A DNA stretch of 64,000 nt, taken from the NCBI GenBank assembly GCA_017656255.1, contig JACDOE010000001.1, positions 933,205 to 997,204 on the forward strand. Reading direction: 5' to 3'. Origin of the DNA: Bacillaceae bacterium (GTDB taxonomy: Bacteria; Bacillota; Bacilli; JACDOE01). Below the pieces are notes generated by a model. That model was given only the letters and a program-made list of their open reading frames with translations. It was not told the origin of the DNA and searched no databases. Numbering within the stretch: position 1 is the first letter of the stretch; the number at the start of each line of letters is the position of its first letter. Made by a program: the position numbers and the translations under genes. This document shows positions 1-64,000 of the stretch, piece by piece.

Positions 1-612
1 AAGGTGAGCACCCAGCTCATCCAGAACGCCGCGAATCGGTACTACGGCATGTCCATCCACCATTTTTAACGGATCTCTCAAAACGTTAATTTTATGGGTT
101 CCTCCGTCACGGCCAACAACGACCCGGGTATTATCCAGATACAGAATAACTTTACGGTTTTCTTTAGAATCATCAATTTTTAAGTCCGCATCCGATTCTT
201 TCCGTAAATTTGTCGGAGCCAATGAATCTATTCTTCCAGAGGCAGACTCAACCAGTTCCTGATTTTCCTCATCCCAGATAAAAGAGTGTTTATACAGAAC
301 CCCTGACGCTCCGCGAACGACCCATTCAATGTACTGGTCTTCTTCCTTTTCAAATTTAAAGGAAACTGTTTCGCCGCCCGTCCCGGAATAAATCTGGTCA
401 ACCCCGTGGTAAAATTCAATCACATATTTGTCTTTCTCGATACCTACCAGGTCAACCTCAAACACCCCTTGATTTAATTTTGCACTGTTAATTTCAGCCA
501 TCTCTAAAACCTGCCGGGCAAAATTGGTCTGATCTTCAGCAAAAGAAACCCCAGTAAGCAACAGGCAAAAACAAAGTGAACCGAACAACCCGGTCCGAAT
601 TCGTTGATTCAA
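1..612 (-). CDS. secreted protein with copper-amine-oxidase-N-like domain, partial
   Basis: Open frame from a TTG start at 612 to the left window edge without a stop (204 codons seen). The start is chosen because a GGAGGAG site lies just upstream and the frame opens with a short basic segment, a hydrophobic stretch (LCFCLLLTGVSFA) and a likely signal-peptidase site. Near the edge the protein reads VVPIRGVLDELGA, the hallmark of the Cu_amine_oxidN1 (stalk) domain found in many secreted Firmicutes proteins; that domain does not imply copper chemistry. It is the last visible gene of the Tad pilus operon, about 22 bp after the TadE-like gene, so a role in the pilus or cell surface is inferred only. 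The C-terminus lies outside the window. Confidence 0.8.
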   Translation of the reverse strand, partial: MNQRIRTGLFGSLCFCLLLTGVSFAEDQTNFARQVLEMAEINSAKLNQGVFEVDLVGIEKDKYVIEFYHGVDQIYSGTGGETVSFKFEKEEDQYIEWVVRGASGVLYKHSFIWDEENQELVESASGRIDSLAPTNLRKESDADLKIDDSKENRKVILYLDNTRVVVGRDGGTHKINVLRDPLKMVDGHAVVPIRGVLDELGAHL

Positions 613-634
613 CCACTCCTCCTCCAATCAGATG

Positions 635-1201
635 CTAGAATAGATCATTTTCAATGTTACTCAACATATCAATATCCAGATTGACAGTTTCTCCAAAGAG
701 ACGAAACAAGGTTCTGACATTAACATTTATTCGGGAATATACTGATACCCTGTCTACCAACATGCCGTTTGGAGCTTCAACTGGAAGATCCTCAGATAAA
801 TAAACATCAAATCGTTCAATCCGAACAGGACCTTCTATAATACTTGTATCGGTATTTATAGGAGTTAAAATAAATGGGTTTAATTCCATGTTATAGGATA
901 AATATTTTTCAAAAGTCGCCCGACCCCGCCTGAGTCCTTCCATTCTGGGTTCATCTTTTCTATGTAAACGATAGGTTCCGTAGGCCAGCCCTTCTCGGTC
1001 CATATCTTTCCAGACAGCCATATTGGCAAAATCCAGGTCGTTTTTGACATGATGGACGGCCATATACAAATGAGCTATTTCAATTAACAAAAAGATCATC
1101 AAGCTTAAACCCAGGAGCAGGAAAACACCTAAAATGGCATTTCCGGTTCCCCGTCGATCTTTCATTAATTTTGCAATACCCCGATTATTTGAAATACTCA
1201 C
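635..1201 (-). CDS. TadE-like pseudopilin
   Basis: A 188-aa protein with a short basic N-terminus (KDRRGTGNAILG) followed by one long hydrophobic helix at about residues 22-46 and a soluble C-terminal domain. This is the architecture of TadE/TadG-type minor pseudopilins that sit in the membrane and prime or anchor Flp pili. The start at 1201 has AGGAG upstream and overlaps the end of the preceding gene by 17 bp, which fits translational coupling. The soluble part gives no recognisable catalytic motif. Function is inferred from architecture and its place among tad genes. Confidence 0.65.
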   Translation of the reverse strand: MSISNNRGIAKLMKDRRGTGNAILGVFLLLGLSLMIFLLIEIAHLYMAVHHVKNDLDFANMAVWKDMDREGLAYGTYRLHRKDEPRMEGLRRGRATFEKYLSYNMELNPFILTPINTDTSIIEGPVRIERFDVYLSEDLPVEAPNGMLVDRVSVYSRINVNVRTLFRLFGETVNLDIDMLSNIENDLF

Positions 1202-1619
1202 GACTCACCGAACTCCTGCTTAACTCAATTTCAAACGGTTCCGAAAATGAAGAAAGAACCATTTGTTTTAACTGATAATCTGTATAATCCGTTTGATACA
1301 AAATTGTTAATTCCACTGTATTCCCATACTGAACAGGATAAGGCGTAGCACTTGAAATATGGATTCCAGACATATCAAAGTTAAATGCATTCAATCTATT
1401 TTCAATTTCCTGTTTTATTTCCGGCGTTAATCCTCCACTGGCTTCCATCTTCAGCAGAGCGGAACGATGAACATTTTCCAGGATCAACTCTTGAAAGATT
1501 ATTTTCACAGGTTGATAGAACTGGAGCAGGATAAACATTAATAGAAGAAATGTTGCTGCAAATGTAATCGCTTCAGCTGCCCCCCGGTGATCCTGCTTCC
1601 ACAATTTTATTAATCTCAT
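1185..1619 (-). CDS. TadE-like pseudopilin
   Basis: The longer open frame has an upstream extension without ribosome binding signal. ATG at 1619 is preferred because AAAGGTGGG precedes it and its ATGA overlaps the stop of the prepilin peptidase gene. The 144-aa product starts MRLIKLWKQDHRGAAEAI, then has a hydrophobic helix of about 20 residues (FAATFLLLMFILLQF) and a soluble tail. The RRG/HRG-A-E pattern before the helix is typical of TadE-family pseudopilins. It is probably a minor component of the Tad pilus made with the neighbouring 188-aa paralogue-like protein. Confidence 0.68.
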   Translation of the reverse strand: MRLIKLWKQDHRGAAEAITFAATFLLLMFILLQFYQPVKIIFQELILENVHRSALLKMEASGGLTPEIKQEIENRLNAFNFDMSGIHISSATPYPVQYGNTVELTILYQTDYTDYQLKQMVLSSFSEPFEIELSRSSVSREYFK

Positions 1620-2032
1620 GTGATCCCACCTTTTATTGGCCAGAGTATTTGAAGAAAAACCCCTCCTAAAAATGCGGGAGCATAGGGAACTTCCGGCTTC
1701 AGATCCCGTTCCTTCAACATATACAGTAAAAAGAGCGGCAGGCTGCATATCAAACTATAGACAAACATGTAAAACGTCCAGTCTCCTCCCATCAGTGCTC
1801 CCGCAGCCATAAGAAACTTTGAATCTCCCCCGCCCAGGGTTCTGGTTTGCCACAGAAAAAAAGAAAACAGTGCCATCAAGATAAAACCTACCAGCCAGAA
1901 CGAAGAAAAATGAAATAGGTGAAAACCACAACCTGCAAGGATTCCTCCAAACGTAAGCCAGTTCGGAATGACCCTGGACCTTAAATCAGTTGCCACCGCG
2001 ATGAAAACCATCAATAACAGTACATAGACCAT
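1616..2032 (-). CDS. prepilin peptidase TadV/CpaA (A24 family)
   Basis: A 138-aa polytopic membrane protease. The two catalytic aspartates of A24 prepilin peptidases are visible: D16 in ATDLRSRVIPNWLT and D70 in LGGGDSKFL. It lacks the N-terminal methylase domain of full-size PilD, as is normal for the short TadV/CpaA class. It should cleave the Flp prepilin after glycine and probably also the pseudopilins. The gene lies directly after the small Flp gene and overlaps the next gene by 4 bp. Confidence 0.9.
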   Translation of the reverse strand: MVYVLLLMVFIAVATDLRSRVIPNWLTFGGILAGCGFHLFHFSSFWLVGFILMALFSFFLWQTRTLGGGDSKFLMAAGALMGGDWTFYMFVYSLICSLPLFLLYMLKERDLKPEVPYAPAFLGGVFLQILWPIKGGIT

Positions 2033-2034
2033 GA

Positions 2035-2208
2035 TTATTGAATCTGATTGATTAATTGGCTCTTGACATAATCGAAAACATTGCCGATGGCGTCCCCCAG
2101 ATTGTCCAGGTTTGAGAAGATAGCCAGTGCGATAAAAGCAACAATGGCAACCGTCTCAATAGACGGGGTGCCCTTAACTTCCTTTAAAAAATGTATCATC
2201 GTTTTCAT
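2035..2208 (-). CDS. Flp-type small pilin
   Basis: A 57-aa open frame starting at ATG 2208, preceded by AAGGAGAGATG, and ending 2 bp before the prepilin peptidase start. The sequence has a short basic leader ending VKG, then TPSIETVAIVAFIALAIF. Glycine at -1 and glutamate at +5 relative to the likely cleavage point are the type IVb/Flp pilin signature, followed by a hydrophobic helix and a short charged tail. It lacks the usual tyrosine after the glutamate (E-T rather than E-Y). This is the probable major pilus subunit of the locus. Confidence 0.85.
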   Translation of the reverse strand: MKTMIHFLKEVKGTPSIETVAIVAFIALAIFSNLDNLGDAIGNVFDYVKSQLINQIQ

Positions 2209-2223
2209 TTGACATCTCTCCTT

Positions 2224-3051
2224 TTATAAAAATAATTTTCCCTGATAAACAATGAATAGAATCATCGGAACGACGGTAAGAAGTAAAATATTGATCACCA
2301 TTCCGACCGTGACTAACGGTAAAAAATGCGTGCGATTCCGTGTTCCTTTTTTGGTTTTAAATTGAGCGTAACGTTTCAAAATCTCTTCCTGCTTTTCGAG
2401 CATTTCGATCGCTTTTCCGGAACGTTCGCCCTGTTTAAGAGCCAGACAAAAATGGTCAACCTCAGTTAAATTAATCCTTCTTGAAAAATCATCCAGACAC
2501 ACATTTATTTTTCCTTCGATTTGATATCGTGCTGTCAGTCTAACTACTTCAGACTGAAGCGGGCCTTTCAATTTATGAGAAATCATGACCAGTGTCTCGG
2601 ATAAAGGGACATTTGAACGTAACAAACGTGCAACCGTCTCGATCAGATAGGGTAGTTCTTTAAGAATTTTTTGTTGTCGGGTACGCATTTTAAAGTAAAG
2701 AAACAGATCCAGACTGAAAAAACCCAAAATAATATAAAATGAAACGGCTATCCATCCTTTCTGAAAGGCAAATAGAAAATAAAACAGGAATAGTATGACG
2801 AACTTTAATCTCAGGTATTTCTCAAAATTCAACCGATCAGATTCCCCGGCATTTAAAATCAGTTTTTCAATAATCTCTTTTCTGGGCCACAATCGCTCAA
2901 GTCTCGATATCCAGTTACCTGCTGCAGAGAATCGGGGCTGGTACCATGGATATCTCTTTAACCGTCTATTCCTTCTTACAATTGAATTTATAAACTCGTA
3001 AAGAATGAGACTTGTCGAAACAAACAAAACAGATAAAAGACCCGAAATCAT
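2224..3051 (-). CDS. tadC: Tad inner-membrane platform protein TadC-like
   Basis: About 275 residues with hydrophobic segments near the N-terminus, around residue 90-125 and at the extreme C-terminus, and a type II secretion F domain between them (LPYLIETVARLLRSN, then QGERSGKAIEML). In Tad systems TadB and TadC form the inner-membrane platform above the ATPase. A GTG three codons upstream is possible, but ATG 3051 is better placed after AAGGTG. It follows TadB by a few bases and precedes the Flp pilin. Confidence 0.8.
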   Translation of the reverse strand: MISGLLSVLFVSTSLILYEFINSIVRRNRRLKRYPWYQPRFSAAGNWISRLERLWPRKEIIEKLILNAGESDRLNFEKYLRLKFVILFLFYFLFAFQKGWIAVSFYIILGFFSLDLFLYFKMRTRQQKILKELPYLIETVARLLRSNVPLSETLVMISHKLKGPLQSEVVRLTARYQIEGKINVCLDDFSRRINLTEVDHFCLALKQGERSGKAIEMLEKQEEILKRYAQFKTKKGTRNRTHFLPLVTVGMVINILLLTVVPMILFIVYQGKLFL

Positions 3052-3073
3052 CCCTTGCACCTTCCCACCCCCA

Positions 3074-4006
3074 TTAATCTCCTTCCATCCGTTTCATCCT
3101 TTTTAGCAGGAAGAAAACAATCATGGTAATAACCAACATCATGACCACGGCGACCTTTCCCGCAAACGTTGTGACCAGCAGATTCATCGCCACCGGTTGG
3201 ACTTTTACCATCGAAAAAATCAAAAATACGAATACAGCAAACAAAAAGTAGGAAACTTGAGAGATGGCTGTCACTTCTCCCTGGCGCTCCAGCCTGTTGA
3301 ACTCATGTTCAAAAGATTGATGAATGTAGGAAGAAAGAACTTTATTAAAGTCACCACCATAATGAACCTGAGTTTCTAGGTCGGTGAAAAAATCTGCAAG
3401 TAACCGGTTCTCAATCTTGAGTTTCATATTCTGAAAAATCTCAGAAACGGGAAATCCGTATTTTATTTGATCGTTCATCTGAGAGAGTATTCCTTTTAAA
3501 GGTTCTTTCACATTCTCTGAACACTCTGCAATGGCAACAAGGGGATCACGACTGTTTTGATAAAAATTTGATAGCGTCATGAAAAAGTAGGGTATCTGTT
3601 TCCTTAACTTCCTGTCACGGTAAGATTTCTCCCAGTTAAGCAAAAATACAGGTATTTGATACCCCACGATGAAAAGAAGCAAGGACGCAGCAGGGTTATC
3701 CAGAATCAGAAATGCTCCGGTTCCGGTTATGAGTCCGGTCAGTACACAGATCATTATGAACACGTATTTGTTCAATTTCTGCTTCACACCATAATTTTGA
3801 CCTTTTTGTTCAAGGCGGTGATCCAGATGACGAAAATAATCCTGAACCTTCGGATTCTTCATCAGCAGAATTTCGGTTTTTCTTCCAAATTCTCGAATAA
3901 AGCGAGGGGAAACTCTTTTTCGGAATGACAGACATTGATAGAGTGTAAAACCAATACTTAATCCCAGAAGGATCCACCCCAACCCTTTTAGATCAACGTA
4001 GATCAT
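3074..4006 (-). CDS. tadB: Tad inner-membrane platform protein TadB-like
   Basis: A 310-aa membrane protein with an N-terminal helix, a central pair of helices (about 85-125) and C-terminal helices (about 245-305). The intervening cytoplasmic F domain reads KQIPYFFMTLSNFYQNS and later FFTDLETQVHYGGDFNKVL, as in GspF/TadB proteins. Its ATG overlaps the stop of the TadA gene (ATGA), indicating coupling. It should form the pilus assembly platform with TadC and the ATPase. Confidence 0.82.
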   Translation of the reverse strand: MIYVDLKGLGWILLGLSIGFTLYQCLSFRKRVSPRFIREFGRKTEILLMKNPKVQDYFRHLDHRLEQKGQNYGVKQKLNKYVFIMICVLTGLITGTGAFLILDNPAASLLLFIVGYQIPVFLLNWEKSYRDRKLRKQIPYFFMTLSNFYQNSRDPLVAIAECSENVKEPLKGILSQMNDQIKYGFPVSEIFQNMKLKIENRLLADFFTDLETQVHYGGDFNKVLSSYIHQSFEHEFNRLERQGEVTAISQVSYFLFAVFVFLIFSMVKVQPVAMNLLVTTFAGKVAVVMMLVITMIVFFLLKRMKRMEGD

Positions 4007-5310
4007 CGCAAGTGGACAGCCTTTCTAAACGCCATTTTTTCCTGCAAGGATCCAGATGGTAACATTTTTTCATATTTTTCTCTCCCACTGTGTGAATCAA
4101 TTTTCCATTTCCAGATCGTTCGGGCTTTTATCCTGGATTGGGCCGGATCATAACCACTTACTTCTGCTACTTCAACCACCCTGTGATTAACAATGTGTAT
4201 CACCAGATCCACTGAATCAGATACCATGGTCATCAATTGTGCCGGCTTGAGAGGGGTGTCCGCATACAGCATCAAAAAAGATAATTGAGTTAAAGCTGAC
4301 TCGACGTTATTGGCATGTATGGTTGTTAAACCTCCATCATGTCCCGTTCCAAAAGCCCTGATCAAATTCAAAGCTTCTTTTCCACGTAATTCCCCCAGGA
4401 TGATACGCCGCGGGGCCATGCGCATCGCATTTTTAACCAGATCATCCATTGAAATCTGCCTTTCGTTTTGCTCGGACCCCTTAAGCGTCTCCAGTGACAC
4501 AATATTTCGATGCCAGATCTGCAACTCTTCCTCTTCTTCAATCACAACCAGCCGTTCCAGCGGATGAATATATTCAGTTAGCCCCCTTAACAAAGTGGTT
4601 TTTCCCGAACCTGTCGGCCCCGATATCAAAATGTTTAATCTTGAATCTACATATCTTCCAATTTCACTGGCCAGTTCTTCCGTTAATGTCTTTTTCTGAA
4701 TCAGTTCCTTCATCGTCAACTCCCCGTGTTGATGTTTCCTTATTGTAAAATAGGGAGTTTTGACCACAGGCCGTATTGCTCCGTTAATACGCAATTGATA
4801 ACGGGAATCTCTCGTATCCACAATCGGATTTCTGCGATTTACCTGCGACTTCACCCGGGTTACGATCGAACGAAAATATTCTTCAACCTCCCACTCATCT
4901 TTGAAACGGATTTGAACCGGGATATCCTTTCCACCGGCCACTCGTTTCAAAATATTGTCGTGACCATTGACAAAAATATCTGTTACTAACGGATCATCAA
5001 TTAAAAATTGCAGGATCCCATACCCAAACACTTTTTCCAAAAAAATTTTTCTGATCGTATCCGGTTTAACATAATGGGGAAGTTGCCTCTGATACAGGAG
5101 ATGATCCACTTTTTCTTTCATGACCCCTTCGGACAGTTCTCCTGCATAAACCTGATGAATCAATTGGGGATAATCCATGGAAAGGGATGTGATCAATTGA
5201 TCCACGATTTCCATCATTTGCGGATTCATATAATGGGAATTTGATAAATTGACATAAAACGGGCCATCCGTCACGCTTTCCGGATGATTGAACATGTTGA
5301 TAACCTGCAC
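4003..5310 (-). CDS. tadA: Tad pilus assembly ATPase TadA/CpaF
   Basis: A 435-aa secretion ATPase of the GspE/VirB11 superfamily. Walker A is GPTGSGKTT at about 231-239; the Walker B region is MRMAPRRIILGELRG (about 297-309); the histidine box GTGHDGGLTTIHAN follows. The N-terminal half carries the CpaF-specific domain (LIDDPLVTDIFVNG). Translation starts at GTG 5310, with AGGAGG seven bases upstream. It powers pilin polymerisation from the cytoplasmic side of the TadB/TadC platform. Confidence 0.93.
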   Translation of the reverse strand: MQVINMFNHPESVTDGPFYVNLSNSHYMNPQMMEIVDQLITSLSMDYPQLIHQVYAGELSEGVMKEKVDHLLYQRQLPHYVKPDTIRKIFLEKVFGYGILQFLIDDPLVTDIFVNGHDNILKRVAGGKDIPVQIRFKDEWEVEEYFRSIVTRVKSQVNRRNPIVDTRDSRYQLRINGAIRPVVKTPYFTIRKHQHGELTMKELIQKKTLTEELASEIGRYVDSRLNILISGPTGSGKTTLLRGLTEYIHPLERLVVIEEEEELQIWHRNIVSLETLKGSEQNERQISMDDLVKNAMRMAPRRIILGELRGKEALNLIRAFGTGHDGGLTTIHANNVESALTQLSFLMLYADTPLKPAQLMTMVSDSVDLVIHIVNHRVVEVAEVSGYDPAQSRIKARTIWKWKIDSHSGREKYEKMLPSGSLQEKMAFRKAVHLR

Positions 5311-5321
5311 TTTTGCACCTC

Positions 5322-6431
5322 CTATCCTGTTTTCTTAAGAGGCCAGAACCTTCTGGCTGAATCGATGTCAACAACTGATTGGAAACCCAGTAACTCAAGA
5401 AGCGAATTAAGCGGGGATTCCGAACGGATGTCGTGACCCTGAATGATTTCTGTCAAAGCACCTTCGCTAAGCGTTGCCACCACTTTATGATCCAGGAACT
5501 TTTCAACCTGGGAGACAGGTAAAGAGAGAGAACCTGTATTTTGTAGCAGGATGAAATGGATTCTGGTATCGATCTGATTTTTCTGCAACCAGTCCAAAAA
5601 CCTGATGATAATATCAACATGGTGTGTTAATGGGTGAAAAGGGATAATCAGATCAGTTGCATGAATGAACGCGTACCATGACGGAGCAAACTGAGGATAG
5701 GAAGGAATGTCCGTGATGATTGTCTGTTCTTTGGGCAGGGATTGAAGCCATTTCCAGACCTCCTCAATTTCAGTCGCTCTCCATTTTTCTACATCTACCC
5801 AGTCAAGCTCAGCCGGTAAGATACGTAACATCCCTTTTTGATACTGATAGGTTTCAAGGTTTGATATTGATTTCCCATGCCGTAGATCATGGAGTAGTGC
5901 ATTGATTCCTTTTCTTGAATCAGGCCGAAGCGAAAAATAGGACGAAAATGAGGCCGTAAACGGGTTCCATTCTATCAGGTTAACCTCTTTTTCCCGTCCG
6001 ATTTTCATAGCCAGGTGACAAGCGATCAAAGATTTCCCTACCCCTCCCAGAGGACTGAAAACACAGAGGTTTTGAGGTGTGGCATGATCAAGATCATACA
6101 GATTTAAGTGCTTTTTGCATTCTGAAATACGGGTCCTGCCGTTTCTGATCACGGGAATGTTTCGTTCCTCAACGGCACGTTTCACCTCATCCGATGATGC
6201 CGAATCATCAAGCAGGACGGCAACATGAATCCCCTGCTCAAGATAAGAAGTTAGATGATCCAGATCTCTGATGACGGTAAAATCAGCCCGGTTTTGCGCA
6301 ATATACAGAATCGACGAAGACGGATCCGGTTGATCGGGCACATTTTCCATTAAAATGATTTGCTCCGGATCCAGCCATTTGCTTAAATCCTGATACACGC
6401 TAGCAACGAGGCTAACAACATAACATTTCAT
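5322..6431 (-). CDS. TadZ/CpaE-like MinD-family ATPase
   Basis: A 369-aa protein with a receiver-like N-terminal region (about 1-105) and a MinD/ParA-type P-loop domain. The deviant Walker A reads SPLGGVGKS at about 126-134: the catalytic GKS is kept, but the signature lysine before GG is replaced by leucine. TadZ/CpaE proteins position the Tad machine, often at the pole. The ATG has AGGAGG upstream. A second, more degenerate paralogue is encoded at 7102-8436. Confidence 0.8.
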   Translation of the reverse strand: MKCYVVSLVASVYQDLSKWLDPEQIILMENVPDQPDPSSSILYIAQNRADFTVIRDLDHLTSYLEQGIHVAVLLDDSASSDEVKRAVEERNIPVIRNGRTRISECKKHLNLYDLDHATPQNLCVFSPLGGVGKSLIACHLAMKIGREKEVNLIEWNPFTASFSSYFSLRPDSRKGINALLHDLRHGKSISNLETYQYQKGMLRILPAELDWVDVEKWRATEIEEVWKWLQSLPKEQTIITDIPSYPQFAPSWYAFIHATDLIIPFHPLTHHVDIIIRFLDWLQKNQIDTRIHFILLQNTGSLSLPVSQVEKFLDHKVVATLSEGALTEIIQGHDIRSESPLNSLLELLGFQSVVDIDSARRFWPLKKTG

Positions 6432-6450
6432 CCATTTATCCTCCTGTCAC

Positions 6451-7095
6451 TCAATCGGTAATCTCTCGACTCAACAAACGAATAGTCCCGGCCTCCAGCG
6501 CATGGTTCAGTACCTCTCCCTGATCTGTTGAAACCTTTAATGTCAAGACCGCTGGAAGATGACTTTTTTCATCCAGTGGTTCCTCTTGCATAGGTTGATT
6601 ATCAATCGAAATCCCTCGATGGTTATAAATATCCACAATCTGCAGATCCTGAAGAATCAACTTGCTGACGCCAGTGTCCTGCTGTTTAAAATAGGCGATC
6701 ACGTCTACGTAATCCCCTTTACGGGGATACCCGCCAATACGATCTAAAGTGACGGGTACATTCATCGTGCGCTCACCTTTCCCGAGAGAAATAGGCTGGT
6801 TTATCCGCAGCTTTTCTTCCCTTATAATTTCTCCGGGTAAAATGTCTGACTTTGTCCATCCAGGTGGATCATGAATCTGAGTCAGCATGCCTTCGTGGTA
6901 ATTGGACTTTTTGATTTTTTTAGCTTTGAGACTATCCGGGTTAATGCTTGTATTCGCCTCAATGAACTGGTCAGCAACATAGACCTTAATCAGGTTCTGG
7001 TCTTCGGGTGCAGGTTGAACAAGATAGAACAGCAATCCGGTTGACAGGGATGCTCCCAGCAAAGCCAGTAAAACGCGGTATTTTTTCTGTAAAAT
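6451..7095 (-). CDS. Flp pilus assembly protein CpaB/RcpC (SAF domain)
   Basis: Type II membrane protein: basic N-terminus, a transmembrane helix, then an SAF/RcpC region (ANTSINPDSLKAKKI, ILPGEIIREEKL, VPVTLDRIGGYPRKGDYVDVI). CpaB/RcpC proteins sit outside the membrane in the Tad complex. The only canonical start with the rest of the frame is TTG 7062, inside the transmembrane segment and without a ribosome site. An ATT codon at 7095 sits six bases after AAGGTGA and restores a normal KKYRVLLALLGA leader, so I place the start there. If TTG is used the gene ends at 7062. Confidence 0.75.
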   Translation of the reverse strand: MLQKKYRVLLALLGASLSTGLLFYLVQPAPEDQNLIKVYVADQFIEANTSINPDSLKAKKIKKSNYHEGMLTQIHDPPGWTKSDILPGEIIREEKLRINQPISLGKGERTMNVPVTLDRIGGYPRKGDYVDVIAYFKQQDTGVSKLILQDLQIVDIYNHRGISIDNQPMQEEPLDEKSHLPAVLTLKVSTDQGEVLNHALEAGTIRLLSREITD

Positions 7096-7101
7096 TTTAT
7101 A

Positions 7102-8436
7102 TCACCTTACTTTTCTAAAAATAGCTTGAAAAAGATTGACCGGGCCTTTATCAATAAATTGATCGACAATAGATTGTGGCAGTATCTGTTTTGACAAAGG
7201 AATAAACGCTTCTTTTAATTTTTCTTTCAAACCAGGATAGTCCCATGCCATTTTCCCCTTCCATAGAGCCAGGTTGTTTTCATGACCCAGTTCCGGAATC
7301 AATGATATGACAGGGATTTTAACCGGTTCATTTTTCTCCCGGTTCCAGATCTCCGCCCATTCCGTGATCATACTTTTATCTGCCTCATCAAACCATCTGT
7401 TGACAATAAAAGAAAGTTTCTGATCCAGCCGATCATAAACGGGTTGTAATCGAGATATGGCATCTGTTTTCTTCAACGGATCTGTATCAGTGATTAGCCA
7501 GACCATATCTGCTTCCATGAGCAAGTGTTCATGAACCGGTTTGTCCCATTCATTTGAAAGATCAACCAGTACAAGTGGCGTCTGTTTTACCTGACGTGTC
7601 AATTTCAAAGAATCTCTTTCCGTCCATGTTCGCTTCAATGGCTGGTTTCCTGCAGGTACCCATTTAACGCCAGATTGTTCCCAATCTGTCCCTTCTTTAA
7701 TTTTTTCTTCAGATTGTATTTGAAGCGCCCAGGGTACCCAGTCTTTCGGACTTTTTTCCGCGCCACCGAGATAGTCAAATAGAATGTTTTGCTCCATGAC
7801 AGGTTCATAAACGGACACTGGCAGGTTCTTCTCTCCAAGAAATCGAGCCAGATTAACTGTAATAAATGTTGTACCACTTGAAGGTGAAAGGTTTCCGATG
7901 ACGATAAATTTAGGTGGAAAAGACACAAATTCGACTTTTTTTGCCTGTTTTTTGTCTTTAATTTCAGTTCTGGATGGCACGCCTGTCAAATTTAAATCTT
8001 CGTTATATCCCTGTCTTAACAGTTCAACGACATGCTTGAAAGCGGGAGGGTTTTTAAGCAACCTGATCAGTTCCTCAGGTTGAAAAAACCCGTTCCAGAA
8101 GATATCCCAGATCCCTCTCTGGATTAAATGCTTTAAGAAAATATCTTCCTCACGTCGCCGGCATAAATAGATGATGCGTATCGGCTCTGATTGTAACCGC
8201 AGCTCCTCAATGATCTCAATCATTTCCCTGTCTCTTCTCTCAGGGCTTTGCAGCGGAATGTCGCCGGGCAGATTATCACTGATGATCAGGACATCAACCT
8301 GATTCTTCTGACATTGCGGAACAATGTGTGTCCGAATATAAACGGTTTTGACAACCTGACCAACAGGTGTCAGAATGTCATTTAACCAGTTGTCCAGTTC
8401 TTCATCCCCGGTTGCAAGTAAAATGTTGTGATTCAT
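7102..8436 (-). CDS. CpaE-like protein with degenerate P-loop
   Basis: A 444-aa protein with a receiver-like N-terminal domain (ILLATGDEELDNWL, then VDVLIISDNLPGD) and a MinD/CpaE-like C-terminal domain. The P-loop position reads GNLSPSSGTT at about 181-190: both lysines of the ParA/MinD motif are gone, so ATP hydrolysis is doubtful. The downstream VLVDLSNEWDKP and VWLITDTDP segments keep the family fold pattern. It overlaps the XRE gene by 4 bp and its stop lies within the ribosome site of cpaB. It is probably a structural or regulatory partner of the TadZ-like ATPase. Confidence 0.6.
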   Translation of the reverse strand: MNHNILLATGDEELDNWLNDILTPVGQVVKTVYIRTHIVPQCQKNQVDVLIISDNLPGDIPLQSPERRDREMIEIIEELRLQSEPIRIIYLCRRREEDIFLKHLIQRGIWDIFWNGFFQPEELIRLLKNPPAFKHVVELLRQGYNEDLNLTGVPSRTEIKDKKQAKKVEFVSFPPKFIVIGNLSPSSGTTFITVNLARFLGEKNLPVSVYEPVMEQNILFDYLGGAEKSPKDWVPWALQIQSEEKIKEGTDWEQSGVKWVPAGNQPLKRTWTERDSLKLTRQVKQTPLVLVDLSNEWDKPVHEHLLMEADMVWLITDTDPLKKTDAISRLQPVYDRLDQKLSFIVNRWFDEADKSMITEWAEIWNREKNEPVKIPVISLIPELGHENNLALWKGKMAWDYPGLKEKLKEAFIPLSKQILPQSIVDQFIDKGPVNLFQAIFRKVR

Positions 8437-8705
8437 CTCATATTTTCCCTGGCAGGAGCCAAAACCGATTTGTTTTTACCGGGAACGGGATGATATTTAT
8501 TCTTTAATTCTTTGACCAGTGTTCGCCTGATTTTCTCACTGCACGGCACCGTTCCGTTTTCAATTCTTGAAATGACACTGTTATGAACACCGGTTAAGTA
8601 GGCCAATTCCATTTGATTTAAATCCAGTTTTTTTCGAGCCAGCATCACCCATTCTGCATCGTTTTCAGGGACAAGGTAATACCAAACACCATGTTTTTCT
8701 TTCAT
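8433..8705 (-). CDS. XRE-family helix-turn-helix regulator
   Basis: A 90-aa protein starting at ATG 8705 after GAGGAGG; a TTG six codons upstream lies inside that ribosome site and is rejected. The helix-turn-helix spans about residues 21-60 (LARKKLDLNQMELAYLTGVH, then NSVISRIENG). No effector domain follows, only a basic tail. Its position inside the tad operon suggests local transcriptional control, but no operator can be assigned. Confidence 0.8.
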   Translation of the reverse strand: MKEKHGVWYYLVPENDAEWVMLARKKLDLNQMELAYLTGVHNSVISRIENGTVPCSEKIRRTLVKELKNKYHPVPGKNKSVLAPARENMR

Positions 8706-8739
8706 TTTCTTTTTCCTCCTCAACTCAAGTTAAATCAGA

Positions 8740-9669
8740 CTAAAAAGAGGCGATGACCCTTTTAAGATGATTCTTTCTATTTCCAAACCAGCCCTTATGG
8801 ATCCCATCTCTTTGTAACAATTTTTCATCTGATATCCACAATTGCATGTATGCACTCTTCGGTGCATGTGATGTCAGATTTGAAATCACTGATTCACTGC
8901 CACAACTCCAGACCAGAATGGGAGTTCTGTCAATCCCTTCTATGGACAAGAAAGATTGAATTTCAGATCTCTTTTGGAACATATCATTCCAGAATTCGAT
9001 TCTTTCTTTCAAAAACGGAACTCCGTCTTTTTCTTGAAGAATTCTTTCGAATATAACCGGAATGGATCCCAGTGACGTTTTTATTACAGCAAACGCAAAC
9101 GGAGATTTTGAATTTTTTTCAATGACCGGAGGCCATACCCATCGGGATAATCTGTCTGTAAGCTGTAACTGATGCCGGATTTCATTCAATGCTGCAAATT
9201 TTTGCAGTTGTGCCACACCACCACGGGTAATAAAACGGGGATCCGGTATATCGTGGTGTCCAAACATATGAAAAAGCACCAGATAACCGCCGTAAGATAA
9301 AGACCAGCCGGTGTAATGAATTATTGAATCTGTAAATGGCGTTTGAACAATCCACCGATCCAGCAATCCTGTTTTTTCAAGGTAGTGTAATCGTTTGGAC
9401 AAGGGTTTACCAGAAAGAATATCTTTGACTCTGATCTGAAATTGTTTTTCCGTTAAAAAACAGGCTTGTCCAGCGACACGAATCAAATCAAGGTCCTGTT
9501 CTGTGATCATACCTTTTTTAAGCTTTTTTTCAATTTGATTAAACATATAAACAGGGTGTCTTAACAGAGACGTGATTTTCCCATTCAGACAGGGGTTGTC
9601 AAAGTATGGAACCGACCCTTCTTTCGTCAGAAACACTTTTCCTTTTTTTCCTCCCTGAATGGTATTCAT
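8740..9669 (-). CDS. hypothetical protein, replication-relaxation-like
   Basis: A 309-aa soluble protein whose ATG overlaps the S1-gene stop by 4 bp. Its N-terminal third looks like a winged-helix region (LIRVAGQACFLTEKQFQIRV, then RLHYLEKTGLLDRW), followed by an alpha/beta region. The layout recalls the replication-relaxation family of Gram-positive plasmids and conjugative elements. I cannot confirm that family by eye, and no catalytic residues stand out. Conservation next to tad genes would tell whether it belongs to the pilus or is left from a mobile ancestor. Confidence 0.45.
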   Translation of the reverse strand: MNTIQGGKKGKVFLTKEGSVPYFDNPCLNGKITSLLRHPVYMFNQIEKKLKKGMITEQDLDLIRVAGQACFLTEKQFQIRVKDILSGKPLSKRLHYLEKTGLLDRWIVQTPFTDSIIHYTGWSLSYGGYLVLFHMFGHHDIPDPRFITRGGVAQLQKFAALNEIRHQLQLTDRLSRWVWPPVIEKNSKSPFAFAVIKTSLGSIPVIFERILQEKDGVPFLKERIEFWNDMFQKRSEIQSFLSIEGIDRTPILVWSCGSESVISNLTSHAPKSAYMQLWISDEKLLQRDGIHKGWFGNRKNHLKRVIASF

Positions 9670-10493
9670 GATTCTTCCCTCCCGTGTGGATAATGGACAA
9701 TAATTCCCCGCCCTTTTCTACGTTCCGCATCCATTCGCATGATTTTGACAGTCACTTTCATACCGGCTACAGGTTCCGGAAGGCGCCGGGCAACATTACA
9801 TAAAATCTCGAGGCCTTCCCCCAGTTTGACAAATACACCGTGTTTGGGATGAACCGTTGTAACTTCCCCCAGATGGAGATCGTCAGGTTTATAAATTTTT
9901 TCTGCTTCCGGCCAGGGGTCCTGAAGAACGGCTCTGCGTGATACCCGAACACGTGATTGGGATGGATCAAGTTCCACAATTTTAACCCTGACCTCCTTTC
10001 CAAGCCGACTCACATCCTTCAGTTCTTTATACTCATAGCTCCAGTCCCGAATATGTAAAAATGCAGTCACGCCATCAATTAACACAAACAGGTTTTTTGA
10101 ACGTTCATTCCAGCCACTGATACGTCCGGTCACCACCTGTCCCACCCGGGCACATCTCCAAAAATTCTCCTGGAGTTTATGCAGCGCTTTTACCCGATTG
10201 ACTTCAACCACACCGTCTACGGAAGAAGACAGTGATGTAATCACAACCTGTACCCTGTGTCCAACAAAACCGGCAAGGGATCTGAACTGGTGAAAGTCGA
10301 AATCTTTCGCTTTACAAATTCCCTGAATGCCATCCAGATCGATCAAAGCATACTCCTGCTCATCATCTCCCTCTATTCCTCGGTGAATCGAACAAACCGT
10401 TCCTGCGATCACCTCCTGTTTTGAAAAACAAAAATTTAAATAATCCCATCTGCTCTTCTCAATCCTCTCATTTGTTTGCATCGCCTCTGTCAT
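9666..10493 (-). CDS. S1-domain RNA-binding protein
   Basis: ATG 10493 is chosen because AAAGGAGATG precedes it; the longer GTG frame runs into the leader hairpin. About 275 residues with apparently three S1/OB-fold modules: an N-terminal divergent one (QEVIAGTVCSIHRGI), a middle one (VGQVVTGRISGW, then VRVKIVELDPSQSRVRVS) and a C-terminal one (LHLGEVTTVHPKHGVFVKLG). It should bind single-stranded RNA. As first gene of the tad operon, just after a terminator-like leader hairpin, it is a candidate for controlling its own transcript; that is inference. Confidence 0.75.
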   Translation of the reverse strand: MTEAMQTNERIEKSRWDYLNFCFSKQEVIAGTVCSIHRGIEGDDEQEYALIDLDGIQGICKAKDFDFHQFRSLAGFVGHRVQVVITSLSSSVDGVVEVNRVKALHKLQENFWRCARVGQVVTGRISGWNERSKNLFVLIDGVTAFLHIRDWSYEYKELKDVSRLGKEVRVKIVELDPSQSRVRVSRRAVLQDPWPEAEKIYKPDDLHLGEVTTVHPKHGVFVKLGEGLEILCNVARRLPEPVAGMKVTVKIMRMDAERRKGRGIIVHYPHGREES

Positions 10494-10524
10494 TTTGTCA
10501 TCTCCTTTAAAAGATTTAATATAT

Positions 10525-10575
10525 AAAAAACGCACGACTAGACAGGAGAGTTATGCTCTCCAATCTGGTCGTGCG
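10525..10575 (-). terminator. leader hairpin with T-tract (putative attenuator)
   Basis: Inverted repeat: CGCACGAC at 10531-10538 pairs with GTCGTGCG at 10568-10575 and GGAGAG (10545-10550) with CTCTCC (10556-10561), giving roughly 20-bp arms with about two mismatches and a 5-nt loop. On the minus strand the stem is followed by six T residues (10525-10530). It lies between the promoter at 10611-10639 and the S1-gene ribosome site, so it would stop transcription before the operon unless overridden. Confidence 0.75.
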
Positions 10576-10610
10576 TCGTTCGCTCGGACCTAAATGTTAA
10601 ATTTGATATT

Positions 10611-10639
10611 ATTATACACATTCCATCCAGCGTTTTCAA
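10611..10639 (-). promoter_or_regulatory. sigma-A promoter of the tad operon
   Basis: On the minus strand TTGAAA (10634-10639) and TATAAT (10611-10616) are separated by exactly 17 bp. Transcription would start near 10604, giving a leader of about 110 nt that contains the terminator-like hairpin. Confidence 0.8.
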
Positions 10640-10703
10640 GTATATTTTAAAAAATCAAAATTTTGACACCTGTTTCCTTCATCATATCCCCCGGCAAAAT
10701 TTC

Positions 10704-13058
10704 TTAATACCGCATATCAATCTTCTTATCGGTTTTCCCCTGCAATTGCACCAGCCGCATCATCACCACTGCCGCCTGGGCACGGGTGACATGGCCATCC
10801 GGACGAAACAAGCCGCCGCTTCCGTTCAGGAGTCCCAGTTCCTGGGCGATCAGCACCGCTCCCTTCGCTTCGATCTGATCGGCATCTTCAAACGTCAGCA
10901 GATCCCCTCTCGCATCCAGATAACCGGCCAGTTTGTCATAGCCCAGCATATGCGTCAGGGAAACCGCCAGTTCTTCCCGGGTGATCTGTTTTTCCGGTTC
11001 GAACCGTTTCTGATCTTCGTCAATCCAATAATATTCCAGTGCCGCATTGATCGCATTGTAATATGGACTCTCCGGCGTCACATCCTCAAAGGGTGTACCC
11101 CGATCCCGGATATACCGGTCATAATTGGGCCGAACGGCGCGGACCATCATCTCCAGCCATTCTCCCCGGGTAATGGCCTGATCGGGATAAATCTTAGCCT
11201 GCTCATCAGGCTCGATAATACGGTATTGCACCAGCGTTTCAAGCTCATTTTGCGCCCAGTGGCCCTCGATATCTTTCGGTTTCACCATCTCTTTATCCAT
11301 TTCCGGTGCACCATACCAGCTCGATACCCATTCACCGGACCCGGCATCAATCGCATAGCCTGCATTCAGGCCGTTTTCAAAAACCTGATGGTAAACCAGT
11401 TTGATCACCGGCTCCTGGTAACCTTCCGTGGTCCGGATACCCCGGAATGTCTGATACTGCAGGCGCAGATGCGTATTCTCCAGATATTTTGCTTTTGCCT
11501 CTTCCTCCGTCACCTGCACGTTGAGATCCTTGACCTTCTCCTTCAGATCCGGCGTTCGTTCTACCCGGTAATAGAGAAGCTTTCCGGAAGCGTCCAGTGT
11601 CATGTTCACCCAGTCATTCATCACCGGGATATCCTCATAAAAACGTTGAAATCTATAACGGAAACTATTTGATGACGGTTCAACCGGAACAGTGGCATCC
11701 TGTTTCATCCACTTCAGCTCGTTCATGGCATCAGGATACAGACGGTTCACCAGTTGAATCGCCAGTTTGTCTGCCTGTTCACGGGAGATTTTATCGGCAT
11801 CCTGAGCTTCATCATCAGGTTTCGCCCTATAAAAGCGATTATATTCATACTCAAGTAATTGTCCCGTAATAGCATCCACGACGGCGTAAGATTCAGCAAA
11901 TGGACCCGGTTGGTCGGGATCACGCCAGGTCAGTCGCCATAACTTACCGTAGTCGTCACCTCGCCACGGTGCATTTCCAAGTGTTTGACTGGCCAGTTCT
12001 CGTCCTTCCGGAATCTCGGCTACCTCTTTTACTACCGCAACAGCCTGTTCGGCGCTGATATAGCCATCGTCCCCTTTCGGTTCTAGAGCAGCAAATCTCT
12101 CTTCGGACGCCGGAATTTCCTCATATTGTGGCTGTTCCCCTTCAACCGGATCTCCCGAGTAAGTCAAGAATTTGCCACTCACGGCATCAATCCATCTAAA
12201 CGAAAGGGATTGGTCCGGTCGCCATCCCAGAACCCAGTCCACCTTATTTTCTCCCCGTCTGATAGGTATGTAATGCAGACTGAGATCAAGTGCCTCTTTA
12301 TACTTCTGCTCCGCCTCTTCAAGCGTCAGAGTCGGTTCCAGATCGGGATATTCCGTCGGTCCGGCGGAGTGATACAAGTTTAATACCTTTCCGTTGCCAT
12401 CCACTGTTATCCGGATGGATCGATTCGGTGCCGGAATCCCGTTATACGTTGGAATCAGGTAAAAGGAATACGTCACCGGTCCAAAAAGAGGCTGCTCCTG
12501 AAAATAAAGGTTATTAACAGTGTCGGTTTCTTCACTCAGACTGTCCACCGGTACGGAAGGTACCGCTCTCTGAATAAATTTTTTGGCTATGTCGAGAGCT
12601 TGTTCTCGTGACACTTTCGGTGGATAATAGACCTCACCGATTTCAGCAAGTGGACGATGAATCCCGCCTGTAATAAGATCCCCTGTCATCGCATCCACGC
12701 GACTGCTGAATCCGTAACTGCCGTTGCCATCTTCATACCGCCAGTGAATGTTCCAGTAGTAATGATTGGGATCGAAATCACTAGCTTCTAATTCGGCTCG
12801 ATCCACTTCCGCCTTTTTTAACTCCGGAAATAGCGATTGCAGTTTTTCAACCGCCTGCTCCTGGGTAATCTTTGCTTTTTCCGGGTCGACCTGTACACGG
12901 GCAGCCGCGATCCGTTCCCCTTCGGGTACGACGGTTGATCCGGCACTTGCCTCCCCTGTTCCCGCTGCCCATACACTGCTGTGCAACAGGGATACACAGA
13001 GCGCCGGAATCGCCACCCATTTCGCCATCTGAACCCTTGTTCGATGATCTTTTTTCAT
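10704..13058 (-). CDS. secreted YcdB/PepSY-like protein with SLH domains
   Basis: ATG 13058 follows GGAGGAGG; the 15-codon upstream extension is rejected. The 784-aa protein has a signal peptide (VAIPALCVSLLHSSVWAAG), then repeated YcdB/YcdC (DUF4901/PepSY-like) units, each with an 'ITQEQAVEKLQ / ISREQADKLAI' helix and a 'D-A-x-T-G' strand (VDAMTGDLITG, IDAVSGKFLTYSG, VDAITGQLLEYEY, IDAGSGEWVSS). The C-terminal 180 residues hold three S-layer-homology motifs (DIEGHWAQNELETL, ITRGEWLEMMV, VTRAQAAVVMM), which anchor proteins to pyruvylated wall polymer. PepSY-like modules often inhibit proteases. It is monocistronic. Confidence 0.85.
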   Translation of the reverse strand: MKKDHRTRVQMAKWVAIPALCVSLLHSSVWAAGTGEASAGSTVVPEGERIAAARVQVDPEKAKITQEQAVEKLQSLFPELKKAEVDRAELEASDFDPNHYYWNIHWRYEDGNGSYGFSSRVDAMTGDLITGGIHRPLAEIGEVYYPPKVSREQALDIAKKFIQRAVPSVPVDSLSEETDTVNNLYFQEQPLFGPVTYSFYLIPTYNGIPAPNRSIRITVDGNGKVLNLYHSAGPTEYPDLEPTLTLEEAEQKYKEALDLSLHYIPIRRGENKVDWVLGWRPDQSLSFRWIDAVSGKFLTYSGDPVEGEQPQYEEIPASEERFAALEPKGDDGYISAEQAVAVVKEVAEIPEGRELASQTLGNAPWRGDDYGKLWRLTWRDPDQPGPFAESYAVVDAITGQLLEYEYNRFYRAKPDDEAQDADKISREQADKLAIQLVNRLYPDAMNELKWMKQDATVPVEPSSNSFRYRFQRFYEDIPVMNDWVNMTLDASGKLLYYRVERTPDLKEKVKDLNVQVTEEEAKAKYLENTHLRLQYQTFRGIRTTEGYQEPVIKLVYHQVFENGLNAGYAIDAGSGEWVSSWYGAPEMDKEMVKPKDIEGHWAQNELETLVQYRIIEPDEQAKIYPDQAITRGEWLEMMVRAVRPNYDRYIRDRGTPFEDVTPESPYYNAINAALEYYWIDEDQKRFEPEKQITREELAVSLTHMLGYDKLAGYLDARGDLLTFEDADQIEAKGAVLIAQELGLLNGSGGLFRPDGHVTRAQAAVVMMRLVQLQGKTDKKIDMRY

Positions 13059-13106
13059 ATAAATCCTCCTCCCCCTGAATATGTTATGGCAAAACTTATC
13101 CATTAA

Positions 13107-13124
13107 CTAATACGTGCCTATTAG
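13107..13124. repeat. inverted repeat upstream of the SLH/YcdB gene
   Basis: CTAATA and TATTAG, 6-bp perfect arms around a 6-bp spacer, about 50 bp upstream of the start codon. It could be an operator or a small leader stem; nothing in the sequence decides. Confidence 0.35.
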
Positions 13125-13281
13125 CCGGAAAGTTCCACCAATTTTAAGTAAAAACACCTTGAAGCTTGTTTAAGATTTTGAAATCAAATCGGATGTGACC
13201 CTTTGTGCATATATATCAGGTGGCAACCCGCTACCTGTTAAACGCCCAAAAATCAAACATCGTTCCCGATTTAAACACATT

Positions 13282-13341
13282 AAAAAACCCTGCCCCTGTT
13301 ACATCCATACCCGCGAGTATGGATGTAACACAAAAGGCAGG
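13282..13341 (-). terminator. terminator of the znu-zur operon
   Basis: A perfect 14-bp inverted repeat (13297-13310 with 13317-13330) is enclosed by CCTGCC (13289-13294) and GGCAGG (13336-13341). On the minus strand it ends in six T residues (13282-13287). It lies just after the stop of the small gene at 13365. Confidence 0.9.
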
Positions 13342-13364
13342 ATTTTCGATTTAAAAGACTTCGT

Positions 13365-13574
13365 TTAACCCACTTCGATCATGACCGCCTTCTCATCAAT
13401 TGAATAAATGTCGGTCAGTGATCGGATGGTACACAGACGCTTCAGCAATTCACGCCTTTTCAATCCGGAACGGAGATAACAGATCACCGTCTCCCCGCCG
13501 TGATCAAGCAGTGCTTTGTAGAAAACCCCTTTTCCGTTCACTTCCTGCTTGAACATGAGCACACAGATGTCCAT
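13365..13574 (-). CDS. small hypothetical protein after zur
   Basis: ATG 13574 is favoured, with AGGGTGA just upstream; a GTG five codons earlier is the alternative. The product is about 69 aa, starts MDICVLMFKQEV and has no transmembrane segment or known motif. The LRSGLKRRELLKRL segment looks helical and basic. It follows zur by about 100 bp and ends at a strong terminator, so it is the last gene of the zinc operon or a separate small gene. I do not recognise the family. Confidence 0.55.
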   Translation of the reverse strand: MDICVLMFKQEVNGKGVFYKALLDHGGETVICYLRSGLKRRELLKRLCTIRSLTDIYSIDEKAVMIEVG

Positions 13575-13672
13575 ATCATCACCCTGCACCTTGATTCAGG
13601 TTCATAATCGGTACAGGATTAATGTACACCGTTCCACAATAAATTATTCCAGAAATCTGATGAAAAAAGGGG

Positions 13673-14095
13673 TTAAGATTCCGCCCGATTACAATCCTCA
13701 CAGTAACCGTAAATCTCAAACTTGTGCCCCGTAATTTCAAACCCCTCCGGCATGCCGAAAAAAGCACTCATCGGACACATTTCAATCGCCCGGGTTTTCC
13801 CGCACACCGTACAGATAATATGGTGATGATGTCCTGTACCCGAACAGGCAAAACGGTAGTGTTTTTCCCCGTTAAATTCCGTGGACTCCAGAATATCCAG
13901 CTCTTCAAAAAGGTTCAGATTCCGGTAAACCGTATCAAAACTGAGCTGTGGATAGTCTTCCTGCATGTGGGACAGAACTTCTTTGGCGGACATATACCGT
14001 TTCTGGTCCGCAAAGATACGCACCATTTTCTCCCGTTTGCCCGTATATTTATATCCCTTGTCTTTGAGTAGCTGTAAAGCGGTCCCGATATTCAT
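13673..14095 (-). CDS. zur: zinc uptake repressor Zur (Fur family)
   Basis: ATG 14095 follows CAGGAG. The 140-aa product resembles B. subtilis Zur closely (ALQLLKDKGYKYTGKRE, QLSFDTVYRNLNLFEEL). The winged helix is followed by the HHHH metal stretch and two CxxC pairs (CTVCGK, CEDC) that hold the structural zinc. Zur represses zinc uptake genes when zinc is sufficient. It is cotranscribed with znuACB, and a Zur box upstream of znuA fits autoregulation of the whole operon. Confidence 0.92.
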   Translation of the reverse strand: MNIGTALQLLKDKGYKYTGKREKMVRIFADQKRYMSAKEVLSHMQEDYPQLSFDTVYRNLNLFEELDILESTEFNGEKHYRFACSGTGHHHHIICTVCGKTRAIEMCPMSAFFGMPEGFEITGHKFEIYGYCEDCNRAES

Positions 14096-14150
14096 AAGAC
14101 CCACTCCTGATTCAACTTGATTTCAATTGTAAAAGGAATGTCGGTGACCG

Positions 14151-15008
14151 TCAAACCCCACCGGTATGAACGGATCGCCGAACGCCCATCTTTCTGGCCA
14201 GAAACACCGTCACAAACAGGACCGTAGAGACCAGAATGATCGTTCCCCCGGACGCCAGGTCAAAATAATACGAAAGCACCAGCCCGAGGATGATCGACAG
14301 TTCACTGAATAACACCGCATAGCCCATTGTCTGCTTAAACCCTTTTTCCATCTGGACGGCAGCCGCTACCGGAATGATCATCAGCCCGGTCACCAGCATC
14401 ACCCCGACCGCCCGAACCATCACCGAGATCGTAATCGCCATCAGCAGCACAAACAAAAACTGCATAAAACGGGCCGGTATCCCGGAAATTCGGGCGAACG
14501 CTTCATCAAAGGTGACCATCAGCATTTCCTTATAGAATATGAATATGGTCACCAGGACGACAACACCGGTCAACAGGGTCAGGTTAAAATCGGTCCGGCT
14601 CACCGCCAGCAGATTCCCGAACAGATAACTGAACAGATTCACATTAAATCCGTCCATCCAGCTGAACAACACCACACTCATCCCGATACTGACCGAAAGA
14701 AGGAGCGGAATCGCCAGCTCAGAAAAATGACGGTAGACTCTTCGCAACCCTTCGACCAGTAAAGCCCCGATTACTGCAAATATCATGCCAAAGACCGGGA
14801 TGCTCACCGGTGCCAGATACGAAACGGAAACCCCGACCAGAGAACCGACGGCGATGCCGAACAGACTCATATGGGAGACCACTTCACTGACCACCGAAAG
14901 CCGTCTGGCCACCACAAACACACCGACAAGCGGACTGATCAGCCCGACGATCAGCCCCGTGAGAAGCGCACGCTGTATAAATGAAAATTCCAAAATCGAT
15001 TCCAGCAT
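14151..15008 (-). CDS. zinc ABC transporter permease (ZnuB-like), second copy
   Basis: A 285-aa ABC-3 family permease with about eight or nine transmembrane helices. Family motifs include GVFVVARRLSVVSEVVSH near the N-terminus and VGVMLVTGLMIIPVAAA towards the C-terminus. It lies between the other permease and zur and is clearly paralogous to the protein at 15024-15899. It may form a heterodimeric channel with that copy or serve a second binding protein. Confidence 0.88.
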   Translation of the reverse strand: MLESILEFSFIQRALLTGLIVGLISPLVGVFVVARRLSVVSEVVSHMSLFGIAVGSLVGVSVSYLAPVSIPVFGMIFAVIGALLVEGLRRVYRHFSELAIPLLLSVSIGMSVVLFSWMDGFNVNLFSYLFGNLLAVSRTDFNLTLLTGVVVLVTIFIFYKEMLMVTFDEAFARISGIPARFMQFLFVLLMAITISVMVRAVGVMLVTGLMIIPVAAAVQMEKGFKQTMGYAVLFSELSIILGLVLSYYFDLASGGTIILVSTVLFVTVFLARKMGVRRSVHTGGV

Positions 15009-15023
15009 TGTTTATCCTCCATC

Positions 15024-15899
15024 TCAAACCTGCCGTATCTTCCGGGGTGAACGGGGGGACCCCTTTGCCCAGGTCACCATTTTTTTGACAAATATCACAC
15101 CGGCCAGTAACAGCGCCGCCAGCACGACAATCGTGCCCCCGGTGGCCAGATCAAAATAATAGGACAGAACCAGTCCGGTCAGGACAGAAACCTGTGAAAA
15201 AAGAACAGCGTACACGAAAACCTGCTTGAAACTTTTTGCCAGTTGCAGCCCGGCCGCCACCGGAAGCGTCATCATCGCCGATACCAGCAGGATTCCCACG
15301 ATATTCATCGATACCGCAATCACCAGGGCCACCAGCAGGACAAACACAAAATGAATGGTATTTTTCGGAATACCGGAGGTGACGGCTGCCTCTTCCTCAA
15401 ACGCCAGATAGAAAAGTTCCTTGTACAAAAGCACCACCATCACCAGGACAAGTAACGCGATCAGGGCCACAATCATCAGATCCGTCCGGGAGACGGCAAT
15501 CAGGCTGCCGAACAGATACCCGAACAAATCACGGTTAACCCCGTCGGCCAGGCTGATCAACACCACACTGAGCCCTGTTGCGGAAGCCAGTACGATCGGA
15601 AGAGACAGTTCCTGATAATACCGGAACCACCTTCTCAGATTCTCAACGAACAGAGCACCGGCTATGGAAAAGACCATCCCCACGTAAACCGGATTAATCG
15701 GCTGCACCACTTTGTTTTGCAAGAAAAGTCCGGCAGCGACCCCGGACAGCGCCACATGGGAGAGGGTATCGGCAATCAGTGAAAGCCGCCTGACCACCAG
15801 AAACACCCCGATAACCGGTCCGATAAACCCGATCAGGATGCCGGACAGAAAAGCATTTTGCAAAAATGGGAATTGTATTATATCCTGAATCATGTTCAT
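15024..15899 (-). CDS. znuB: zinc ABC transporter permease ZnuB-like
   Basis: A 291-aa ABC-3 family permease carrying the same landmarks as its neighbour (GVFLVVRRLSLIADTLSH, VGILLVSAMMTLPVAAG). It directly follows znuC by 13 bp, so it is the most likely partner of ZnuA and ZnuC. The C-terminus is basic (SPRSPRKIRQV). The operon thus has one solute-binding protein, one ATPase and two permeases. Confidence 0.9.
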   Translation of the reverse strand: MNMIQDIIQFPFLQNAFLSGILIGFIGPVIGVFLVVRRLSLIADTLSHVALSGVAAGLFLQNKVVQPINPVYVGMVFSIAGALFVENLRRWFRYYQELSLPIVLASATGLSVVLISLADGVNRDLFGYLFGSLIAVSRTDLMIVALIALLVLVMVVLLYKELFYLAFEEEAAVTSGIPKNTIHFVFVLLVALVIAVSMNIVGILLVSAMMTLPVAAGLQLAKSFKQVFVYAVLFSQVSVLTGLVLSYYFDLATGGTIVVLAALLLAGVIFVKKMVTWAKGSPRSPRKIRQV

Positions 15900-15912
15900 T
15901 ATCTCCCGCCCA

Positions 15913-16671
15913 TTAATGGTTGTGCTCGATCACATGGACATCATGACCGTACATCTGGTTAAGAATGCACTCCTGCTGTTCTGAGAAATCTTCCGGGTCA
16001 CCATGGAAAAACAGTTTTTTGTTCAGGCAGGCCAGTCGATCCACTCTGGACGTAATCACCCCGATATCATGAGAGACCAGCACCAGGGAAACCCCCATTT
16101 TTCGATGCATGTTATCGAGAAGTTGATAGAACTGCGCTACCGAATAGGCATCCACCCCGACTGTCGGCTCATCAAGAATCAGCAAGTCCGGCTCACTGAC
16201 CAGGGCCCGGGCAATAAACACACGCTGTTGCTGCCCGCCCGAAAGCTGCCCGATATTCTGCCGTGTATAATCGGAAAGCCCGACCGTTTCAATGGCCTGA
16301 TAAACCTTTTCCTTTTCTTTCTTCCCCATCCATTTAAATAGCCCCATTTTACCGAACAGCCCCATCGACACGACTTCAAAGACGGTGGCCGGAAACCCGG
16401 TATTAAAACTGTTGGCTTTCTGGGAGACATAGCCGACTCTCGACCAGTCCTTAAAGCGGGAAAGCGGCTGTCCGAACAGCCTGACTTCCCCTTCCTGCGG
16501 CTTTAATAATCCCAGAATGATTTTGATCAGAGTGGACTTCCCGGAACCGTTGGGGCCCACCAGGCCCAGGAATTCCCCCGGATTCAGGGTCATGTTTATA
16601 TGTTCGAGAACGGGACGGTTATCATAACGAAACGTCACATCCCGCAGTTCGATAATGGGCTCTTGACTCAT
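15913..16671 (-). CDS. znuC: zinc ABC transporter ATPase ZnuC
   Basis: A 252-aa ABC ATPase with Walker A GPNGSGKST, signature LSGGQQQRV, Walker B LLILDEPTVGVD and the switch histidine in LVLVSHDIG. It energises Zn2+ import. Its start overlaps the znuA stop by 4 bp. The C-terminus is histidine-containing (MYGHDVHVIEHNH), common among zinc and manganese importers. Confidence 0.92.
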   Translation of the reverse strand: MSQEPIIELRDVTFRYDNRPVLEHINMTLNPGEFLGLVGPNGSGKSTLIKIILGLLKPQEGEVRLFGQPLSRFKDWSRVGYVSQKANSFNTGFPATVFEVVSMGLFGKMGLFKWMGKKEKEKVYQAIETVGLSDYTRQNIGQLSGGQQQRVFIARALVSEPDLLILDEPTVGVDAYSVAQFYQLLDNMHRKMGVSLVLVSHDIGVITSRVDRLACLNKKLFFHGDPEDFSEQQECILNQMYGHDVHVIEHNH

Positions 16672-17687
16672 TTTGATTCAACTCCAAGCGCTTTAGACAG
16701 TGACTTAAGATTCTGGCGCATAAGCGAGAAATAATCTTCTCCCCGTTCCAACTCCTCTTTGGTCAGGCCACCAACGGTATGAAGGACGAGGGCCTCCGCT
16801 CCGATTTGCTCTCTTACCATCTGCGCCACTCTGGTGTCCACCAGATTTTCAAACATGATATATTCCACCTGGTTCTCCCTGGCAAAGTCTATAATCTCCT
16901 GCAGTTCCTTCTGACTCGGTTCATCTGAGGGTGATAGCCCGGAGATGGCGATCTGTTCCAGTCCGTATCGTTCCGCCAGATAGCCGAATGCGGCATGGGA
17001 AACAATAAAGTCTTTGCGTGTCGCGTTTTTCAATGTTTCTTCATATTCTTGATGGAGCCGGTCAAATTCTTGCATTAAGTCCTCATAATTTTGTTCATAC
17101 ACAGCTTGATTGGCAGGGTCTGCCTCAATCACCGCATCTTTAATAGCGGTGGCAATCGCTTTGGCACGCAATGGATCTGTCCAGAAGTGGGGATCATAGA
17201 TACCGTGATTGTGCTCATCGGCTTCCTCCTCATGGGCTTCTTCCTCATGTTCCCCATCTTCAGCATGTTCATCCGCGTGCCCAACTCTGTGGACGATATC
17301 CTCCCTCTCCATCGGTTCAATCTCTTCACTGGCGTTGACCACAATCATGCCGGAAGTGTCAATCGACTGCAAAACATCTTCGATCCAGGTTTCAAACCCT
17401 CCTCCGTTATAGACAAAAACGTCCGCTTCACTTAACTTGACCAGATCTTTCGGGCTCGGTTCAAAGTCATGCGGTTCTGCTCCAGGCGGAACCAGATTGA
17501 CCACTTCCGCCTTTTCCCCCGTAATTTTACTGGAGAAATCATATAAAGGATATATACTCGTATATATGCGTAATCCTTCAGGCTCTGCCTGCTCCTCGGC
17601 AGATTGGCCGCCGCAGGCTGATAAAACCATGGTAAAAATCATAATGAGTACGATTAATAAACTTGTTTTTCTCCCGGTTGCCATCAT
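16668..17687 (-). CDS. znuA: zinc-binding lipoprotein ZnuA
   Basis: A 339-aa cluster A-I solute-binding protein. A lipobox is seen at LSACG after the signal helix. Metal ligands of the family are visible: H in EPHDFEPSPKD, H in HFWTDP, H in VSHAAFGYLAERY and a late acidic ligand. Between them lies an acidic, histidine-rich loop (about residues 135-165) typical of zinc-specific rather than manganese-specific members. First gene of the znuA-znuC-permease-permease-zur operon, with a Zur box about 90 bp upstream. Confidence 0.93.
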   Translation of the reverse strand: MMATGRKTSLLIVLIMIFTMVLSACGGQSAEEQAEPEGLRIYTSIYPLYDFSSKITGEKAEVVNLVPPGAEPHDFEPSPKDLVKLSEADVFVYNGGGFETWIEDVLQSIDTSGMIVVNASEEIEPMEREDIVHRVGHADEHAEDGEHEEEAHEEEADEHNHGIYDPHFWTDPLRAKAIATAIKDAVIEADPANQAVYEQNYEDLMQEFDRLHQEYEETLKNATRKDFIVSHAAFGYLAERYGLEQIAISGLSPSDEPSQKELQEIIDFARENQVEYIMFENLVDTRVAQMVREQIGAEALVLHTVGGLTKEELERGEDYFSLMRQNLKSLSKALGVESK

Positions 17688-17773
17688 TTTGCATCTGTCC
17701 TTTCCCTGTTGTATCCTTTAACGTTATTTCAATTGATTCATCCCGTATTATACACCTCATACCCACCCGTTGT

Positions 17774-17794
17774 AAATAAGAATGATTACGTTTT
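17774..17794 (-). promoter_or_regulatory. Zur box
   Basis: Minus strand reads AAAACGTAATCATTCTTATT(T), matching 17 of 21 positions of the Bacillus Zur consensus (AAATCGTAATnATTACGATTT), with the left half nearly perfect. It lies upstream of znuA in an operon that also encodes Zur. Confidence 0.75.
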
Positions 17795-17810
17795 AAATGT
17801 TTAAAATATG

Positions 17811-17835
17811 TCGGGGGACCTGTTGCATCCCCCGA
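17811..17835 (-). terminator. terminator after the BASS transporter gene
   Basis: TCGGGGGA and TCCCCCGA form an 8-bp GC-rich stem with a 9-nt loop just past the stop of the transporter gene. The following T-tract on the minus strand is weak (CATATTTT). Confidence 0.6.
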
Positions 17836-17849
17836 ACAAGCTTAACCTT

Positions 17850-18812
17850 TTATACCGGCCGAAATAACGGATAGCGATCGGCCAATTTTCCGTACCAGGC
17901 CGCTGCCTGTACCTGTAAGACAAATGCAACCGTAATCGCCAGGGCTGCTTCCGCTCCGAAGGTCGTCACCGCAATCCCAAGTGCGATAGACAGATTGCGC
18001 AGGGCTGTCCCAAACACAAGAGCCAGGCCGTCTTCCCGGTTAAACAACCACCTGGCCAGGAGGGTCGCCAGTCCGAAGTTTAGGATATAAAACAACACCA
18101 CCATGAATAAGATATTGATGAGCTGGTCCGGCTCCTGCAATAAAACCCGCGCTTTCATACTGATACTGGAAAAAATAACGCTGATCATCGCCCAGACGCT
18201 GACGGCAGGTAACAACGGCTTTATCCGCGTTGTAAAACCTTCCTGACCATATTTTCGAAGCAGCCATTTCGTTGTAAACTGACCCAGCACCATTGGCAAA
18301 AACACAATGATCAGAATGGTTCTGGTGATGACAGTCAGATCAATTGGCAGATACTGTCCTACCATCCATTTTAAATAGAAAGGTGCGAGGACAGCTCCGA
18401 GGATCAGACTGATCGCAACGATCTTCACCGCAGCTGTTACGTTCCCTTTCGATATCATCGTCCAGGAAATGGTCATGCCGCTGGTCGGCAAAAGGGCAGC
18501 AATGGCCAGTCCGGCATATATCTGCGGATTGCCTCCGGACAACGGTAACCCGATCCCCCAGGCGACGAGAGGGATGAGGATGAAATTAATAAGAATAGAC
18601 CACAGGACCACCCGCCCGTGAGAGAGGTCCAGGGCTGTTTTCAATTTAAATCCGATCATGGTTGGAAAAATCATAAAAAAAGTCCCGATTAAGATCCAGT
18701 TTTTTAGAAAACCGGTGTCTACCAGACTGCCTGCGATAAATCCCAGTAATAAGGTAACCGGAATGGTCATTAACATATTTTTACCGGGCATCATGAATAG
18801 TCGCTTTAACAT
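17850..18812 (-). CDS. bile acid:sodium symporter (BASS/ACR3-like) family transporter
   Basis: A 320-aa protein with about ten hydrophobic helices. The segment LLPTSGMTISWTMISKGN resembles the conserved helix-4 region of the BASS superfamily, and FGTALRNLSIALGIA the later crossing motif. The superfamily includes bile-acid transporters and arsenite exporters. The conserved cysteine expected for ACR3 arsenite pumps is not seen at that position, so the substrate is open. It is monocistronic, with its own GAGGGATAT ribosome site. Confidence 0.7.
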   Translation of the reverse strand: MLKRLFMMPGKNMLMTIPVTLLLGFIAGSLVDTGFLKNWILIGTFFMIFPTMIGFKLKTALDLSHGRVVLWSILINFILIPLVAWGIGLPLSGGNPQIYAGLAIAALLPTSGMTISWTMISKGNVTAAVKIVAISLILGAVLAPFYLKWMVGQYLPIDLTVITRTILIIVFLPMVLGQFTTKWLLRKYGQEGFTTRIKPLLPAVSVWAMISVIFSSISMKARVLLQEPDQLINILFMVVLFYILNFGLATLLARWLFNREDGLALVFGTALRNLSIALGIAVTTFGAEAALAITVAFVLQVQAAAWYGKLADRYPLFRPV

Positions 18813-18941
18813 GGATATCCCTCTTTCACGGTTTTCTGTCTATTCTAAGCCGGGAAAGCAGATATCATCCATGAGGAAAATCACTTATTACCATACATAT
18901 AGGGGAAATCCCTTGTTCATAAAATTTTAAAACTTTACATC

Positions 18942-18970
18942 TTGCACCCCTATACCCCATGATGTATATT
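18942..18970 (+). promoter_or_regulatory. sigma-A promoter of the peroxiredoxin operon
   Basis: TTGCAC (18942-18947) and TATATT (18965-18970) are spaced by 17 bp. Transcription would start near 18977, immediately before the PerR box. Confidence 0.7.
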
Positions 18971-18981
18971 AAAAGTGTAGT

Positions 18982-18996
18982 TTATAATTATTATAA
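18982..18996 (+). promoter_or_regulatory. PerR box (perfect consensus)
   Basis: TTATAATTATTATAA is an exact match to the PerR consensus TTATAATnATTATAA. It covers the first transcribed bases and ends just before the ribosome binding site, so bound PerR would block initiation or early elongation. Confidence 0.9.
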
Positions 18997-19014
18997 AAAA
19001 GGAGTGATTTTCAG

Positions 19015-19695
19015 ATGAGTGAGTTTGTAAATCAAGAAGCTAAAAAACAGGAAGAGGTTGTGAACACCCTGCCACGCATCGGTTCGCCGGCTCCGCAATT
19101 TGAAGCGGAAACCACACACGGTACCATCAGACTGGAAGATTACAAGGGATCCTGGTTGATTCTGTTCTCCCATCCTGCCGACTTTACACCAGTTTGTACC
19201 ACCGAATTTGCTGCCTTCCAGGAAATCTATCCGAAATTAAAAGAAATGAACACCGAACTGCTGGGATTAAGTATCGACAGTGTTTACTCTCACATTGCCT
19301 GGGTAAGAACCATTGAAGAAAAACTGGGAGTTAAAATTGAATTCCCGATTATTGCAGACTTAAACAAAGAAGTAGCCAGCAAATACGGTATGATTATGCC
19401 GGAAGAAAGCAAAACCGAAGCGGTTCGCGCTGTATTTGTCATTGATGACAAGCAAGTTGTTCGCGCTGTAATCTATTATCCGATGTCTGCCGGACGCAAT
19501 ATGGAAGAAATTGTACGCCTGATTCAATCCCTGCAAACTTCTGATCAACACGGGATTGCAACCCCGGCCAACTGGAAGCCCGGTGACAAAGTGATCGTAC
19601 CGCCTCCGGGAACCCAGGAAGCTGCGGAAGAACGCGTCAATGACGACAATGTGGAATGCATCGACTGGTTCCTCTGTAAAAAAGAAGTCAAATAA
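19015..19695 (+). CDS. peroxiredoxin (Prx6-type)
   Basis: A 226-aa thiol peroxidase. The peroxidatic cysteine is C61 in DFTPVCTTEF. The Prx6-type C-terminal domain is present and carries two further cysteines (C215 and C221, in ECIDWFLCKK), the spacing seen in archaeal and thermophile Prx6-like enzymes that resolve through an intramolecular disulfide. It reduces H2O2 and organic peroxides. A perfect PerR box at its promoter predicts induction by peroxide. Confidence 0.93.
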   Translation: MSEFVNQEAKKQEEVVNTLPRIGSPAPQFEAETTHGTIRLEDYKGSWLILFSHPADFTPVCTTEFAAFQEIYPKLKEMNTELLGLSIDSVYSHIAWVRTIEEKLGVKIEFPIIADLNKEVASKYGMIMPEESKTEAVRAVFVIDDKQVVRAVIYYPMSAGRNMEEIVRLIQSLQTSDQHGIATPANWKPGDKVIVPPPGTQEAAEERVNDDNVECIDWFLCKKEVK

Positions 19696-19707
19696 CAGGG
19701 TGATGAC

Positions 19708-19938
19708 ATGGCATGTATCGATGATAAAGGTAACCTGACCACAACCGCCAAAAAAATACTCAACGCCGTTTCCGAAGATTTTCGGTCTCCGGAGGAGATC
19801 GCCAAAGATACCGGCCTGCCTCTTTTTAAAGTGAGAAGCAGCCTGCGTGATATGAAAAGTATGGGTTTTGTAACAGAATCAGAAGAACAAACATATAAAA
19901 TTGAAGAAAGAGCGAGAACACTGCTTAGTAAATCTTAA
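19708..19938 (+). CDS. small winged-helix protein cotranscribed with peroxiredoxin
   Basis: A 76-aa protein 12 bp after the peroxiredoxin gene, with GGGTGATG upstream. The sequence TTTAKKILNAVSE, SPEEIAKDTGLPLFKVRSSL and GFVTESEEQTYKI has the helix-helix-helix-wing pattern of MarR/ArsR-like or Rrf2-like minimal DNA-binding proteins. One cysteine (C3) is present. It may sense the oxidant state or regulate the operon; no family name can be given. Confidence 0.65.
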   Translation: MACIDDKGNLTTTAKKILNAVSEDFRSPEEIAKDTGLPLFKVRSSLRDMKSMGFVTESEEQTYKIEERARTLLSKS

Positions 19939-19944
19939 ATACAA

Positions 19945-19971
19945 AAACCTGCCTTGCATAAAGGCAGGTTT
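19945..19971. terminator. bidirectional terminator
   Basis: AAACCTGCCT pairs perfectly with AGGCAGGTTT around a 7-nt loop. It lies between the convergent winged-helix gene (plus) and the permease gene (minus) and has short T-runs on both sides. Confidence 0.8.
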
Positions 19972-20011
19972 ATTACATATTCTCTTGTCGTCCATCTTTA
20001 TTTATTGACAC

Positions 20012-21406
20012 TTAACTACCGGCTTCTTTTATTTGACCGACATCACGGGGTAATGATTTATTATCTTTAAACCACTCCTTTTCCAATAAAAACCATAAAA
20101 CAAAACCTATCCCAAGCCCCCATGCAGCCCCCTTTGTCGCAAGAACAGCACCGATCATTATAGCAATCCCCATTTGAAGTCTTCCTTCGTTTTTCAACAA
20201 TTCCATGCCTAAATATCCGCAGAGATAACCCTGAATTAACATTGTCAGAGTCATGCCGATATTTACACCCGGTTTAAAGAGAGAAACAATTGGTCCAAGC
20301 ATCAACGCAAAACTCATTCCCCAAAAAATCCCGGTTGCGCCACCCCAGTAACTATCAACCTGCTCTTTTTTATTATTAATGTAGCGATTAATAACGAGAA
20401 CTTGACCGGCAGTCCACTGAGGTCCGGATAAAGGCAAGTAAGGCATAAAAATCGATTGAATAAAATTCCGAACCGATACGATGATACTGTTTCGCGTTAC
20501 ACTAAATTTAATTTTCTCATCTTTGCGTGAAGCATCCGTACTCTTCAGCAAAGTACTAGCAACCAGAATATCACCAAATGCTATAATATAAGCAGCAACA
20601 GCAAGTGGAAGCGCTTTCAAAAAATAGTCTGCAGGAGGAAACCCTACCGCAAATACACTATAGGTAGAAACAATCTCACCCAGCGGAATGGGTACTAGAT
20701 TCCAGGTTAACTCGGGTGTGGCGACTTCACCAATCATGATACCAAACAAATACGCCAGCCCAAACGGTACAGCAATACCAAACTGAGCCACATAGCGAAA
20801 AAAACTGTACCTTTCGCGAAGCGGAGCAACTGTTCTAGAAAACATCATGAAGAACCCAAGAGCAGCACCGAACATTATTGTGATGGGCATAGTCCATACA
20901 CGACCACCATCGTTAAACTCTCCGAAAATAGCTGCAAAAGCTGCACCAAGGAGTATTCCTGCTTTGATCGATATCGGCACACGCTTAACCATGGCTTCTG
21001 CACCTTTCAATAAACCCATAATTAAGAAAATTATAGCGATCATTGCCTGCAAAGCAATGAGTGCCTGTATTCTGGCCTCCCCTTCCGGAAAACCGGTCAA
21101 AAATCCCACATATAAAGGAATTCCTGCTGTTATCCATCCGGCGATTGATGGATCACCAAAACTCGTATGAAGTAAATATAGAAAGTTGTTAATGATGACA
21201 AAAGCGATAGCAAGTTCAAATGGAATGCCCAGAACGTCCATCATGACAGCAGTAATTCCCATAGGAACAACACAAAGGATTGCACCCTGAATCCAATCAG
21301 GTATTTCAATACCATAATGAATAAACGGTAATCTTAGTTTGAGAAGGCCAAGAGCAGAAGGTTGCTCTGCTCCGTATTCCCTCTCTTTCCCAATATAAAA
21401 CGCCAT
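20012..21406 (-). CDS. multi-pass transporter, possibly NCS2/SLC23-like
   Basis: A 464-aa integral membrane protein with about 12-14 hydrophobic helices and glycine-rich crossings (ILLGAAFAAIFGEFNDGG, LAVAAYIIAFGDILVAST). The overall pattern fits the NCS2/SulP fold of nucleobase and carboxylate transporters, but I do not see a decisive motif. It is the last gene of the sigma-54-controlled acyl-CoA operon, so it probably imports the acid or aromatic substrate activated by the adjacent CoA ligase. The ATG has GGGGGAGG upstream. Confidence 0.55.
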   Translation of the reverse strand: MAFYIGKEREYGAEQPSALGLLKLRLPFIHYGIEIPDWIQGAILCVVPMGITAVMMDVLGIPFELAIAFVIINNFLYLLHTSFGDPSIAGWITAGIPLYVGFLTGFPEGEARIQALIALQAMIAIIFLIMGLLKGAEAMVKRVPISIKAGILLGAAFAAIFGEFNDGGRVWTMPITIMFGAALGFFMMFSRTVAPLRERYSFFRYVAQFGIAVPFGLAYLFGIMIGEVATPELTWNLVPIPLGEIVSTYSVFAVGFPPADYFLKALPLAVAAYIIAFGDILVASTLLKSTDASRKDEKIKFSVTRNSIIVSVRNFIQSIFMPYLPLSGPQWTAGQVLVINRYINNKKEQVDSYWGGATGIFWGMSFALMLGPIVSLFKPGVNIGMTLTMLIQGYLCGYLGMELLKNEGRLQMGIAIMIGAVLATKGAAWGLGIGFVLWFLLEKEWFKDNKSLPRDVGQIKEAGS

Positions 21407-21438
21407 CTTATTTCAAGCCTCCCCCTTATTTTTTTACT

Positions 21439-22146
21439 TTAATTCAGCTCACGCGCAACCTCATCTCTAAAACACTTTATTATAGAGCAAAATTTTTCTG
21501 CATTTTCTAATGGAACGTAATGACCTGTATCGGCAATGGTTTTGTGTCGAACATCTGATTTAACGGAAAGAAGCCGCTCCTTAGCATCAGCAGGAAGCAA
21601 TCGATCTTGCTCACCATAGATCGCCAGTACAGGAATTTTTAGATTAGCAAAAATTCGTTTGCCATTATCATATCTATCACAACTCATAAAATCTGCAAGA
21701 GCTAACGAAACCGGTGTATTTAATAAATCTTTTCTTTCTTCTTCCAGTAATGTTTCGGAAACACTTTTTGCATAGGATGCACGAAATAAATTTTCCGGAA
21801 AGATACCGTTTTCCAGTTGTTTTATGATCTTTGGATCTACAGGTAAACGATAATGGCTGTTCACCAGTACCAGTGCTTTAACTTTATCACTGACCGAAGC
21901 CAATTCGAGAGCAATCAATCCACCCATAGAATGTCCGACTACGATCGTATCTTCGTCGATGTTCTGATTAATAAGAGCTACATATTCTTCAATGGATGCA
22001 GGTACTCCTCCATTAAATTCTCCATGTCCTGGCAAATCCGGAAACATGGCAGGTGTCTTTCCCAAATGTTCTCTAACCTTTCGCCATTTGTCAGCGTTAC
22101 CCCCTGCTCCATGAAGAAACAAAAAAGTGAGCTGTTTGCCATCCAT
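21439..22146 (-). CDS. alpha/beta hydrolase
   Basis: A 235-aa hydrolase with oxyanion region FLHGAGGN, nucleophile elbow VVGHSMGG (catalytic Ser), acid in IYGEQDRLLP (Asp) and catalytic His in ADTGHYVPLEN. The fold and length match MenH- or lactonase-like hydrolases and acyl-CoA thioesterases. Translation is coupled to the acyl-CoA dehydrogenase gene: the ribosome site GGAGGC overlaps that gene's 3' end. With no thiolase in the operon, it may carry out a hydrolytic cleavage or thioester release. Confidence 0.85.
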   Translation of the reverse strand: MDGKQLTFLFLHGAGGNADKWRKVREHLGKTPAMFPDLPGHGEFNGGVPASIEEYVALINQNIDEDTIVVGHSMGGLIALELASVSDKVKALVLVNSHYRLPVDPKIIKQLENGIFPENLFRASYAKSVSETLLEEERKDLLNTPVSLALADFMSCDRYDNGKRIFANLKIPVLAIYGEQDRLLPADAKERLLSVKSDVRHKTIADTGHYVPLENAEKFCSIIKCFRDEVARELN

Positions 22147-22148
22147 CG

Positions 22149-23294
22149 TTATTTGCCTCCCAGCATTGTTCTCGCTATTACCAGCCGTTGAATCTGATTA
22201 GTACCTTCATATATTTGAGTTATTTTAGCATCACGCATCATTCGTTCTACCGAATACTCCTGAATATATCCATAACCACCTAGAAGTTGAACGGCATCGG
22301 TCGTCACCTTCATGGCTACATCGGAAGCAAACAATTTCGCCATCGAGGCTGCTTGAACAAGTTTCGGGTTTTTGCGATTCACCTCAACCTGATCAGACAT
22401 TTCCGCCGCCCGATATACTAATCCACGAGCAGCTTCAATGTTAGTGGCCATATCAGCCAGTGTAAATTGAACGGCCTGAAACGAGGAAATAGGCTTGCCG
22501 AACTGTTGCCTCTCCTGAACATACTTTTGACAAACATCAAGTGCTCCCTGGGCAATACCAAGTGCTTGAGCCCCAATTGTCGGACGCGATTTATCAAAAG
22601 TTTTCATTGCCAGAATCCATCCCTGGCCCTCTTCTCCGATCAAATTGTCCTCTGAAACACGACAGTTTTCCAGATATATTTGCGCAGTTGGTGAACCTTT
22701 TATGCCCATCTTTTTTTCTAATTTTCCTACTTCAAAACCCGGTGTATCCTTATCTACGACAAAGGCACTTATCCCCTTTTCCGTTTTGGCGAATACGGTA
22801 TAATAATCCGCCACACCGCCGTTAGAGATAAACATTTTTTGTCCGTTCAAAATATAGGTAGAACCATCTTTTTCAGCACGTGTTTTTAAACTCTGTACAT
22901 CTGATCCCGCGTTTGGTTCGGTCAACGCATAAGCAATGATTTTATTTCCTGCTGCTAATTCAGGAAGTACACGTTTTTTTAGGTCTTGACTGGCGCCAAG
23001 CATAATCGGTAACATACCAAGTTCTTGAACGGCGATGATCTGGGAAGATGACGCACAGACACGGGCAACCTCTTCAACAACAATACAAAAACTTAACAAA
23101 TCTAAACCTGAGCCTCCATATTCCTCAGGAACATTTACTCCCAGGTATCCATATTCAGATAACAACTTTTTAATATCCCATGGATACTCACCTTTTTCAT
23201 CAATCTCGATGGCTCGCGGTTTAATCTTTTCTTGAGCCAGTTGATGAATACTAGTCTGTATTTCCCTGTGCATTTCAGACAGCTCAAACAACAT
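22149..23294 (-). CDS. acyl-CoA dehydrogenase
   Basis: A 381-aa flavoprotein. It has ALTEPNAGSDVQSLKT (FAD and substrate binding), MFISNGGVADYY, and the C-terminal MRDAKITQIYEGTNQIQR, where the glutamate of YEG is the catalytic base as in short- and medium-chain enzymes. It oxidises acyl-CoA to trans-2-enoyl-CoA and passes electrons to ETF; no etf genes are in the window. It is part of the six-gene catabolic operon. Confidence 0.93.
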   Translation of the reverse strand: MLFELSEMHREIQTSIHQLAQEKIKPRAIEIDEKGEYPWDIKKLLSEYGYLGVNVPEEYGGSGLDLLSFCIVVEEVARVCASSSQIIAVQELGMLPIMLGASQDLKKRVLPELAAGNKIIAYALTEPNAGSDVQSLKTRAEKDGSTYILNGQKMFISNGGVADYYTVFAKTEKGISAFVVDKDTPGFEVGKLEKKMGIKGSPTAQIYLENCRVSEDNLIGEEGQGWILAMKTFDKSRPTIGAQALGIAQGALDVCQKYVQERQQFGKPISSFQAVQFTLADMATNIEAARGLVYRAAEMSDQVEVNRKNPKLVQAASMAKLFASDVAMKVTTDAVQLLGGYGYIQEYSVERMMRDAKITQIYEGTNQIQRLVIARTMLGGK

Positions 23295-23319
23295 AAGAAA
23301 TCTCCTTTCTTGGCAAACT

Positions 23320-24885
23320 TTAATTCAATTTCTTTAGTTGTTCTTCCAGGATGAATTTTTGAATTTTCCCGCTTGGAGTTTTGGGCAGACTGTCCATGAA
23401 AAGATATTTCCTTGGTCTTTTATAGCGAGCGATTCGCTCACCTTTTAACAAAAATTCGTCCAGTTGTTCAGCATTTAACCCACTCCCCGTTCTGGGTACG
23501 ATACAGGCAACTACAATTTTTCCCCATTTCGGATCAGGCTGTCCTACAACTGCCACTTCAAGAACATCGGGATGTTCAAGTAGTTGGTCCTCCACTTCTC
23601 GTGGATAAATATTTTCCGCTCCGGAATTGATCATAAAATCCATTCGATCCTTAACCCATATATATCCATCTTCATCCACATAACCCATGTCACCTGTATG
23701 GTACCAACCATACGCCATCGCCTTTTCTGTTGCTTCAGGGCGATTGTAATACTCTACCATCATGCACGGCCCTCTAACAATGATTTCACCAATTTCGTCA
23801 ACATCACAAACATCATCCGGACGGGAAGGACTTCCGTCTGGCTGTAAACGTACAACCCTTACATCATGAGTAAGAATGGGCTTTCCTGCAGAACCCGCTT
23901 TGACCAACTGTTCATCAGCAAACAACACAGTAAACACCGGCCCCATTTCCGTTGTACCAAGCATCTGCACAAGCGCCGAATTTGTTCGACGTTGGAATTC
24001 TTTAATCAATACCGGTGCCATGGAAGCTCCTCCGTAACCGAGTAAACGCACGGTAGAAAAGTCTCTGCGATCGAATTCAGGGTCATTAAGCAACATATTT
24101 ACCATTGTCGGAGCCGCAAAAATGTGAGTGATTTTTTCTTTTTCAATCGTTTCAAGAACTTCAGTCGTCTTAAACTCATGAAGAATGACATTGGTTGCTC
24201 CCACCATAACCCGCGGCAAAAATGATGTATGCAATTCAGCAGTATGATTTAGCGGAGCAACCGTCAAACCAATATCATCCTTTGTTAATCCCATACACTG
24301 CATCATCAATAAACTGTGATGTACCATATGGCGGTGACGGTGAACCACGCCTTTAGGACGCCCTGTTGTTCCGCTGGTGTACATCATGATGTAGTAATCA
24401 TTTTCATCCACGATCGGATGTTCAAAGTTATTCGATCCCTGCTCTAATAGCTGATCATAACTGCTCGCCCATTCCGGCACATCTTCGTCCACATAAATAT
24501 ATAGATCCACAGAAGTCCCCAGATCTCTCGTTTTAAAGATTGTATCTTTTACAGCACCTTCGAAAAGAACTACTCTGGATTTTGCATCGTTTAGGATATA
24601 TTGAAGTTCATGAGCAGATAAACGATAATTAATCGGGTTAAAAATGGCTCCGAGTCTGGCTGCAGCAAAAAGAGCAACGGCAAATTCACTTGTGTTATAG
24701 AGGAATGTGGAGACCACATCTCCCTTTCGCACACCATGGTTTTTAAGCGCAGAAGCAAAGCGACTAATTTTTTCATTAAATTCAGCATATGTCCAGCGTT
24801 GATCTTTACGGGGATAAACAACGGCTAACTTGTCCGGATAGTTCCTGGCAGACCATTGAACTAAATCACCAATCGTCGTACTCAT
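23320..24885 (-). CDS. acyl-CoA synthetase (AMP-binding)
   Basis: A 521-aa class I adenylate-forming enzyme. Motifs: P-loop MMYTSGTTGRPKGVVHR, GWYHTGDMGYVDEDGYIWV, DRMDFMINSGAENIYPREVE, and C-terminal lysine in PKTPSGKIQK. It activates a carboxylic acid with ATP and CoA, the entry step of the pathway. Chain-length or aromatic preference cannot be read by eye. The ribosome site is AGGAGGGG. It lies between the dehydrogenase genes of the same operon. Confidence 0.93.
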   Translation of the reverse strand: MSTTIGDLVQWSARNYPDKLAVVYPRKDQRWTYAEFNEKISRFASALKNHGVRKGDVVSTFLYNTSEFAVALFAAARLGAIFNPINYRLSAHELQYILNDAKSRVVLFEGAVKDTIFKTRDLGTSVDLYIYVDEDVPEWASSYDQLLEQGSNNFEHPIVDENDYYIMMYTSGTTGRPKGVVHRHRHMVHHSLLMMQCMGLTKDDIGLTVAPLNHTAELHTSFLPRVMVGATNVILHEFKTTEVLETIEKEKITHIFAAPTMVNMLLNDPEFDRRDFSTVRLLGYGGASMAPVLIKEFQRRTNSALVQMLGTTEMGPVFTVLFADEQLVKAGSAGKPILTHDVRVVRLQPDGSPSRPDDVCDVDEIGEIIVRGPCMMVEYYNRPEATEKAMAYGWYHTGDMGYVDEDGYIWVKDRMDFMINSGAENIYPREVEDQLLEHPDVLEVAVVGQPDPKWGKIVVACIVPRTGSGLNAEQLDEFLLKGERIARYKRPRKYLFMDSLPKTPSGKIQKFILEEQLKKLN

Positions 24886-24906
24886 CGTTTCCCCTCCTTT
24901 TCAATA

Positions 24907-25755
24907 TCAACGATATTCATAAAACCCTTTCCCGGTTTTTCTCCCCAGATGTCCCGCTCTCACCAGCTTTCTAAGCAACAAAGCAGCGCGATACTTGGAA
25001 TCCTGTGTTTCTTCATAAAGTGAATCCTGAACAAAAAGCAACGTGTCTAGACCGATCAAATCTGCAAGAGCAAGAGGCCCGATCGGGTGATTTGCACCCA
25101 ATTTCATACCTTTATCAATGTCTTCAGCACTGGCAATGCCTTCTTGCAAAACCAGGATTGCCTCGTTTATCATCGGCACTAAAATTCGGTTGACTGCAAA
25201 CAGTGGAGACTCTTTTACATCGATTGTTTCCTTTCCAAGAGATTCCATTAATTGTTTGGATGTCTCGTACGTTTCCTCACTCGTATCATAACTGCGAATT
25301 AACTCTACAAGTTTCATCACCGGAACTGGATTGAAAAAGTGACACCCCATTACACGGGAAGGATTGGATACAACACTGGCCATTTCAGTGATACTAAGTC
25401 CTGATGTATTGCTGGCAAGGACCGTATTCTTATCTACTATCTCATCCAGCGCCTTGAAAATTTGTTTTTTCAGTTCTAAATTTTCAGTTACCGCTTCTAT
25501 CACATAGTCAACTTCAGCCAGCCTGTTCATATCTGTTGTGGGGTACAACCGATTTTCACATCCGGCTTTTTCTTCTTCTGTCATTTTCCCTTTTGAAATG
25601 GAACGATTCCAATTTTTTTGAATGATTGATAATCCTCGTTCAAAATATTTTTCTTCCTTTTCAAAAACCACCACTTCATATTGAGACTCCAGACAAACCT
25701 GAGCAATGCCAGAACCCATTGTTCCGAAGCCAACTATTCCTACTTTTCTAATCAT
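24907..25755 (-). CDS. 3-hydroxyacyl-CoA dehydrogenase
   Basis: A 282-aa single-function enzyme of the 3-hydroxybutyryl-CoA dehydrogenase type. It has a Rossmann motif GFGTMGSGIAQV, ASNTSGLSITEMA, and MGCHFFNPVPVMKLVE with the catalytic histidine; a C-terminal GRKTGKGFYEY is diagnostic. It oxidises 3-hydroxyacyl-CoA to 3-ketoacyl-CoA with NAD. It is preceded by the hydratase gene and followed by the ligase. Confidence 0.93.
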   Translation of the reverse strand: MIRKVGIVGFGTMGSGIAQVCLESQYEVVVFEKEEKYFERGLSIIQKNWNRSISKGKMTEEEKAGCENRLYPTTDMNRLAEVDYVIEAVTENLELKKQIFKALDEIVDKNTVLASNTSGLSITEMASVVSNPSRVMGCHFFNPVPVMKLVELIRSYDTSEETYETSKQLMESLGKETIDVKESPLFAVNRILVPMINEAILVLQEGIASAEDIDKGMKLGANHPIGPLALADLIGLDTLLFVQDSLYEETQDSKYRAALLLRKLVRAGHLGRKTGKGFYEYR

Positions 25756-25766
25756 GTTAATTCCTC

Positions 25767-26528
25767 CTATTTTCCTGTAAAATTAGCTTCTCGTCGTTCA
25801 AAAAACGCATGAACTCCTTCATTTTTATCTTCTGTTTCACAGATTTCGCCGAACAAACGAGCCTCTATCTGTAACCCATGTAAGATATTTGTCTCCAGAC
25901 CCTGATTGATGGCACGTTTGGTAGCCTGAACAGCAATCGGACCACGTCTAAGTATTTTTTGTGCCCATGACATAGCTTCTTCCATCGCCGACTCTGCTAT
26001 CTCTTCAATTAAACCAATATGATAAGCCTGGTCAGCGGAAAGAAATTCTCCTGAATAAATCATTTGTTTGGCCTTTCCATTCCCAATCAGGCGTGGAAGA
26101 CGCTGTGTGCCTCCATAACCCGGAATAATACCTAACTTTACCTCGGGTAATCCAAATTGAGACCTTGGCGTTGCAATACGAAAATCACAGGCTAAAGCCA
26201 ACTCCAGCCCACCACCCAGAGCAAATCCGTCAATGGCAGCGATAACGGGTTGTTTAAGATCTACAATCTTTTGAAAGACTGACTGTCCTTTAAGACTGAG
26301 AGCCTCTCCATCCCTGCGTTTTAATTGAGGAAATTCATTAATATCGGCGCCTGCTACAAATGCTTTTTCTCCAGCACCCGTTATAATAATCACACCTGCT
26401 TCATTTGATACGTTGTCTAAAATACCCGATAGTTCTGTAAGAACTTGCTGATCAAGAGCATTAACCGGTGGAGAATTCACTTCGATGATTCCCACACCTT
26501 GTTCTTCAATGTAAGTTACTTTACTCAT
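25767..26528 (-). CDS. enoyl-CoA hydratase (crotonase)
   Basis: A 253-aa crotonase. Both catalytic glutamates are present: GGGLELALACD and FGLPEVKLGIIPGYGG; the oxyanion region AFVAGADINEF is intact. It hydrates trans-2-enoyl-CoA. It is the first gene of the six-gene operon, with AAAGGAGG upstream of the ATG and a -24/-12 promoter 47-62 bp upstream of the start. Confidence 0.93.
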   Translation of the reverse strand: MSKVTYIEEQGVGIIEVNSPPVNALDQQVLTELSGILDNVSNEAGVIIITGAGEKAFVAGADINEFPQLKRRDGEALSLKGQSVFQKIVDLKQPVIAAIDGFALGGGLELALACDFRIATPRSQFGLPEVKLGIIPGYGGTQRLPRLIGNGKAKQMIYSGEFLSADQAYHIGLIEEIAESAMEEAMSWAQKILRRGPIAVQATKRAINQGLETNILHGLQIEARLFGEICETEDKNEGVHAFFERREANFTGK

Positions 26529-26574
26529 GGAAACCTCCTTTATTATTTTTATAATTTTTATAACTATTTAGTAT

Positions 26575-26590
26575 TGCAATAATCATACCA
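26575..26590 (-). promoter_or_regulatory. sigma-54 (-24/-12) promoter of the acyl-CoA operon
   Basis: Minus strand TGGTATGATTATTGCA. The GG and GC doublets have the exact sigma-54 spacing (TGGCACRnnnnTTGCW), with 14 of 16 positions compatible. It lies immediately before the enoyl-CoA hydratase gene and close to a sigma-54 activator gene. Confidence 0.75.
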
Positions 26591-26618
26591 ATTTTCAAAA
26601 CTTATAAAACGGGTTTTG

Positions 26619-26647
26619 TTGTTTCGTTCAAGAAACAAATTTGTTTC
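26619..26647. promoter_or_regulatory. putative activator binding sites (UAS)
   Basis: Two overlapping dyads: TTGTTTC-6-GAAACAA (26619-26638) and the perfect 16-bp palindrome GAAACAAATTTGTTTC (26632-26647). They lie about 30-55 bp upstream of the -24 element, as expected for binding of a sigma-54 activator such as the one encoded at 27605. Confidence 0.55.
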
Positions 26648-26687
26648 CATTTTGTATCGTTCAGGTGACGCCTGTGTGTTTAGTAAT

Positions 26688-26714
26688 AAAAAAAGAGCAC
26701 CCCGAGAGATGCTC
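26688..26714 (-). terminator. terminator after the second crotonase gene
   Basis: GAGCA (26695-26699) pairs with TGCTC (26710-26714) and on the minus strand is followed by seven T residues. It separates the upstream crotonase unit from the sigma-54 operon. Confidence 0.75.
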
Positions 26715-26717
26715 CTG

Positions 26718-27533
26718 TTAATTTATATGTGAGTTCCTGTTATCGTAGGGGCGAGATTTAAAATGAGGCTTTCTCTTTTCAACAAAGGAAGCCACTCCTT
26801 CCGGAAAGTCATGTGGATGGACAAAGTTTGAATCTTCCCAACACTCTTTATGCGCTTGAATACAATTACTTACAGATCTTTTAATCGCATATAATGATGC
26901 AGCAGATTGCCTTGAAATGATCCTCGCAGTTTTTATTGTAAAGCTGTCAAGTTCATCTTCTTCTACCAGATAATTCAACAATCCCAGCTGATAGCTTTCC
27001 TCTGCATCAAAAAATCTACCGGTATACACAAGATCTTTGGTACGGCCGGGGCCAATCAGGTCTACCAGACGTTTGGTAAATTTGTTATTCAACATAATTC
27101 CCAGTCGTCCCACAGGAATGCCAAGTTTGACATTTGGAGAACCTATACGCAGGTCACAGGCTAGAGCCAGTTCGAGACCGGCCCCCATTGCTGGTCCATT
27201 CATCATGCAGAGAGTGGGCAGAGGTAACGTTTCAAATGTGGAAATTGCTTTTTCCATTTTTTCGAAAGCCTCTTCAGCATCTTCGACAGACATTTTGTAG
27301 AATTCTTTGATATCGGAGCCTGCTGTAAAATAGCCTCTGGAACCCCTCAAAATCACAACTCTATTTTTTGGGTTATGCAAAATTCGTTGTCCTGTCTCCT
27401 CTAACTCCTCCCACATTTTTGTTGAAAGTGCATTACGAACACGTGGTCGATACAGAGTTACAATAGCCAGACCTGCAGACTCTTGAAGTGTAATCTTGGC
27501 TTGATTTTCAACTCGTTTAATCATGACTTTCAT
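26718..27533 (-). CDS. crotonase-family protein lacking the second catalytic Glu
   Basis: ATG 27533 is chosen for the TTGGAG site seven bases upstream; the longer frame has none. The 271-aa protein has the crotonase fold motifs (RGYFTAGSDIKEF, GAGLELALACD), but the second glutamate is missing: LGIPVGRLGI aligns with FGLPEVKLGI of the neighbour. It is therefore unlikely to be a standard hydratase; isomerase, hydrolase or retro-Claisen chemistry is possible. It lies between its own -24/-12 site and a terminator, next to the activator gene. Confidence 0.85.
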   Translation of the reverse strand: MKVMIKRVENQAKITLQESAGLAIVTLYRPRVRNALSTKMWEELEETGQRILHNPKNRVVILRGSRGYFTAGSDIKEFYKMSVEDAEEAFEKMEKAISTFETLPLPTLCMMNGPAMGAGLELALACDLRIGSPNVKLGIPVGRLGIMLNNKFTKRLVDLIGPGRTKDLVYTGRFFDAEESYQLGLLNYLVEEDELDSFTIKTARIISRQSAASLYAIKRSVSNCIQAHKECWEDSNFVHPHDFPEGVASFVEKRKPHFKSRPYDNRNSHIN

Positions 27534-27579
27534 ACCATCACTCCAATCGATCGTAAGGTACCTGTCATAGTTAAACAAA

Positions 27580-27595
27580 TGCAAAAATCAAGCCA
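27580..27595 (-). promoter_or_regulatory. sigma-54 (-24/-12) promoter of the second crotonase gene
   Basis: Minus strand TGGCTTGATTTTTGCA matches TGGCACRnnnnTTGCW with correct GG/GC spacing. It sits between the activator stop and the crotonase start, so the gene can be induced independently of the activator transcript. Confidence 0.75.
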
Positions 27596-27604
27596 AAAAA
27601 AACA

Positions 27605-28975
27605 TTATTTAATTCCGTATTTTTTTAGTTTTGCATAAAAAGTTTTTCTGCTGATTCCCAATTTTTCAATTGCTTCAGTACGGGTTCGACTGGAGCGAAT
27701 TGTGTCTAACAGTTTTTTTCTTTCCACTTCTTCTAATGTAAGAGCTAAATCAGATTTTGTAGATTTTGTGGAATAATGAGAGTGATTGGCCGAATTTGAT
27801 TGTTCCGAATTACCAGCGTTACGTATATATTCCGGAATATCCTCATACAAAAAAGTAGAATGAGAACAGACTACAATCATTCTTTCAAGCACATTATATA
27901 ATTCGCGAATATTGCCCGGCCAGTCATACCGACGAAAAGTCTCATAAATGTGATCGTTGAGGGTAACAGGTTTATTGTACTTGGAGATCAGTGTGCTCAA
28001 AATATTACTGGCAATGTAAGGAATGTCCACCTTTCGTTCTCGCAGTGGCGGAATGTGAATTGGTACTACATTTAATCGATAGTACAGATCTTCACGAAAT
28101 AATCCCTGCTTAATCAAAGCGGGCAAATCACGATTTGTTGCACAAATAATACGAATATTTAAAGGATAAATTTTCGTTCCACCAACTTTATGATATTTCC
28201 TCTCTTGAATTACCCTGAGTAATTTAGCCTGTACATTCATTGACATTTCTCCAATTTCATCAAGAAACAGGGTGCCTTGATTGGCCAGTTCCAATAACCC
28301 TTTTTTTCCTCCTTTGCGTGATCCGGTAAAAGATCCTTCCTCATAACCAAACAGTTCACTCTCAAATAATGGTTCCGGAATTGAAGCCATATTGATTGGT
28401 ACGAAGGGACGATCCTTACGGGTACTTGTTTCATGGATTGCTCTGGCAAATACCTCCTTGCCAACCCCGCTTTCTCCATATAATAAAACGGAAGCATCAG
28501 AGCCGGATACTTTGCGTGCAATTTGAACAGCACTCTTCATTTTTGACTCCTGACTTTCCAGTAGTGTAAACGGGCTCCTATCAATCTGGCCTTCTAGTTG
28601 AATAGAATACATCCGATAGCGTTCCAGCTCTTCCTGTAATTTTCTGATCTCACTAATATCTTTCATAATGGTTACTGCTCCCACTACTTCGCCGTCTTCC
28701 AACAACGGCGTAATATTAGCATAGATATGTTTCTTTAATGAATGTACATAACTATAATCATTAATAAGCGCCTTTCCACTTTTTAAAACATCCAGTATTC
28801 TGGCTTTTTCTTCAATTGTACTTAATTTTTTCCCGATTAATTTATGTTTCGGCACATTAAATTGACGTGAATAAGCAGAGTTTACAAAGATGATGGTACT
28901 GTCCTTCCAGACTACGATCACCGGATCTTCCATTGATTCCATGATGGATATTAAATGTTTTTTTTCCAACTGCAT
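27605..28975 (-). CDS. sigma-54-dependent transcriptional activator (PAS-AAA-Fis)
   Basis: A 456-aa enhancer-binding protein: N-terminal PAS domain (about 5-115), AAA+ domain with Walker A GESGVGKE (167-174) and Walker B TLFLDE (235-240), arginine-finger region, and a C-terminal Fis-type helix (TRTEAIEKLGISRKTFYAKL). The sigma-54 contact loop reads GSFTGS (214-219) instead of GAFTGA; the essential Thr is kept. The PAS domain probably senses a pathway intermediate or redox state. The ATG has AGGAGG upstream. Two -24/-12 promoters next to it are the likely targets. Confidence 0.93.
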   Translation of the reverse strand: MQLEKKHLISIMESMEDPVIVVWKDSTIIFVNSAYSRQFNVPKHKLIGKKLSTIEEKARILDVLKSGKALINDYSYVHSLKKHIYANITPLLEDGEVVGAVTIMKDISEIRKLQEELERYRMYSIQLEGQIDRSPFTLLESQESKMKSAVQIARKVSGSDASVLLYGESGVGKEVFARAIHETSTRKDRPFVPINMASIPEPLFESELFGYEEGSFTGSRKGGKKGLLELANQGTLFLDEIGEMSMNVQAKLLRVIQERKYHKVGGTKIYPLNIRIICATNRDLPALIKQGLFREDLYYRLNVVPIHIPPLRERKVDIPYIASNILSTLISKYNKPVTLNDHIYETFRRYDWPGNIRELYNVLERMIVVCSHSTFLYEDIPEYIRNAGNSEQSNSANHSHYSTKSTKSDLALTLEEVERKKLLDTIRSSRTRTEAIEKLGISRKTFYAKLKKYGIK

Positions 28976-29191
28976 ATGTATTCCTCCTGTATTGTATTAA
29001 TCAGGATTAAAATATACTAATTATTCAAACTTTTCTAACTTATTATCTAAAGTATAACATAAATTTACTGTTTTTCTGATTTTTTATAAGGAAATTTTTA
29101 CTCACAAAGTTTATTATTAAAGACAAGGGATTAGGTCTATATTTGACTGTCTTATGGTTTGAGTTACTCACTATAGAGGGTTCAAATAAAC
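28976..29191. other. intergenic region upstream of the activator
   Basis: AT-rich, no open frame with a ribosome site on either strand. It must hold the promoter of the activator gene, but I see no unambiguous -35/-10 or -24/-12 pair. Confidence 0.5.
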
Positions 29192-29232
29192 AAAATGGCG
29201 TACCAAATTGTTATCAATTGGCACGCCATTTT
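29192..29232. terminator. terminator between feoB part 2 and the activator region
   Basis: AAAATGGCGT-CCA-ATT pairs with AATTGG-ACGCCATTTT (about 17-bp arms, one mismatch, one bulge). It has T-runs on both ends, so it can serve the minus-strand feo operon and insulate the region. Confidence 0.8.
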
Positions 29233-29328
29233 ACATGCTATTTTTATTTTGCACTTCCTGAAGTTCTTCCGTTAGCATTCAAATGCACTGGGTTTTTTTA
29301 TGGACTGGCTTTGATAGTTTGTCGGGTT

Positions 29329-30729
29329 TTACACCCATCCCAGACTTCTTGCGAGTGTCGCGGTGATCAGCGTGACACCCACCGCAATCGTGGTTGGAAT
29401 GGCAAAAGCCATGAAGGTCCATTTTGCACTTTTTGTTTCCTGATAGATATTGAACAATGTGGTCCCACAGGGATAATGCAGCAGTGAAAAAAGCATCATA
29501 TTCAATGCTGTCAGCCAGGTCCAGCCCTGGTTGACGAAAATGTGCTTCAACTCACTCAGACTGTCGATCTCCAGCATGGCTCCCTGGGACAGATACCCCA
29601 TCAACAGGATTGGAATGACAATTTCATTGGCCGGTAACCCCAGAATGAAGGCTGCGATGATAAATCCGTCCATTCCCAGCAATTGTCCGAACGGGTCCAG
29701 AAAATTGACGAAATACATGAAGATGCTGGTATCGCCGATATAGATATTGGCAAAGATCCAGGTGATGATGGAAGCAGGAGCAGCGACAATGACCGCTCTT
29801 TTCAGGACATTCCATGACTTATCCAGGCTGGCCCGGATCACGGTATTGAGGATTTTCGGCCGGCGATACGGCGGCAATTCCAGCGTATAATGGGTTGGCA
29901 CTCCACGTAAAGCCGTTTTAGACAGAGTCCATGATACCAGAAGGGTCACCAGAACACCGAACAACACCATGCCCATCAGGATCAGAGCCGTAACCAGCGT
30001 CGCCGAACTCCCTGCAAATCCCGCCGCCATAAAAAGGGATGCCAGCAGGATTAACGTGGGCCAGCGCCCGTTGCAGGGAACAAAGTTATTGGTCAGGATC
30101 GCCAGCATGCGCTCCCGTGGCGATTCGATAATACGTGTGGACATCACGGCCGCGGCATTACATCCGAAGCCCATCGCCATCGTAAGCGACTGTTTGCCGT
30201 GAGCGCCCGCCCATTTAAACAATCGGTCCATGTTAAACGCTACCCGCGGCAAATACCCGTAATTTTCAAGTAAATAAAAGATGGGGAAGAAAATAGCCAT
30301 TGGCGGAAGCATGACACTGACAACCCAGGCGGTTCCTCGGAACAGCCCGTGCACCAGGATACCATGTAACCAGCCGGGTGCGCCGATCGCCATGAACAGG
30401 GCCGTCAACCAGCCCTCCACCCGGGCAAATGTTTCGGCCAGCATACTCGAAGGCACATTGGCCCCGGCAATGGTAAACCAGAAAATCACGCCCAGCATGA
30501 TCAGCATGATCGGATAACCCCAGATGGGCGAAGTCAGAATCCGGTCCAGTTTTTCCGTCCGGTCCTGTTCCCCTGCCCCGGTATATATAACAGCTTCCCT
30601 GCTGAGTTCACGGCTGGTACGATAAATTGATTCAGCAATTTCGTCCTCAATCTGTGCATCAGATAAAGATGTCGCCCTGCTAATCAGATTGTTTAAGGAC
30701 TCAGGTATGGCAGCTGACGGAGAGTTCAC
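29329..30729 (-). CDS. ferrous iron transporter FeoB, membrane part
   Basis: A 466-aa polytopic protein equal to the C-terminal portion of FeoB (two Gate domains and the core: MAMGFGCNAAAVMSTR, NNFVPCNGRWPTLI, FILGLPANEIVIPILL). It has no G domain of its own. It starts at GTG 30729, 29 nt before the end of the GTPase gene, with GGAG nine bases upstream. Together the two products would form a complete Fe2+ transporter. Confidence 0.92.
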   Translation of the reverse strand: MNSPSAAIPESLNNLISRATSLSDAQIEDEIAESIYRTSRELSREAVIYTGAGEQDRTEKLDRILTSPIWGYPIMLIMLGVIFWFTIAGANVPSSMLAETFARVEGWLTALFMAIGAPGWLHGILVHGLFRGTAWVVSVMLPPMAIFFPIFYLLENYGYLPRVAFNMDRLFKWAGAHGKQSLTMAMGFGCNAAAVMSTRIIESPRERMLAILTNNFVPCNGRWPTLILLASLFMAAGFAGSSATLVTALILMGMVLFGVLVTLLVSWTLSKTALRGVPTHYTLELPPYRRPKILNTVIRASLDKSWNVLKRAVIVAAPASIITWIFANIYIGDTSIFMYFVNFLDPFGQLLGMDGFIIAAFILGLPANEIVIPILLMGYLSQGAMLEIDSLSELKHIFVNQGWTWLTALNMMLFSLLHYPCGTTLFNIYQETKSAKWTFMAFAIPTTIAVGVTLITATLARSLGWV

Positions 30730-31429
30730 CGGTTTCCACTCCTTTCCCGCGTTGATTCAATAATTGATCCTGCAACGTTTTTAATAGACTATAATCGCCA
30801 TCCAGCAAGCGAAGGGCGATCCAGCGAGCCGGATACTGATCCCCCACTATTTTCCGCACATCAGGTTCAATCTCCCGTATTTTTTGCTCCAGATCTTCCG
30901 AGTAAGTTACCCGGTAAGGACGGGTTGTGATCTTTCCTTCTGCCATGCGTTCAATGGCATCCAGAAGTTGATCGATTCCCTGTTTATTCCGGGCCGATAT
31001 TTTCACCACGGGTACACCCAGCCGGTCGGCCAGTTTCCGGTCATGAATAGTCATCCCTTTTTTCTCCGCTTCATCCATCAGATTGATACAAAGAATTACC
31101 CGATCCGTCATTTCCATGACCTGCAGGGCCAGGTTCAGGTTTCGTTCCATCGCAGTGGCATCCATGACGACAACCGTCACATCCGGTTTTTCAAAAACAA
31201 TATAATCTCGTGCCACTTCCTCATCGGCCGAGTTGGCATACAGGGAGTACGTTCCCGGCAAATCAACCAGGGTATATTCCTGATTGTTGTGAACATAGGT
31301 TCCTTCCGCACGGATGACGGTTTTTCCCGGCCAGTTTCCCGTGTGTTGCTTCAGCCCGGTCAGTGTATTGAACAACGTACTTTTTCCCGTGTTGGGATTG
31401 CCGGCCAGCGCAACGCGATAGGACGTCAT
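30701..31429 (-). CDS. ferrous iron transporter FeoB, GTPase part
   Basis: A 242-aa soluble G protein: G1 GNPNTGKST, G3 DLPGTYSL, G4 NLMD and G5 SAR are all present, followed by the helical GDI-like region. In normal FeoB this is fused to the membrane part; here it stops at 30701 in another frame. Its start overlaps the feoA stop by 4 bp. The reading frame shows no decay, so the split looks functional. Confidence 0.92.
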   Translation of the reverse strand: MTSYRVALAGNPNTGKSTLFNTLTGLKQHTGNWPGKTVIRAEGTYVHNNQEYTLVDLPGTYSLYANSADEEVARDYIVFEKPDVTVVVMDATAMERNLNLALQVMEMTDRVILCINLMDEAEKKGMTIHDRKLADRLGVPVVKISARNKQGIDQLLDAIERMAEGKITTRPYRVTYSEDLEQKIREIEPDVRKIVGDQYPARWIALRLLDGDYSLLKTLQDQLLNQRGKGVETGELSVSCHT

Positions 31430-31683
31430 CCCTGATCACCTCCAATTTCTTCTACCCATATTCGTGAACTCTCTTCCTGACGTAAGGCAATGGTCGTGTG
31501 ACTGACCCGATAAGCGACCGGATCCCCCATCGGGCTTCTCTGCAGAACTTTGACGCAAGCACCCGGAACAAATCCCAGATCCAGCAACCTCCTTCTCATC
31601 GTTCCTTCCACCTGTAACGATTTAATCTGGACAACCTCTCCTGACTGACAATCATAAAGGGTTTTGGTTTTATTCAACACCAT
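31426..31683 (-). CDS. feoA: ferrous iron transport protein FeoA
   Basis: An 85-aa SH3-like protein (GTMRRRLLDLGFVPGACVKVL, then GDPVAYRVSHTTIALRQEE), the small cytoplasmic partner of FeoB. It is the first gene of the feoA-feoB(GTPase)-feoB(membrane) operon, with a GGAGGAATAAC ribosome site and a well-spaced sigma-A promoter upstream. Confidence 0.92.
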   Translation of the reverse strand: MVLNKTKTLYDCQSGEVVQIKSLQVEGTMRRRLLDLGFVPGACVKVLQRSPMGDPVAYRVSHTTIALRQEESSRIWVEEIGGDQG

Positions 31684-31751
31684 TTGTTATTCCTCCGGTC
31701 AAATAAATTGCGTTTAGTTTAAAAAGTTTACCATGTGCAACTTTTGATTTC

Positions 31752-31780
31752 ATCTTATGCTTTTGCTGAGAAAGTGTCAA
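31752..31780 (-). promoter_or_regulatory. sigma-A promoter of the feo operon
   Basis: Minus strand TTGACA (31775-31780) and TAAGAT (31752-31757) with a 17-bp spacer; the leader to feoA is about 60 nt. Confidence 0.75.
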
Positions 31781-31808
31781 TGTTTTTTTGTGCATATGTG
31801 AAAATATT

Positions 31809-31822
31809 TTTCCTTAAGGAAA
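31809..31822. promoter_or_regulatory. MntR/DtxR-like palindrome upstream of feo
   Basis: TTTCCTTAAGGAAA is a perfect 14-bp palindrome that closely resembles the core of the Bacillus MntR operator (TTTGCCTTAAGGAAAC, from memory). It lies about 30 bp upstream of the -35 box, an unusual place for a simple repressor, so the assignment is tentative. Confidence 0.45.
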
Positions 31823-31835
31823 CTTTTTGTTCACA

Positions 31836-31862
31836 ATAAAACGGCATTGTGAAAATGCCGTT
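31836..31862 (-). terminator. terminator after cobQ and the small gene
   Basis: AACGGCATT pairs with AATGCCGTT (9 bp) and is followed by TTTTATT on the minus strand. Confidence 0.75.
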
Positions 31863-31925
31863 CTTGTAAAATCCCTTTATAAAAGTTTAACGGTTTGGAA
31901 GCTAACTGCTTCCGTCGGGAATTTT

Positions 31926-32129
31926 TCAGCCTCCTTCAACGCAGGTCAAATCTGAACTGCCGACGACCTTGTTTAATTCGGTCATGAGTGTGGGAAGTTG
32001 TGATTTCTTAACAAGTTTATCGATCGGCCATGAACTGTCAGGCGATACGTGATACTTTAGAAAAACGGTTCTTGTTTCCTCCCATATCATGACGATTTGT
32101 GAGGGAGACATGTTGCTCTGAATGACCAT
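31926..32129 (-). CDS. small protein, DUF1858/ScdA_N-like
   Basis: ATG 32129 is chosen for GGTGGAG upstream. The 67-aa protein begins MVIQSNMSPSQIVMIWEET and contains a short helical bundle pattern (VFLKYHV, IDKLVKKSQLPTLMTEL). This resembles DUF1858/ScdA N-terminal domains, but without their cysteine pair. It is 30 bp after cobQ and ends the transcript. Function unknown. Confidence 0.55.
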   Translation of the reverse strand: MVIQSNMSPSQIVMIWEETRTVFLKYHVSPDSSWPIDKLVKKSQLPTLMTELNKVVGSSDLTCVEGG

Positions 32130-32159
32130 GAATGCTCCACCTTCCCGCGCTGACCGCAA

Positions 32160-33680
32160 TTATGCCCTACTATGATGAACATCCTTAATCCCCATGATCT
32201 CATAGATTTTATCCATATTCACATGTTCCCGGACGACTGAGGCGAGTGACGCATAGATGGCCTCACGGCGTTCAGCTTCAGACAACACTTTTTCAGCAAC
32301 AGGCGGTATCGATTTTTCCCTTCGAATCTGGTTCAGCCACTCCCGTGTAAACATCCGGTTATGAAAGATGCCATGTAAATATGTTCCCCATATGTGACCA
32401 TTATGCGTGACAGCGCCGTCCAGCCGCCCGTCTCTCAACTCTATCAACGGTTGGGCGCCATCTTTCAGCTGACTCCGGCCAAGATGTATTTCATAGCCTT
32501 CAATTTTATCCCCGCGTCCAATTGGGAGACCGGTTAATGTCCCTTCTACTTGTTTCGTGTGTTTATCACCGATGTATCGAGTCTCAATCGGCAATAATCC
32601 AAGCCCGTCCAGACAGGGATGTTCCGATTCGATGCCGTCCGGATCTTGAAGCGTCTGTCCGAGCATCTGGTAGCCTCCGCAGATGCCCACAACATGGGCT
32701 CCCCTGCGGGCGGCCTTAACAATGAGATCGGAAAATCCGCGGCTGTTCAACCATAGAAGATCTTCCGTTGTGTTTTTGGTACCGGGGATAATAATCACAT
32801 CCGGATCATCCCATTCATCCACGGATGAGATGACATTCACCCTGACTCCCGGCTCCTCATACAAGGGATCAAGGTCCGTAAAATTGGAAATACGGGGCAA
32901 TTGTATAACTGTAATCCTGAGTGTATCCGGAGATTCATCCTGTTTTTTCAATTGTAATGACGAAAGGGCCAGCGAATCTTCCGCTTCCACCCCCGTCTCC
33001 ACGTAAGGAATGACTCCCAGTACCGGAATCCCCGTATACTCTTCCAGCCAGTCCAGTCCCGGTTGCAGGATGGACAGATCTCCGCGAAATTTGTTAATCA
33101 GAAATCCTTTCACCCGTTTTCGTTCATGCGGATCCAGTAGGGCCAGGGTCCCCACAAGTGAAGCGAACACCCCGCCGCGGTTGATATCTGCAGCCAGGAT
33201 GACAGGTGCATCCGCCAGTTCAGCCACTTTCATATTGACAATGTCCCGATCCTTCAGATTAATTTCCGCCGGACTGCCGGCCCCTTCTATTACCACAATG
33301 TCATAGTGCTCCCGCAGTCTATTTAACGAATCTTCAACCACCGGCCACAGCTGGTCGACATAGGTCTCTCGATATTCTCCCGCCTTGACATCCCTCAATC
33401 TTTTTCCATGGACAATCACTTCCGCTGTCATGCTCTGTTTTGGTTTCAGCAGGATCGGGTTCATGTCCACCGTTGCTTCAATCCCGCACGCCTCGGCCTG
33501 AACTCCCTGTGCCCGGCCGATTTCACCCCCGTCACGGGTTATGTATGAATTAAGAGCCATGTTTTGCGATTTGAAAGGGGCCACACGAAATCCGTCTTCC
33601 TTAAAAATACGGCACAGCGCTGTACATAGAACGCTTTTTCCGACGTCAGAAGCCGTCCCTTGCAGCATAATCGTTTTCAT
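32160..33680 (-). CDS. cobQ: cobyric acid synthase CobQ/CbiP
   Basis: A 506-aa glutamine-dependent amidotransferase. The N-terminal dethiobiotin-synthetase-like ATP domain reads MLQGTASDVGKSVLCTAL; the triad-type GATase domain has the catalytic cysteine in HVVGICGGYQMLG and a histidine in YLHGIFHN. It amidates four side chains of adenosylcobyrinic acid. No other corrin genes are in the window, but a cobalamin-dependent ribonucleotide reductase is encoded at 40772. Confidence 0.95.
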   Translation of the reverse strand: MKTIMLQGTASDVGKSVLCTALCRIFKEDGFRVAPFKSQNMALNSYITRDGGEIGRAQGVQAEACGIEATVDMNPILLKPKQSMTAEVIVHGKRLRDVKAGEYRETYVDQLWPVVEDSLNRLREHYDIVVIEGAGSPAEINLKDRDIVNMKVAELADAPVILAADINRGGVFASLVGTLALLDPHERKRVKGFLINKFRGDLSILQPGLDWLEEYTGIPVLGVIPYVETGVEAEDSLALSSLQLKKQDESPDTLRITVIQLPRISNFTDLDPLYEEPGVRVNVISSVDEWDDPDVIIIPGTKNTTEDLLWLNSRGFSDLIVKAARRGAHVVGICGGYQMLGQTLQDPDGIESEHPCLDGLGLLPIETRYIGDKHTKQVEGTLTGLPIGRGDKIEGYEIHLGRSQLKDGAQPLIELRDGRLDGAVTHNGHIWGTYLHGIFHNRMFTREWLNQIRREKSIPPVAEKVLSEAERREAIYASLASVVREHVNMDKIYEIMGIKDVHHSRA

Positions 33681-33762
33681 CGGTCTGTCTCCTCTTCATG
33701 TTACTTCTCTTTAGGTGGCATTTTAAACCATACTCGGGCGAAAGCCAACCTTCATTTTTTTC

Positions 33763-34233
33763 TCACATCAAATCGCGTCCGATCAGATTGGCTGAAACCG
33801 GCTCTTCTCCGATCTCTCTGGCCCATACGGACACCTGACCCATGTGGTGAATTTCATGGGCGATCATATGGCGCAGAACTTCTCCCACTTTGCAGGGGAT
33901 CCGGTTGCCGCCGGGGCTTACATAAGTGACGACCCGCTCATGTTCATCCGGTTGCAAACGTTCAATCATCTCCCCTGTTCTGATCATCTCCCTGTCTGAA
34001 AAAGCTTTGATGCTGTCCAAGGACTGAAAATCCTCATAATCATACCGTGTGATTTCCTCCTGCATGATTCGGGAGACCCACCGTTGTTCCACATCCACAA
34101 CATGAAAAAAAGTTTCTAAAATGCTTCCCATCCCCCCGGTTCTTGAGCGTAACAACTCTTCATGCGGAATCCGGCTGGCCCATTCAAACCACTCATTCCG
34201 TCTTTCCCAGTTATATTTAAAGAAATAGATCAT
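33763..34233 (-). CDS. DinB-family protein
   Basis: ATG 34233 follows AAAGGAGG. The 156-aa four-helix-bundle protein has the DinB/YfiT metal-ligand pattern: a histidine in ETFFHVVDVEQRWV and two in HMIAHEIHHMGQV. DinB-like proteins include thiol transferases and damage-inducible proteins of unknown substrate. It lies upstream of cobQ in the same direction with an 82-bp gap. Confidence 0.85.
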   Translation of the reverse strand: MIYFFKYNWERRNEWFEWASRIPHEELLRSRTGGMGSILETFFHVVDVEQRWVSRIMQEEITRYDYEDFQSLDSIKAFSDREMIRTGEMIERLQPDEHERVVTYVSPGGNRIPCKVGEVLRHMIAHEIHHMGQVSVWAREIGEEPVSANLIGRDLM

Positions 34234-34331
34234 GTTCATCCTCCTTTGTTCAACGCTTCCTATCAAAAGTATAATATAAATGGAAAAACATGATAATAAA
34301 ATGAATAAAAAAACCGTTTAAAGGTGAAGCC

Positions 34332-35249
34332 ATGATTCATTTTGTGATTAATCCCAGTTCCGCCGGGGGACGCGGAAAAAAAATAGGGGCTAAACTCGAA
34401 AGAGCCCTGCAGGAAAGTAAGCTGGACTACACCCTTTATTTTACCAGAGGATCGGGGGATGCCGGTCACTATGTGCAACAAATTATTGAGAATCCGGACG
34501 TTACTGCCGTGATTGCAGTGGGTGGCGACGGGACCGTTCATGAAGTGGCACAGGCATTGATCGGGACGCCGATTCCGCTGGGATTTATCCCTGCCGGTTC
34601 CGGCAATGATTTTGCCCGTGCCTTAAACCTGTCAACCCGTTACAAAAAAGCGTTTAAACATATACCGGCCATCAACACATTGGAAGCCTCCCGGATTGAT
34701 GTGGCGCGGATCAATGACCGCTACTTTGTCAATGGGGCCGGAATCGGTTTTGACGGGGCCGTGGCGAAACATATCAATGAGTCTCAATTGAAGCCCAGGC
34801 TTAACCGGCTCAAGCTGGGCCGGTTTGCCTACCTGTTCAGCGCCCTGAAACTTTTTTTTACCTTCCAGCCCACTGACATGGATCTGATCGTGGATGGGAA
34901 AACATATCACTTCTCCGGGGTATGGTTGATCGCCGTATCCAACATTCCCTTTTACGGGGGAGGCATGAAGATTTGTCCCGATGCTTCCTGTGAGGATGGG
35001 TCACTGGATATTTGCATTGCCCACAATATGAGCCGCATACATTTTTTAAAAAGCTTGATGAAGGTTTTTGCAGGAAATCATGTCCGTGAACCGGGGGTCC
35101 GGATCATGCGGGGGAAAAACATTGAGGTTCGTTCAGACAGTCCTGTTCCGGTACATACAGATGGGGAGACCTGTCACACAACACCTGTCCACATCAGCAT
35201 CCGGAGCGGCAAATTGTTTGTCATGAAAAAACCTGACAACACAGATTAA
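34332..35249 (+). CDS. diacylglycerol/lipid kinase family protein
   Basis: A 305-aa kinase of the DAGK catalytic family. It has the GGDGT signature in IAVGGDGTVHEVA, GFIPAGSGNDFAR, and a C-terminal beta domain (SDSPVPVHTDGE). It likely phosphorylates diacylglycerol (DgkB-like) or another membrane lipid, in the cytoplasm at the membrane. AAAGGTGAAG precedes the ATG, and a strong terminator follows; the gene is monocistronic. Confidence 0.9.
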   Translation: MIHFVINPSSAGGRGKKIGAKLERALQESKLDYTLYFTRGSGDAGHYVQQIIENPDVTAVIAVGGDGTVHEVAQALIGTPIPLGFIPAGSGNDFARALNLSTRYKKAFKHIPAINTLEASRIDVARINDRYFVNGAGIGFDGAVAKHINESQLKPRLNRLKLGRFAYLFSALKLFFTFQPTDMDLIVDGKTYHFSGVWLIAVSNIPFYGGGMKICPDASCEDGSLDICIAHNMSRIHFLKSLMKVFAGNHVREPGVRIMRGKNIEVRSDSPVPVHTDGETCHTTPVHISIRSGKLFVMKKPDNTD

Positions 35250-35276
35250 TCCCCGCGTAAGCGCGGGGATTTTTTT
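35249..35276 (+). terminator. terminator of the lipid kinase gene
   Basis: ATCCCCGCG and CGCGGGGAT form a 9-bp GC-rich stem with a TAAG loop, followed by a run of T residues. The stop codon overlaps the stem. Confidence 0.92.
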
Positions 35277-35292
35277 GTGGCTCAGTAATATT

Positions 35293-36387
35293 CTAGGACA
35301 TGGGCACCTGGGGAATGATCCGCCCTTCAATTCGTTCAAATATGTCGTCCAGATCTTCGCCGGTAATGGTCAGCCCGTGATTTTTCAATCCGATCACCGC
35401 ATGGGCCGGGTCATCTTCCTCTCGTATAAGGTCCGCCACCGTTTGCGCCAGTTCCAGGGTGCCGCAGGGGTAATTAATTTCCGTCGCCTTGACCCCGTCC
35501 ATCCAGGCATGGATATGCACAATCGCACCAACCTCAGGGTGTTCCCTGTAGATCATCCAGTGTTCAATGGCATCTACCGACGCGCGTTTCGGGGATACTT
35601 CTTTGGGGACGCTGAGCAGCATTTTATTCCGGTCCGCATCATAGTCCTTGATTAACAGCACATCCTGCCCGATCCTTCTCAGATCAGCCTTGTTCACCCC
35701 ACTGGCACTCATCCAGAACGTTTCATCATCGTGCCGGCTGCTGAGATTACCATAGCTCAAGCCACCGATACCATAGAGCTTCTTTAAATGTTTTAAATCG
35801 CGGGGCGTCAGATACTCTTCAATGGGAAAAGGGGCCGGCAGAAGATTCATCTGATCCAGCTTCTTCCCGGCTTCATACATTTTACGGGTTGTATCGGTCC
35901 CCGCAGTCAGATGATCCGGCAGATCGTCATGAAATTCATTGTCGATGACCAGTCTGGAAGAGGCCAGGGGCTCCAGCCGTTTATAGATCCGATTCATCAC
36001 CTCTGATTCTTCTCCCGGTCGAAAAGTGATGTTGTAAAACCCCTGTTCCGGCGTCACAAAATAGATATTGGATTCCTGACGGGCTGTATCGTGACTGATG
36101 TACATCAGGTGATTGGACAGCGACCTTATTAAAAATGGATAGGCCGTTTTCAACACATGATCGGGTTGCTGATCACTTTCCACCACAGACACGACAAACG
36201 TGGACTGTGCCTTTCTGCGAAACGGGCGGGGGCGTTCCGGTTCGATGAAATTAAATACCAGCCGATAATGTTCATCAGGATCATCGTCATACTCATAACC
36301 GTTGGCGGAAAATTCACGTATCAGTCCTTCAGCCATATTATGCAGAAATTCACTGTTCAGCGATCCATGAATGGTAAATTTGTTCAT
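35293..36387 (-). CDS. class II aldolase/adducin-domain protein
   Basis: A 364-aa protein. The C-terminal half is a class II aldolase fold (GGLSYGNLSSR, WMSASGVNKADL, VHIHAWMDGV with zinc histidines, GLKNHGLTITG). The N-terminal about 150 residues are an extra domain of unknown role (EFSANGYEYDDDPDEHYRLV). It precedes no sugar kinase but follows an MDR dehydrogenase gene, 33 bp apart, suggesting joint action on a sugar or polyol phosphate. The ribosome site is AGGAGG. Confidence 0.85.
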   Translation of the reverse strand: MNKFTIHGSLNSEFLHNMAEGLIREFSANGYEYDDDPDEHYRLVFNFIEPERPRPFRRKAQSTFVVSVVESDQQPDHVLKTAYPFLIRSLSNHLMYISHDTARQESNIYFVTPEQGFYNITFRPGEESEVMNRIYKRLEPLASSRLVIDNEFHDDLPDHLTAGTDTTRKMYEAGKKLDQMNLLPAPFPIEEYLTPRDLKHLKKLYGIGGLSYGNLSSRHDDETFWMSASGVNKADLRRIGQDVLLIKDYDADRNKMLLSVPKEVSPKRASVDAIEHWMIYREHPEVGAIVHIHAWMDGVKATEINYPCGTLELAQTVADLIREEDDPAHAVIGLKNHGLTITGEDLDDIFERIEGRIIPQVPMS

Positions 36388-36420
36388 ATAACATCCTCCT
36401 TGTGATGATTTCTGTTACGC

Positions 36421-37650
36421 TCAGGGCTCGAGTACGACTTTCATGATATTCCCGCTGTCCTTTTTGAGCGCCGTCTGTAGGGCACGTTTATACTGATCAA
36501 GGGGAAAACGGTGGGTGACCAGCGGGGCCAGGTCGACTTTTCCGGATTCCATTAAATCAATGGCCACCTGATGGGTACGCTTTTTTTCCCCCTGAACGTG
36601 CTCGGTTCCATAGGCAAAACTTCCTTTGATCGAAAGTTCGTTCAGCCATACCGTGGTCCAGTCGATATCCTCCAGAATGGAAGCCAGTCCCAGGACGACC
36701 ACTTTTCCTCCATTCCGGGCGAAACGAAGTGCGTCCTCCATACTTTTTTTCTTGCCCACACATTCAAATACCACATCGGCTCCACTCTGTACCACCGGCG
36801 ATCCAAACAGTGGTTTCAACAGTCTGGCATCCAGTCTTTCCGATAATTCGGGAAAATAGGTGTCGCCCGGCGTTAACTGAACCGTTTCGTCCGCCCCGTA
36901 ACGTTTGGCTGTTTCAGCCTGAAACGGATGTTTGGCCAAAACGACAATCCGGGAGGCGATCCCCAGCGCCCGAATCGCCGCGATGACACAGATGCCGATG
37001 ACGCCTGCCCCAATGACGAGCACCGTATCTTCATCCCGTGGACGATTTTGCATTACACTATGCAACGCACAGCTAAAAGGTTCCACCATCAGGCCATTCA
37101 AGTCGTCCACCTTGGCAGGTAAAGAAAAGACCTGATACTGATGAGCCACCAGATATTCGCCCCAGCTTCCGCCGGTATCACGGCAGGCTCCGATTAACAG
37201 GCCCGGTGAAACATCCCCATCCGTTTTATGGTCACAAAGATTATAATCCCCCCGCCTGCAGGCAGGACAGGGGTTGGATATGCCTCTCATCTTACAGGAC
37301 AAAAGTGGATCCACGACCACGCGGTCGCCGGTATTCAAGTTTTGGACATCCGAGCCGACCTCTGTAATCTCGCCCAGCAACTCATGGCCGATCGTAAACG
37401 GAAAAGACGAGTAGGGCGACGTGGCCGGACTATCATTGAGGAAAATGAGATTGAGATCACTGCCGCAGATGCCGCCGTACTTGACCCTGATTTTCACCCA
37501 TTGTGAGTTGGGAAGATCGGGTTCTTTCGCATCCGTTTGATAGCGAAGACAGGAAATCCTCGAATTCCACATTGCAGAAGGCCTGATTTTCCCGGCTGCT
37601 TTAGAGAGCACATAACGCATCATACTATAGTCAAACTGAATCGCTTTCAA
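36421..37650 (-). CDS. zinc-dependent MDR alcohol/polyol dehydrogenase
   Basis: A 409-aa medium-chain dehydrogenase. Catalytic zinc region YGGICGSDLN and GHELLGEI; structural zinc cysteines in NPCPACRRGDYNLCD; Rossmann motif VIGAGVIGICVIAA. It is longer than usual (about 350) owing to an N-terminal extension of about 45 residues. The start is TTG 37650 with GGGTGAT upstream. It is the first gene of a pair with the class II aldolase protein. Confidence 0.88.
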   Translation of the reverse strand: MKAIQFDYSMMRYVLSKAAGKIRPSAMWNSRISCLRYQTDAKEPDLPNSQWVKIRVKYGGICGSDLNLIFLNDSPATSPYSSFPFTIGHELLGEITEVGSDVQNLNTGDRVVVDPLLSCKMRGISNPCPACRRGDYNLCDHKTDGDVSPGLLIGACRDTGGSWGEYLVAHQYQVFSLPAKVDDLNGLMVEPFSCALHSVMQNRPRDEDTVLVIGAGVIGICVIAAIRALGIASRIVVLAKHPFQAETAKRYGADETVQLTPGDTYFPELSERLDARLLKPLFGSPVVQSGADVVFECVGKKKSMEDALRFARNGGKVVVLGLASILEDIDWTTVWLNELSIKGSFAYGTEHVQGEKKRTHQVAIDLMESGKVDLAPLVTHRFPLDQYKRALQTALKKDSGNIMKVVLEP

Positions 37651-37832
37651 AGGTTATCACCCGCAGAAAAATGAGATAAAATGCGATACCTGTTCATTTG
37701 ATAATATGAATAACCTGGCAAAATTTATACCTGAATGGCGTAAATATGTTAGAAATTTCTATGTATAAGTCTTTCCCTTTTTCGTTAAAGTAAACCTTGT
37801 ACAGCTGTTGAGAAAAAAAGGAGGCAGGGTTG

Positions 37833-38000
37833 ATGAACATCCATACTTTACGTGAACGGCTGGATGACGTTTTACATTCCGTGATGCTGGATGAACGGCA
37901 TGTGGATGCAAAGTGCGAACATCACTGGGAAAAAAGGATAATCGGGGATCACTTGACGGGATATTATTGTTCGCGTTGCGGGAAAGTGACACTGCCCTGA
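37833..38000 (+). CDS. 55-aa zinc-finger-like small protein
   Basis: ATG 37833 follows AGGAGG at good distance and the frame runs to TGA at 37998. The product MNIHTLRERLDDVLHSVML... has a helical N-terminus and a C-terminal Cys-His cluster: C28, H30, H31, then YYCSRCGK (C46, C49). This could bind zinc. No relative is recognised. The strong ribosome site and isolated position argue that it is real. Confidence 0.65.
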   Translation: MNIHTLRERLDDVLHSVMLDERHVDAKCEHHWEKRIIGDHLTGYYCSRCGKVTLP

Positions 38001-38027
38001 TAGGCTGATCAAGTGAGTCCGAAACGT

Positions 38028-38080
38028 AAAAAAAGAACGGTACCTGAATGGCATTTTTGGAGCAAACAGGTAGCCGTTCT
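38028..38080 (-). terminator. terminator of the SCO1-like gene
   Basis: AGAACGG-TACCTG pairs with CAGGTA-GCCGTTCT (one bulge), and the minus strand continues into seven T residues. It separates the small plus-strand gene from the convergent SCO1 gene and may act in both directions. Confidence 0.8.
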
Positions 38081-38095
38081 ATTAACTGTTTCGAA

Positions 38096-38683
38096 TTATT
38101 CGTTTTCAACCAGAATCCGGGCATGTTCGATGATTTGTTCAAAAGGCACATCCGTGCCGCTGTACCGTTTGACAATCACACCATCCTGATTAACCAGATA
38201 AAAAGAGGTTCCGTGTGAAAACTGATCCGATCCTTCTGCCGGGGCCGAGACAGCCGTCTTAAACGAGGTTGTGGCGAATTCCTGAATTTCCTCAAAGGCA
38301 TACCCGGTCAGAAAATGCCAGTTGGAAAAATCGGCGCCAAACTTCTCACCAAATGCAGTCATTGCCTCCGGTGTATCCCGATTCGGGTCCACGCTGAATG
38401 AGACAATTTGCACCGGCACACCGGCCTCTTTTAGCTTTTCCTGCAATTTTGCCATATTGGCGGTCATTGGCGGACAAACGGTGGTACAGTTTGTGAAAAT
38501 AAAGTCGGCAATCCAGACCTGTCCTTTCAGGTTTGACAATCCAAAGGGATTGCCGTTCTGATCGGTGTAGGTAAAATCCTGAACCTCCCAGTTCAGTGAA
38601 TCCGGGATGGTCTGACTGCCGCATCCGGACAGAATGGTGATGATCAACAACAATGAGAAACTTAAAACGGTTTTATCGTTCAT
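38096..38683 (-). CDS. SCO1/SenC family copper chaperone lipoprotein
   Basis: A 195-aa thioredoxin-fold lipoprotein. Lipobox LSGCG near residue 20; the copper-binding CxxxC motif is TNCTTVCPP and the distal histidine is in QFSHGTSFYLV. SCO proteins help assemble the CuA centre of cytochrome c oxidase. It is monocistronic; the cytochrome genes are not in the window. Confidence 0.92.
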   Translation of the reverse strand: MNDKTVLSFSLLLIITILSGCGSQTIPDSLNWEVQDFTYTDQNGNPFGLSNLKGQVWIADFIFTNCTTVCPPMTANMAKLQEKLKEAGVPVQIVSFSVDPNRDTPEAMTAFGEKFGADFSNWHFLTGYAFEEIQEFATTSFKTAVSAPAEGSDQFSHGTSFYLVNQDGVIVKRYSGTDVPFEQIIEHARILVENE

Positions 38684-38991
38684 ACGCTGTCTTCCTCTTC
38701 TTTCTTAAGTTTTGTGTCGATTCTTTCCTTTTATACTTTAACATGAGTTGACAGAGTCAGCAAAACTTGCTTTACAATGTTCAATCAATTTTCAAAGAAT
38801 GTTTATTTATTCAGCACACATTCGGGATATGTGATTCTGTTTTTCGTGAATCAACTTATAATTGACTACCTCATGCAGAACAATTGCTAGACACGAAAAA
38901 AGGCAATGACGGCCATAATAGACAACACGGAAGGCTTGACAAGCAAATACGACACAAGCACACTTAGGTGTTTCCAGGCTTCATAAATAGA
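38684..38991. other. intergenic region, nothing recognised
   Basis: 308 bp between the SCO1 start and the anti-sigma gene stop. AT-rich; no open frame with ribosome site and no convincing promoter pair or terminator could be assigned. Confidence 0.5.
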
Positions 38992-40044
38992 TCACTGCGT
39001 GATGACCCTGTTGTTTCCGGTTGATATTGGACCAGTCATCTCTCTCCAATCCTCAGGTGCTTTCGTTGAAAATTTTGTGCGATCAACCCCCTGATCAATT
39101 GCCAGAGATAGTACCTCAATACTGTTGGATACTTGGTTATTTTTATCTGTGGCTATCAACTTTAACAGGACACCTGTTTCCGTATCCACCCACATTTTAA
39201 AATAAGGCGCGTCATGTTTCTTCGCCATATAGGGCTGGTTTTGACCTTCAATCACAGCTACATCCCGACCTAAATACTTCTCATGACCTGTAATTTTATA
39301 ATTGCTCGGATCGGTCAGCCAAAAAGCATAATCTTGAGGGAATGTCACGTCATGAGCCGAATATGCCCGGGCAGGATCTGGACGTGTTATCCAAATATGT
39401 TGCCCCTTCTCATCAACAAAATAACGCGGACCTTCTGGGATGGGACCAGGGTTAGACACAGGCTCCCACTGATATTTTCTTTCGAGATGATCCATAAACA
39501 AAAAGGACTTTCCATCTGATCGGTATTCCGTCAAAATTCTGCCGTCCGTTCCTTTAACGACGACATAACTGCCTGGTTTATCCCCTTCTGATATCTCAAA
39601 TTCAACCATGTTGTCCAATTCAAGTTCCTTGTGAACAATGTGAAACTTTCCCTTAATATTCTCATAGTTATCGATTGCATTCAGCATTTTTTCCTGAATC
39701 GTCTTCGGCTCGGAATCACCTGCGTAAACGCCGTGAAACTCGCTCTCTCCCTTTAAATTCCCATTCGTTTTTAATGCTGTGCGTTCATGGTCATTCAAAG
39801 CCGTTAAATGATTGGCTACCCATTGTTGCCCATGCGAAGAAATGATCCAGACCATCAATAAAAAAATAGCTGCGAACCCACCTATTAATGAGACATAACG
39901 GCTCCACTTTCGTGTGATCGACCTTCTCCGCTCCATCATAACCAGTTTGTTTTCCAGGTCCTTCACAAAATTTGGATCGGGATCCTGATCAGGTATATAC
40001 ATTTTAAGATGCTTTTCTAACTCTTTTTCAGTGAAGGTAGACAT
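38992..40044 (-). CDS. probable anti-sigma factor (RsiX-like, with RseB/LolA-like domain)
   Basis: A 350-aa type II membrane protein. A short cytoplasmic N-terminal segment (about 1-48, where an ECF factor would bind) is followed by one transmembrane helix (YVSLIGGFAAIFLLMVWII) and a large extracytoplasmic domain of beta-rich LolA/RseB-like character (SYVVVKGTDGRILTEYRSDG). It overlaps the sigma gene by 28 nt, with GGAAGGAGG upstream of the start. It should hold the sigma factor inactive until an envelope signal. Confidence 0.82.
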   Translation of the reverse strand: MSTFTEKELEKHLKMYIPDQDPDPNFVKDLENKLVMMERRRSITRKWSRYVSLIGGFAAIFLLMVWIISSHGQQWVANHLTALNDHERTALKTNGNLKGESEFHGVYAGDSEPKTIQEKMLNAIDNYENIKGKFHIVHKELELDNMVEFEISEGDKPGSYVVVKGTDGRILTEYRSDGKSFLFMDHLERKYQWEPVSNPGPIPEGPRYFVDEKGQHIWITRPDPARAYSAHDVTFPQDYAFWLTDPSNYKITGHEKYLGRDVAVIEGQNQPYMAKKHDAPYFKMWVDTETGVLLKLIATDKNNQVSNSIEVLSLAIDQGVDRTKFSTKAPEDWREMTGPISTGNNRVITQ

Positions 40045-40568
40045 TCTAAACCTCCTTCCAATCCTATTTCCTGCTGAAGTTTTTTTAACGCACGATGATA
40101 ATCAACTTTCACTTTGGATTCGCTGCACCCCAGGATTTCAGCCGTTTCCTTAATGCTAAGCTCTCTTAGAGCCCGAAGAATGATAACAGCCCGATAATTG
40201 GGTTTAAGAGCTAATAATGCCTGATGAACCAGATGACGTACTTCTCCATGTTCTACCTTCATTTCTGGAATGCCTTCGGTAGATGGTATGTTTTTTAGAA
40301 AATTGATTCCACTCAAAACGCTGGTGAATTTTTTTCGTCGATAATGATCCAGGGCCACATGTTTTGCTACGGAAAAAACCCATGTTTTCAGGCTGGATTT
40401 CCCACTATAATTAGAAAGTGACTTTAAAATCCGAAGAAATGTTTCTTGTGTCAAATCTTCTGCATTGTTTTTATCGCCTGTAAAATGAAATAAAAAATTA
40501 TAAACGTCTTTGTAATACGTCTGATAAATCCGGCTTATATCATGTTGAGGGTATTTCTCTTCATACAT
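40017..40568 (-). CDS. ECF sigma-70 factor (SigX-like)
   Basis: A 183-aa sigma factor with region 2 (YKDVYNFLFHFTGDKNNAEDLTQ, ending in ETFLRILKSLSNY) and region 4 (LRALRELSIKETAEILGCSES, KVKVDYHRALKKL); no region 3. It is preceded by a promoter of SigX type, implying autoactivation. It forms a two-gene unit with its anti-sigma factor. ECF factors of this group respond to envelope stress in Bacillus. Confidence 0.92.
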   Translation of the reverse strand: MYEEKYPQHDISRIYQTYYKDVYNFLFHFTGDKNNAEDLTQETFLRILKSLSNYSGKSSLKTWVFSVAKHVALDHYRRKKFTSVLSGINFLKNIPSTEGIPEMKVEHGEVRHLVHQALLALKPNYRAVIILRALRELSIKETAEILGCSESKVKVDYHRALKKLQQEIGLEGGLECLPSLKKS

Positions 40569-40603
40569 GCGCTCCCCTCCAGTGTGTCTTCCCTATATAT
40601 TTA

Positions 40604-40630
40604 GTCGTCTTCGTATCAAAAAAGGTTACA
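40604..40630 (-). promoter_or_regulatory. ECF (SigX-type) autoregulatory promoter
   Basis: Minus strand TGTAAC (40625-40630), 17-bp spacer, CGAC (40604-40607), exactly the B. subtilis SigX consensus TGTAAC-N17-CGAC. The sigma gene starts about 36 bp downstream. Confidence 0.85.
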
Positions 40631-40706
40631 GTCTTATTAAATACATTTTTCGTGATTTAATTAAACTGTCAAACAGATTACAAAGCTGGTATTATGTTAA
40701 ATCCCA

Positions 40707-40743
40707 CAAAAAAAGGCTGAAAAAGACATCGTCTTTTTCAGCC
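40707..40743 (-). terminator. terminator of nrdJ
   Basis: GGCTGAAAAAGAC pairs perfectly with GTCTTTTTCAGCC (13 bp, 3-nt loop) followed by eight T residues on the minus strand. Confidence 0.92.
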
Positions 40744-40771
40744 GATATGTTTATCTACTTAACAAATCAAC

Positions 40772-43318
40772 TTACCCGCACTTACTGTACCCACAGGACG
40801 CACAGTGCTTACATCCTTCTTCCGCCACCAGCGATGCGGAACCACAATCGGGACAAAGATCCAGTTCCTGAAAATCATCGCCATCTTCATCTTTTTCCAT
40901 CTCGCGAGCCGGCTCAGCCGGGATCGCAACACCCGAATCTGACGCGACAGCAATTGTATTTTCCGGATCTATACCGTCCAGATGGAACTCCAGCGCTTTC
41001 GCCACGGCATCTGCGATGGATTCAACCCGGTTGGGACCAAATCCGACCGCACCGGAACCACCGATTCCTTTTAGATGTTTGATAAGCAAGCGAGCCTTGT
41101 TTCCGTCCGGAAGTTCACCGAAACGCAGGAACAGGGTGGAGACTCTTCCCAGTGCCTCCGACATAGCGAACACATCACTTCCCGCTTTACCGACGTTAAC
41201 AATTACCTCAAAGGGTTTTCCGTCAATGTCGTTGATGGTGATATAAGCTTTACCCAGCGGCGTTTTCATCTTATAGGTCGCGCCCTGCAGCTTTTGCGGA
41301 CGACGGTGATACTTCTTCTCCATTGTTCCATTTCCGTTTCCATTCGGTTGAACGGCAGTGGAGGCAGTAGATTCCTTCTGTTCATCCTTTTTGTCATCTT
41401 TCTTGGCAGTCAGAACCTGCGTATCCCGACTTCCGTCACGGTAGATCGTAACCCCTTTACATCCCAGATCGAAGGCCAGTTCATACAGCTTCTTGGTGTC
41501 TTCCACCGTAAAATCACTGGGGCAGTTGGCCGTTTTACTGATGGAAGAATCCACCCACTTCTGAATAGCGGCCTGAACCCGGATGTGATCTTCAGCAGAC
41601 AGGTCCATTGCGGTGACGAAGTAATCCGGCAATTCTTCCGTTCCATTTTCCTCAATCCACTGTTTCGCAATCGGCACATACTGGGTATCAAAGCCCAGTC
41701 GGCTCTGGCGATAATACTCAAAGGCAAAGAACGGTTCGATACCAGTCGAGGTACCAACCATGGTACCGGTTGAACCAGTGGGTGCCTGCGTCAGCAGGGT
41801 GACATTGCGCATCCCTTTTTCATAAATGGCCTTTTTAACCTCATCGTCAAACTGCTGCACAAAACGGCTTTGCAGGAACTTCTCCGTGTCGAACTCGGGG
41901 AAGCTTCCTTTTTCCGCTGCAATCTCGGCCGAGGCCAGATAGGCGTGACGGGCAATGAAGTTATACAGTTTGTCCAAAAAGTCCAGCGACTCGGCGCTTC
42001 CATAACGGATACCCAGCTTGATCATCATTTCAGCCAGACCCATGGTACCCAGACCGATGCGCCGCTCACCCTTCTGATTCTTCTCGTTTTCCTCAAAATG
42101 ATAAGGCGTCTTGTCAATAACGTTATCCAGAAAACGTACGGAAATACCCACACATTCGGCCAGGTGATCCCAGTCCACTTCCCCGTCTTTGACAAACTTC
42201 GACAGGTTGATGGCAGACAGGTTACAGACACCCCAGGCCGGGAGTCCCTGTTCGCCGCACGGATTGGTTGCGATGATCGGGTTAAAGTACCAGCTGTTGG
42301 ACATTTCATTGTAATAATCAATGAATACCACACCGGGTTCCGCTGATTTCCAGGCGGATTCGATAATGGTGTGCCACACATCGCGGGCACGAACCGTTTT
42401 ATGTACTTTTACGGGTTTACCCAGTTCATCCTTCCACTTTTTCATATTGCCGTCCCAGAGTTCATCATAGTCCGGGTCACTGGTATCCGGAAAATAGAGA
42501 TCCCATTCCAGATCCTCTTTAACGGCTGTCATGAAATCATTGGACACACAGACGGACAGGTTGGCATTTGTGATTGTTCCCATATCCTGTTTCACCGTGA
42601 TAAATTCCAGAAGATCCGGATGCCAGTCGTTAAGCATGAGCATCAGGGCACCACGGCGGGAACCTCCCTGTTCAATCAAACCAGTGGTATAACTGAACAA
42701 CCCGCCCCAGGAAACCGCACCGCTGGAAGAACCATTAACCCCTCTGACCAGGGCTCGTCTCGGACGAAGCGAAGACAGGTTAATTCCAACACCACCACCA
42801 CGTGACATGATCTCCGTCATCTGTCCCAGGGTATCCATAATACCACCGCGGCAATCTTTGGGGGACGGGATCACATAACAGTTAAAAAGCGTCAATTCAT
42901 CATTGGCTCCGGCACCGGCAGCAATCCGCCCACCTGGAACAAGTTTCCAGTCATCCAGCACATAACGGAACTTCTTTTCCCATTCCTTCTGTTTCTTCGG
43001 CGTGGCCTCAACAGAAGCAATCGCATTTGCCAGGCGGTCCCACAATTGATCCGGTGTGGTTTCGAGAGGTTTGATCGCTTTAATAGCTTCCACCTCGACA
43101 ACATCGCCACTTCTTAAACGTACGGATATATCTTTTCCCTTTTTTTCGATAACTTCCCCGACTTCCTTCTGGGGGAATTTAGGATCATCTTTAGTTAAAA
43201 CGATTACAGTATCTCCCACTTCAATATGTTCGGGATTCAAATCTTTGAGAGCATAGCGATCCAGAAAGATTTTTTCACTTAATCCTTCCAGACGGTACGT
43301 TTTGTTTGCGACCTCCAT
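40772..43318 (-). CDS. nrdJ: adenosylcobalamin-dependent ribonucleotide reductase (class II)
   Basis: An 848-aa class II RNR. Catalytic cysteines visible: C147 (LFNCYVI) and C365 (GVCNLSAI) as the redox pair and C354 (NPCGE) as thiyl radical site. Radical and substrate motif MSRGGGVGINLSSLRP; C-terminal tail with a zinc-ribbon-like CPDCGSAS, KHCASCGYSKCG that re-reduces the active site. It makes deoxyribonucleotides without needing oxygen or iron, using B12. Two NrdR boxes precede it. No nrdAB in the window. Confidence 0.96.
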   Translation of the reverse strand: MEVANKTYRLEGLSEKIFLDRYALKDLNPEHIEVGDTVIVLTKDDPKFPQKEVGEVIEKKGKDISVRLRSGDVVEVEAIKAIKPLETTPDQLWDRLANAIASVEATPKKQKEWEKKFRYVLDDWKLVPGGRIAAGAGANDELTLFNCYVIPSPKDCRGGIMDTLGQMTEIMSRGGGVGINLSSLRPRRALVRGVNGSSSGAVSWGGLFSYTTGLIEQGGSRRGALMLMLNDWHPDLLEFITVKQDMGTITNANLSVCVSNDFMTAVKEDLEWDLYFPDTSDPDYDELWDGNMKKWKDELGKPVKVHKTVRARDVWHTIIESAWKSAEPGVVFIDYYNEMSNSWYFNPIIATNPCGEQGLPAWGVCNLSAINLSKFVKDGEVDWDHLAECVGISVRFLDNVIDKTPYHFEENEKNQKGERRIGLGTMGLAEMMIKLGIRYGSAESLDFLDKLYNFIARHAYLASAEIAAEKGSFPEFDTEKFLQSRFVQQFDDEVKKAIYEKGMRNVTLLTQAPTGSTGTMVGTSTGIEPFFAFEYYRQSRLGFDTQYVPIAKQWIEENGTEELPDYFVTAMDLSAEDHIRVQAAIQKWVDSSISKTANCPSDFTVEDTKKLYELAFDLGCKGVTIYRDGSRDTQVLTAKKDDKKDEQKESTASTAVQPNGNGNGTMEKKYHRRPQKLQGATYKMKTPLGKAYITINDIDGKPFEVIVNVGKAGSDVFAMSEALGRVSTLFLRFGELPDGNKARLLIKHLKGIGGSGAVGFGPNRVESIADAVAKALEFHLDGIDPENTIAVASDSGVAIPAEPAREMEKDEDGDDFQELDLCPDCGSASLVAEEGCKHCASCGYSKCG

Positions 43319-43414
43319 AACTCACCCTCCGATAATTTTTATTGCCCTCTTCCTGTTGTGTCTGTTAAGTTAGTTTTATGAGGTGTTTTTAACATATCAT
43401 ATTTTACCACTCTG

Positions 43415-43430
43415 TATCAATATATTGTGT
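43415..43430. promoter_or_regulatory. NrdR box 1
   Basis: TATCAATATATTGTGT matches the NrdR 16-bp consensus acaCwAtATaTwGtgt in the core. It overlaps the probable -35 region (TTGATA on the minus strand) of nrdJ. Confidence 0.8.
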
Positions 43431-43445
43431 GCTATTTTTATAAAA

Positions 43446-43461
43446 ATACTATATATTGTGT
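43446..43461. promoter_or_regulatory. NrdR box 2
   Basis: ATACTATATATTGTGT matches the same consensus. The distance to box 1 is 31 bp (three helical turns), the spacing of genuine tandem NrdR sites. Confidence 0.85.
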
Positions 43462-43540
43462 TTTTGATCGGATGATATGAAATTTGTCAAGGGTCTTTGG
43501 TCCTATTTTAACTAATTTTTTGTCGAAAGGGGTAAAAATA

Positions 43541-44371
43541 ATGAAGATTTTGTGGAACGATCGTATTGTGGATCGAAACGAGTGCCGGATCGATCCGGAA
43601 GACCGGGGCTATCAGTTCGGGGACGGCATATATGAAGTGATTTCCTTTTACAATCATCAGCTTTTTAAGTTGACCGAACATATGGAACGCCTGTCCTACA
43701 GTGCCGGCGAGATCGCCATGGATCTTCCCTATTCGACGGAACAAATTGCGGAAAACCTGAAAAAACTGGTTGAACTGAGCGATAAAGCGGACGGCCAGAT
43801 TTATCTTCAGGTGACCCGGGGATACGCTCCCCGCAACCATGCCCTTCCTGAAAAAGCTGATCCGGTCCTGACCGCTTACCTGATGCATCACCCTCGTCCG
43901 CTGGACGCCCAAAAAACGGGTGTCGCCGCTGTGACGGCGGAAGATGTCCGCTGGCTTCGCTGTGATATCAAGAGCCTCAACCTGCTGGGCAGTATTCTGG
44001 CCAAACAGAAAGCCGTTGAGAATGGAGCGTCTGAAACTATTTTGCATCGCGGGGGAACCGTGACGGAAGGAAGTTCCACTAATGTGTTTATGGTCAAAAA
44101 TAATACCATTTATACACATCCCATCAACAACTTGATCTTAAATGGTATCACCCGGCGCGTCGTCAGGGATCTGGCAGAAAAAGCGGACATTCCCTTTCGG
44201 GAAGAGGCCTTTACCACTGATGATCTGATGGCGGCCGATGAAGTTTTTCTCTCCAGCACGATAATGGAAATTATGCCGGTGGTCCGGGTTGATGGTCAAA
44301 CCATTGGAACCGGTCGTCCCGGAAAAGTGACGAAAACTCTGGTGCAACTCTTTCATGAATTTGTCAATTAA
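43541..44371 (+). CDS. dat: D-amino acid aminotransferase
   Basis: ATG 43541 follows AAAGGGG; the upstream extension is not translated. The 276-aa PLP class IV transaminase has the catalytic lysine K144 (CDIKSLNLLGS), YQFGDGIYEVI, the YAPRNHALP region with substrate-carboxylate residues, and TEGSSTNVF. It interconverts D-alanine and D-glutamate with their keto acids for cell-wall precursors. No terminator is seen after it. Confidence 0.92.
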   Translation: MKILWNDRIVDRNECRIDPEDRGYQFGDGIYEVISFYNHQLFKLTEHMERLSYSAGEIAMDLPYSTEQIAENLKKLVELSDKADGQIYLQVTRGYAPRNHALPEKADPVLTAYLMHHPRPLDAQKTGVAAVTAEDVRWLRCDIKSLNLLGSILAKQKAVENGASETILHRGGTVTEGSSTNVFMVKNNTIYTHPINNLILNGITRRVVRDLAEKADIPFREEAFTTDDLMAADEVFLSSTIMEIMPVVRVDGQTIGTGRPGKVTKTLVQLFHEFVN

Positions 44372-44429
44372 CAAGCTTACCTGATTTAAGGGAACGAGAC
44401 AAGCCAAACATGCCGGGGAAAGCAGATTC

Positions 44430-44621
44430 ATGATCAGAAAAGCGACAGAAGTGGATATGGAAGGAATTGTGGCCGTCTTCAAAGAGACCTTTTCTGACAA
44501 AGCATTTTTTATTGCAATGCGTGAAGAATTTGAGAGCCATATAGATCCTTAGAGAAAACACCTGATTCAAACCGACGAACTGTCCCTGGTCGTAGAGGTT
44601 TATGGACAGTTCGCCGGTTAA
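44430..44621 (+). pseudogene. GNAT acetyltransferase remnant
   Basis: Starts ATG 44430 with MIRKATEVDMEGIVAVFKET, the typical GNAT N-terminus, runs to an in-frame TAG at 44550 and continues in the same frame (LSLVVEVYGQFAG, a GNAT strand-2 pattern) to TAA at 44619. Only about 63 of the normal 150 or more codons remain and the acetyl-CoA loop is gone. It directly precedes the decayed regulator below. Confidence 0.75.
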
Positions 44622-44674
44622 TCTTCAGGAAAATGAAACAGTTAATGATACCGGTCCACCATCCAGATTTCCTG

Positions 44675-45538
44675 TTACGATCCTCCGAAATTTTTGATTT
44701 CATGCCGAACAGGTTCGGCCAATTCATGCTGACCGATAAGTTCAAATAATGCGAGCGACTTTTCCATGTATGTTTTGGCTTTCTCCTTCTCCCTCAACGT
44801 CTTATAATGCTCCCCGATCTGATAGTGCAGTTCAGCCAGCAAGTACAGGCTCTCATGCCGAATGCAGAGGGCGATCGCTTTTTCACACATGTCGATGGAC
44901 TCCTGGTACCGTTGCATTTCTGTAAGTGTCTTTGCCATATTGAAATATATCCGGATATGTATTTTCAAGTCATGTTGCTGAGGTACTTTTTTTATGACAT
45001 TCATCGCCTGGTGATAGGTGTTAATAGCGGTATCATATTGATTGACCTCAGCATGTATGATCGCAATACTATTGAGTATTTCAATTTCCGTATGCTGAAA
45101 TTGAGATTCTTTTTCCTTTTGTTAGAAATAATGCCTTTTCTAACATCTTCAGTGACTGCTCAGTATCTTTTTTTATGTAGAATATACAAATCCCCTCATG
45201 CCAGAGTAAAAACTGTTTCAGCTCCATGTTGTCCTGAAACAATGGATTGTTCTTTTCCAGTTGAACGATCTCATGCACTGTCTCATAATCACGGTCACGA
45301 ATCGCCTCTCTAATCTGATGTATCACCTCCTCAACATAATCATGCCGGGGGGGTTCCATTTCTTCACCCCCAATCGCCTGGCGATCCGGTAAAACATTTC
45401 AATTGTCGGGAGACATTCTCCCTTTTCAATTCTGCTGATAAGCGATTGGTTACATATTCCTTCAGCCAGCTGTGCCTGGGTGAGATTTTGTGCTTTCCTC
45501 AAATCTCGAATTTTCCACCCTATATTTCTTGAAAGCAA
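44675..45538 (-). pseudogene. RRNPP-type (PlcR/NprR-like) regulator with two frameshifts
   Basis: TTG 45538 after GGGGTGAT starts a PlcR-sized frame (about 287 codons). N-terminal HTH: IRDLRKAQNLTQAQLAEGIC, NQSLISRIEKGECLP. The frame breaks at a C7 run near 45353; adding one C gives KKWNPPRHDYVEEV. It breaks again at an A5 run near 45116; removing one A gives TKGKESQFQHTEI. The remainder is TPR repeats (AKTLTEMQRYQESIDMCEKA, GEHYKTLREKEKAKTYMEKS). Such regulators sense secreted oligopeptides. Both lesions are in homopolymers, so sequencing error is possible. Confidence 0.8.
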
Positions 45539-45554
45539 GGTGAGATCACCCCAC

Positions 45555-45567
45555 AATTGTAACAATT
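45555..45567. repeat. palindrome upstream of the RRNPP-like regulator
   Basis: AATTGT-A-ACAATT, perfect 6-bp arms, lies 17 bp upstream of the regulator start within the divergent intergenic region. It is a possible autoregulatory operator. Confidence 0.4.
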
Positions 45568-45830
45568 TATGATTATTTTTATATTTTACATAATTTTTAT
45601 GAGGTTCGTACAGAATTTTTCGCAAATTTGTCACGTCATTATTTGTAATCAAAGATACGTGATTTCTATTTTTTCATTAAAATAAAAAAACGAATGTGAC
45701 ATGAAATGAATAACTGCTGTGATTCTGGACCTGGCAGGTGACATGACATTTTAGAAACAGTATCGCCGTCAATTGGATGCCACATTTGATGATTGACTGA
45801 TCGCAAAGCACTTTGAATGGAAGTGAACAA

Positions 45831-47017
45831 ATGCAACATGTATTAAAGCAAACTCAAAACAAGATTTTCCTGGCAATGTTCTTATCAAATTTAATAGGAA
45901 TGGCAAGTTATCTGGCACTGAGTGTATGGATTCTTCGGATAACAAATTCATTTTTTCTATCTGCTGCTCTTTTCGGTTGTTTGTGGATTCTGCCGATACT
46001 TTGGCCAAATGGCATTGCTAGATTAACAAATCACAAAAATATTGGTTTGGTCGCAACCTGGTCAGAGTGGGGGAATGCCATACTATCCATCATGATCATT
46101 ATCGCTATCGTTATTAAAACGGCAACACCGGTTATGTTTATGGTCATCATTCGAGGTTTCTTTGATGCTTTAACACGAACTTCTGCTTCTCTTATTATAA
46201 AATTGGGTGAGATGAAACCTGATATGGTTGAGAAAAATATAGCAAGAGTAGAATTTTGGAGAATCATGGGTACTTCTGGTGCCGGGATTCTGTTTAGTGT
46301 ACTGGCAAACATTAATTCAGAAAATTGATCCTCTTTGCTTCTATTCTGGTTTTTTTGTACACCGGAAGGATATTTCGCGGTATAAACATTTACCACCCTA
46401 TTGATTACAATGAAACTCCATATAAAAAAGCCGGTTTTGAGATGTTGTCTCAAGCATTACGTATGCAACCTTCCGCCGTAAGGTGGTTATGGCTGCTTGC
46501 AGTAGTTGCAGCCTTTCAAGGATTGCATAATGCTATTCGTGTCGCATATCCTGAACAACATTTGGCACAGGGAGCCACAGGAGTTGGTATTGTTAGTACC
46601 ATTAGTACTTTTGGAGTACTATGCGGTGGGTGGCTTGCCAGTCGAACCAGCGTGATAAATAAAGTGAAATTATTCCCCAGCAGCATTCTTATAGTTACAA
46701 TAGGATTAATAGTTGCCACAGCTGTATTTGTTCCAGTTGTTCTACCCAGCTATATGATTTATTTTACGTTCATGGTACTTTTCGAACTTTCATTTATGTT
46801 ATTTAATATGAATTTTGTTACATCTACAGATGAGAAACACGCCTCAATTCTAATAGGATTTCGTACGACAGTCCTGAATGCAAGTACTTTGTTTGGACTC
46901 GCACTTACATCATTTCTTTTATTAAAGTTTTCTGACGAATGGTCAACTTTATTTACATCTATCCTTCTAGTCGGACTTTCTTTCGTAATATTCTATGTAT
47001 ATAGAGGACATGTGTAA
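45831..47017 (+). pseudogene. MFS transporter with one frameshift
   Basis: ATG 45831 follows GGAAGTGA. The first frame (to TGA about 46326) gives about 166 aa with six helices (FLAMFLSNLIGMASYLALSV). The second frame (from about 46325 to 47017) supplies a central loop and six more helices (GVGIVSTISTFGVLCGGWL). Adding one A in the run at 46321-46324 would fuse them as NSEKLILFASIL. The TTG that could start the second part has no ribosome site. A drug- or peptide-efflux MFS is likely. Divergent from the regulator. Confidence 0.75.
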
Positions 47018-47203
47018 GAGGGAAAAGCAGGTCATAAGTTTTTATCAGGAAGCCAGCAAATGCCTTTTTGACTGATTCTCATCTTGTACCAGTATTTCAC
47101 ATCCCCTGGTGTTCTTACACGCGTGTTCATAATAAAAAATCAGCCTGGTTGTTTCAAAGTGTCAACTATCATGAGTAGCGATTTATACGGGAGTGGGAGA
47201 AAA

Positions 47204-47830
47204 TTGAATTCAAAAAAGCCATTAACACAAAATGACAACTGGGCAGCCGAAGGTATGAACTACTGTCTTCATGTTCCTCGATTTTCACAGCGATTTGAAT
47301 CCAATGAATGGCCAAATGGGAGCCTTTGTGAAGGGGAAGGTCCGGAATTCTGGGGAGATCGATGTTGTGGGCTGGCATGTCTTCGTATGATTATGGCGTA
47401 TTACAAAAAACACGTGCCTTCACAATACGAACTCCTTGTTGAGGCTCTTAACATCAACGCATACTGCTCAAAAGGCTGGATACACCGTGGGCTTGCTGAA
47501 CTGGGAAAAAGATACGGGTTAAAAGGACACCCGATCGCCATACAAAACGGGGATCACCTTCAACAATTACTTGAGACAACAGGGCCTATTATAGCATCCG
47601 TTACTCATAAATTTCCTGAAGACGGAAGACGTGGCGGACATTTAGTCGTTGTATGTGGACGTCATAATGAGAATACATTAACCATTTCATTTCGTGATCC
47701 TTCTCGGTGGGGCCAAAATCATAGTTGTGTATCCGAAAAAAGATTCTTTAGCAGCTTTTCCGGCAGAGGTATTTGTTTTTCACTTGACCATGAATCTGAT
47801 GCGGATTTTTCTAAAAGAGATTGGCTGTAA
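47204..47830 (+). CDS. C39-like cysteine peptidase family protein
   Basis: TTG 47204 after GGAGTGGGAG is preferred; ATG 47171 is in frame but without ribosome site. The 208-aa protein shows the papain-like C39 pattern: cysteine in WGDRCCGLACLRMIMAYY (C54/C55), histidine in RRGGHLVVVCGRH (H146) and aspartate in FRDPS (D165). No signal peptide or ABC domain. It follows the broken MFS gene; a role in processing an exported peptide is inferred from context only. Confidence 0.75.
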   Translation: MNSKKPLTQNDNWAAEGMNYCLHVPRFSQRFESNEWPNGSLCEGEGPEFWGDRCCGLACLRMIMAYYKKHVPSQYELLVEALNINAYCSKGWIHRGLAELGKRYGLKGHPIAIQNGDHLQQLLETTGPIIASVTHKFPEDGRRGGHLVVVCGRHNENTLTISFRDPSRWGQNHSCVSEKRFFSSFSGRGICFSLDHESDADFSKRDWL

Positions 47831-47861
47831 AGCGTCTGATTTTGCTGACCGTTATTATGAC

Positions 47862-47893
47862 ACAACCCCCTGTCACTTGGGACAGGGGGTTGT
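47862..47893. terminator. terminator after the C39-like gene
   Basis: ACAACCCCCTGTC pairs perfectly with GACAGGGGGTTGT (13 bp, 6-nt loop) between convergent genes. The T-tract is short on the plus strand. Confidence 0.7.
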
Positions 47894-47926
47894 ACGTTTC
47901 TGCTGTTTTGTTCCACTCATCACCAA

Positions 47927-50557
47927 TCAGTCAACAACCACCTCATACACCCGGTCATCCAGCAGATAGAGCGTTACGTTCGCTTTCTCCGGTATGCTGC
48001 GGAATGTCAGAGATGTGTCTCCCTGATGGAGATAGGCCTGCTCATGGAGACTGTAAAATTCATAGGTGCCGTTTCGGATGATGTAGATTTTGTCAAAATC
48101 ATCTCCAACGGTGACAAATTCACCGCTTACTTTGTTCATTACTTTAATGATTTTGGATCCTTCCAGTCCTTCACTGATTTCCACACGATCCTGTACGCCC
48201 AGGTAACGGATATCATGATAGATCTGTCCATCAATTTCAATCTCCACACTGTCTCCCAGGTCAACTACCTTTTGCGTTCCATCAAACGTCATGAGCGTCA
48301 TTTCACCGGTCATGAGATTGAGAGACGTGATTTCTCCCAGTTGGTGCGGAAGCACTTCCACTTTGACCAGTGCATTGCCCAGGAATGTGGCCCGTACGGT
48401 AACCCCTTCCTGAACATCCTCCAGTTCCGGATTGGTGATACCGGGGACAACCAGTTCAACACTTCCTCGAATATACAGATTCTTGTCATCGCCATCTTCA
48501 TCAATGGTCTCCAGACGATCCCGGCTTTCATTCACGTCTTCCACCTTATACATGCGGACAGCCTGAACATCAATGTCCGTGACCACATTATTACTGATAC
48601 GAAGCTGGACTGTATCGCCTTCATTGATATCATCAAGATCTTCCCTGGTCATGCCCTGAATATGAACATCGACACCGGAACTGAGGACATAACGGATCCG
48701 TTCCCCGTTCACCCGGAGCTGAATCACATTCGTATCTTCACTGATTCGAACCACTTCACCCAGAACATCATAACGGGTCTGAAGCCGGATGATTTCATCA
48801 TTATCCAGTTCCAGAACCACATTGGCATCCACATTCAGATCAGCCAGCGTCGGATTGGACAAATCATCAATGATCAAACTTGCATAAGGACTTACTTTGC
48901 TTACCTTGATGGTTCCGTCCTCAAGCTGATAGGTGACCAGACGGTTATTGACATCCACCGCGACAACCCTGGCCTTGATTTCAGTTTGTACCTGACGATT
49001 CAGGACTGTTACCGTCTGAACCTGTCCGTCACGCACTTCTACTTCAACCTGATCACCCAGTTGAACATCGGATAATTCGGGAATGTCGAGTCCGCTGATG
49101 AAAACATCCGCATCCCCGGATACATAATAGGATTTTAATCCGGAATCCGTCTCCAGGGTAATAATACCTGATTCTGTTTGCAGACTCTTGACCACACCGG
49201 TCTGAATCAGTTGATCACTGGTTTTGATCAGGGTAATTTTCGTGATCGTATCCGCCTGGATCTCCAGTTCCACCCGGTCTCCTTTGCTGAGATCGGAAAC
49301 GGTCGGGAAACGAACGTTGTCATAAACCACCTCAACTTGATCACGGTAATAGTAGGATTCAGGCATTCCCGCATCTGTTTCGATCGTAATCAGCTTCGAA
49401 TCCTCGTTGATTGCCAGAATGACACCTTCACGGGACGCATCATCCGTCAAACCGGCCAGTTTGACCGATACAATCTTTCCTGTGTTGTCGGTGGTCAGTT
49501 CGACCTGATCTCCCACAGAGAGTGCTTCAATACCGGAGAGTCTCACACCGTTCTGATTTTCAAAAATCACCCCGGCATCCAGAACGTATGTCTGGAGACC
49601 CTCATCACTTTTTACAACCAGAATCCGGCTATCCACCACAATGTTTTGTACAGTCCCGCTGATGATCGTCTGAGGAACCTCAATCTGTTCATCTTCGATC
49701 ACTTCTATGTACCGCGCCGTTCCCAGTTCACTGATCACCATCAAACTGACGTTAAGCGGAAGCTCCTGTAATGAAACCCGCTCATCCCCGTTATAAATAA
49801 ACGTGTTCTCATTGGTAATGAAAGACTTCTCACTTCCGCCCGAAAGCTGCAACGTCAGAAGCGTTCCGTTCAGGCGGACGAACGTCCCCCGGTCCACATT
49901 GGATTGATCCACATCCAGATGACGGTCACTCCGGCTCAAAAAGGTTACCATCTGGCTGCGGGTTACTGTTTTGTTGGGCTGAAAAGAACCGTCCGGATTT
50001 CCCTTAACCAGTTCATACTGAACCGCTGCATTAATATAACCTCTGTATGACTGGGAAATCAATAAATCATCCGTAAATGAGGTTGTCTGATTGATTAACG
50101 TATTGGCTTCCGTTTCTTTGCCGATCATCCGAACCATTAAGCGGGCTACCCAGGCTCGGCTTGCTCCCTGATCAGCCTCGAATTTTTCGCTCTCTTTAAT
50201 TAACCCCTGATCCAGGGCAACCGCAATATAACCTTTTGCCCAGGAGGGTGCTTCAAACGGAATCGCATCATCGGACTGTTTGGCTTCTTCTTCAAGCCCG
50301 AGTGCACGAACGGCCATGATCACGGCTTCCGCTTCCGTCACCGGATCATCCGGCCGAAACAGTCCCCCGTAACCACTGACGATGCCTTTGGCTTCCATCT
50401 TGACAATATGTTTGAGTGCCCAGTGACTTGACGACACATCGTTAAACTTGATTCCGGCTTCCCCCATTACCGTTGTCGAAGCAGGAAAGATCATGGATAC
50501 AGCAAGAATCATAACGATCAGCCACTTGAAAGATCTGTAAGCAGGTTTTACTTCCAT
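47927..50557 (-). CDS. S-layer-homology protein with long repeated beta domain
   Basis: ATG 50557 has AAAGGAGAAACGAGG upstream; the longer frame is rejected. The 876-aa exported protein has a signal peptide (LIVMILAVSMIFPASTTVM), three SLH motifs (DVSSSHWALKHIVKM, DQGASRAWVARLMV, VTRSQMVTFLSRSD) and then about 600 residues of a repeating unit of about 70-80 residues with the pattern LxVGDQVEL/ISVxxG and D-x-x-x-x-LITxETD. The unit looks like a small beta-barrel array. Probably a wall-anchored surface protein. No catalytic motif. Confidence 0.88.
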   Translation of the reverse strand: MEVKPAYRSFKWLIVMILAVSMIFPASTTVMGEAGIKFNDVSSSHWALKHIVKMEAKGIVSGYGGLFRPDDPVTEAEAVIMAVRALGLEEEAKQSDDAIPFEAPSWAKGYIAVALDQGLIKESEKFEADQGASRAWVARLMVRMIGKETEANTLINQTTSFTDDLLISQSYRGYINAAVQYELVKGNPDGSFQPNKTVTRSQMVTFLSRSDRHLDVDQSNVDRGTFVRLNGTLLTLQLSGGSEKSFITNENTFIYNGDERVSLQELPLNVSLMVISELGTARYIEVIEDEQIEVPQTIISGTVQNIVVDSRILVVKSDEGLQTYVLDAGVIFENQNGVRLSGIEALSVGDQVELTTDNTGKIVSVKLAGLTDDASREGVILAINEDSKLITIETDAGMPESYYYRDQVEVVYDNVRFPTVSDLSKGDRVELEIQADTITKITLIKTSDQLIQTGVVKSLQTESGIITLETDSGLKSYYVSGDADVFISGLDIPELSDVQLGDQVEVEVRDGQVQTVTVLNRQVQTEIKARVVAVDVNNRLVTYQLEDGTIKVSKVSPYASLIIDDLSNPTLADLNVDANVVLELDNDEIIRLQTRYDVLGEVVRISEDTNVIQLRVNGERIRYVLSSGVDVHIQGMTREDLDDINEGDTVQLRISNNVVTDIDVQAVRMYKVEDVNESRDRLETIDEDGDDKNLYIRGSVELVVPGITNPELEDVQEGVTVRATFLGNALVKVEVLPHQLGEITSLNLMTGEMTLMTFDGTQKVVDLGDSVEIEIDGQIYHDIRYLGVQDRVEISEGLEGSKIIKVMNKVSGEFVTVGDDFDKIYIIRNGTYEFYSLHEQAYLHQGDTSLTFRSIPEKANVTLYLLDDRVYEVVVD

Positions 50558-50601
50558 CCTCGTTTCTCCTTTCCTCCTGTGTAAGAATAGTTGCTGTAAA
50601 T

Positions 50602-50630
50602 AAAAAAAGGGCGATTCTTGTCTTCGCCCT
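50602..50630 (-). terminator. terminator of the gcv-lipM operon
   Basis: AGGGCGA pairs with TCGCCCT (7 bp) and the minus strand continues with seven T residues. Confidence 0.85.
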
Positions 50631-50700
50631 TCTTCTTCGACAATTTCTGTGTTAAATCCTGCCGGTTTTGCAAAAAGAGAACCAACGTTTTTATGTTCAT

Positions 50701-51543
50701 TCACCGTTTGAAATTCCATTCATCCCTTGCATACCGGGTCTCCGCCAACTGTTGCGCCAGGTTCCACTCTTCCTCTGTCAGACTTTCCGGCTCAAGCGTG
50801 ACGCCGAGTCCCTTCGAAAACCCCTTGAAAAAGGCCTCCGAAGCTGTTTCAACATCAATTTTTTCAGACAGAAGCTGGTTGATGGCCACCGCCTTATTGA
50901 AAAAAGAGGATTTCAGTTGTTGTTTTACCTGTTCCGACGGAAACCGAAGTACATCAAACAACAGATCTACATCCATATCAAGCAGGATTGCCCCGTGTTG
51001 CAGGATCGTCCCGTTTTGCCGGGTCTGGGCACTACCCGCCACTTTCTTGCCTTCCACCACCAGCTCATACCAGGAAGGGGTGTCAAAACAGACGGCGGAC
51101 TGTGGTTTTTTAAGGCTCTGCTGATGTTTTCCCGGTTGCACCGTCACCATTTCCGCATTTAATCCAAGTTCGCGAAACCCTTCCATCAATCCGCGACTGA
51201 TCACCTGATAGGATTCAATCACAGACGGGGGAAAGGCCGGGTGCTGTTCCGACACCACCACACTGTACGTTAATTCAGTGTCATGCAAAACAGCCCGGCC
51301 TCCCGTCGGCCGGCGGACAAACCCCAGTCCGTGAGCCCGGACCTGATCCATATCCACTTCTTTCTCCACTTCCTGAAAATATCCGATGGAAAGGGAGGAA
51401 GGTTCCCACGTATAAAAACGGACCGTCGGGGGAACCTCTCCTTTACTGTGCTGCACGAGAATGGCTTCATCAATCGCCATATTCATGGCCGGAGAAAGCG
51501 GTTCAGTGCGAACAAATCTCCAACTCTCTTTTTTCTCCGCCAT
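50701..51543 (-). CDS. lipM: octanoyltransferase LipM
   Basis: A 280-aa LplA/LipB-fold transferase. The catalytic cysteine is C152 in SAVCFDTPSWYELVVEGKK, followed by the lysine-containing VAGSAQTRQNG, and the N-terminus has FVRRPTGGRAVLH. In Firmicutes LipM moves octanoate from acyl-carrier protein to GcvH. It lies downstream of gcvPB in the same operon, as in B. subtilis (yqhM). LipL is the alternative, but synteny favours LipM. Confidence 0.9.
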   Translation of the reverse strand: MAEKKESWRFVRTEPLSPAMNMAIDEAILVQHSKGEVPPTVRFYTWEPSSLSIGYFQEVEKEVDMDQVRAHGLGFVRRPTGGRAVLHDTELTYSVVVSEQHPAFPPSVIESYQVISRGLMEGFRELGLNAEMVTVQPGKHQQSLKKPQSAVCFDTPSWYELVVEGKKVAGSAQTRQNGTILQHGAILLDMDVDLLFDVLRFPSEQVKQQLKSSFFNKAVAINQLLSEKIDVETASEAFFKGFSKGLGVTLEPESLTEEEWNLAQQLAETRYARDEWNFKR

Positions 51544-51558
51544 CTTTTGCTTCCTCCC

Positions 51559-53013
51559 TTATTCAGGCTGGTACCGCAGGACCGGTTTACGGGCCGCCGT
51601 TACTTCATCCAGCCGGCTGACCACCGTGTTATGGGGGGCATCCAGTACCATTTCCGGATTTTCTTCCACTTCTTTTGCAATCTGGATCATCACGTCGGCA
51701 AATTCATCCAGCGTCTCTTTTGTTTCCGTTTCCGTTGGTTCGATCATCAGACATTCATCCACAATCAGCGGGAAATAGATGGTCGGCGGATGATAACCGA
51801 AATCCAGCAGACGCTTGGCCATATCCAGTGTTCGAACTCCCAGTTTTTTCTGCCTTTTACCGGACAGGACAAATTCATGTTTGCAGTGTCCCGGATACGG
51901 TACATCAAAGTGTTCGGACAGCCGTTTCATCAGATAGTTGGCGTTCAACACGGCATTTTCCGAAACTTCCTTCAATCCGACCGGCCCCATCGTCCGGATA
52001 TAGGTGTAGGCACGAACGAGAATACCAAAGTTTCCGTAATACCCTTTAACCCGTCCGATGGTCTGTGGGCGATTGTGATCCAGTTTATACATATCGCCCT
52101 CTCTGACAATAACCGGCGTCGGCAGGAACGGGATAAGGTCCTTTTTCACCCCGACCGGACCGGCCCCCGGTCCCCCACCGCCATGGGGCGTGGAGAAAGT
52201 CTTATGCAGATTCAGATGCACCACGTCAAATCCCATATCTCCGGGACGTGCTTTACTCAAGATCGCGTTGGCATTGGCTCCGTCGTAGTAGAGAAGCCCA
52301 CCCGCTTCATGCACGATTCGGGCAATTTCCATAATATCTTTTTCAAACAGCCCGAGGGTATTGGGGTTAGTCAGCATCAGCGCAGCGGTATCCGGTCCCA
52401 CCACTTCTTTTAGATCTTCAACGTCAACCAGCCCGCGTTCATCCGATTGAACTGTGATCGTCTCAAAACCGGCTACCGTGGCACTGGCCGGGTTTGTACC
52501 GTGGGCCGAATCGGGAACGATGACCTTGTCCCGCTTTTCACCCCGGCTCTCGTGATACGCCCGGATCATCATGAGTCCGGTCCACTCTCCCTGGGCCCCG
52601 GCCGCCGGCTGAAGGGTAACTTCATCCATGCCGGTGATTTCAGCCAGATCCTGTTGAAGCTCGTATAACAATTCCAGCGCTCCCTGGACGGTTTCCTCCG
52701 GCTGGTACGGATGGATATGGGCAAAACCGGAAAGTCGCGCCATGTCTTCATTAATTTTCGGGTTGTATTTCATCGTACAGGAGCCGAGCGGATAGAAGCC
52801 GTTATCCACCCCGTAATTTCGGCGAGACAGTTCGGTATAATGCCGCATCAACTGGACTTCAGATACTTCCGGAAGTTCAGCCGGCTTTTCCCTTCTTAAA
52901 TGTTCCGGTATCATCTCATCCATCGTCGTTTCCGGCACATCGTTTTCCGGAAGGCTGTATGCCACACGCCCCGGATTACTCAATTCAAAGATCAGTTCTT
53001 TTTCATTCGCCAT
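51559..53013 (-). CDS. gcvPB: glycine decarboxylase subunit 2 (GcvPB)
   Basis: A 484-aa PLP enzyme subunit; cofactor lysine is K271 in [18 protein letters not shown]. It also has [20 protein letters not shown] and [11 protein letters not shown]. With GcvPA it decarboxylates glycine and transfers the aminomethyl group to lipoyl-GcvH. The gene overlaps gcvPA by 11 bp. gcvH itself is not in the window. Confidence 0.96.
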
Positions 53014-54361
53014 GATGAACTTCCTCCAATCCGCTTACCAGTGCATCAATTTCGGCCTTCGTCCGCAACTCCGTCACCGCGATCAGCATATGCCCTTCCA
53101 GTTCGGGATATACACGACCCAGATCAAACCCGCCGATGATATTCTTTTTAAGCAGGTGCCGGTTGACTTCCGCCACCGGTTTGCTCAATTTAACCACAAA
53201 TTCATTGAAAAAGGGGACATCAAATGCAACGGAAATGCCTTTCACCTGCTCCAGTTGCTTTTTCGCATAGTGGGACTTTTGCAGGTTCAGGCGTCCCATC
53301 TCCTGCACACCCTGTTTACCAAGCGCCGTCATCGCCACGGCAGCTGCCAGCGCATTGAGCGCCTGATTGGAACAGATGTTGGAGGTGGCTTTTTCCCTGC
53401 GAATATGCTGTTCCCGGGCCTGCAGGGTGAGCACGAATCCGCGTCTTCCATCTTCATCCTTTGTCTGTCCGACAATCCGTCCGGGAATGCGGCGCATCAG
53501 TTTCTTCGTTACTGCAAAATAACCGCAGTGCGGTCCGCCGTACTGAGCCGGAATGCCGAACGGCTGCGCATCCCCGACCACGATGTCGGCTCCAAATTCA
53601 CCCGGCGGCTTGAGCACACCGAGGGAAAGCGGGTTGGCACTGACCACAAATAGGGTTTTACTGGACTGATGGGCAATCGGTTCAATCTCCTGCAAATCCT
53701 CAATTCCCCCGAGAAAATTGGGATACTGCACGATCACAGCGGCTGTATCGTCATCGACCACCTGTTTCAACTGTTCCAGGTCGGTCATGCCATTGGTGAC
53801 GCCGACTTCCACTACGTTGAATCCCAGGCCTTTTCCGTATGTGGCCAGGATTTCCCGCGCTTCCGGATGAACGGCCCGGGAAACGACCACCTTTTTCTTA
53901 TCATTGAAACCGTAGGCCAGTGCTGCGGCCTCAGCCAGTGCCGTCGGGCCATCGTACATGGAAGAATTGGCCACATCCATGCCGGTTAACTCGCAGATCA
54001 TTGTCTGAAATTCGAAAATGGCCTGCAATTCTCCCTGACTGATCTCCGGTTGATAGGGGGTATAAGCCGTATAAAATTCAGAACGGGAAATCACATGGTT
54101 AACCACACTGGGAATATAGTGCTGGTAAACGCCCGCTCCCAGGAAGGGAACATAGCGAGAAAAATCTGCATTTTTTTCAGCCAGGCCTGAAATGTGACGG
54201 ACCAGTGACGGTTCATCCATCGCCTCGGGAATATTCAAACGTCCCTTAAACAAGACATCCTCCGGGATATCGTCAAACAATTCGTCAACACTGTCGATCC
54301 CCAGCATCGACAGCATCTCTTTTTTATCTTGATCGGTGGTGGGCAAATATTTGAATGCCAC
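53003..54361 (-). CDS. gcvPA: glycine decarboxylase subunit 1 (GcvPA)
   Basis: A 452-aa subunit corresponding to the N-terminal half of fused P proteins ([44 protein letters not shown]). It contributes to the active site of the heterotetramer with GcvPB. Length matches the Bacillus protein. It is 24 bp downstream of gcvT. Confidence 0.96.
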
Positions 54362-54385
54362 GTCGATTCCTCCTATCCATTCCGC

Positions 54386-55489
54386 TTATTTAGGCCGACG
54401 ATAAAACGGTGTTTTCACAATTTCGGCCTTTAATCTTTTCTTGCGTATCTCCACTTCTACCTCACGGCCCAGTTCCGCAAATTCACTCTCGATCAGGGCG
54501 AGGCCTACATTCTTTTTCAACGTCGGAGACTGGGTACCCGTTGTCACTTCGCCGACCTGGCGGCCTTCCGCATACACCGGGTAATGACTTCTCGGAATGC
54601 CGCGGTCAATCATTTCAATGCCGACCAGTTTGCGTGGCGCCCCGTTTTTTTTCTGTTCCGCCAGTATCGCTTTTCCAATGAAATCTACCTCTTTGTCGAC
54701 TTTAACGGCAAATCCGATGCCCGCTTCAATCGGCGTAATCTCCTTCGTCAATTCCTGACCGTAGAGGGGAAGCCTCGCTTCAAACCGAAGCGTGTCGCGT
54801 GCTCCCAGTCCACAGGGAAGCACCCCTTCTTCTTCTCCGGCATCCAGAATGGCTTTCCAGACATCAATTGCATGTTCTGCAGGTAAATAGATCTCAAAAC
54901 CGTCTTCCCCGGTATATCCGGTGCGGGACACCATCATCGTCTTATTGCCGGCGATGCTCACATCCTGTTTAAAGTAAAATGGTTTGATCGCAGCTAACGC
55001 TTCATCCGTCAATTTTTGCAAAATCTGTTCCGCATGCGGTCCCTGCAGAGCAAGAAGTGCCACCTCATCGGAAATATTGCGGATGGTGACATCTCCCTCG
55101 GCGTGTTCCTGAATCCATTCAAAATCCTTCTCGATGTTGGCCGCATTCACGACCAGGACATAATCCTGATCACCCCGTTTGTAGATCAGCAGGTCGTCAA
55201 CCGTCCCGCCGTCAGGATAACACATGGCACTGTACTGCGCCTGATTGTCTGCCAGTTTGGACGCATCATTGGTCACCAGTTTCTGAATGAGAGCCAGCGC
55301 ATCCGGACCCTGAACCACGATTTCACCCATGTGCGAAACATCAAACAGACCGGCTCTTTCCCGAACCGCCCGGTGTTCCTCCAGAATGCCGGAGAATTGC
55401 ACAGGCAGTTCCCAGCCGCCGAAATCAATGGTTTTGGCTCCGTAATCCTTGTAAACCGGAAATAAAGGCGTTCGTTTTAAATCCGACAT
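54386..55489 (-). CDS. gcvT: aminomethyltransferase (T protein)
   Basis: ATG 55489 follows TGGAGGTG; the short upstream extension has no ribosome site. The 367-aa protein starts [19 protein letters not shown] and has the folate-binding GcvT motifs [17 protein letters not shown] and [16 protein letters not shown]. It releases ammonia and forms methylene-THF. First gene of the operon controlled by the glycine riboswitch upstream. Confidence 0.96.
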
Positions 55490-55602
55490 AAAGCACCTCC
55501 ACACGTGTTTTGATTTCTATATAGGATTTGTAACCAGATTGGAAACATACGAAGAAGGGGCTGCGAGCCATGATAACCTCTCATACAAGGGGGGATGAAA
55601 CC

Positions 55603-55842
55603 AAAAAAGGACAGAAAAGGGGTACGTATCCGTCCCTTCTCTGTCCTTGGTACCTGAGAGTTACCTTTGCCGACTATCAGAGAACCAGCAAAGTTTCCCC
55701 TTGGGTGGCTCCCGACTTTCAAGGAGCTCTCTCCAGAGTTGCGTCGGGCAGAAGTACTTTTGCCTGAGAGATTCACCCGACCCACTGGTCAAAGGGCTTG
55801 CTCCTTCGGCGCCGCTTAAGTTAGCGATCTCTCCTCCTGCCT
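55603..55842 (-). ncRNA. tandem glycine riboswitch with terminator
   Basis: Minus strand shows two glycine aptamers: the first from about 55840 (GGAGAGATCGC ... GGTGAATCTCTCAGGCAAAAG) and the second from about 55740 (CTGGAGAGAGCTC ... AAAGGTAACTCTCAGG). The expression platform is GGACAGAGAAGGG paired with CCTTTTCTGTCC (55609-55646), followed by six T residues. Such switches turn on gcv genes when glycine is abundant. The switch belongs to the gcvT-gcvPA-gcvPB-lipM operon. Confidence 0.96.
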
Positions 55843-55933
55843 TCATTCGCCCATATAAAATTTTTTGGATCCCCGGGTAATCATTTCGCCCGATTCTGTT
55901 CAAACTATGAAGAAGCCGTCTTCTTTTTACCCT

Positions 55934-55962
55934 ATAATATCCTACCATGATTTGTGATTCAA
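55934..55962 (-). promoter_or_regulatory. sigma-A promoter of the gcv operon
   Basis: Minus strand TTGAAT (55957-55962) and TATTAT (55934-55939) with a 17-bp spacer. On the plus strand the same bases include TATAAT (55933-55938), a possible -10 for the divergent yqhH gene, although its -35 is weak. Confidence 0.75.
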
Positions 55963-56002
55963 GAAAACTACGAATTTTTTTCGTATAAAAGGATGTGTTG
56001 GC

Positions 56003-57721
56003 ATGACGGACATTCCGGTTCACTTTGAACGGAATTGGGTGGAGGAATTGAATCAACGGATCACACAGGACGGCCCGTGGGACAAATGGGAACTGTTCCA
56101 GCTTGCCATGGAAGCTGAAGAAACCATGGCGGTCAGAGAATTTGACCAGCTTCTCTGTTTAAAACATCTGCCCGATCTGACCCCATTCGATCATCAGATC
56201 GAAACAGCCAAAAAAGTACTGTTTGACATGCACGGCCGGGCCATCCTGGCAGATGAAGTGGGGCTTGGAAAAACAATTGAAGCCGGGCTGGTTTTAAAAG
56301 AGTATATGGTTCGCGGACTGGCGAAAAAAATCCTGATCCTGGTCCCGTCCTCTCTGGTGGTCCAGTGGTGCCGGGAACTGAATCAAAAATTCGGCATCCC
56401 GGCGATGGCCCAGAAAAAGGAGTACATGTGGAAGCAATATGATGTCCTGGTCGCCTCCATCGATACAGCCAAGCGGGATCCGCACCGCAAACATGTCCTG
56501 GAGCAGGACTATGACATGTTGATTATCGACGAAGCTCACAAATTAAAAAACAAAAAAACAAAAAATTATCAGTTTGTAAAAGAAATCAAGAAGAAATATG
56601 CCCTGCTGTTAACTGCGACTCCCATCCAGAACAGTCTGGATGAACTCTATAATCTCATCACCCTGTTGAAACCCGGACACCTGGGCAAAACCGCCGATTT
56701 TCAAAAAAACTACGTGGAGGGCAAACGGCAATCGAAAAATAATGCGTTGCTCCGCCGGGAATTGGAAAAAGTGATGATCCGTAATCGGCGCAGTGACGGT
56801 GGAATTGAGTTTACCCGCCGCCATGTACAGACCGTCCCTCTCACCCTGTCCCCGGAAGAACGGGAACTCTATGAAGGGGTGAGCCGGTTTGTTAGAGAGG
56901 AGTATCAGCGCAGCGGAAAAAGGGGGCAGAACGCATTTGCCCTGATCACCCTGCAACGTGAAGTCTGCAGCAGTCGGGACGCCGCTTTTGTCACACTGGC
57001 CAATATGTACAACCGGGCTGCCCCGGATTCACCGGTCCGGGATGGGGTCCGTAATCTGATTCCCCTGATCAAGAATGTGAAAACACATTCCAAAGCCGAG
57101 AAAACGGTGGAACTGATCCAGGAAATCCAGGACAAGGTGATTATTTTTACCGAATATCGGGCGACCCAGGAATTTTTACAACAATATCTGGCTGAGAAAG
57201 GGATTACGTCCGTTCTGTACCGGGGCGGGTTTAAAAGAAGCAAAAAAGACTGGATGCTGGAACTGTTTGAATCCCGGGCTCAGGTCTTGATTGCAACAGA
57301 AGCCGGTGGTGAAGGAATCAACCTTCAGTTTTGCAATCAGATCATCAACTACGACATGCCATGGAACCCGATGCGGGTTGAACAGCGTATCGGACGTGTA
57401 CACCGGTTGGGACAGACCCGGGATGTCTACATTTATAATCTGTCAACCACCGATACCATCGAGCAACACATACTGAATCTTTTATATGAAAAAATCCGTC
57501 TGTTTGAAATGGTCATCGGTGAACTGGATACGATTCTGGAACGCCTCAATCTGAAACACAACATGGAAGAAAGCCTGGTGGAAATTCTGCTGGAATCCGA
57601 CAGCCAGCGTGAAATGGAAATCAAACTGGATAATATGGGACAGGTCATTCGTTCGCTGCGAGAAGAAATGACATCCGGCAGTGCCGACAGGACCGACAGC
57701 CAGAACCCGATCACTTGGTGA
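56003..57721 (+). CDS. yqhH: SNF2-family ATP-dependent helicase (YqhH)
   Basis: A 572-aa superfamily 2 helicase: motif I LADEVGLGKTIEAG, motif Ia ILVPSSLV, motif II MLIIDEAHKLKN, motif III LLTATPIQN, and the C-terminal motifs VLIATEAGGEGINLQ and VEQRIGRVHRLGQ. Length and order match YqhH/RapA-like bacterial Snf2 proteins that remodel nucleoprotein or RNA polymerase complexes. It is divergent from gcvT and followed by yqhG, as in B. subtilis. Confidence 0.93.
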   Translation: MTDIPVHFERNWVEELNQRITQDGPWDKWELFQLAMEAEETMAVREFDQLLCLKHLPDLTPFDHQIETAKKVLFDMHGRAILADEVGLGKTIEAGLVLKEYMVRGLAKKILILVPSSLVVQWCRELNQKFGIPAMAQKKEYMWKQYDVLVASIDTAKRDPHRKHVLEQDYDMLIIDEAHKLKNKKTKNYQFVKEIKKKYALLLTATPIQNSLDELYNLITLLKPGHLGKTADFQKNYVEGKRQSKNNALLRRELEKVMIRNRRSDGGIEFTRRHVQTVPLTLSPEERELYEGVSRFVREEYQRSGKRGQNAFALITLQREVCSSRDAAFVTLANMYNRAAPDSPVRDGVRNLIPLIKNVKTHSKAEKTVELIQEIQDKVIIFTEYRATQEFLQQYLAEKGITSVLYRGGFKRSKKDWMLELFESRAQVLIATEAGGEGINLQFCNQIINYDMPWNPMRVEQRIGRVHRLGQTRDVYIYNLSTTDTIEQHILNLLYEKIRLFEMVIGELDTILERLNLKHNMEESLVEILLESDSQREMEIKLDNMGQVIRSLREEMTSGSADRTDSQNPITW

Positions 57722-57734
57722 GGATGTGAAACCT

Positions 57735-58550
57735 ATGAACCAGCAGGAGATACAGCACTTCGTTGAACGCTATCTGGAAGCCCACGAAAGTACATTTGTC
57801 GAAAAACAGGATACTTATCTGACCGTCACCCTTCCGAAAGAAGTTGACAAAGATCTGGGAAACCGTCCCTTCTACTGGACATATTGTGAACGGATGGGAA
57901 TCGAACCGGTTCCGATTACCCTGACCTTTATCTTTGACCGGGAACAGGTACCCGATCATATTCAGGGAGAATGGGTAGGATTCGGAACACGCCGGCTTCG
58001 GCAAATTTTTCAGTCTGCCGTCAAACACGGTAAATTTGTCCGATTGTATGAAGATGACGGGAATTCCCGTTTTGATACCGTCCCCCTTGTTCCCTGGCTG
58101 GGAATCAATTATCGGGTGGAGTTTATCTGTGACCAGAAACGGGACCTGATCCTGTCCCCCGGAATCAATCTGATTTCCGGCAACATTGTTCCCTCTTTTC
58201 TGGATAAAATCCGGTCCCTGCCCTTAAGCGCCCGACTTCCCGATTATCGATTCACCATGGAACCTATTTTTTCTGTAAATTCTGCAGTGTCTCGGGTAGA
58301 ACACTGGATTCAACAGATGATTGAGAGAGAAGATCGAAATTGGGCAGAACGTGCCAGGGAAAGGTTACAGGAAGAATTATCCCTTTTGTCGGCGTATTAC
58401 GGGAGTGAACAAAAAGAAGAAGATCGGGAAAACGTGGCGTCGGAATACGAAAAACGGGTCGAGGAACTCAAGTGGCAGTTTGAGCCGAGAATCGAGGTGA
58501 AATTAATTAATGCGGGTCTGTTTTATCTCCACTCTTCCTTTCCGTCATGA
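57735..58550 (+). CDS. yqhG: YqhG family protein
   Basis: ATG 57735 follows GAGGATGTG. The 271-aa protein starts MNQQEIQHFVERYLEAHES and has acidic-aromatic regions (LVPWLGINYRVEFICDQKRD, LIDKIRS-type helices) without catalytic motif. It corresponds to B. subtilis YqhG by position and length. The yqhH-yqhG order is conserved, suggesting joint function, which is unknown. Confidence 0.85.
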   Translation: MNQQEIQHFVERYLEAHESTFVEKQDTYLTVTLPKEVDKDLGNRPFYWTYCERMGIEPVPITLTFIFDREQVPDHIQGEWVGFGTRRLRQIFQSAVKHGKFVRLYEDDGNSRFDTVPLVPWLGINYRVEFICDQKRDLILSPGINLISGNIVPSFLDKIRSLPLSARLPDYRFTMEPIFSVNSAVSRVEHWIQQMIEREDRNWAERARERLQEELSLLSAYYGSEQKEEDRENVASEYEKRVEELKWQFEPRIEVKLINAGLFYLHSSFPS

Positions 58551-58688
58551 AAAAAGAATATTCTTTTGTCGCCCTGTGATAGAAGTTGATTTAAATTTAC
58601 GATGGACAGGTGACAGATTGTAACAAAAGATTTCTTCATCATGGCGTAAGATAGGACATATCCTAATAGATTAGGCGGTGTAAAAAGG

Positions 58689-59534
58689 TTGGGTAAGAAG
58701 AAAGGGTTCATGATCGTGGTCACACTCTTGCTGATCCTGTTTCCGTCTGCTACCGGATTGAGTCAGTCCCATTCTGCAGAGAAAACAGCTGAAACAGAAA
58801 GCTGGCAAACAGTATTTAAACAGCAGGTAGAGCACTGGATAAACGAATTGTATCATCAGGATGAGCGGTTTCAGGCATGGAAAGGAGCAGCTTATGATTA
58901 CCAGGGGCTCGGACCCCATTCGAAAGAGTGGATGATCAGCGTCTACAGAGATGATAAGGCCCTGGGATATATGATCGTGGGAGAAAACCCACCTTCGCCG
59001 GGTGAGACAGTCAACAGACCGTCATTTTCATTACTGGAATACGGGCTGGGCACACCCCTTTTTGAGGGGAGTCCCGAAGATGCAACCATTATATATGGTG
59101 GGCTTGAATCCTTCTGGAGAGAAAACGGTGCCCTGATTGACGCCAGAACCGGTGAAACGTTTCCGAATACCATCGATCCCTCCTTTGTCCCGGAAACTCC
59201 GAACGGAGACGTGTCGGGAGCGGCCTTATTATCCGGTATCACACGATCGGCGGAAACGCTGGATCCCTTTGAGGACATCTTCTGGCTGGATCAACATGCA
59301 CAGAAGCTGGAAACTGAACAGGATGTCATGCGCTCGGTGGAGAAAGCCCCTGTTGTCCTGGTCTCAGATCTTTACCAAAACAAAGTCCTCGCCCCTTTTA
59401 CCGTAGCGGGTTACCATCTGTGGACTCAAATGTCAGGGGAAACGAAACATGCATTTATTGAACTGAACGATCAGGGGGCGAGGTTTCTGCCCTTATCCTA
59501 TTGTCTTTCTAAAGGAAGCCTGAAAGCAAAATAG
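58689..59534 (+). CDS. secreted protein of unknown function
   Basis: TTG 58689 lies after AGGCGGTG. The 281-aa product has a signal peptide (FMIVVTLLLILFPSATGLSQ) and a mature part without transmembrane helix. The domain reads EWMISVYRDDKALGYMIVGE and SFSLLEYGLGTPLF and looks like a PepSY-like or substrate-holding fold, but no named family is recognised. It is last in its transcript before a strong terminator. Confidence 0.65.
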   Translation: MGKKKGFMIVVTLLLILFPSATGLSQSHSAEKTAETESWQTVFKQQVEHWINELYHQDERFQAWKGAAYDYQGLGPHSKEWMISVYRDDKALGYMIVGENPPSPGETVNRPSFSLLEYGLGTPLFEGSPEDATIIYGGLESFWRENGALIDARTGETFPNTIDPSFVPETPNGDVSGAALLSGITRSAETLDPFEDIFWLDQHAQKLETEQDVMRSVEKAPVVLVSDLYQNKVLAPFTVAGYHLWTQMSGETKHAFIELNDQGARFLPLSYCLSKGSLKAK

Positions 59535-59566
59535 CATGTGACGCGTTAATGCGCACATGCTATTTT
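59528..59566 (+). terminator. terminator of the secreted protein gene
   Basis: AAAATAGCATGTG pairs with CACATGCTATTTT (13 bp) around an inner small stem and continues with T residues; it includes the stop codon. Confidence 0.88.
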
Positions 59567-59586
59567 TGTGTATGTTTGACCTGTGA

Positions 59587-59841
59587 TTATCTCTGGTTTT
59601 GCTGGTTGGGAACCGCACGGTTGACCGCTTCATAGACCTCTTCTGCGGTCATGCCTTCGGCATTAATCACGGAAGCACCGGTCTGTCTGTCCTGCATTCC
59701 CATCATATTCCGGTCCTGTCCGCTGATGACCACGGCATCCACCTGTTGTTGTTGATTGCCAAGTCTGACGACATCATATCCGTTGTTTCTGAGTATGTTT
59801 TCCACTTGATCCAGATTATCTTCTACCGCTACTCTCGGCAT
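59587..59841 (-). CDS. YkuS family (UPF0180) protein
   Basis: ATG 59841 follows AGGAGGTG. The 84-aa protein starts MPRVAVEDNLDQVENILRN and continues with NGYDVVRL and VDAVVISGQDRNMMGM, the YkuS/UPF0180 pattern. Small cytoplasmic protein of unknown function. It follows yqzE by about 47 bp in the same direction. Confidence 0.85.
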   Translation of the reverse strand: MPRVAVEDNLDQVENILRNNGYDVVRLGNQQQQVDAVVISGQDRNMMGMQDRQTGASVINAEGMTAEEVYEAVNRAVPNQQNQR

Positions 59842-59888
59842 GGATGTCCACCTCCTGCCATTATTATGAGCATTGAGACGAATCTTTA

Positions 59889-60062
59889 TCACAATTTCCG
59901 ATCTTTTCTGCGGATTGCCATCATGATGGACATCGGAATCATGCCGAACCACCGGCTACTCCAGTTTTCACGGACTTTCCTCTCTTTACGCTGCTTACGG
60001 GGTGTCTCAACGTACTTAACAAATTCCTCGGTGAGATATTTAACGAGATCATGGGAAGACAT
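59889..60062 (-). CDS. yqzE: YqzE family protein
   Basis: A 57-aa frame from ATG 60062 (GGGAGGG seven bases upstream) to TGA 59889. The sequence MSSHDLVKYLTEEFVKYVET, then RKQRKERK and a WFGMIP-hydrophobic stretch, matches B. subtilis YqzE, which lies beside aroK and the comG operon. Here comG is absent. A basic middle and membrane-prone C-terminus suggest peripheral membrane binding. Confidence 0.85.
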   Translation of the reverse strand: MSSHDLVKYLTEEFVKYVETPRKQRKERKVRENWSSRWFGMIPMSIMMAIRRKDRKL

Positions 60063-60130
60063 AGCCATTCCCTCCCGATAAAAAAATTGGTTATCTGTAG
60101 GATTCCCCGTTTTTTCACCTGGTATTCATA

Positions 60131-60646
60131 TCAAACACAGCCATTCACCGTGCACGCCTGCACGATGATATCCACAATCTCATCAACGGTTTTATCAGAC
60201 GTGTCGATTTGTAATGGTGCAAAATCATATTTTCCTTCCCGTTCCATTAACAACCGTTTGACTCGTTCTTCAACGTCACCGCTTAAAAGAGGTCGCTGTT
60301 TATCATGTTTCACCCTGCGGATGATTTCTTCAGGGGTTGCAAACAGCGCTACCACCAGACCCCCATCTTTCATCAGCCGGGCATTTTCATCCCTTAACAC
60401 GATCCCTCCCCCGGTGGTGATAATCTGTTCTTCCTGCGTCAGAATGTCTTTTAACACTTCTGTTTCCTTATCCCGAAAAAACGCCTCTCCCTTTTCGGAG
60501 AAAATGTCCGGAATGGACATGCCCACGCGGGCTTCAATCTCCCGGTCTGTATCAATATGTACCCAGTTGAGTCGGGTTTTCAAACGGGAACCGACAGTGG
60601 TTTTTCCGGTTCCCATAAATCCGATTAAGATGACATTACGTTTCAT
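60131..60646 (-). CDS. aroK: shikimate kinase
   Basis: A 171-aa P-loop kinase: Walker A GFMGTGKTT, shikimate-binding DTDREIEARVG and the lid TGGGIVLRDENARLM. Phosphorylates shikimate at O3 in the chorismate pathway. It is first in a minus-strand series aroK-yqzE-ykuS-like; the longer gap before yqzE has no promoter that I recognise. Confidence 0.95.
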   Translation of the reverse strand: MKRNVILIGFMGTGKTTVGSRLKTRLNWVHIDTDREIEARVGMSIPDIFSEKGEAFFRDKETEVLKDILTQEEQIITTGGGIVLRDENARLMKDGGLVVALFATPEEIIRRVKHDKQRPLLSGDVEERVKRLLMEREGKYDFAPLQIDTSDKTVDEIVDIIVQACTVNGCV

Positions 60647-60731
60647 TTTAAATCAGCCACACCCATCCTGTTTTTTCCCACCATTATAACATGTGGTTGA
60701 CCGCTTTTGGCCGTGCACGGCAAAACCAAAC

Positions 60732-60762
60732 AAAAAAATACCCGGACTTAAAAGTCGGGTAT
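60732..60762 (-). terminator. terminator of the zinc metallopeptidase gene
   Basis: ATACCCG and CGGGTAT with an inner ACTT/AAGT stem and one bulge, followed by seven T residues on the minus strand. Confidence 0.85.
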
Positions 60763-60781
60763 CACTCGTGCTCGTTATTTA

Positions 60782-61471
60782 TTATTCTTCCTGCTGTGAC
60801 AGGAAGAACATCATCACAAACCGGACAAGTTCGAGCAGGGCAACCAGAGCACTTGCCACATATGTGAGAGCCGCTGCACCGAGAACTTTATTCACGCCGG
60901 TTTCCTCGTTATTGCGGATGAACCCCTGTTGCAACATGAACACCTTGGCACGGCTGCTGGCATTAAATTCGACCGGCAGTGTAATCAACTGGAATGCGAC
61001 GGCAGCCGAGAAAAATAGAATTCCCATTAATATCAAATCTGCCCAGCTGAACAAAATACCGCCGATTAACAGGAACGGTGCCAGTGAAGATCCCAGGTTA
61101 GCCACCGGAAAAAGGCGATGTCGCAATACCAGGGCACCATATCTTTCTTTATGCTGGACGGCATGCCCCACTTCATGAGCCGCTACAGAAATCGATGCGA
61201 TCGAATTTCCGTAATAGACTGGTTCAGAGAGGCGTACCGTTCTCGAAATCGGATCGTAGTGGTCGGTTAATTTTCCGGGAACTGGTTCAACCGGAACGTC
61301 ATGCAGGCCATTAATGTCCAGAATACGCCGAGCAACATCCGCACCGGTCAATCCGGAAGAAGCGGGTACTTTCGACCATTTTTTGAAATTACCCTTAACA
61401 CGGAACTGGGCCCAGATCGCCAGTCCAAAAGCGGCAAAAGTCAAAAGCCATAAGAATGTGATAATGTTCAT
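60782..61471 (-). CDS. membrane zinc metallopeptidase (YugP-like)
   Basis: A 229-aa protein of the Zn_peptidase_2 family: HExxH is SVAAHEVGHAVQHKE, in the cytoplasmic or interfacial part, with hydrophobic segments at the N-terminus and three in the C-terminal half (LIGGILFSWADLILMGILFF). Family members resemble B. subtilis YugP. It follows a MerR regulator by 24 bp, so both share the MerR-type promoter. The substrate is unknown. Confidence 0.9.
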   Translation of the reverse strand: MNIITFLWLLTFAAFGLAIWAQFRVKGNFKKWSKVPASSGLTGADVARRILDINGLHDVPVEPVPGKLTDHYDPISRTVRLSEPVYYGNSIASISVAAHEVGHAVQHKERYGALVLRHRLFPVANLGSSLAPFLLIGGILFSWADLILMGILFFSAAVAFQLITLPVEFNASSRAKVFMLQQGFIRNNEETGVNKVLGAAALTYVASALVALLELVRFVMMFFLSQQEE

Positions 61472-61494
61472 TTGATTCTCGTTACCTCCTCAAT

Positions 61495-61929
61495 TTATAG
61501 CATATACATCGTTTCGTTTAACAGCGTCAGGATTACCTGTGCCATGGAGACACCCCTGGTGGCCATTTCCTGTACAGCCTTTTTCAATTCCTTATTGTGA
61601 TGAATCTGTTTCAATATCGGTTCAAGATCCTTTAAATCCTGTTCCACTTTTTCCATGTTGTTGCAGATGGCTTCTAATTTATGCAGGACATCATCATCCG
61701 GAATGTCCTTGACGGAAGCCAGTTTCTCTTTGATTTCCCGCAGGGAATATTTTTCCTTCTTCAAACGTTCGATCATCTTTAATGTGACAAGACAATCTTC
61801 AGAATATAAGCGGTAATTCCCGCTACTTCGCTGTACAGGCTGAATCAGGCCGAGATTTGTATAATAATCGATGGTTCGAGTTGAAACATCGGCTTTTAAC
61901 GCCAATTCTCCAATTTTATACAAATTCAC
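61495..61929 (-). CDS. MerR-family transcriptional regulator
   Basis: A 144-aa regulator: MerR helix-turn-helix (YKIGELALKADVSTRTIDYY), then NLGLIQPVQRSSGNYRLYSE, a coiled-coil dimerisation helix (about 75-115) and a short C-terminal tail without a cysteine set for metals. It presumably acts on the elongated promoter just upstream and thereby on the downstream membrane protease gene. Confidence 0.9.
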   Translation of the reverse strand: MNLYKIGELALKADVSTRTIDYYTNLGLIQPVQRSSGNYRLYSEDCLVTLKMIERLKKEKYSLREIKEKLASVKDIPDDDVLHKLEAICNNMEKVEQDLKDLEPILKQIHHNKELKKAVQEMATRGVSMAQVILTLLNETMYML

Positions 61930-61966
61930 ACTCAGACCATCTCCCTGATTATATTTTCCTGCTTTT

Positions 61967-61996
61967 ATTTTAGCATGGCTTGAACCATACAGTCAA
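61967..61996 (-). promoter_or_regulatory. MerR-type promoter with operator in the spacer
   Basis: Minus strand TTGACT (61991-61996), 18-bp spacer, TAAAAT (61967-61972). The spacer holds the dyad GCATGG-CTTGAA-CCATAC (5 of 6 positions symmetrical). An over-long spacer with a central dyad is characteristic of MerR-controlled promoters. Confidence 0.75.
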
Positions 61997-62006
61997 ACGT
62001 GATGGT

Positions 62007-63872
62007 TTACGGGAAGATCACCGTTTTTTCTTCTTCATGTAAAAGGGGGTGCATGCCCAGGTCCTGTATGAAAAAGGAAAGCGGGACCAGGGAGCGATTC
62101 TCGATTTCAATCGGCGGCTTAATTTCTGTCGTCATTTCCCCATGGACAACCGCGACCTTGTCCGTTTGAGGGTCCCATGTTACTTTCATCCCCAGTTTCT
62201 CAGCTGTCTCTCGCAGCGGCAGGTAGGCCACCCCCTTAATCATCCTCGCCTGCACCTCCGGTTTCAGAATTTCACCTCCAACAATCACCCTCAAATAGGG
62301 GTGAATAACCGGTGCGGCAAATCCGTTACGGTGAGGACGATTCAGGTTTAACGTGAAATAACGGGTTTCACCGTTGACAACTTGACCGAGGGCCCTGTCC
62401 AGTTGTTCCGGCCCTATTATGGTATGTACGTAATCGCCATTTAAAAGTTTCAGGAATTGCTGATATTTTTCTTCACCAATTTCTTTTTTCAAATGACGAA
62501 ATAAAAGGGCTGATTTGGTGTACCAGGTTCTTCTGAATTCAAAGTAATCCCCAAACTCATACAGTCCTTTTCCAAGGTATCCTTCAGGATGCTGCCTCCG
62601 GAGAAGTTGCCAGTTCCGCTCGAAATCTGTCCATTTTCTTTGCGCCGTTTGCTCTCCATACACCTCTTCAAGATAATCCACGACACTGGCTTCCGCCAGT
62701 CCTTCATCAATCCATCCGTACACCGGTTCCAGTGTGCTGACGGAATTATACCACCACAAATGTGCGATTTCATGGGGAAGCCAGTGTTCCACCTGGTTAT
62801 GCCGGTGCATGTCAACCGAATAAAATGCGATATTACTGTATTCCATGGCAAAAACGGTTCCCGGACCAGTCTCCACCACCCCGACGTGGGGATAACGCAG
62901 GGGTCCATAACGATCGGCAAATGTGGTAAAAGCCTGCCGTACCATATCCAGGATTTTTTGACGGTTTTCTCTGTTTATCAGGGCCACAGTCACTTTTGTA
63001 TCCCCTGCGTCGATGTGATCGATCATAAAACGAGAACTTCCGGCCAGTACAAAATTTAGGACGTTTTCCGCTTCCCAGTCATGGCGGTTTTTGCCGTCCC
63101 CCGTTTTCTCATCGTGTTTATGAACACCCGTTGTCACCCATTTTAGATCCTGTGGAGAGGTTAACCGGACCTTGTAGTCAGCATGCTGATAGTAAAAAGG
63201 GTCCCCGCCGATCGATGCCGGAGGTTTAGGGACATACCAGTCTCCATCGGTGGACTGAACCCCGAGCATGGGATACCAGTGCGTCAGGAGCCAGACCCCG
63301 TCTTTATAGCCGAATCGTGTCCCTGCTTGAGGAACCGAAGACCGGAATGAGAGGTGAACGGTAATCCGCTTCCGGGACCGATACGGATTTTGAATCGTAA
63401 CGACACGTTCTTCACGGCTGAAACTCAATTTGCCGGCTCCCGCCATAATGGTTTCAATCTCCATGCGATTCCCGGGATAATCATACAGATAAAACATAAT
63501 CTCATCCGTGCCGGGATTATCGAAGGTGACCTCCATTTCTCCTTTGATTTGATACAGAGTCGGTTGTAATTCCGCCGTTATATCATAAACGGGATTTAAT
63601 TGGCGGATCAACGAAGACTCTTTCGGACGGGCATCCTTCTTTGCAACCGAGTTTTCACTGTGTATCACGTTATTTGAGGCCGACGCCGTCGTCTTTACAT
63701 TTTGTTGGGAATTGGTAAAAAGGAGGATTACCCCCACCGTCAAAGCCAGGGTAAGTCCGGTGACGATGAGGCTGATTTTAATCAATCGCCTGTTCGGATA
63801 TTTCTCAGTCATAACAACATCCAGCCCTTTGTTAAGATTAGTGTATTTAAAAGCGGTAGAGATACGTTTCAT
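62007..63872 (-). CDS. M1-family zinc peptidase with C-terminal stalk domain
   Basis: A 621-aa protein. One transmembrane helix (about 30-52) precedes a gluzincin domain with HEIAHLWWYNS and downstream DEGLAEASVVDYLEE, plus the M1 signature AMEYSNIAF. The C-terminus is a Cu_amine_oxidN1-type stalk domain (YLPLRETAEKLGMKVTW). It is anchored with the catalytic part outside. The start is at 63872 (GAAGGT upstream); M21 at 63812 is an alternative with a more usual leader. Confidence 0.85.
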   Translation of the reverse strand: MKRISTAFKYTNLNKGLDVVMTEKYPNRRLIKISLIVTGLTLALTVGVILLFTNSQQNVKTTASASNNVIHSENSVAKKDARPKESSLIRQLNPVYDITAELQPTLYQIKGEMEVTFDNPGTDEIMFYLYDYPGNRMEIETIMAGAGKLSFSREERVVTIQNPYRSRKRITVHLSFRSSVPQAGTRFGYKDGVWLLTHWYPMLGVQSTDGDWYVPKPPASIGGDPFYYQHADYKVRLTSPQDLKWVTTGVHKHDEKTGDGKNRHDWEAENVLNFVLAGSSRFMIDHIDAGDTKVTVALINRENRQKILDMVRQAFTTFADRYGPLRYPHVGVVETGPGTVFAMEYSNIAFYSVDMHRHNQVEHWLPHEIAHLWWYNSVSTLEPVYGWIDEGLAEASVVDYLEEVYGEQTAQRKWTDFERNWQLLRRQHPEGYLGKGLYEFGDYFEFRRTWYTKSALLFRHLKKEIGEEKYQQFLKLLNGDYVHTIIGPEQLDRALGQVVNGETRYFTLNLNRPHRNGFAAPVIHPYLRVIVGGEILKPEVQARMIKGVAYLPLRETAEKLGMKVTWDPQTDKVAVVHGEMTTEIKPPIEIENRSLVPLSFFIQDLGMHPLLHEEEKTVIFP

Positions 63873-63910
63873 GTTTCGACCTTCTACCGCATAATTCCTG
63901 CCAGATGTTT

Positions 63911-64000
63911 TTATTCATCAAACTGAACTTCTTTTACCCCGTCCAGTTGATTCAGGCGATCAACCACTTCCAGCAATTGTTGTTTGGAACCGGCCCTGAC
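63911..64000 (-). CDS. C-terminal end of a protein, partial
   Basis: Thirty codons from the window edge to TAA at 63911: the segment ending LNQLDGVKEVQFDE. This resembles the ACT-like C-terminal tail of MgtC/SapB-type membrane proteins, but so little is visible that the family is a guess. The gene would be upstream of the M1 peptidase in the same direction. Confidence 0.5.
   Translation of the reverse strand, partial: VRAGSKQQLLEVVDRLNQLDGVKEVQFDE

Follow-up and report, generated by a model that had tools for sequence, protein, structure and literature searches.

A putative antiterminator hairpin in the leader of a Tad pilus operon, recurring on large Bacillus-type plasmids and on Paenibacillus chromosomes

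Results and discussion

The leader of the Tad pilus operon located in the window, i.e., in the whole stretch of 64,000 nucleotides analysed here, very probably is a conditional attenuator in which a small hairpin, P1, acts as antiterminator by competing with an intrinsic terminator for a shared strand. On balance we favor a fuller reading, according to which the leader is off by default and is switched on when P1 is held, most likely by the S1-type protein encoded by the first gene of the operon, although the assignment of the S1 protein as the reader of P1 in this particular operon is tentative. Dozens of copies of the element are found on large plasmids of the Bacillus type. The first-pass annotation had proposed attenuation or feedback control but did not recognize the element as one member of a family preceding many other genes.

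The Tad operon and its S1-type first gene

All genes of the operon are encoded on the minus strand. The first one (10493–9666) codes for an S1-type RNA-binding protein of 275 amino acids with three OB folds (S1 Pfam match, E = 5e-13). It is followed by a gene (8740–9669) which accompanies the S1 gene in relatives too; its product has no Pfam match here, and its counterparts in relatives are annotated as “replication-relaxation family” or hypothetical proteins. Downstream are genes coding for a small HTH_3 protein (8433–8723, Pfam), a TadZ-like ATPase (7102–8436; weak CbiA match, but synteny with Halobacillus plasmid pLDW-31 and a Terribacillus plasmid), CpaB/RcpC (6451–7062), a second TadZ/CpaE-like ATPase (5322–6431), the secretion ATPase CpaF/TadA (4003–5310), and two TadB/TadC-like proteins (2224–4006; T2SSF match for 2224–3060). 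The S1 match and the presence of the CpaB, CpaF/TadA and T2SSF genes confirm the earlier description of a Tad operon headed by an S1-domain gene. The AlphaFold model of the S1 protein (nine sequences, mean pLDDT of 86.7) comprises three OB folds, and its best matches in the PDB are to ribosomal protein bS1, with consecutive S1/OB-fold domains present. However, the best score towards the NCBIfam models of ribosomal S1 was 85 bits, as compared to a cut-off of 624, indicating that the protein is not a bS1 orthologue. Elsewhere in the window, positions 55742–55846 of the minus strand match the aptamer of the glycine riboswitch (RF00504 of Rfam, 69.8 bits).

Promoter, terminator and competing hairpin in the leader

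A sigma-A type promoter, TTGAAA-17-TATAAT, is present at 10639–10611 on the minus strand, as claimed before. It matches 11 of 12 consensus bases, is the best-scoring candidate (p = 0.01 versus shuffles) and precedes P1 by 27 nt, presumably placing the transcription start near position 10604 of the minus strand. The intrinsic terminator consists of a hairpin at 10577–10530 and a six-T tract at 10530–10525 (minus strand, –31.4 kcal/mol). Its strength, likewise noted in the first-pass annotation, was borne out by folding of the 147-nt leader region, which yielded –42.4 kcal/mol as compared to –22.5 ± 3.3 kcal/mol for dinucleotide shuffles (z = –6.0; z = –4.9 for the transcript strand), with none of 200 shuffles being equally stable. 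A simple terminator scan missed this hairpin, probably due to the mismatches in its stem. The leader/hairpin sequence occurs once in its genome, and an AAAGGAG ribosome site lies between the terminator and the first gene. As the leader of the window operon contains no ATG from which a leader peptide could start, attenuation coupled to translation is considered unlikely. Upstream on the same strand, a gene for a 799-aa S-layer-homology (SLH) protein (10704–13103, minus strand) ends about 130 nt before the leader hairpin. As this gene has no evident strong terminator of its own, the hairpin may end its transcript too.

P1, a hairpin of 24 nt (GGUC-CGA-GCG-AACGA-CGC-AC-GACC; 10590–10567, minus strand; –6.8 kcal/mol), is a nested structure in which the GGUC/GACC pairs enclose the core GCG-AACGA-CGC at 10583–10573, and its 3' arms lie inside the 5' arm of the terminator. 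A GGTC...GACC pairing had been noticed before as a possible competitor of the terminator, though a weak one; the pairing does exist, but as part of a nested hairpin of this stability it is not negligible. When the upstream sequence was shuffled, no more than 0.8% of the shuffles paired equally well with the terminator arm. The core alone comprises 3 bp and is not significant (p = 0.2), so that the case for P1 of the window leans on the homologues and the enclosing GGUC/GACC pairs; the loop of the core, AACGA, is that of Niallia circulans. When folding of the growing transcript was simulated, P1 persisted until about nucleotide 70 and was afterwards replaced by the terminator. With final fold energies of –32.0 kcal/mol for the terminator and –21.1 kcal/mol for a structure in which P1 is kept, P1 is predicted to be about 11 kcal/mol short of competing without help.

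Conservation of the leader in front of S1 genes

The window genome was the sole one of its order in the comparison, which rests on distant homologues; no close relatives of its S1 gene were found among the genome contigs searched. Homologues of the S1 gene occur in two settings, either directly behind a VirD4-like gene or at the head of an operon. Many of the operon-head genes are located on large plasmids of Bacillaceae, Planococcaceae and Paenibacillus, and Halobacillus pLDW-31 and the Terribacillus plasmid carry essentially the S1-partner-TadZ-CpaB-TadZ-CpaF operon of the window. In 35 of 37 distinct cases, the operon-head S1 gene is immediately preceded by a strong terminator, with energies ranging from –22 to –40 kcal/mol; no leader terminator was found for the remaining two, L012 and L092. 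In contrast, the mid-operon homologues directly behind VirD4-like genes lack such a leader. The hairpin, for which loss in relatives that keep the operon had been named as refuting evidence, is thus retained where the S1 gene heads an operon. In one genome, an intact S1 gene is accompanied by a second, degenerate copy interrupted by a stop codon (L067; G142:C1:2471256–2471618).

The order promoter, P1, terminator, gene recurs in the 35 distinct operon-head S1 genes, down to an identity of about 25%. In the leaders of the relatives, the 5' arm of the terminator is preceded by a short copy of the 3' arm, which forms P1 with the start of the 5' arm. P1 of the relatives is 13–15 nt in length and has about 4 bp and mostly a 5-nt loop, as exemplified by TGGG-AACGA-CCCA of Niallia, CGGG-AAAAA-CCCG, AGAGG-GAGCA-CCTCT of a P. 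polymyxa plasmid, and AACGG-AAGCA-CCGTT of Cytobacillus solani. Since its 3' arm is contained in the 5' arm of the terminator in the 35 S1 leaders, P1 and the terminator are mutually exclusive. The mean P1 pairing score of the S1 leaders, 11.3 as compared to 6.5 for shuffled upstream sequence, exceeded those of all 1000 shuffled sets. The leader thus combines the two features of an intrinsic attenuator, namely, a promoter upstream of the leader terminator and a conserved, mutually exclusive pairing, and the earlier proposal that attenuation in the leader governs the whole operon appears well supported by the conserved terminator and the conserved competing pairing.

A family of elements on plasmids and Paenibacillus chromosomes

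Scans of whole plasmids revealed the same element in front of TadZ-like, replication-relaxation, VirD4 and HTH genes. Of 408 terminator-like hairpins on plasmid pPPM1a of P. polymyxa, 16 are copies of the element whose loop is AAGCA or GAGCA, as compared to none of 569 such hairpins in 400 kb of the chromosome of the same strain (Fisher p = 7e-7). On a Rossellomorea plasmid, the element separates fliE from fliF within a flagellar operon and would act as an intra-operon attenuator (L273; CP128836.1, record 166607–166657). In roughly 880 kb scanned of the window genome, the only further matches were chance matches in coding regions.

Paenibacillus genomes were searched with the pattern GGAAGCACC-N(12-42)-GGTGCTTTTT, using the reversed pattern as control. 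Matches, mostly chromosomal, were present in 75 of 75 genomes (reversed control, 0): five genomes with an operon-head S1 gene, which is located on a plasmid, contained 6–9 matches each, and the other 70 genomes contained 1–3. On the chromosomes, the element is found in the leaders of a complete Tad operon and of genes for an HRDC-domain protein, a coiled-coil protein and giant secreted proteins. Two such loci (L222 and L226) comprise complete Tad operons (TadZ, CpaF, TadB, TadC) with the same attenuator, the first gene of which is not an S1 gene. At two others (L223:6996–8003 and L228:3920–4924), the element is part of the leader of a gene whose product, a conserved protein with an HRDC domain, has about 335 aa. 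Recurrence in front of the S1 gene of distant bacteria and in many copies on the plasmids suggests an undescribed system which switches on pili and plasmid genes together.

Covariation, promoters and the upstream gene

For an independent test of the pairing, 40 plasmid sites were picked only by GAAGCAC...GTGCTTTT, blind to pairs 2–4 of P1; loop and closing G-C are part of this pattern, and their invariance in the set is no evidence. Pairs 2, 3 and 4 form in 39, 38 and 36 of the 40 sites, respectively (shuffles: 52, 44 and 41%), with several compensatory pair types. The covariation score of the aligned set was 0.80, which 0 of 500 shuffles reached, as compared to 0.19 for shuffles; slid versions of the alignment scored 0.18 at most. 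Among 16 chromosomal Paenibacillus sites selected only by the Paenibacillus pattern given above, blind to pairs 3 and 4, these pairs form in 15 and 13 sites, respectively (shuffles: 49 and 53%). In nearly all of the 40 plasmid sites, a candidate gene start is found some tens of bases past the T tract. An outer helix P0 between the 5' end of the leader and the sequence following the T tract was significant in a set of 81 sites but was not replicated in the 40 independent ones, and was rejected as a feature of the family in general. Several S1 and chromosomal leaders (e.g., L072, L087, L100 and L230) can form 6–10 bp between their 5' end and the sequence right after the T tract.

These data bear on the view that the hairpin is a plain terminator of the upstream SLH-protein gene (10704–13103) and that P1 has arisen by chance. 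The position of this gene, whose end lies on the same strand at a distance of about 130 nt, with no other strong terminator listed there, would agree with such a role, and the element of many relatives closely follows the end of a VirD4-type gene. However, a near-consensus promoter lies between the SLH gene and the hairpin, as it does upstream of P1 in most of the 81 sites; these sigma-A promoters mostly precede P1 by 20–50 nt (median 27), and their mean score exceeded that of every shuffled set. Moreover, the nearest upstream ORF is divergent in 13 of the 40 sites, which argues that the element is not simply the terminator of the preceding gene, and P1 covaries. We consider a plain terminator quite improbable.

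Proposed mechanism and candidate readers of P1

In the attenuator model preferred here, RNA polymerase would start near 10604, and the first 38 nt of the transcript would fold as P1. About 35–40 nt later, the terminator hairpin, which needs the 3' arm of P1 for its own 5' arm, would displace P1, and transcription would stop at the six-T tract, leaving the operon off by default. If a factor bound and held P1, the base of the terminator could not form, the remaining top would be kept away from the T tract, and the polymerase would continue into the S1 gene and the rest of the Tad operon. Of the factors that might hold P1, the S1 protein itself is the likeliest, which would result in a self-activating switch; the other plasmid genes bearing the element would constitute the regulon of S1. 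The promoter, the terminator, its overlap with P1, and the conservation of P1 with its compensatory changes are observed, whereas we infer three elements of this scheme, the direction of control, the holding of P1 by a protein, and the identity of this protein with S1.

As to the direction, the overlap of P1 with the terminator and the conservation of P1 point to activation by antitermination rather than to negative feedback. Autogenous control is common among genes of the ribosomal-protein type, and the operon-head gene encodes a relative of ribosomal protein S1, which would agree with an autorepressor binding the leader and favoring the terminator in the manner of ribosomal-protein feedback. 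However, the terminator by itself exceeds the alternative fold in stability by a wide margin, leaving little to repress, and the conserved part is the antiterminating hairpin; autorepression therefore appears improbable.

As to the identity, the S1 gene lies immediately after its leader, and the plasmids carrying it also bear the additional copies. Leader-bearing S1 proteins fall into two clades, with a single change of loop type on the tree; taken alone, this says little, since gene and leader are inherited together. Dispersed elements with loop AAGCA were therefore counted on whole plasmids: seven plasmids with clade-2 S1 genes contain 7, 2, 15, 5, 6, 7 and 9 of them, and nine plasmids with clade-1 S1 genes contain 0, 0, 0, 1, 0, 0, 0, 0 and 1. 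Cytobacillus and Rossellomorea hosts are found in both plasmid groups. The loop type thus appears to track the type of S1 rather than the host genus, which fits a plasmid-encoded reader travelling with S1; the match may also reflect shared descent, as the plasmids within each S1 clade are related. The S1 feedback suggested by the first-pass annotation hence seems plausible, with circumstantial support from the match of loop and S1 type, although its sign looks activating rather than classically negative.

Paenibacillus chromosomes without this S1 gene keep conserved AAGCA-loop sites, so that S1 cannot be the only reader, and another one must act there. The HRDC-domain protein is a candidate, as a putative nucleic-acid-binding protein, for the chromosomal reader. 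As a universal reader it was rejected, because it is absent from the window genome, where only a RecQ matches. The chromosomal sites would also be compatible with a real attenuator whose P1 is read throughout by a host factor, either a chromosomal RNA-binding protein or the polymerase together with NusA, the S1 protein being otherwise employed; the plasmids would then be borrowing a host switch. Since the loop type on Bacillaceae plasmids goes with the S1 clade and not with the host genus, and the HRDC protein is lacking in the window genome, we regard a host factor as rather unlikely.

Generalizing the S1-dependent model, a protein with three OB folds, encoded on large Bacillales plasmids and on the chromosome of the window, would act as a sequence-specific antiterminator of a new class which reads a small pentaloop hairpin, activates its own operon and controls a plasmid-wide regulon at the RNA level; this proposal is still more tentative than the role of S1 in the window operon. 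With the same reservation, the regulon might comprise dozens of leader terminators of genes for pili, DNA transfer, flagella and surface proteins. If S1 is the factor, self-activation of the operon would be in keeping with pilus formation as an all-or-none decision. No common control is known for the many operons found on large plasmids of Bacillaceae, Planococcaceae and Paenibacillaceae; a leader switch that recurs there, has a conserved loop and lies next to the gene of a candidate reader would explain the coordination of pili, transfer and surface genes.

Comparison with known systems

In the leaders controlled by the ANTAR proteins EutV, NasR and AmiR, a small hairpin shares sequence with the 5' arm of the leader terminator, and one regulator serves several terminators, some of them within operons (PMC3369931). 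ANTAR targets, however, consist of two hexaloop hairpins with A1 and G4, whereas the element described here has one hairpin with a 4–5 nt loop and a closing G-C; an ANTAR-like second hairpin directly upstream showed no significant excess (22 of 300 shuffled sets scored as high), and neither an ANTAR gene nor a PRD protein is encoded within the window operon. The RAT of BglG, SacY and LicT resembles P1 in being a hairpin which excludes an overlapping terminator, stabilized by a protein in RAT and presumably by a protein here, but RAT comprises 29–30 nt, as compared to 13–15 nt for P1 of the relatives and 24 nt for P1 of the window. LoaP acts on the dfn and mln leaders, in which a small hairpin precedes the intrinsic terminator of long operons (PMC12691694). 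It is a NusG paralogue and its target has a UNCG loop; neither was found here, the window genome (98.9% complete) encoding only one NusG. Rfam contained no family matching the element at gathering score, only chance-level matches. Despite the logic of a mini-hairpin overlapping a terminator, which ANTAR and RAT leaders share (PMC3369931), control of the leader by an ANTAR, BglG/LicT-type or LoaP-type protein or by a riboswitch is thus very improbable.

Antitermination at the start of long operons of Gram-positive plasmids is known from conAn of pLS20-type plasmids (PMC8955417). While conAn is a pair of protein and RNA effecting processive antitermination of the conjugation operon, every leader of the present family has its own switch. 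The boxB element of phage lambda, which is recognized by N in concert with Nus factors, has a purine pentaloop on a short stem and does not overlap a terminator. P1 differs from it in this overlap; the P1 loops of two S1 leaders (L081 and L082), GAAAA and GAAGA, are boxB pentaloops.

Neither plasmids nor pili nor Paenibacillus are mentioned in the main text of a survey of premature terminators published in 2010 (PMC2965389). A description of the P1–terminator element was not found among open-licence papers, an absence which is no proof of novelty. Judged by its sequence, the switch composed of leader terminator and P1 is known attenuator logic, as in ANTAR and BglG/LicT systems, implemented with differing RNA features. 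It would add a new and very small antiterminator to the short list known from Gram-positive bacteria, and it supplies a concrete search pattern.
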